From Thiotrichaceae bacterium (GTDB lineage: Bacteria; Pseudomonadota; Gammaproteobacteria; Thiotrichales; Thiotrichaceae), in assembly GCA_027008885.1 (NCBI GenBank), contig JALVDQ010000138.1, positions 1 to 12,880 of the forward strand: 12,880 nt of DNA. The letters run 5' to 3'. Shown in pieces: positions 1-12,880 of the stretch. A program made the position numbers and the translations under genes. Each line of letters starts with the position of its first letter. Position 1 is the stretch's first letter. The notes below the pieces were generated by a model, which worked only from the letters and a program-made list of their open reading frames with translations, was not told the DNA's origin and did not search any database.

Positions 1-2
1 AA

Positions 3-596
3 GACCCAAAGTCCCACGCAAGACAGGTGCCGGTAGGAAAATATACTGTTAACTGTTCTTATAATGCATTCAAGAAGAAAGATATTCCGGTAGAGGTTAA
101 AGCCGGGGAGATGACTCATGTGGATGTGGTGTTCCCGGCGTTTTTCCTGCAATCAAAATGTACAAATCCCGGCGATAAGGTAAGTTATGAAATTTATGCA
201 AAAAGTGGCGAGTTGGTTTTTGATAAAAGTAGCACTTGCTCCAAAAAACTTAAAGTAACACTTGATGAGGGAGAATATAGTATTGAGGGTAAAGTAAAAG
301 ATACAAAAGCAACAACCAAAATAGAAGTGAGTGCCAAAGAGCAACACAATGCAGTTTTGGATTTTACAAAACAAAATCATGAAGAGGAGATAAAGGCTGA
401 TACCCCGGCGCAAAACAGTGCTTCTGCACAAAATAGTAACCCGGCATCAGATAGTAGCGAAGGGACAAACAAAAGCGCGACAAAAAGCATAACAATTGGA
501 GACAAGGTTATTAATATCGAGGGCTTGAGCGACGAGCAGCTTAACAAGCTCAAAGATATGCAAAAAATGCTTCAAATGCTTGAAAATCAAAAATAA
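3..596 (+). CDS. Partial protein with beta-sandwich (carboxypeptidase-regulatory/PEGA-like) repeats, 5' end outside window
   Basis: The reading frame is open to the window edge with no stop, so the GTG at 27 is probably internal and the N-terminus is missing. Numbering from that GTG, residues 3-36 (VGKYTV ... PVEVKAGEMTHVDVVF) and 79-113 (LDEGEYSIEGKV ... IEVSAKEQHNAVLDF) look like two copies of one module. The pattern, G-x-Y-x-V followed by V-x-A-G-E and a run of beta residues, is typical of carboxypeptidase-regulatory or PEGA-like beta-sandwich domains. Such modules often follow a VWA domain in exported proteins, but no VWA is visible here. Three cysteines (10, 45, 71) would suit an oxidising compartment. 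Residues 115-155 form a low-complexity Asn/Ser/Ala linker, followed by a charged C-terminal helix (EGLSDEQLNKLKDMQKMLQM). Base composition is AT-rich compared with the glycogen genes. It lies 11 nt upstream of the next gene and is probably co-transcribed with it. Exact function is unknown. Confidence 0.7.
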   Translation, partial: DPKSHARQVPVGKYTVNCSYNAFKKKDIPVEVKAGEMTHVDVVFPAFFLQSKCTNPGDKVSYEIYAKSGELVFDKSSTCSKKLKVTLDEGEYSIEGKVKDTKATTKIEVSAKEQHNAVLDFTKQNHEEEIKADTPAQNSASAQNSNPASDSSEGTNKSATKSITIGDKVINIEGLSDEQLNKLKDMQKMLQMLENQK

Positions 597-601
597 AGGA
601 G
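596..601 (+). promoter_or_regulatory. Shine-Dalgarno of the 140-aa exported protein
   Basis: AAGGAG lies 6 nt before the ATG at 608 and overlaps the stop codon of the preceding gene. The spacing favours 608 over the in-frame ATG at 614, which would be 12 nt away. The arrangement suggests the two genes share a transcript. Confidence 0.7.
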
Positions 602-607
602 AATAAA

Positions 608-1030
608 ATGTTTATGAAAAAAAGAGCAATAGTAGCAATGGCTATAGCACTATCAGGTACATCAATGCTGTTTGCAGACGAGAAGAATTTGCAGAACTAT
701 CAAGAAATAAGAATACAGCGCAATCTATCCATGGCGATTATTCAAAAGAGCATGCAAAAGATAAAAGCAAGCGGACTCAAGGCGGTAGTGGATCCAAAGT
801 TTGATTGCAAAAGTATCGGCTACAGCAATAAGGATTTGGCTGCATCAGGAACGATGTATGGCACAAACCGAAAAGATGGCGGCATTAATATTAGCGGTAC
901 AGGCGACTTTAAAGCATACACCTATGCACGTTATGAGAAAAATGGAAAAGCATGCCGAGAAAAGAGCTTTACCAAAGCATACGACCCGCAGCGATATGGA
1001 AAGCACAGTATCGCCATTCTGTTCCCGTAA
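608..1030 (+). CDS. Small exported protein of unknown function
   Basis: A 140-aa product that I do not recognise. Residues 1-23 form a clear Sec signal peptide: MFMKKR, a hydrophobic core (AIVAMAIALSGTSML) and a likely signal peptidase I site at LFA|DE. The mature part (about 117 aa) is basic and has two cysteines (67 and 116) that could form a disulfide. It ends in a mixed polar/aromatic region (GTGDFKAYTYARYEKNGK). No lipobox or later membrane segment is seen, so a periplasmic or secreted location is likely. The 11-nt gap to the upstream beta-sandwich gene suggests the two act together. The stop lies only 13 nt before the left end of a MITE-like element, so loss of an original C-terminus or downstream genes by that insertion cannot be excluded. 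Confidence 0.7.
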   Translation: MFMKKRAIVAMAIALSGTSMLFADEKNLQNYQEIRIQRNLSMAIIQKSMQKIKASGLKAVVDPKFDCKSIGYSNKDLAASGTMYGTNRKDGGINISGTGDFKAYTYARYEKNGKACREKSFTKAYDPQRYGKHSIAILFP

Positions 1031-1043
1031 AGGAGATTATTAT

Positions 1044-1306
1044 TCAAGTTTCGGAGTTCAAATCTATCGTTACGCAGAGGAACACAGAGATATTCGCAGA
1101 GAACTGCAGAGATTGTAAAGGAGGGGAAACAGTTTACGCCTCCTTCGTTTGCACACTTCTTCGTTTGCACACTTCTTCGTTTGCACACTTCTTCGTTTGC
1201 ACACTAACTCCGTGGTTCTCTGCGAAAAACTCTGCGACTCTCTGCGTTACTTAAACTGAATCACTGGAATCAGTGTTCTATGCTGTTTTTGAACTCCGAA
1301 ACTTGA
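1044..1306. mobile_element. MITE-like non-coding element with 19-bp perfect terminal inverted repeats
   Basis: The left end TCAAGTTTCGGAGTTCAAA (1044-1062) is an exact reverse complement of 1288-1306. The inverted similarity continues inward in imperfect form. The left arm has TACGCAGAGG then TTCGCAGAGAAC, and the right arm read on the other strand has AACGCAGAGA then TTCGCAGAGAAC. The 263-bp segment has no credible coding content and no transposase. Between the arms is a 16-bp tandem array. No clear target-site duplication was found. This fits a miniature inverted-repeat element, or alternatively a foldback intergenic repeat. The GCAGAGAACCACGGAG-type arms resemble repeats seen in many bacterial genomes. 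Confidence 0.65.
1143..1205. repeat. 16-bp tandem repeat array, about 4 copies
   Basis: The unit CTTCGTTTGCACACTT occurs at 1143-1158, 1159-1174 and 1175-1190 without change, plus 15 of 16 bases at 1191-1205. It lies near the middle of the 263-bp inverted-repeat element. Perfect identity between copies points to recent expansion by slippage. There are no spacers, so it is not a CRISPR array. Confidence 0.9.
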
Positions 1307-1343
1307 GTTATATACGGGAGCAGGCAGATTATTGTTTATACAT

Positions 1344-1374
1344 ACCCATCCCCCCCCTTTTTTTACATATTTTT
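1344..1374. repeat. C-run/T-run intergenic module, copy 1
   Basis: ACCCAT followed by C8, T7 and ACATATTTT. This is the first of six copies of one module in the window. It ends 16 nt before the ATG of the primase-HAD gene and so lies in that gene's 5' leader. On the other strand it is a polypurine tract (A7 G8 ATGGGT). No good Shine-Dalgarno is seen between it and the ATG. Confidence 0.8.
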
Positions 1375-1390
1375 ACTATTCATTTAAAGC

Positions 1391-2632
1391 ATGGCAAGCA
1401 AACACGAAATTATTGGCGAAGAGTGGAAGCAGCGCGCGCCTGAGCTGGCTGAGTGGGCAATGCAGCACCTGGTCAATCGCAAGGATGTCTGGGGACAGTA
1501 TTCGGTGTTAACACCGAGTGAGCGAATCCGCGAGGGTCGCAGTTATAAGGCGATGACACTGCCGCGCAAAGATATGCGCGGTGATGATATGGTGACTTTG
1601 GACAAGCTTGCCCGGCATTTTGCCAGTCGCCATCATCACAAGCCGCAGATTATCGGGCTTCATGCCAAATCCAAACAGACTACCAGCAAATGGCTGGGAA
1701 TTGATATTGACTGCCACGACACAGATGCGGTAGCAGCAGAAGATCATGCACGCCGTAATCTTAATGGTGCGCTTAAGTGGTGGCGTGATTTTCAGAAAAT
1801 GGGCTATGACCCGCTGCTGATTGATTCAAACGGTGCTGGCGGCTATCACCTTTGGGTGCTGTTCAGGGAAGCCGCACCGACCCAGGATGTGTACGCCCTG
1901 GCAAAAAGTGTGGTGACGCAATGGGAAAGCAATAATCTTGATGAAGAACCGGAGACTTTTCCCAAAAAGGTGAAGCAAGACAGCCTCGGTGCCTGGTTTC
2001 GCTTGCCCGGCTTGCACCATAGCCGCGAGCATTACAGCAAAATCTGGAGTGGCGATGAATGGCTGGATGACCCCTGGCTTGATGGACACGCGGCAATTGA
2101 TGCCATCCTCAGTGTGGTTCCCGGTCCGCCACCACCAAAGAGTACGGATGTTGATCTGAAACCACGCAAAACCCGTCTGACAACACTAAAAAAATCCAGC
2201 AGCAAGAAAGCAAGCGCCCGCAAAAATCGTTTTAAAAGCACCGGCAAAGCGACGATTTGCGTTGATCTCGATGGTGTGCTCGCAGATCGCACTTACACCA
2301 AAGGCAAGACCGATATTGGTGAGCCAATTGATGGCGCGGTTGATTTTACGCATGAACTGGCAAAATTTTCCGAGATTCTGATTCTCACCTCACGTTTTTC
2401 CGGGCTTAAAACCTCGCAGGAGAAAGAAAAAATGGAAAAAGCCATTCGCAAGTGGCTCGATCGGCATAAATTTAGCTATACTCAAATCTGGACAAAATCT
2501 GCCAAGCCCCCTGCACAGGCGTATATTGATGATCACGGCGTCTATTGTTGCCCCGCAAAGGAAGGCATTGGCGCATTTGCCACGGCATTGGCATCGACAA
2601 AATATTTATTAAAAATTAAGGCAGAATCCTGA
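1391..2632 (+). CDS. AEP/PrimPol-type primase domain fused to a HAD phosphatase domain
   Basis: A 413-aa two-domain protein. The N-terminal domain (about 65-245) carries archaeo-eukaryotic primase hallmarks: a metal-binding DxD in WLGIDIDCHD (D105, D107), the nucleotide-binding motif SNGAGGYHLW (146-155, H153), and an arginine/histidine segment LGAWFRLPGLHH (199-210). These resemble the primase domain of TOTE-type conflict systems and stand-alone relatives known to me from Planctomycetes. A basic, lysine-rich linker (about 255-285) follows and could bind DNA. The C-terminal domain (287-395) has HAD motifs: VDLDGV (D292, D294), ILTSR (T333/S334), a lysine in KSAKPPAQ (K369 or K372) and YIDD (D380, D381). 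This layout is typical of small phosphatases, including the polynucleotide 3'-phosphatase type. No helicase or ligase domain is present. A small downstream gene starts 37 nt later. Synthesis or filling-in of DNA/RNA ends combined with phosphate removal is an inference. The domain calls are firmer than the role. Start at ATG 1391 has no strong Shine-Dalgarno. Confidence 0.85.
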   Translation: MASKHEIIGEEWKQRAPELAEWAMQHLVNRKDVWGQYSVLTPSERIREGRSYKAMTLPRKDMRGDDMVTLDKLARHFASRHHHKPQIIGLHAKSKQTTSKWLGIDIDCHDTDAVAAEDHARRNLNGALKWWRDFQKMGYDPLLIDSNGAGGYHLWVLFREAAPTQDVYALAKSVVTQWESNNLDEEPETFPKKVKQDSLGAWFRLPGLHHSREHYSKIWSGDEWLDDPWLDGHAAIDAILSVVPGPPPPKSTDVDLKPRKTRLTTLKKSSSKKASARKNRFKSTGKATICVDLDGVLADRTYTKGKTDIGEPIDGAVDFTHELAKFSEILILTSRFSGLKTSQEKEKMEKAIRKWLDRHKFSYTQIWTKSAKPPAQAYIDDHGVYCCPAKEGIGAFATALASTKYLLKIKAES

Positions 2633-2669
2633 TACGGGAAGCCACCATGAACAATTAGCAGACTGAATA

Positions 2670-3305
2670 ATGGCAAGATCACTTACCTTTACATTTGGCA
2701 AAACCAGTTTTGACTGCACACTTCACAAGGTTGACCGCAGCAAGCTGTATGGTTCACGCTCTATTGAAACGCTGGATATGGACGGCAATAAATGCACTCT
2801 GGCAACCTTGCTGGATGATGGCAAAACACTGCTGCCTTATGGTGGTACGGCTTCTGGCTATATCAACCCCGATGGCGAATGGGTCTGCCGCAAGGATATT
2901 AAAGCGGTTGATTTTAATGGTAAACCACTAAAAAAAGTGCCTTCCAGTTTTGATACGGGTATATCGCTGCATGAAAAAGTTACTGTAGAGGAATTTCTTA
3001 ATCACAGTATTCGTCTGAGCTATGCACTGACAAGCAAGGATGAAGAAAACGGTATGCACAAGGCTTTTATCAAGTCCATGAAAAAAGGTGATATTTATAA
3101 AACCAGCTTTAGCTATCGTGGCAGCATCGACCCTGACCCCGCGTTTGTGATGCAGGGCGAGGATGAAACGATCTGGTTGCTTATCGCCTCACGCAATGAA
3201 ATTGAATTTTCGGCACTGGAACAGGCGGGCGTGATCGCTGCCACCGAGGAGCAGGACGAAGGTGCAGAAAGCAGTGCTGATGAACTTGATTTTGGCATGT
3301 TGTAA
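2670..3305 (+). CDS. Uncharacterised conserved-looking 211-aa protein paired with the primase-HAD gene
   Basis: I recognise the sequence style (MARSLTFTFG ... DRSKLYGSRSIETLDMDG ... SGYINPDGEWVCRKDIKAVD ... VPSSFD ... EEFLNHSIRLSYALT) as a family of hypothetical proteins, but not a named function. It is soluble and beta-rich, with no signal peptide or membrane segment, and ends in a very acidic tail (about 190-211, EEQDEGAESSADELDFGML). One possibility is a distant Ku-like beta-barrel. The order (GY-x-x-x-DGEWV, a helix in HKAFIKSMKKGD, then two strands ending WLLIASRNEIEF) loosely parallels the bacterial Ku order (GYEY-x-x-G-x-YV, LLREAL helix, paired strands). That match is by eye and weak. 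The start at 2670 is forced closely because TGA is two codons upstream. The Shine-Dalgarno is weak. The 37-nt gap, the same strand and similar base composition argue for an operon with the primase-HAD gene. Confidence 0.75.
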   Translation: MARSLTFTFGKTSFDCTLHKVDRSKLYGSRSIETLDMDGNKCTLATLLDDGKTLLPYGGTASGYINPDGEWVCRKDIKAVDFNGKPLKKVPSSFDTGISLHEKVTVEEFLNHSIRLSYALTSKDEENGMHKAFIKSMKKGDIYKTSFSYRGSIDPDPAFVMQGEDETIWLLIASRNEIEFSALEQAGVIAATEEQDEGAESSADELDFGML

Positions 3306-3496
3306 GGAACGGCGCTAAATAAAACCTGATGGATTTTTAAATGCCAATCAAATACCAGTCAAATACCAATTAAAAATATATTTTGCATCTTTAAATAAAA
3401 TAGCTGCGTATATTTAAACAAGGCAGAGAATAATAAAATAAACTCTCTGGTTGATAAATATATTAAACTAATTAAATAATATTAAAAGGTATCAAA
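3306..3496. other. AT-rich intergenic stretch with short tandem repeats
   Basis: Non-coding and very AT-rich. It contains three degenerate tandem copies of an 11-bp unit: CCAATCAAATA (3344-3354), CCAGTCAAATA (3355-3365) and CCAATTAAAAAT (from 3366). Further down, AT-rich sequence leads to the leader of the next gene. A promoter for the 106-aa gene is expected here, but I could not fix one with confidence. No terminator for the preceding two-gene unit is obvious. Confidence 0.5.
3484..3489 (+). promoter_or_regulatory. Shine-Dalgarno of the 106-aa secreted protein
   Basis: AAAAGG sits 7 nt before the ATG at 3497 and supports that start, which is also where the signal peptide begins. Confidence 0.6.
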
Positions 3497-3817
3497 ATGA
3501 AAAACATTACAAGTAAATTAGCCGCAGCAACTCTTTTTACATTAGCCCTGGCAAGCCAGTCAGCAATGGCAATGAACGAAGACTCGGGAAGCTATGATTT
3601 TCTAAACGGGAAAACTAGCGCAGCAGAAGTATCTCTGCTTACTGTTTCTTATCGCTCAAGTGAAAACATAAGCATATCAGGTACTTCAGAAGGAGGATTT
3701 GATTCAGCCTATATTGGTTCAACTCAACCAGCAGCAACAGTAAGCACCAATAACACTGCTGATTATGTTTCAATGCAAGATTCGCTTGGTGATTTATTAT
3801 CACATACGCAACAGTAA
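3497..3817 (+). CDS. Small secreted protein of unknown function
   Basis: A 106-aa product starting with a classic Sec signal peptide: MKN, a hydrophobic run (LAAATLFTLALAS) and a likely cleavage site after AMA (residue 25). The mature peptide of about 80 residues is rich in Ser, Thr and Asn, has no cysteine, is acidic and appears unstructured or beta-rich (SYRSSENISISGTSEGGF). I recognise no family. It stands alone between the primase operon and a convergent gene, and a strong terminator lies downstream. Periplasmic or extracellular location is likely. Confidence 0.65.
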   Translation: MKNITSKLAAATLFTLALASQSAMAMNEDSGSYDFLNGKTSAAEVSLLTVSYRSSENISISGTSEGGFDSAYIGSTQPAATVSTNNTADYVSMQDSLGDLLSHTQQ

Positions 3818-3911
3818 ATCCGGTTTCGTATTAAAATATAGCGAATTGCATCCAGATAATAATTAAATCCGTATTAAAATATATAAAAATTTCTTTTTTT
3901 AAAATATTAAG

Positions 3912-3945
3912 CCAGATTATTTTTTAATAATCTGGTTATTTTTTT
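3912..3945 (+). terminator. Rho-independent terminator after the 106-aa gene
   Basis: A perfect 10-bp stem, CCAGATTATT (3912-3921) and AATAATCTGG (3926-3935), with a TTTT loop is followed by TTATTTTTTT (3936-3945). It lies 94 nt after the stop at 3817 and 9 nt before the end of the convergent DUF2279 gene. It could also act for that gene, though the T-tract is poorer on the other strand. Confidence 0.85.
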
Positions 3946-3954
3946 AATGTTCTT

Positions 3955-4896
3955 TTATTTAAATGGAATCTTGCTTACTTTAATTGGCTCATTCGTAAAA
4001 ATACCAGGAGCCTGGTAGTATTGAAAGAAAGTATCCGCATATTCAACAAAAGAATTATCGGTGTGTTTTTTTATCGGCTTAAATACTGCTTCACTTAAAT
4101 TTAAACCAACGCCAAAAAGAACTTCTCTTCTTTTTTCTTTGTAATATTGCTTTTCACCTTTGGCATAACCCTCTGTATGGTAGCCGAGTTGTAGTTCCAG
4201 ATATTTCAGGGGAGTGCTTTTAAACTGATTAAAGCCTGCCAGCTTTACTACGAATAAATTGGTATGCCCCGAATAGTCAATGACTGGTCGGTCACTATTA
4301 TGTTCCGTTGGCTTATAGCTCATTCGCAAATCAAACTTTTTGTCCAGTTGAGGGACTGTATTTCTGAGATAGGACAAGCCAACGCCAAGGCTGTTAAACG
4401 CAACATCCTGATATGAAAATCCATAACGTGAAAAGCCGTCAGCTACTTCCAGCCAAAACATGATGCTTGAAGAAAAGAGTGCCGCTTTTTTGGCTGCCGC
4501 AGATTTATTATTGGTCTTTTTCATTAACTGTTTGGTAAATATTTCATTAATAAGATATGAACTATACATGTGCCCAAACTTGTCAGCCCCACCCTCTTTT
4601 GCGCTATCACCAAGCCAGCCTTCATGAGCAATATTAAATGAACTTTTTGAGCCCCAATTCCAGTCCGAAAAGCCTTCTCGCAATGCCTCTGCTGCGACCA
4701 GACCGACCTCCCATTTAATTTTTTCCAGGGCATCTAATGTTGTTAACTTATCAACTGTTTGTTTGTCATGATCCGGTTTTTTGGATGCTTTTTTGTGGTT
4801 AGGAGAGGTTTCAATACCCTGTTGATAGAAAAGAGTATTTGCCTGGCAAGTAATAGAGAGCATCAATGCTGAAAAAAGCAGTATTAAAGATTTCAT
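3955..4896 (-). CDS. DUF2279/YfiM-like predicted envelope protein
   Basis: A 313-aa exported protein. Residues 1-19 are a Sec signal peptide (MKSLILLFSALMLSITCQA); the cysteine there is not in a good lipobox, so lipidation is doubtful. The core matches the DUF2279/YfiM pattern: GGADKFGHMYSSYLINEIF (102-120, with D105, K106 and H109), then WLEVADGFSRYGFSYQD and VAFNSLG (148-171). The C-terminal 140 residues are rich in alternating hydrophobic residues (LKYLELQLGYHTEGYAKG, EVLFGVGLNLSEAVF), suggesting beta-strands. The biochemical role of this family is unknown. It is transcribed alone, convergent with the 106-aa gene. A mosaic repeat separates it from glgP upstream, so it is probably not part of the glycogen operon. 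Confidence 0.75.
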   Translation of the reverse strand: MKSLILLFSALMLSITCQANTLFYQQGIETSPNHKKASKKPDHDKQTVDKLTTLDALEKIKWEVGLVAAEALREGFSDWNWGSKSSFNIAHEGWLGDSAKEGGADKFGHMYSSYLINEIFTKQLMKKTNNKSAAAKKAALFSSSIMFWLEVADGFSRYGFSYQDVAFNSLGVGLSYLRNTVPQLDKKFDLRMSYKPTEHNSDRPVIDYSGHTNLFVVKLAGFNQFKSTPLKYLELQLGYHTEGYAKGEKQYYKEKRREVLFGVGLNLSEAVFKPIKKHTDNSFVEYADTFFQYYQAPGIFTNEPIKVSKIPFK

Positions 4897-4988
4897 AGAA
4901 AACCTGCCATAAACAAATTAATTAGGTGGACGATATTAATCAATCATAATGATCAATGCAATGGAAAACAGGGGAGGATTACTATATA

Positions 4989-5018
4989 ACCCATCCCCCC
5001 TGTTTTTTATATATTTTT
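4989..5018. repeat. C-run/T-run intergenic module, copy 2
   Basis: ACCCATC6 followed by TGT6 and ATATATTTTT (30 bp). It forms one border of the composite repeat between the DUF2279 gene and glgP; the other border is copy 3. Confidence 0.85.
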
Positions 5019-5029
5019 CAGAAAGCAAC

Positions 5030-5111
5030 CGTAGCCAGGGTTAGCGATAGCGTAATCCAGCACAGTGCCACAATCCTGTCGGGTTACGCTTGGGCTAACC
5101 CGAGTTGCGAA
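5030..5111. repeat. Imperfect palindromic intergenic repeat, copy 1
   Basis: The segment contains TAGCGATAGCGTAATCC, a central CACAGTGCCACAATC block, and GGGTTACGCTTGGGCTAACC. It aligns with the copies at 9351-9427 and 11782-11857 and can fold into a long interrupted hairpin. Its arms have diverged more than those of the 9351 copy. Confidence 0.8.
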
Positions 5112-5112
5112 G

Positions 5113-5133
5113 CTGTCTTCTGTCCTCTGTCCT
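5113..5133. repeat. Heptamer tandem repeat, 3 units
   Basis: CTGTCTT, CTGTCCT, CTGTCCT in tandem, directly after the palindromic repeat and before the C-run module. The same position holds 3 units at 9432 and 7 units at 11862. Confidence 0.8.
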
Positions 5134-5140
5134 CTGAAAC

Positions 5141-5169
5141 ACCCATCCCCCCCTTTTTTTATATATTTT
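5141..5169. repeat. C-run/T-run intergenic module, copy 3, overlapping the glgP stop codon
   Basis: ACCCATC7 followed by T7 and ATATATTTT. The glgP TAA stop (5159-5161) is inside this module, so the repeat encodes the last residues of GlgP. Confidence 0.85.
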
Positions 5170-7705
5170 CAGGTGTCAGTGGCGTGAGCTTCCAGATATC
5201 CCGATTGTATTCCTGCATGGTGCGGTCGGTAGAGAAAAAGCCACTACAGGCGGTATTCATTATACTCATGCGTATCCATTTCTGCTGATCCTGCCAGGTT
5301 TCTGCGACGCGCGCCTGGGTATCAACATAGCTACGAAAATCGGCTAGTGTCATCCAGGGATCAGATGGTTTTAAGAGGCTGTTAATCAGTTCGTCAAAAA
5401 TGCCTGGTTCAAGTGCGTTAAAATGCCCGGACTGCAACAGGTACATGACATTTTGCAGGTCTTCATCCTGGTCAATATAATCCTGTGGCTGATAATTTGG
5501 CAGCAGTTCTTCCACTTCATGCGCCTTTAAGCCAAACAGGAAGAAGTTTTCCTCGCCTACCTGTTCCAGTATTTCAATATTGGCTCCATCATAGGTACCG
5601 ATGGTGAGTGCGCCATTCATCATAAATTTCATATTGCCGGTGCCGGATGCTTCCTTGCCCGCTGTGGAGATTTGCTCCGACAGGTCTGCGGCGGGTGCGA
5701 TGATTTCCATCCCGGAAACGCCATAGTTGGGGAAGAAGGCAATTTTCAGGCGGTCACCGATTTCCAGATCATTATTAATGACATCGGCGATATTGTTGAT
5801 CAGCTTGATAATGCTTTTTGCCAGCACATAGCCAGGTGCTGCCTTGCCACCAACCAGAATACAGCGGTTGACCCAGTTTTCGGTTTTGCCCTGCTTGATG
5901 AGGTTATACAGATGCACCATGTGCAGCGCATTGAGTAGCTGGCGTTTGTATTCATGGATACGCTTGACCTGAATATCAAAGAGTGATTGCGGGTTAAAGC
6001 TGATGCCGCAGGTTTGGTTGACGAGGTTTGCAAGACGTTGTTTATTGGCTTGCTTGACTGCCTTGAAGTCCTTATGAAATTCGCTGTGAGCGGCTTCGGC
6101 AAAGGGTTTGAGCTGCTCAATTTTACTTAGATCAGAAATCCACTGCTCGCCAATTTTGGAACTGATCAGCTTGCTCAGTTCGGGATTGGCATAGGCGATC
6201 CAGCGTCTTGGTGTTACGCCATTGGTTTTATTGTTGAATTTCTCTGGCCACAGCTCGCAAAAGTCCCTGAACAAGCCGTCACAGAGCAGTTTTGAGTGCA
6301 ACTCGGCAACCCCGTTTACCGAAAAACTGGCAACAATTGCAAGATGTGCCATGCGTACCTGTTTATGCTCGCCTTCTTCAATAATCGACAGGCGGCTTTG
6401 ACGCGCATAGTCACCAGGCCATTTGGCGCGTACCACTTCCATAAAGTGCGCGTTGATTTCGTAGATAATATCCAGCAGGCGCGGCAGCAGTTTTTCAAAA
6501 AGGCTCACTGACCATTTTTCAAGTGCTTCAGGAAGGAGTGTATGATTGGTGTATGCCATTGTTTTACAGGTAATTTCCCAGGCATCATTCCAGCCCAGAC
6601 CTTTTTCATCCATGAGCAGGCGCATCAGTTCGGCAACTGAAATGGTGGGGTGGGTATCATTCATCTGGAATACATTCAGATCAGCAAAGCGTTTGTAATT
6701 TTCAATACCTGTGCCTTCGCGCAATTCCCAGCGTCGTAAAATATCCTGCAAGCTGGCTGAGGCAAGAAAATATTGCTGGCGCAGGCGCAATTCCTTGCCG
6801 TTTTCGCTGGCATCATTGGGGTAGAGCACCATGGTAATGTGTTCTGCCGAATTTTTTGCAGCAACCGATTCGGTGTAGTCACCAGCATTAAATTCTTCCA
6901 GATTGAACTCGTCGGTGGCGGTTGATTTCCACAGGCGCAGTGTGTTTACGGTATGATTTCTAAAGCCTGAAATGGGGACGTCATAAGGCACTGCCATAAC
7001 ATCGTTGGTTTCGACCCAATGTGCTTTGAGATTGCCTTCTATGTCGGTGTAAAATTCGGTTCTGCCGCCAAAATGGATGCGCTGGGTGTATTCAGGACGG
7101 CGCATTTCCCAGGGGTTGCGATCGCGCAGCCAGTGATCCGGCTCTTCATCCTGGTAGCCATTGATGATGAGTTGCCGGAACATGCCGTATTCATAGCGCA
7201 AACCATAGCCGACCACCGGCAGGTTGAGGGTCGCGCAACTGTCCATAAAACAGGCGGCGAGACGCCCCAGACCACCATTGCCAAGCCCCGCATCCGGCTC
7301 AATGTCTTCAATGTTTTCAAGCTCGACACAATAGTTGTGCATGGCTTCGCGCATATTCTCCCTGAGGTCAAGATTCAGCAGATGATTACCCAGGGCGCGC
7401 CCCATCAGAAACTCCAGCGACAGGTAATAAGCCTGTTTTACGCCTTTCTGTTCCTGCTGCTGGCGGGTGCGATGCCAGTCCACAATGACGCGATCACGCA
7501 GTGTTTTGGAGACGGCTTCATAAAGATAAAAACAGGAGCAACCGTGATGCCGCCCCAGATGATAGATCAGATAGCGTTCAAAACTTTTGCTGAGTGCCTG
7601 CGGATCACCCGGCAGGGCAGGGATTTCATCTGGCAGGCAGGTTTCCATGGTAAGCGCCTCGGGCGTGTGGAGCATGGAACCTGTTTCTCTGGGGGTACAC
7701 TTCAT
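5159..7705 (-). CDS. glgP: Glycogen/maltodextrin phosphorylase
   Basis: An 848-aa GT35 phosphorylase, close to the usual 800-850 aa. It removes terminal glucose from alpha-1,4 chains with phosphate, giving glucose-1-phosphate in the cytoplasm. Clear family blocks are YYLSLEFLMGRALGNHL, DAGLGNGGLGRLAACFMDS, NDTHPTISVAELMR, NNKTNGVTPRRW, VKRIHEYKRQLLNALH and EASGTGNMKF, where K693 is the expected pyridoxal-phosphate lysine. The N-terminal 20 residues (MKCTPRETGSMLHTPEALTM) are not well conserved, but the ATG at 7703-7705 overlaps the glgA stop as ATGA and has an AGGA 8 nt upstream, so this start is favoured. The C-terminal residues ENI are encoded by an intergenic repeat module. It is the last gene of the glycogen cluster and is probably translationally coupled to glgA. 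Confidence 0.97.
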   Translation of the reverse strand: MKCTPRETGSMLHTPEALTMETCLPDEIPALPGDPQALSKSFERYLIYHLGRHHGCSCFYLYEAVSKTLRDRVIVDWHRTRQQQEQKGVKQAYYLSLEFLMGRALGNHLLNLDLRENMREAMHNYCVELENIEDIEPDAGLGNGGLGRLAACFMDSCATLNLPVVGYGLRYEYGMFRQLIINGYQDEEPDHWLRDRNPWEMRRPEYTQRIHFGGRTEFYTDIEGNLKAHWVETNDVMAVPYDVPISGFRNHTVNTLRLWKSTATDEFNLEEFNAGDYTESVAAKNSAEHITMVLYPNDASENGKELRLRQQYFLASASLQDILRRWELREGTGIENYKRFADLNVFQMNDTHPTISVAELMRLLMDEKGLGWNDAWEITCKTMAYTNHTLLPEALEKWSVSLFEKLLPRLLDIIYEINAHFMEVVRAKWPGDYARQSRLSIIEEGEHKQVRMAHLAIVASFSVNGVAELHSKLLCDGLFRDFCELWPEKFNNKTNGVTPRRWIAYANPELSKLISSKIGEQWISDLSKIEQLKPFAEAAHSEFHKDFKAVKQANKQRLANLVNQTCGISFNPQSLFDIQVKRIHEYKRQLLNALHMVHLYNLIKQGKTENWVNRCILVGGKAAPGYVLAKSIIKLINNIADVINNDLEIGDRLKIAFFPNYGVSGMEIIAPAADLSEQISTAGKEASGTGNMKFMMNGALTIGTYDGANIEILEQVGEENFFLFGLKAHEVEELLPNYQPQDYIDQDEDLQNVMYLLQSGHFNALEPGIFDELINSLLKPSDPWMTLADFRSYVDTQARVAETWQDQQKWIRMSIMNTACSGFFSTDRTMQEYNRDIWKLTPLTPENI

Positions 7706-9183
7706 TCGTCAATTCCTGTTTCTGCGTTTTTATACAGTGCAAGATATTCCTGGGCGCTTTTTTCCCAGCCAAAATCCTGCTGCATGGCGTTTAATTGTAA
7801 TTGATTCCAGTGTTCTTTTTGAGTAAATATTTTTAAGGCTTGCATAATTGTTTTCAGGAGTTCGCTGGCGCGCGCCTGATCAAATACAAAGCCTGTGGAT
7901 GATTTGTTCAGTTTGCCATTTTCAATGCTTGCGTTCACCACCGTATCTGCCAGACCGCCGGTGCGGTGCACAATCGGTATGGTGCCATAGCGCAAACTGT
8001 AAAGCTGGTTTAGACCACAAGGCTCAAAACGTGATGGCATCAGAAAAATATCGCTACCCGCTTCCAGCAGATGTGCCTTTTCTTCTGAATAGCCAATAAA
8101 AACCATCACCCGTTGAGGATGCTGTTCGCTGAGTTTTAGCAACTGTGCTTCAAAATGTGGATGCCCCGTACCGATAAACACAAAATTGGCATCGGTGATT
8201 TTTAGCAGTAGCGGAATTGTCTCCAGCACCATATCCAGACCCTTTTGTTCGACCAGACGACTGACCATGCCCAGCAGGGGGGCTTTGAGCATGTCCTTGC
8301 TGACGCTAACGCCATACGATTCGAGCAGTGCCATTTTGTTTTTGAATTTGCCGGGCTGAATCTGTTCGGCAGAAAAGGGCGCGGCAATGTAAGGATCAGT
8401 TTGCGGATTCCAGACATCCCGGTCAATCCCGTTCAGAATGCCCTTGAGCTTGTAACTGCGGGATGCCAGCACGCCTTCCAGTCCATAGCCAAAGGCAGGT
8501 GTGCAAATCTCTTTGGCGTAGGTCGGGCTGACGGTGGTAATCATGTCAGAATAGATCATGCCTGCCTTGAGCATGGAAAAATTGCCATAAAACTCAACGC
8601 CTTCCGGTGACCACCAGTCTGATGGCAAATGCAGCTGATTAAACACTTCATGCGAAAAATTACCGCCATACGCCATATTATGAATCGTGAAAATACGCCG
8701 GGGGCGTTCGATTTCATTGTCGAGAAAGGCTGAAACCATGCCGGTTTGCCAGTCATTGCTGTGTACCACATCGGCTTTCCAGCCAGTTTTCAGATCATCC
8801 ATTGCCAGACGTGCAACCGCTTCTGAGAACAGCGTATAACGCTCGGCATTGTCTGCCCAGTCGTAGCCCTCGGGGTGCGCATAAGGATTGCCAGGACGGT
8901 CAAACAGCGTTTGCTCGTCAACCAGCCAGATGGGCATGGCGAACTGCGGATGATTCGCTTGCAGCACCCTTACGCTGTGCTTTTTGCCAGCTATCGCAAG
9001 CGACAGCCAGCCGAGAATTTTAAAGGATGATAGCTGCTTCAGAACCTCCTGATAGGCAGGCAGCACAATGCGTACATCCTCGCCCAGATGCTGGAGTGCG
9101 TGAGGCAGGCTATAGGCAATATCCCCCAGACCGCCCGTTTTGATTAAAGGCCAGACTTCACTGCTGGCAAAGAGTATTTTCAT
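7702..9183 (-). CDS. glgA: Glycogen synthase (ADP-glucose type, GT5)
   Basis: A 493-aa starch/glycogen synthase that adds glucose from ADP-glucose to the non-reducing ends of alpha-1,4 glucan. The N-terminal start MKILFASSEVWPLIKTGGLG is typical; K15 in KTGGL is the conserved ADP-glucose-contacting lysine. Other family marks are HSNDWQTG (H141), IHNMAYGG, LNGIDRDVWNP, MVSRLVEQKG (R309, K314) and MPSRFEPCGLNQL (E387, C389), then RTGGLADTV. Length equals the usual 475-500 aa. The last 4 bp overlap the start of glgP (ATGA), which implies coupled translation. A 309-bp repeat-filled gap separates it from glgB. No strong Shine-Dalgarno precedes the ATG at 9183, so translation could be weak or rely on the upstream context. 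Confidence 0.97.
   Translation of the reverse strand: MKILFASSEVWPLIKTGGLGDIAYSLPHALQHLGEDVRIVLPAYQEVLKQLSSFKILGWLSLAIAGKKHSVRVLQANHPQFAMPIWLVDEQTLFDRPGNPYAHPEGYDWADNAERYTLFSEAVARLAMDDLKTGWKADVVHSNDWQTGMVSAFLDNEIERPRRIFTIHNMAYGGNFSHEVFNQLHLPSDWWSPEGVEFYGNFSMLKAGMIYSDMITTVSPTYAKEICTPAFGYGLEGVLASRSYKLKGILNGIDRDVWNPQTDPYIAAPFSAEQIQPGKFKNKMALLESYGVSVSKDMLKAPLLGMVSRLVEQKGLDMVLETIPLLLKITDANFVFIGTGHPHFEAQLLKLSEQHPQRVMVFIGYSEEKAHLLEAGSDIFLMPSRFEPCGLNQLYSLRYGTIPIVHRTGGLADTVVNASIENGKLNKSSTGFVFDQARASELLKTIMQALKIFTQKEHWNQLQLNAMQQDFGWEKSAQEYLALYKNAETGIDE
7714..7717 (-). promoter_or_regulatory. Shine-Dalgarno of glgP inside glgA
   Basis: On the minus strand, AGGA lies 8 nt before the glgP ATG, within the last codons of glgA. 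It supports the start that overlaps the glgA stop. Confidence 0.6.
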
Positions 9184-9241
9184 ATTGATTTCTTGCTTGT
9201 TACTTGATTGTTTCTTGATAATAGCCCTGGTTGCACATGCA

Positions 9242-9310
9242 GATTAGCGCAGCGTAATCCAACATGGTGTAACGATTTTGTCCCCGTATTCCGCGGGGCT
9301 GCATACGGGC
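9242..9310. repeat. Partial, rearranged copy of the palindromic intergenic repeat
   Basis: GATTAGCGCAGCGTAATCC and the following ACATGGTG/ACGATTTTGTC block match the full copy at 9351-9427. The right arm is replaced by a different hairpin, CCCGTAT (9283-9289) pairing with ATACGGG (9303-9309). It lies in the glgB-glgA gap, upstream of glgA. Confidence 0.65.
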
Positions 9311-9350
9311 TACGATGCTGCGTTTTGCATACTCAACACAGGCTTAATTC

Positions 9351-9427
9351 GTAGGTTGGATTAGCGCAGCGTAATCCAACATAGTGCCACGATTTTGTCG
9401 GATTACGCTAAGGCTAATCCGACCTAC
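9351..9427. repeat. Imperfect palindromic intergenic repeat, copy 2 (best preserved)
   Basis: The outer arms GTAGGTTGGATTAGC (9351-9365) and GCTAATCCGACCTAC (9413-9427) pair at 14 of 15 positions. Inner GCGTAATCC and GGATTACGC also pair. This makes a long stem with a central ATAGTGCCACGATT block. Repeats of this type are common in gammaproteobacterial intergenic regions. It lies between glgB (upstream) and glgA and could affect the mRNA joining them. Confidence 0.85.
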
Positions 9428-9431
9428 AAAG

Positions 9432-9452
9432 CTGTCTTCTGTCTTCTGTCCT
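9432..9452. repeat. Heptamer tandem repeat, 3 units
   Basis: CTGTCTT, CTGTCTT, CTGTCCT in tandem, placed between the palindrome and the C-run module as in the other two composite copies. Confidence 0.8.
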
Positions 9453-9459
9453 CTGATAC

Positions 9460-9488
9460 ACCCATCCCCCCCTTTTTTTACTATTTTT
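9460..9488. repeat. C-run/T-run intergenic module, copy 4
   Basis: ACCCATC7 followed by T7 and ACTATTTTT. It ends 4 nt from the glgB stop codon (9493-9495). This composite has only one module copy; the matching copy on the glgA side is absent. Confidence 0.85.
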
Positions 9489-9492
9489 GTAA

Positions 9493-11742
9493 CTACTCCT
9501 GCTTCTTCAGTTTTAGAAACAAGGCGCCCAGTGGTGGCAAGTTCAGGCTAATGGACTGTTCAAATCCAGACCAGGGCTTTGCTTCACTTTGAATAAGCGC
9601 ACTATTGCCCACATTGCTACCCGCATAATAGTGTGAGTCGGTATTTAACACTTCATGGTAGTCTGCCTTTGCAGGAACTCCGATGCGGTAGTTTTCCCGT
9701 GGCACGGGGGTGAAGTTTAAAACACAAACGAGATGTTCTGCACGCTCTTTTGACCAGCGGATAAAACTCAGCACCGACTGATTTGAGTCGTTGCAGTCAA
9801 TCCACTGGAAGCCCTGCTCTGAAAAATCCTGCTGATGCAGTGCAACTTCATTTTTATAGAGCTGATTGAGATCGCCAACAAGCTGCTTGATGCCCTGATG
9901 CGTTGCAAAATCGAGCAATGCCCAGTCCAGTGCCGCGGATTCATCCCATTCTTTCCATTGTGCGATTTCTCCGCCCATAAATAACAGTTTCTTGCCGGGA
10001 TGGGCGTATTGCCAGGCATAAAGCAGGCGCAGATTGGCAAATTTCTGCCAGTTGTCACCGGGCATTTTGTCAATCAGGCTGCGTTTGCCATGTACCACCT
10101 CGTCATGTGAGAGTGGCAGTATAAAGTTTTCGCTATACGAATAAATCTGGCTAAAGGTAAGCTGGTTGTGATGGTACTGGCGGTAGACCGGATCTGTTTC
10201 GATATAAGACAGGTTATCGTTCATCCAGCCCATATTCCACTTCATTGAAAAGCCCAGCCCGCCAAGCTCAACCGGGCGCGATACCATTGGCCATGCGGTT
10301 GATTCTTCCGCCATGGTCAAAATTCCCGGGTGCAGACCGTGTACGGTGGTATTCATTTCACGCAGGAAGTGAATGGCTTCAAGGTTTTCTGCGCCACCAA
10401 ATTCATTCGGAATCCACTCGCCTTCATTGCGTGAATAGTTGAGGTAGAGCATCGAGGCAACCGCATCCACACGCAGACCGTCAAGGTGAAATTCTTCCAG
10501 CCAGTAGACAGCATTGGTGATCAGAAAGTTACGCACTTCATTGCGTCCGTAGTTAAAGATCAGTGTTCCCCAGTCCTGGTGTTCGCCCTGGCGCGGGTCA
10601 GCGTGTTCATAGAGTGCTTCACCATTAAAGCGCGCCAGTGCAAATTCATCTTTGGGGAAATGCGCCGGAACCCAGTCGATAAAAACACCCAGCCCCTGCT
10701 GGTGGCACTGATCCACAAAATAGCGGAAATCATCGGGTGAACCATAACGCGCGCTGGGCGCAAAAAAGCCTGTGACCTGATAGCCCCAGGATTGATCCAG
10801 CGGGTGTTCGGCGATGGGCATCAGTTCGATATGGGTATAGCCCAGATCCAGCACATAGGGAATCAGCCTTTCTGCCAGCTCGCGCCAGTTCAGAAAGCCC
10901 TCCGGCTCGTCGCGCTGCCAGGAACCGGCATGTAGTTCATAAATGCTCATGGGCTGGTGTTGCCAGTCAAATTCGGCACGTTGCGCCAGCCAGTTTTTAT
11001 CCTGCCAGTTAAAGCCGTTATCAGCATCTATATACGACACCGTATCGGGTCGCAATGCCATGGAGCGCGCATACGGATCGGTTTTGACTAAAATCTCATT
11101 GTGCCGTGAAAGAATCTCGTATTTATAGCTGTCGCCTGCCTGCAAGCCGGGTATAAAAAGCTCCCACAGACCCGATTCGCCCAGGCTACGCATGGGGTGG
11201 CAGCGACCATCCCAGCCATTGAAGTCACCAATGATACTGATGCGTTGCACATTCGGTGCCCACACGCAAAACAGGCAACCCTCTACACCATCAATGTTTT
11301 TCAGGTGAGCGCCCATAAAACGGTAGGCATGATGGTGTTTGCCCTCGGCAAACAGGTGGATGTCAAGCTCTCCGGTTTGTGGTGCAAAGGTATAGGGTGA
11401 GATCGTCGTATGCCACTCATCTGTGCCTTTTTGCTGCCAGCGAAAAGCGGGGTGCTTATGTACTTTTTCCAGCTTTGCTTCAAGTTCCTTGTCAAGCGTC
11501 AGCTCAAAAATATCGGAATGCGGAATGCGCGCAAGCGGGATTGTTTTGCCAGCCTCGTCGAGCAGCAGTTCTACGGATTCAGCATGGGGCTGAAAAAAGC
11601 GTAGTATGCTTTGTTTTTCATTGCCCTGCCTGTCATCGTTCTGTTTGCTATTGTCATGTATTCCAAGCACCTGAAATGGATCATGGTGTGTTGCATTTTG
11701 TATGCGTTGTAGTTCGTTATTCATCATATTATTCATCATCAT
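9493..11742 (-). CDS. glgB: 1,4-alpha-glucan branching enzyme (GH13)
   Basis: A 749-aa branching enzyme that cuts alpha-1,4 chains and rejoins them as alpha-1,6 branches in glycogen. Two N-terminal beta-sandwich (CBM48-type) regions are visible (about 15-130 and 135-240; FCVWAPNVQRISIIGDFNGWD is in the second). The GH13 barrel follows (about 260-650): YELHAGSW, IELMPIAEHP, nucleophile D426 in DGLRVDAVASM, acid/base E479 in TMAEEST and D547 in LPLSHDEVVHGK. All catalytic residues are present. A C-terminal all-beta domain ends at LPPLGALFLKLKKQE. The first residues MMMNNMMNN are repetitive and encoded at the edge of a repeat module; conserved sequence starts near DPFQVLG, so a start at one of the later ATGs is possible. 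It lies between malQ and glgA on the same strand. Confidence 0.97.
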   Translation of the reverse strand: MMMNNMMNNELQRIQNATHHDPFQVLGIHDNSKQNDDRQGNEKQSILRFFQPHAESVELLLDEAGKTIPLARIPHSDIFELTLDKELEAKLEKVHKHPAFRWQQKGTDEWHTTISPYTFAPQTGELDIHLFAEGKHHHAYRFMGAHLKNIDGVEGCLFCVWAPNVQRISIIGDFNGWDGRCHPMRSLGESGLWELFIPGLQAGDSYKYEILSRHNEILVKTDPYARSMALRPDTVSYIDADNGFNWQDKNWLAQRAEFDWQHQPMSIYELHAGSWQRDEPEGFLNWRELAERLIPYVLDLGYTHIELMPIAEHPLDQSWGYQVTGFFAPSARYGSPDDFRYFVDQCHQQGLGVFIDWVPAHFPKDEFALARFNGEALYEHADPRQGEHQDWGTLIFNYGRNEVRNFLITNAVYWLEEFHLDGLRVDAVASMLYLNYSRNEGEWIPNEFGGAENLEAIHFLREMNTTVHGLHPGILTMAEESTAWPMVSRPVELGGLGFSMKWNMGWMNDNLSYIETDPVYRQYHHNQLTFSQIYSYSENFILPLSHDEVVHGKRSLIDKMPGDNWQKFANLRLLYAWQYAHPGKKLLFMGGEIAQWKEWDESAALDWALLDFATHQGIKQLVGDLNQLYKNEVALHQQDFSEQGFQWIDCNDSNQSVLSFIRWSKERAEHLVCVLNFTPVPRENYRIGVPAKADYHEVLNTDSHYYAGSNVGNSALIQSEAKPWSGFEQSISLNLPPLGALFLKLKKQE

Positions 11743-11749
11743 ATTAATT

Positions 11750-11779
11750 ACCCATCCCCCCTGTTTTTTACATATTTTT
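11750..11779. repeat. C-run/T-run intergenic module, copy 5, just upstream of glgB
   Basis: ACCCATC6 followed by TGT6 and ACATATTTTT (30 bp). On the minus strand, its G6ATGGG part ends 8 nt before the first glgB ATG. That places a purine-rich, Shine-Dalgarno-like tract at a workable distance. Whether it serves as the ribosome site is inference. Confidence 0.85.
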
Positions 11780-11781
11780 GC

Positions 11782-11857
11782 GTAGGTTGGATTAGCGTAG
11801 CGTAATCCGACATAGTGCCGCGATCTGTCGGGTTACGCTTGGGCTAACCCGAGCTAC
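11782..11857. repeat. Imperfect palindromic intergenic repeat, copy 3
   Basis: GTAGGTTGGATTAGC at the left and GCTAACCCGAGCTAC (11843-11857) at the right pair imperfectly. Inner GCGTAATCC and GGGTTACGC also pair with one mismatch. It shares the CATAGTGCCGCGATC centre with the other copies. Confidence 0.85.
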
Positions 11858-11861
11858 GAAG

Positions 11862-11910
<49 letters not shown>

Positions 11911-11915
11911 CTGAT

Positions 11916-11945
11916 ACCCATCCCCCCTGTTTTTTATATATTTTT
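11916..11945. repeat. C-run/T-run intergenic module, copy 6
   Basis: Matches copy 2 exactly over 30 bp (ACCCATC6, TGT6, ATATATTTTT). Together with copy 5 it brackets the palindrome and heptamer array in the malQ-glgB gap. Confidence 0.88.
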
Positions 11946-11978
11946 ATCATGGTGGGTCAAGCCTGTGTTTTGTTGATG

Positions 11979-12001
11979 TTGGATTACGCTACGCTAATCC
12001 A
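11979..12001. repeat. Short palindrome next to the malQ stop codon
   Basis: TTGGATTA (from 11979) and TAATCCA (to 12001) pair across CGCTACGC. This is the left half of the palindromic repeat in inverted orientation, ending 2 bp from the malQ stop (12004-12006). It could form a hairpin at the 3' end of malQ but has no T-tract, so it is not a typical terminator. Confidence 0.6.
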
Positions 12002-12003
12002 GG

Positions 12004-12880
12004 CTATGCATTGTTCTTTAAACGCTTGCTGTGGCTGATTTTCTGTCGCAGTTGTGTGGCAAGATTGGCAGGTATTTGTTGCCACTGGAAACGCCATTGC
12101 CAGTTGCCATCGACAGTGCCAGGTATATTGATGCGTGCTTCACTGCCCAGATGCAGAAAATCCTGCAAGGGAATTACAGCCAGTTGCGCCCTGCTTTGCA
12201 AGGCGATTTGAATGAGCCGGTCGCAGACCTGTGCGGCATCGGCGGTCTGCTCTAATTCGCAGCGTTGACGAACATAATTGCGGGTTTCTTCGTCCAGACT
12301 TTGAAACCAGCCAACGCAGGTGTCATTGTCGTGTGTGCCGGTATAAACAACACGATCATGCCCGATATTTTCGGGTTTATGCGGATTATCCGCGAAGGCA
12401 TCAAATGCAAACTGTAATATCGACATGCCAGGCAGATGATATTTTTCGCGCAGCGCATTGACCTCTGGCGTAATAATGCCCAAATCTTCAGCAACCAGTG
12501 GTAACTTGTCCATATCCTCACTGAGCTTTTGTAGCAGTGCATCCCCCGGGACTTTCTGCCAGTAACCATCAACCGCTGTTTCGCTGTGTGCATCAATCAT
12601 CCATACGGCTTCAAGACCACGAAAGTGATCAATACGCACCAGATCAAAACATTGCAGGTGATTCTTGAGGCGCTTGATCCACCAGTCAAAATCATTTTGC
12701 TGCATGACATCCCAGTTAAAATGCGGATTACCCCAGCGTTGTCCTGTTTCCGAGAAATAATCGGGTGGCACGCCGGCGACAACTTCGGGAAAGCCGTTGT
12801 CATCAAGCAGAAAATAGTCCTGATGCGCCCAGACGTCGGCACTGTCGTGGGCAACAAAGATTGGCATGTCACCAAACAGG
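12004..12880 (-). CDS. malQ: 4-alpha-glucanotransferase (amylomaltase), 5' end outside window
   Basis: The C-terminal 291 or so residues of a GH77 disproportionating enzyme, which moves maltodextrin segments between chains and releases glucose. The frame runs off the window end, where LFGDMPIFVAHDSADVW is the typical family block, so the ATG at 12865-12867 is internal. GH77 features present are PPDYFSETGQRWGNPHF, nucleophile Asp in LVRIDHFRGLEA, acid/base Glu in LVAEDLG, and the stabilising Asp in YTGTHDNDT. The usual full length is about 500 aa, so about 200 residues are missing beyond the window. It is the first visible gene of the minus-strand glycogen cluster, 261 bp upstream of glgB. The gap is filled by a composite repeat. 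Confidence 0.95.
   Translation of the reverse strand, partial: LFGDMPIFVAHDSADVWAHQDYFLLDDNGFPEVVAGVPPDYFSETGQRWGNPHFNWDVMQQNDFDWWIKRLKNHLQCFDLVRIDHFRGLEAVWMIDAHSETAVDGYWQKVPGDALLQKLSEDMDKLPLVAEDLGIITPEVNALREKYHLPGMSILQFAFDAFADNPHKPENIGHDRVVYTGTHDNDTCVGWFQSLDEETRNYVRQRCELEQTADAAQVCDRLIQIALQSRAQLAVIPLQDFLHLGSEARINIPGTVDGNWQWRFQWQQIPANLATQLRQKISHSKRLKNNA

Follow-up and report, generated by a model that had tools for sequence, protein, structure and literature searches.

The AEP-HAD gene and its acidic partner

Two genes of a larger operon lie side by side on the plus strand of the window, which is the whole stretch of DNA analysed (12,880 nt). The first of the operon genes encodes a fusion protein, AEP-HAD (1391..2632, plus strand, 413 aa), and the second encodes c1, an acidic protein (2670..3305, plus strand, 211 aa); the c1 ORF starts 37 nt past the end of the AEP-HAD ORF, in the arrangement given by the initial annotation. 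Of 3895 candidates from homology searches, 474 matched AEP-HAD at E<=1e-3, and every homologue among the best 120 of these covers 93-100% of the fusion. The fusion is therefore not a chance product, given this number of matching proteins and the near-full coverage of those listed. Purifying selection is apparent for AEP-HAD (four comparisons) and c1 (three comparisons), with pN of 0.10-0.20 and pS of 0.71-0.89, the latter being near saturation. Among the open-access titles and abstract openings that were searched, no description of the AEP-HAD fusion or of the five-gene operon was found.

The AEP (primase-polymerase) domain spans approximately residues 1-250 (1391..2140, plus strand), of which residues 70-213 match the Pfam family AEP-TOTE (PF22548) with 29.2 bits against a curated cut-off of 27, and the remainder is assigned by conservation. 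The DxD residues D105 and D107 (1703..1711, plus strand) are invariant in 41 aligned sequences, a selection from the homologue search together with two loci. In a comparison of the family profile with the PDB, they align with the DID of chains 7nqd and 7nqf (E 2e-5), which we take to be CRISPR-associated Prim-Pols. In the second motif, SNGAGGYH (S146-H153; 1826..1849, plus strand), G150, G151 and H153 are invariant and the serine varies; of the two motifs originally proposed, DxD was correct, and SxGxGxH has to be replaced by SxGxGGxH, which is one residue longer and does not have an invariant serine. The above-cut-off profile match and the DxD and GGxH residues place the domain in the AEP superfamily, as had been proposed. 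By sequence, its nearest relations are TOTE and CRISPR-associated Prim-Pols rather than the LigD polymerase: only 2 of the 41 members reach the LigD polymerase model TIGR02778 (best E 0.12), and among the general models run the TOTE and CRISPR Prim-Pol profiles came nearest, so that, as far as these models go, the domain is not of the LigD/Prim-PolC type. Against PADLOC-DB, the AEP region gave weak matches to UG10 reverse transcriptase models alone (best E 7e-4).

A linker of approximately residues 250-285 (2138..2245, plus strand), which is basic here and differs in length among the aligned relatives, leads to the HAD phosphatase domain at approximately residues 286-400 (2246..2590, plus strand). 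D292 and D294 of motif I, D292-L-D294 (2264..2272, plus strand), are invariant in the 41 sequences, as are K372 of motif III and D380-D381 of motif IV (2504..2533, plus strand), and T333 is nearly so; the DxD, T/S, K and DD signature of the HAD superfamily is thus complete, and the description of an AEP domain joined to an intact HAD domain holds. Family assignment within the superfamily is looser. TIGR01662 matches the domain at E 8e-4 with 19.5 bits, under its cut-off of 44.6, and every listed NCBIfam HAD model scores the protein of the window under its own cut-off; the family profile matches PDB 1xpj at this domain with E 2.5e-7. The HAD domain of the window protein also matches phrog_415, a phage polynucleotide-kinase family (E 3e-6; 34 of 41 members), a similarity from which it is possibly a candidate polynucleotide 3'-phosphatase. 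A small-molecule substrate is also possible, because the matches to phrog_1238, annotated as 'phosphoheptose isomerase', are stronger (E 5e-12 for the window protein; 41 of 41 members) and the capsule phosphatase model TIGR01689 is reached by 31 of the 41 members.

Of 358 candidates, 165 are homologues of c1 at E<=1e-3; the protein has no match in Pfam or NCBIfam. With a pI of 4.85, the c1 of the window is the highest among 25 c1 proteins, whose median is 4.19. An acidic stretch precedes the C-terminal tip, DELDFGML (3279..3302, plus strand), and the ending F-x-[ML]-L recurs in 116 of 119 homologues among those listed; this tip is possibly a putative partner-binding peptide. Compared with solved structures, the c1 profile matched a phage head-closure protein (E 0.0017) over 41 residues only.

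A five-gene operon in relatives

The initial annotation saw part of the unit, and relatives have a larger operon. Across 28 AEP-HAD loci (the window and 27 others), the order is AEP-HAD, c1, c2 (a family without assignment), an ATP-dependent DNA ligase (LIG) and an ExoIII-like nuclease (EEP, endonuclease/exonuclease/phosphatase family). The c1 gene lies less than 100 nt after AEP-HAD on the same strand in 23 of the loci, bearing out the proposed pairing, and a complete set, collinear and on a single strand, is seen in 15 (with a 6.9-kb gap in one). EEP is linked in 15 of 28, a count made at the level of loci. The unit had been thought to operate without a ligase, a claim that does not stand: in 19 of the 28 loci, LIG follows downstream of AEP-HAD with contig and strand shared, and in this genome it is found on another contig, outside the window and unlinked. 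A single-sequence search without a positive control gave no match for c2 in this genome (listed completeness 100%); since c2 was not found and LIG is unlinked, the set is possibly incomplete here. In this genome, that of an uncultured bacterium, AEP-HAD and c1 adjoin a glycogen operon.

Four of the five genes co-occur at the level of whole genomes, where AEP-HAD is accompanied by c1 in 20/21, by c2 in 19/20 relatives and by LIG in 18/21, a few of these matches being partial sequences where a contig ends. Among the 48 genomes of one order, AEP-HAD and c2 are both present in an identical set of 18. Genes also co-occur when unlinked: in the genomes of the loci L003 and L017, c1, c2 and LIG lie on contigs other than that of AEP-HAD, and in that of L018, c2 and LIG are on a contig other than that of AEP-HAD. 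Pairwise distances of AEP-HAD, c1, c2 and LIG are correlated (r 0.87-0.97), a range that ignores shared species history. Carriers are patchy, with record titles naming Gammaproteobacteria, Hellea/Caulobacterales, Verrucomicrobia and Rickettsiales, and an evenly drawn sample of 185 genomes of the class had AEP-HAD in just one, namely this one.

Despite 2518 homologues at E<=1e-3, c2 is without a Pfam family, and its profile reaches S100-A5 at E 0.21 among solved structures. Its pI ranges from 4.7 to 10.3 (median 7.0, 25 proteins), so that c2 is not basic in general; some lineages have a SAM domain or a basic tail on c2, the latter in 67 of 120 homologues among those listed and in 11 of 25 loci. 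The verrucomicrobial set has a short c2 and a Lys/Ala-rich tail on LIG instead. The c1 and c2 families were also considered as paralogues and this was rejected, with hhalign probabilities of 1.0%, and 2.5% with larger alignments.

The ligase conserves KxDG, EGV and KxK residues (11 sequences), and its PDB matches are to DNA ligases (best E 4e-11). It has nucleotidyltransferase and OB domains, as expected of the ATP-dependent ligase of a LigD/Ku-type system, and matches the 'NHEJ ligase' model TIGR02779 with E 5e-14 and 8e-17, far below the model cut-off. The conserved C-terminal domain of LIG, scanned alone against Pfam, gave nothing credible, and a WGR-like reading of that domain is unsupported. 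In EEP, residues N10, E38, D145, N147, D230 and H231 are conserved (9 sequences), and ExoIII structures are matched at E 6e-15.

A repair reading and its rivals

On balance, AEP-HAD and c1 probably lead a DNA repair system of five components, the others being c2, LIG and EEP, best read from domain content as Ku-independent end cleaning, gap filling and sealing. In such a system, EEP would cut at a damaged site or trim blocked 3' ends, the HAD domain would remove 3'-phosphates to leave a usable primer end, the AEP domain would fill the short gap and LIG would seal the nick with ATP. The c1 and c2 proteins would serve as non-catalytic organisers: c2, which in certain lineages carries a basic tail or a SAM domain, may hold DNA or partners, and the acidic c1 may dock partners, possibly the sliding clamp, through its conserved C-terminal tip. 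The suggestion that the first two genes form part of a repair module is strengthened, because the neighbourhood and co-occurrence data support it, the two genes are neighbours in other genomes, the N-terminal domain matches an AEP profile and AEP-HAD had no plasmid, phage or viral match, so that none of the three conditions named as refuting it was borne out; the absence of a ligase falls away, and a Ku role of the 211-aa protein lacks support from sequence. To our knowledge, a cellular role has yet to be assigned to most of the bacterial AEP polymerases that lie outside LigD, Prim-PolC and CRISPR systems; for the present AEP, the fusion, the operon order and the co-occurrence establish a tie with phosphatase, ligase and nuclease, making a role directly testable.

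More tentatively, the set could be a self-contained, Ku-free DNA break-repair machine in which a scaffold of c1 and c2 holds ends or a gap for the polymerase-phosphatase fusion, a divergent ATP ligase and the ExoIII-like nuclease. The scaffold is itself a tentative proposal, in which both new families would contribute, c1 through its conserved acidic tip for docking and c2, in many lineages, through a histone-like tail.

Double-strand break end joining without Ku, in which c1 and/or c2 would bind and bridge the ends in place of Ku while HAD, EEP and AEP trim and fill them and LIG joins them, is unlikely, if the most serious of the rivals. An AEP polymerase, 3'-end processing and an ATP ligase resembling the LigD ligase model do travel together, and bacterial Ku proteins have basic tails, which the tail of some c2 or of LIG resembles. 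Ku was found neither in this genome nor in 20/20 relatives, in a search that was positive for B. subtilis and for 17 of 185 genomes of the class. On the opposing side, Ku is missing from 168 of the 185, and of these just this one has AEP-HAD. The AP-endonuclease-like EEP indicates single-strand lesions. Moreover, neither c1 nor c2 resembles Ku in sequence: hhalign against a profile of 20 Ku ORFs (18 distinct) gave probabilities of 0.6% for c1 and 1.0% for c2, or 0.3% and 2.3% with smaller alignments, whereas a Ku-Ku control gave 100%, its halves having two identical sequences in common. Nor does Ku figure among the Pfam families listed for c1 (52 members) and c2 (45 members). A Ku role of the 211-aa protein has no support from sequence, and a Ku-like fold for c1 or c2, suggested by a resemblance noted by eye (GYxxxxGxWV), was rejected on the same probabilities. 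The complete set of genes is accounted for by gap or excision repair no less well than by double-strand end joining.

It is quite improbable that the genes serve in conflicts with phages or mobile elements, as a system of the TOTE or CRISPR-Prim-Pol type. The AEP falls within PF22548, resembles CRISPR-associated Prim-Pols and is patchily distributed in the manner described above, but the recognisable enzymes are ones that build or mend DNA, toxin-like families were unmatched and PADLOC-DB yielded nothing beyond the weak UG10 matches. Searches of plasmid records with AEP-HAD, c1, c2 and LIG were negative, as were searches of phage records with AEP-HAD and c2. TOTE systems are named for TPR, OB, TBP and Effector (PMC12458937), and membership was rejected since the required TPR and TBP genes were not matched among the operon proteins scanned. 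An RNA repair or RNA-3'-end processing module, with phosphatase and ligase acting on RNA, is very improbable. Phage end-healing phosphatases act on RNA, and one of the two LIG homologues scanned just missed the cut-off of the RNA_ligase family PF09414 (E 2e-5, 25.1 of 27 bits); DNA ligase models nevertheless outscore RNA_ligase on these homologues, and the set includes an AEP polymerase and an ExoIII-like nuclease. That the genes are what is left of a replication module from a plasmid, a phage or an integrated element is scarcely tenable: many bacterial AEPs are genes of mobile elements (PMC5862659), but the plasmid and phage searches above covered 72,556 and 50,697 records, AEP-HAD homologues were absent from viral contigs as well, helicase and initiator families were unmatched among the operon proteins scanned, and carriers mostly have the set outside any element, so that a mobile-element origin was rejected.

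Comparison with known systems

The HAD domain is related to phrog_415 and hence to the polynucleotide kinase-phosphatases of phages and eukaryotes, from which the present protein differs in that HAD is fused to a polymerase and no kinase family was matched. We know of no HAD, ligase or c1/c2 partners of CRISPR-associated Prim-Pols. These enzymes (PMC8211822) provide the nearest AEP domain with a solved structure, 7nqd/7nqf. The likeness to TOTE systems lies in the common AEP family, PF22548, by Pfam naming; the difference lies in the repair enzymes here and in the lack of a TPR or TBP match among the scanned operon proteins.

Mycobacterial LigC/Prim-PolC offers a closer parallel in logic. As described in PMC5663958, the complex works with ExoIII, XthA or EndoIV cleaning 3' ends, and a reconstituted pathway combines 3'-end cleaning, gap filling and sealing by LigC; the nucleases are separate partners there, and some mycobacterial operons include a glycosylase gene. 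Both systems have an AEP and an ATP-dependent ligase in one neighbourhood (19 of 28 loci here), and, as predicted for the present set, ExoIII-type 3'-end cleaning and gap filling with sealing. The present set differs in its AEP-TOTE/CAPP-like AEP, in the fusion of HAD to the polymerase, in a ligase C-terminal domain without a Pfam match and in the added c1 and c2 families. By analogy with the mycobacterial complex, a single-strand gap or damaged nick would most likely be the substrate.

With LigD/Ku NHEJ, the set has in common a polymerase, a phosphatase and an ATP ligase in one system. It differs in that no Ku was found, HAD replaces the LigD phosphoesterase domain, the AEP belongs to another family, the ligase is a separate gene and an ExoIII-like nuclease is added. 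Should the set indeed repair breaks, polymerase, 3'-end phosphatase and ligase would have been brought together independently, in parallel to LigD/Ku, and the set might account for how some Ku-less bacteria mend ends or gaps.

The AEP-HAD and c1 gene pair and its surroundings

The initial annotation described two adjacent open reading frames on the forward strand, and both are borne out: the AEP-HAD fusion gene (1391-2632, 413 aa) and, downstream of it, the gene for c1 (2670-3305, 211 aa). The genome from which the window derives comprises 2.97 Mb in 494 contigs, with completeness listed as 100. The pair sits between two small left-end genes and a glycogen operon (glgP, glgA, glgB and malQ, identified by eye from translations), which occupies the right two thirds of the window on the minus strand. 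A DUF2279 gene for a predicted periplasmic lipoprotein (3955-4896; PF10043, E 2.7e-27) lies between the AEP-HAD/c1 unit and this operon. The adjacent genes upstream of AEP-HAD (3-596 and 608-1030) match no family over its cut-off; one is weakly carboxypeptidase-regulatory/PEGA-like, and the other is small and probably secreted, judging the signal by eye.

Shortly upstream of AEP-HAD is a palindromic, MITE-like stretch (1038-1312) with inverted arms at 1038-1062/1288-1312 (25 nt, 92%) and 1069-1116/1203-1250 (48 nt, 75%), containing a 16-nt unit in about four tandem copies (1140-1203). A repeat made up of CCCATCCCCCC and then a T run is dispersed near the glycogen genes and also occurs ahead of AEP-HAD. 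Its six copies (1342-1374, 4986-5018, 5138-5170, 9456-9488, 11747-11779 and 11913-11945) have 70-94% identity to the reference copy, and longer 113-nt copies occur at 5049-5161 and 9368-9480.

Gene order and co-occurrence in relatives

Twenty-eight AEP-HAD loci were compared: the window, seven from one order and 20 from a genome collection, the last all titled metagenome-assembled. Open reading frames were called mechanically and then assigned with profiles of five families; each start was set at the first start codon, which leaves some of the gap and overlap lengths imprecise. The c1 gene lies on the same strand within 100 nt downstream of AEP-HAD in 23 of the 28 loci and farther downstream in L002 (1.1 kb) and L018 (2.9 kb); in the genomes of L003 and L017 it is on another contig, and L006 ends about 100 nt past the AEP-HAD gene. 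In 22 of 28 loci c1 is followed, in the same orientation, by c2, a further family unmatched in Pfam. An ATP-dependent DNA ligase (LIG) and an ExoIII-like nuclease of the endonuclease/exonuclease/phosphatase family (EEP) share the contig and strand of AEP-HAD in 19/28 and 15/28 loci, respectively. The full order AEP-HAD, c1, c2, LIG, EEP is found in 15 of 28 loci, one of them with 6.9 kb from c2 to LIG. In six of the 13 loci without it (L002, L006, L008, L010, L011, L019) the contig ends inside the expected extent of the operon. Four loci carry small extra genes between c2 and LIG, which we read as encoding an ACT-like protein and a membrane protein.

By genome, c1 is present in 20 of 21, the window's own included, c2 in 19 of 20 relatives (the G192 copy being a fragment at a contig end), and LIG in 18 of 21, with fragments in G185, G186, G194 and G203. 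The genome lacking c1, c2 and LIG, G190, is the one whose contig stops directly after AEP-HAD. Within the order of G198, 18 of 48 genomes have AEP-HAD, and the identical 18 have c2. Pairwise protein distances correlate (r 0.87 to 0.97, uncorrected for species history). When 185 genomes were drawn evenly from the class, the window's genome was the only one with AEP-HAD. This genome encodes a complete LIG on another contig (C114), with 62% identity to the L014 ligase; c2 was not found there in a single-sequence search with the L001 c2, run without a positive control. Relatives of the window's proteins (P0006, 88% identity; P0125, 81%) and P0278, a c2 protein 78% identical to that of L001, are all recorded with a longest contig of 16,199, a hint that AEP-HAD, c1 and c2 may be linked in a sister genome. 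Searches of plasmids gave no match for AEP-HAD, c1, c2 or LIG, searches of phages none for AEP-HAD or c2, and searches of viral contigs none for AEP-HAD.

Domains and conserved residues of the five proteins

The AEP domain of the window's protein scores above the curated threshold for PF22548, AEP-TOTE (29.2 bits against 27). It scores 14.2 bits against NF040561, 'CRISPR-associated primase-polymerase' (cut-off 200), a model reached by 38 of 41 family members (best E 7e-6). The family profile matches PDB chains 7nqd and 7nqf (E 2e-5), which we take to be CRISPR-associated Prim-Pols, and its C-terminal HAD domain resembles PDB 1xpj (E 2.5e-7). This domain matches phrog_1238 in 41/41 members and phrog_415, a polynucleotide-kinase family, in 34/41. 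Across the 41-sequence alignment, in which the other members share 52-89% identity with the window's protein, the catalytic residues of the two domains are fully or almost fully conserved.

LIG, a protein of about 490 aa, has matches to PF01068 and PF04679 and to DNA ligases in the PDB, presumably archaeal and human; its matches to TIGR02779, 'NHEJ ligase' (E 5e-14 and 8e-17), are far below the curated cut-off. KxDG and the nucleotidyltransferase residues beyond it do not vary among 11 sequences. The conserved C-terminal domain, the last 120 or so residues (L014 14380-14757, L023 201-590), has no credible Pfam match. EEP matches exonuclease III (E 6e-15), and its N, E, D-N and D-H residues are invariant in nine sequences.

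c1 has no Pfam or NCBIfam match, and single family members reach only unrelated Pfam models at chance level. It is acidic (pI 4.05-4.85 among 25 proteins, the window's being the highest), and among the matches listed 116 of 119 homologues end in F-x-[ML]-L. A tip of this kind is reminiscent of SSB-type C-termini and of clamp-binding peptides.

The conserved c2 core of about 233 residues likewise has no Pfam match; 2518 of 2793 candidate proteins are homologues at E<=1e-3. c2 is not generally basic (pI 4.7-10.3, median 7.0). A basic tail extends past the core in 67 of 120 homologues among the matches listed and at 11 of 25 loci, one of which, L081, probably owes it to an over-long start. A SAM domain is precomputed in 10 of 120 homologues among the matches listed, and the c2 of a Granulosicoccaceae locus carries one (L012 11991-13547; PF00536, E 2e-13). 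In a comparison that includes L045 3107-4972 and L043 9810-10685, a Lys-rich tail is on c2 in some gammaproteobacterial sets, and a Lys/Ala-rich, histone-like tail is on LIG in the verrucomicrobial set, a pattern that would fit a transfer of the tail from one partner to the other. Because the verrucomicrobial tail sits on the ligase instead of c2, its placement suggests that c2 and LIG may act together on DNA.

Proposed repair role and comparison with known systems

The ExoIII-like nuclease, the polymerase-phosphatase fusion and the ligase would between them carry single-strand break repair, or base-excision repair downstream of the glycosylase, from end cleaning through gap filling to sealing. 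We infer every catalytic step from motifs. The initial annotation had proposed a candidate DNA end-repair module. The set may also serve double-strand end joining without Ku, the end-binding protein of bacterial NHEJ, since c1 and c2 could both hold DNA ends. Ku was not found in the window's genome or in the 20 relatives; of 185 genomes of the class, the same search detects it in 17, and it also detects it in the B. subtilis control. Neither c1 nor c2 shows similarity to Ku in a profile comparison, for which the Ku profile was built on 18 distinct sequences and the halves of its positive control had two sequences in common. By analogy, gap and nick repair is favoured over double-strand end joining, because the gene set would cover the same steps as the mycobacterial LigC complex. 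That complex performs end cleaning, gap filling and sealing in vitro with Prim-PolC, ExoIII, XthA or EndoIV, and LigC1 (PMC5663958).

Unlike LigC/Prim-PolC, the present set has another polymerase family, a phosphatase fused to the polymerase, and c1 and c2 in addition; from LigD/Ku it differs in polymerase family and in that Ku was not found. Nor is it a TOTE system, named for TPR, OB, TBP, Effector (PMC12458937), as TPR and TBP were not matched in the operon proteins scanned. No description of this gene set was found in the open-access full texts searched. The set is placed among the AEP-ligase repair systems, distinct from LigD/Ku, LigC/Prim-PolC and TOTE.
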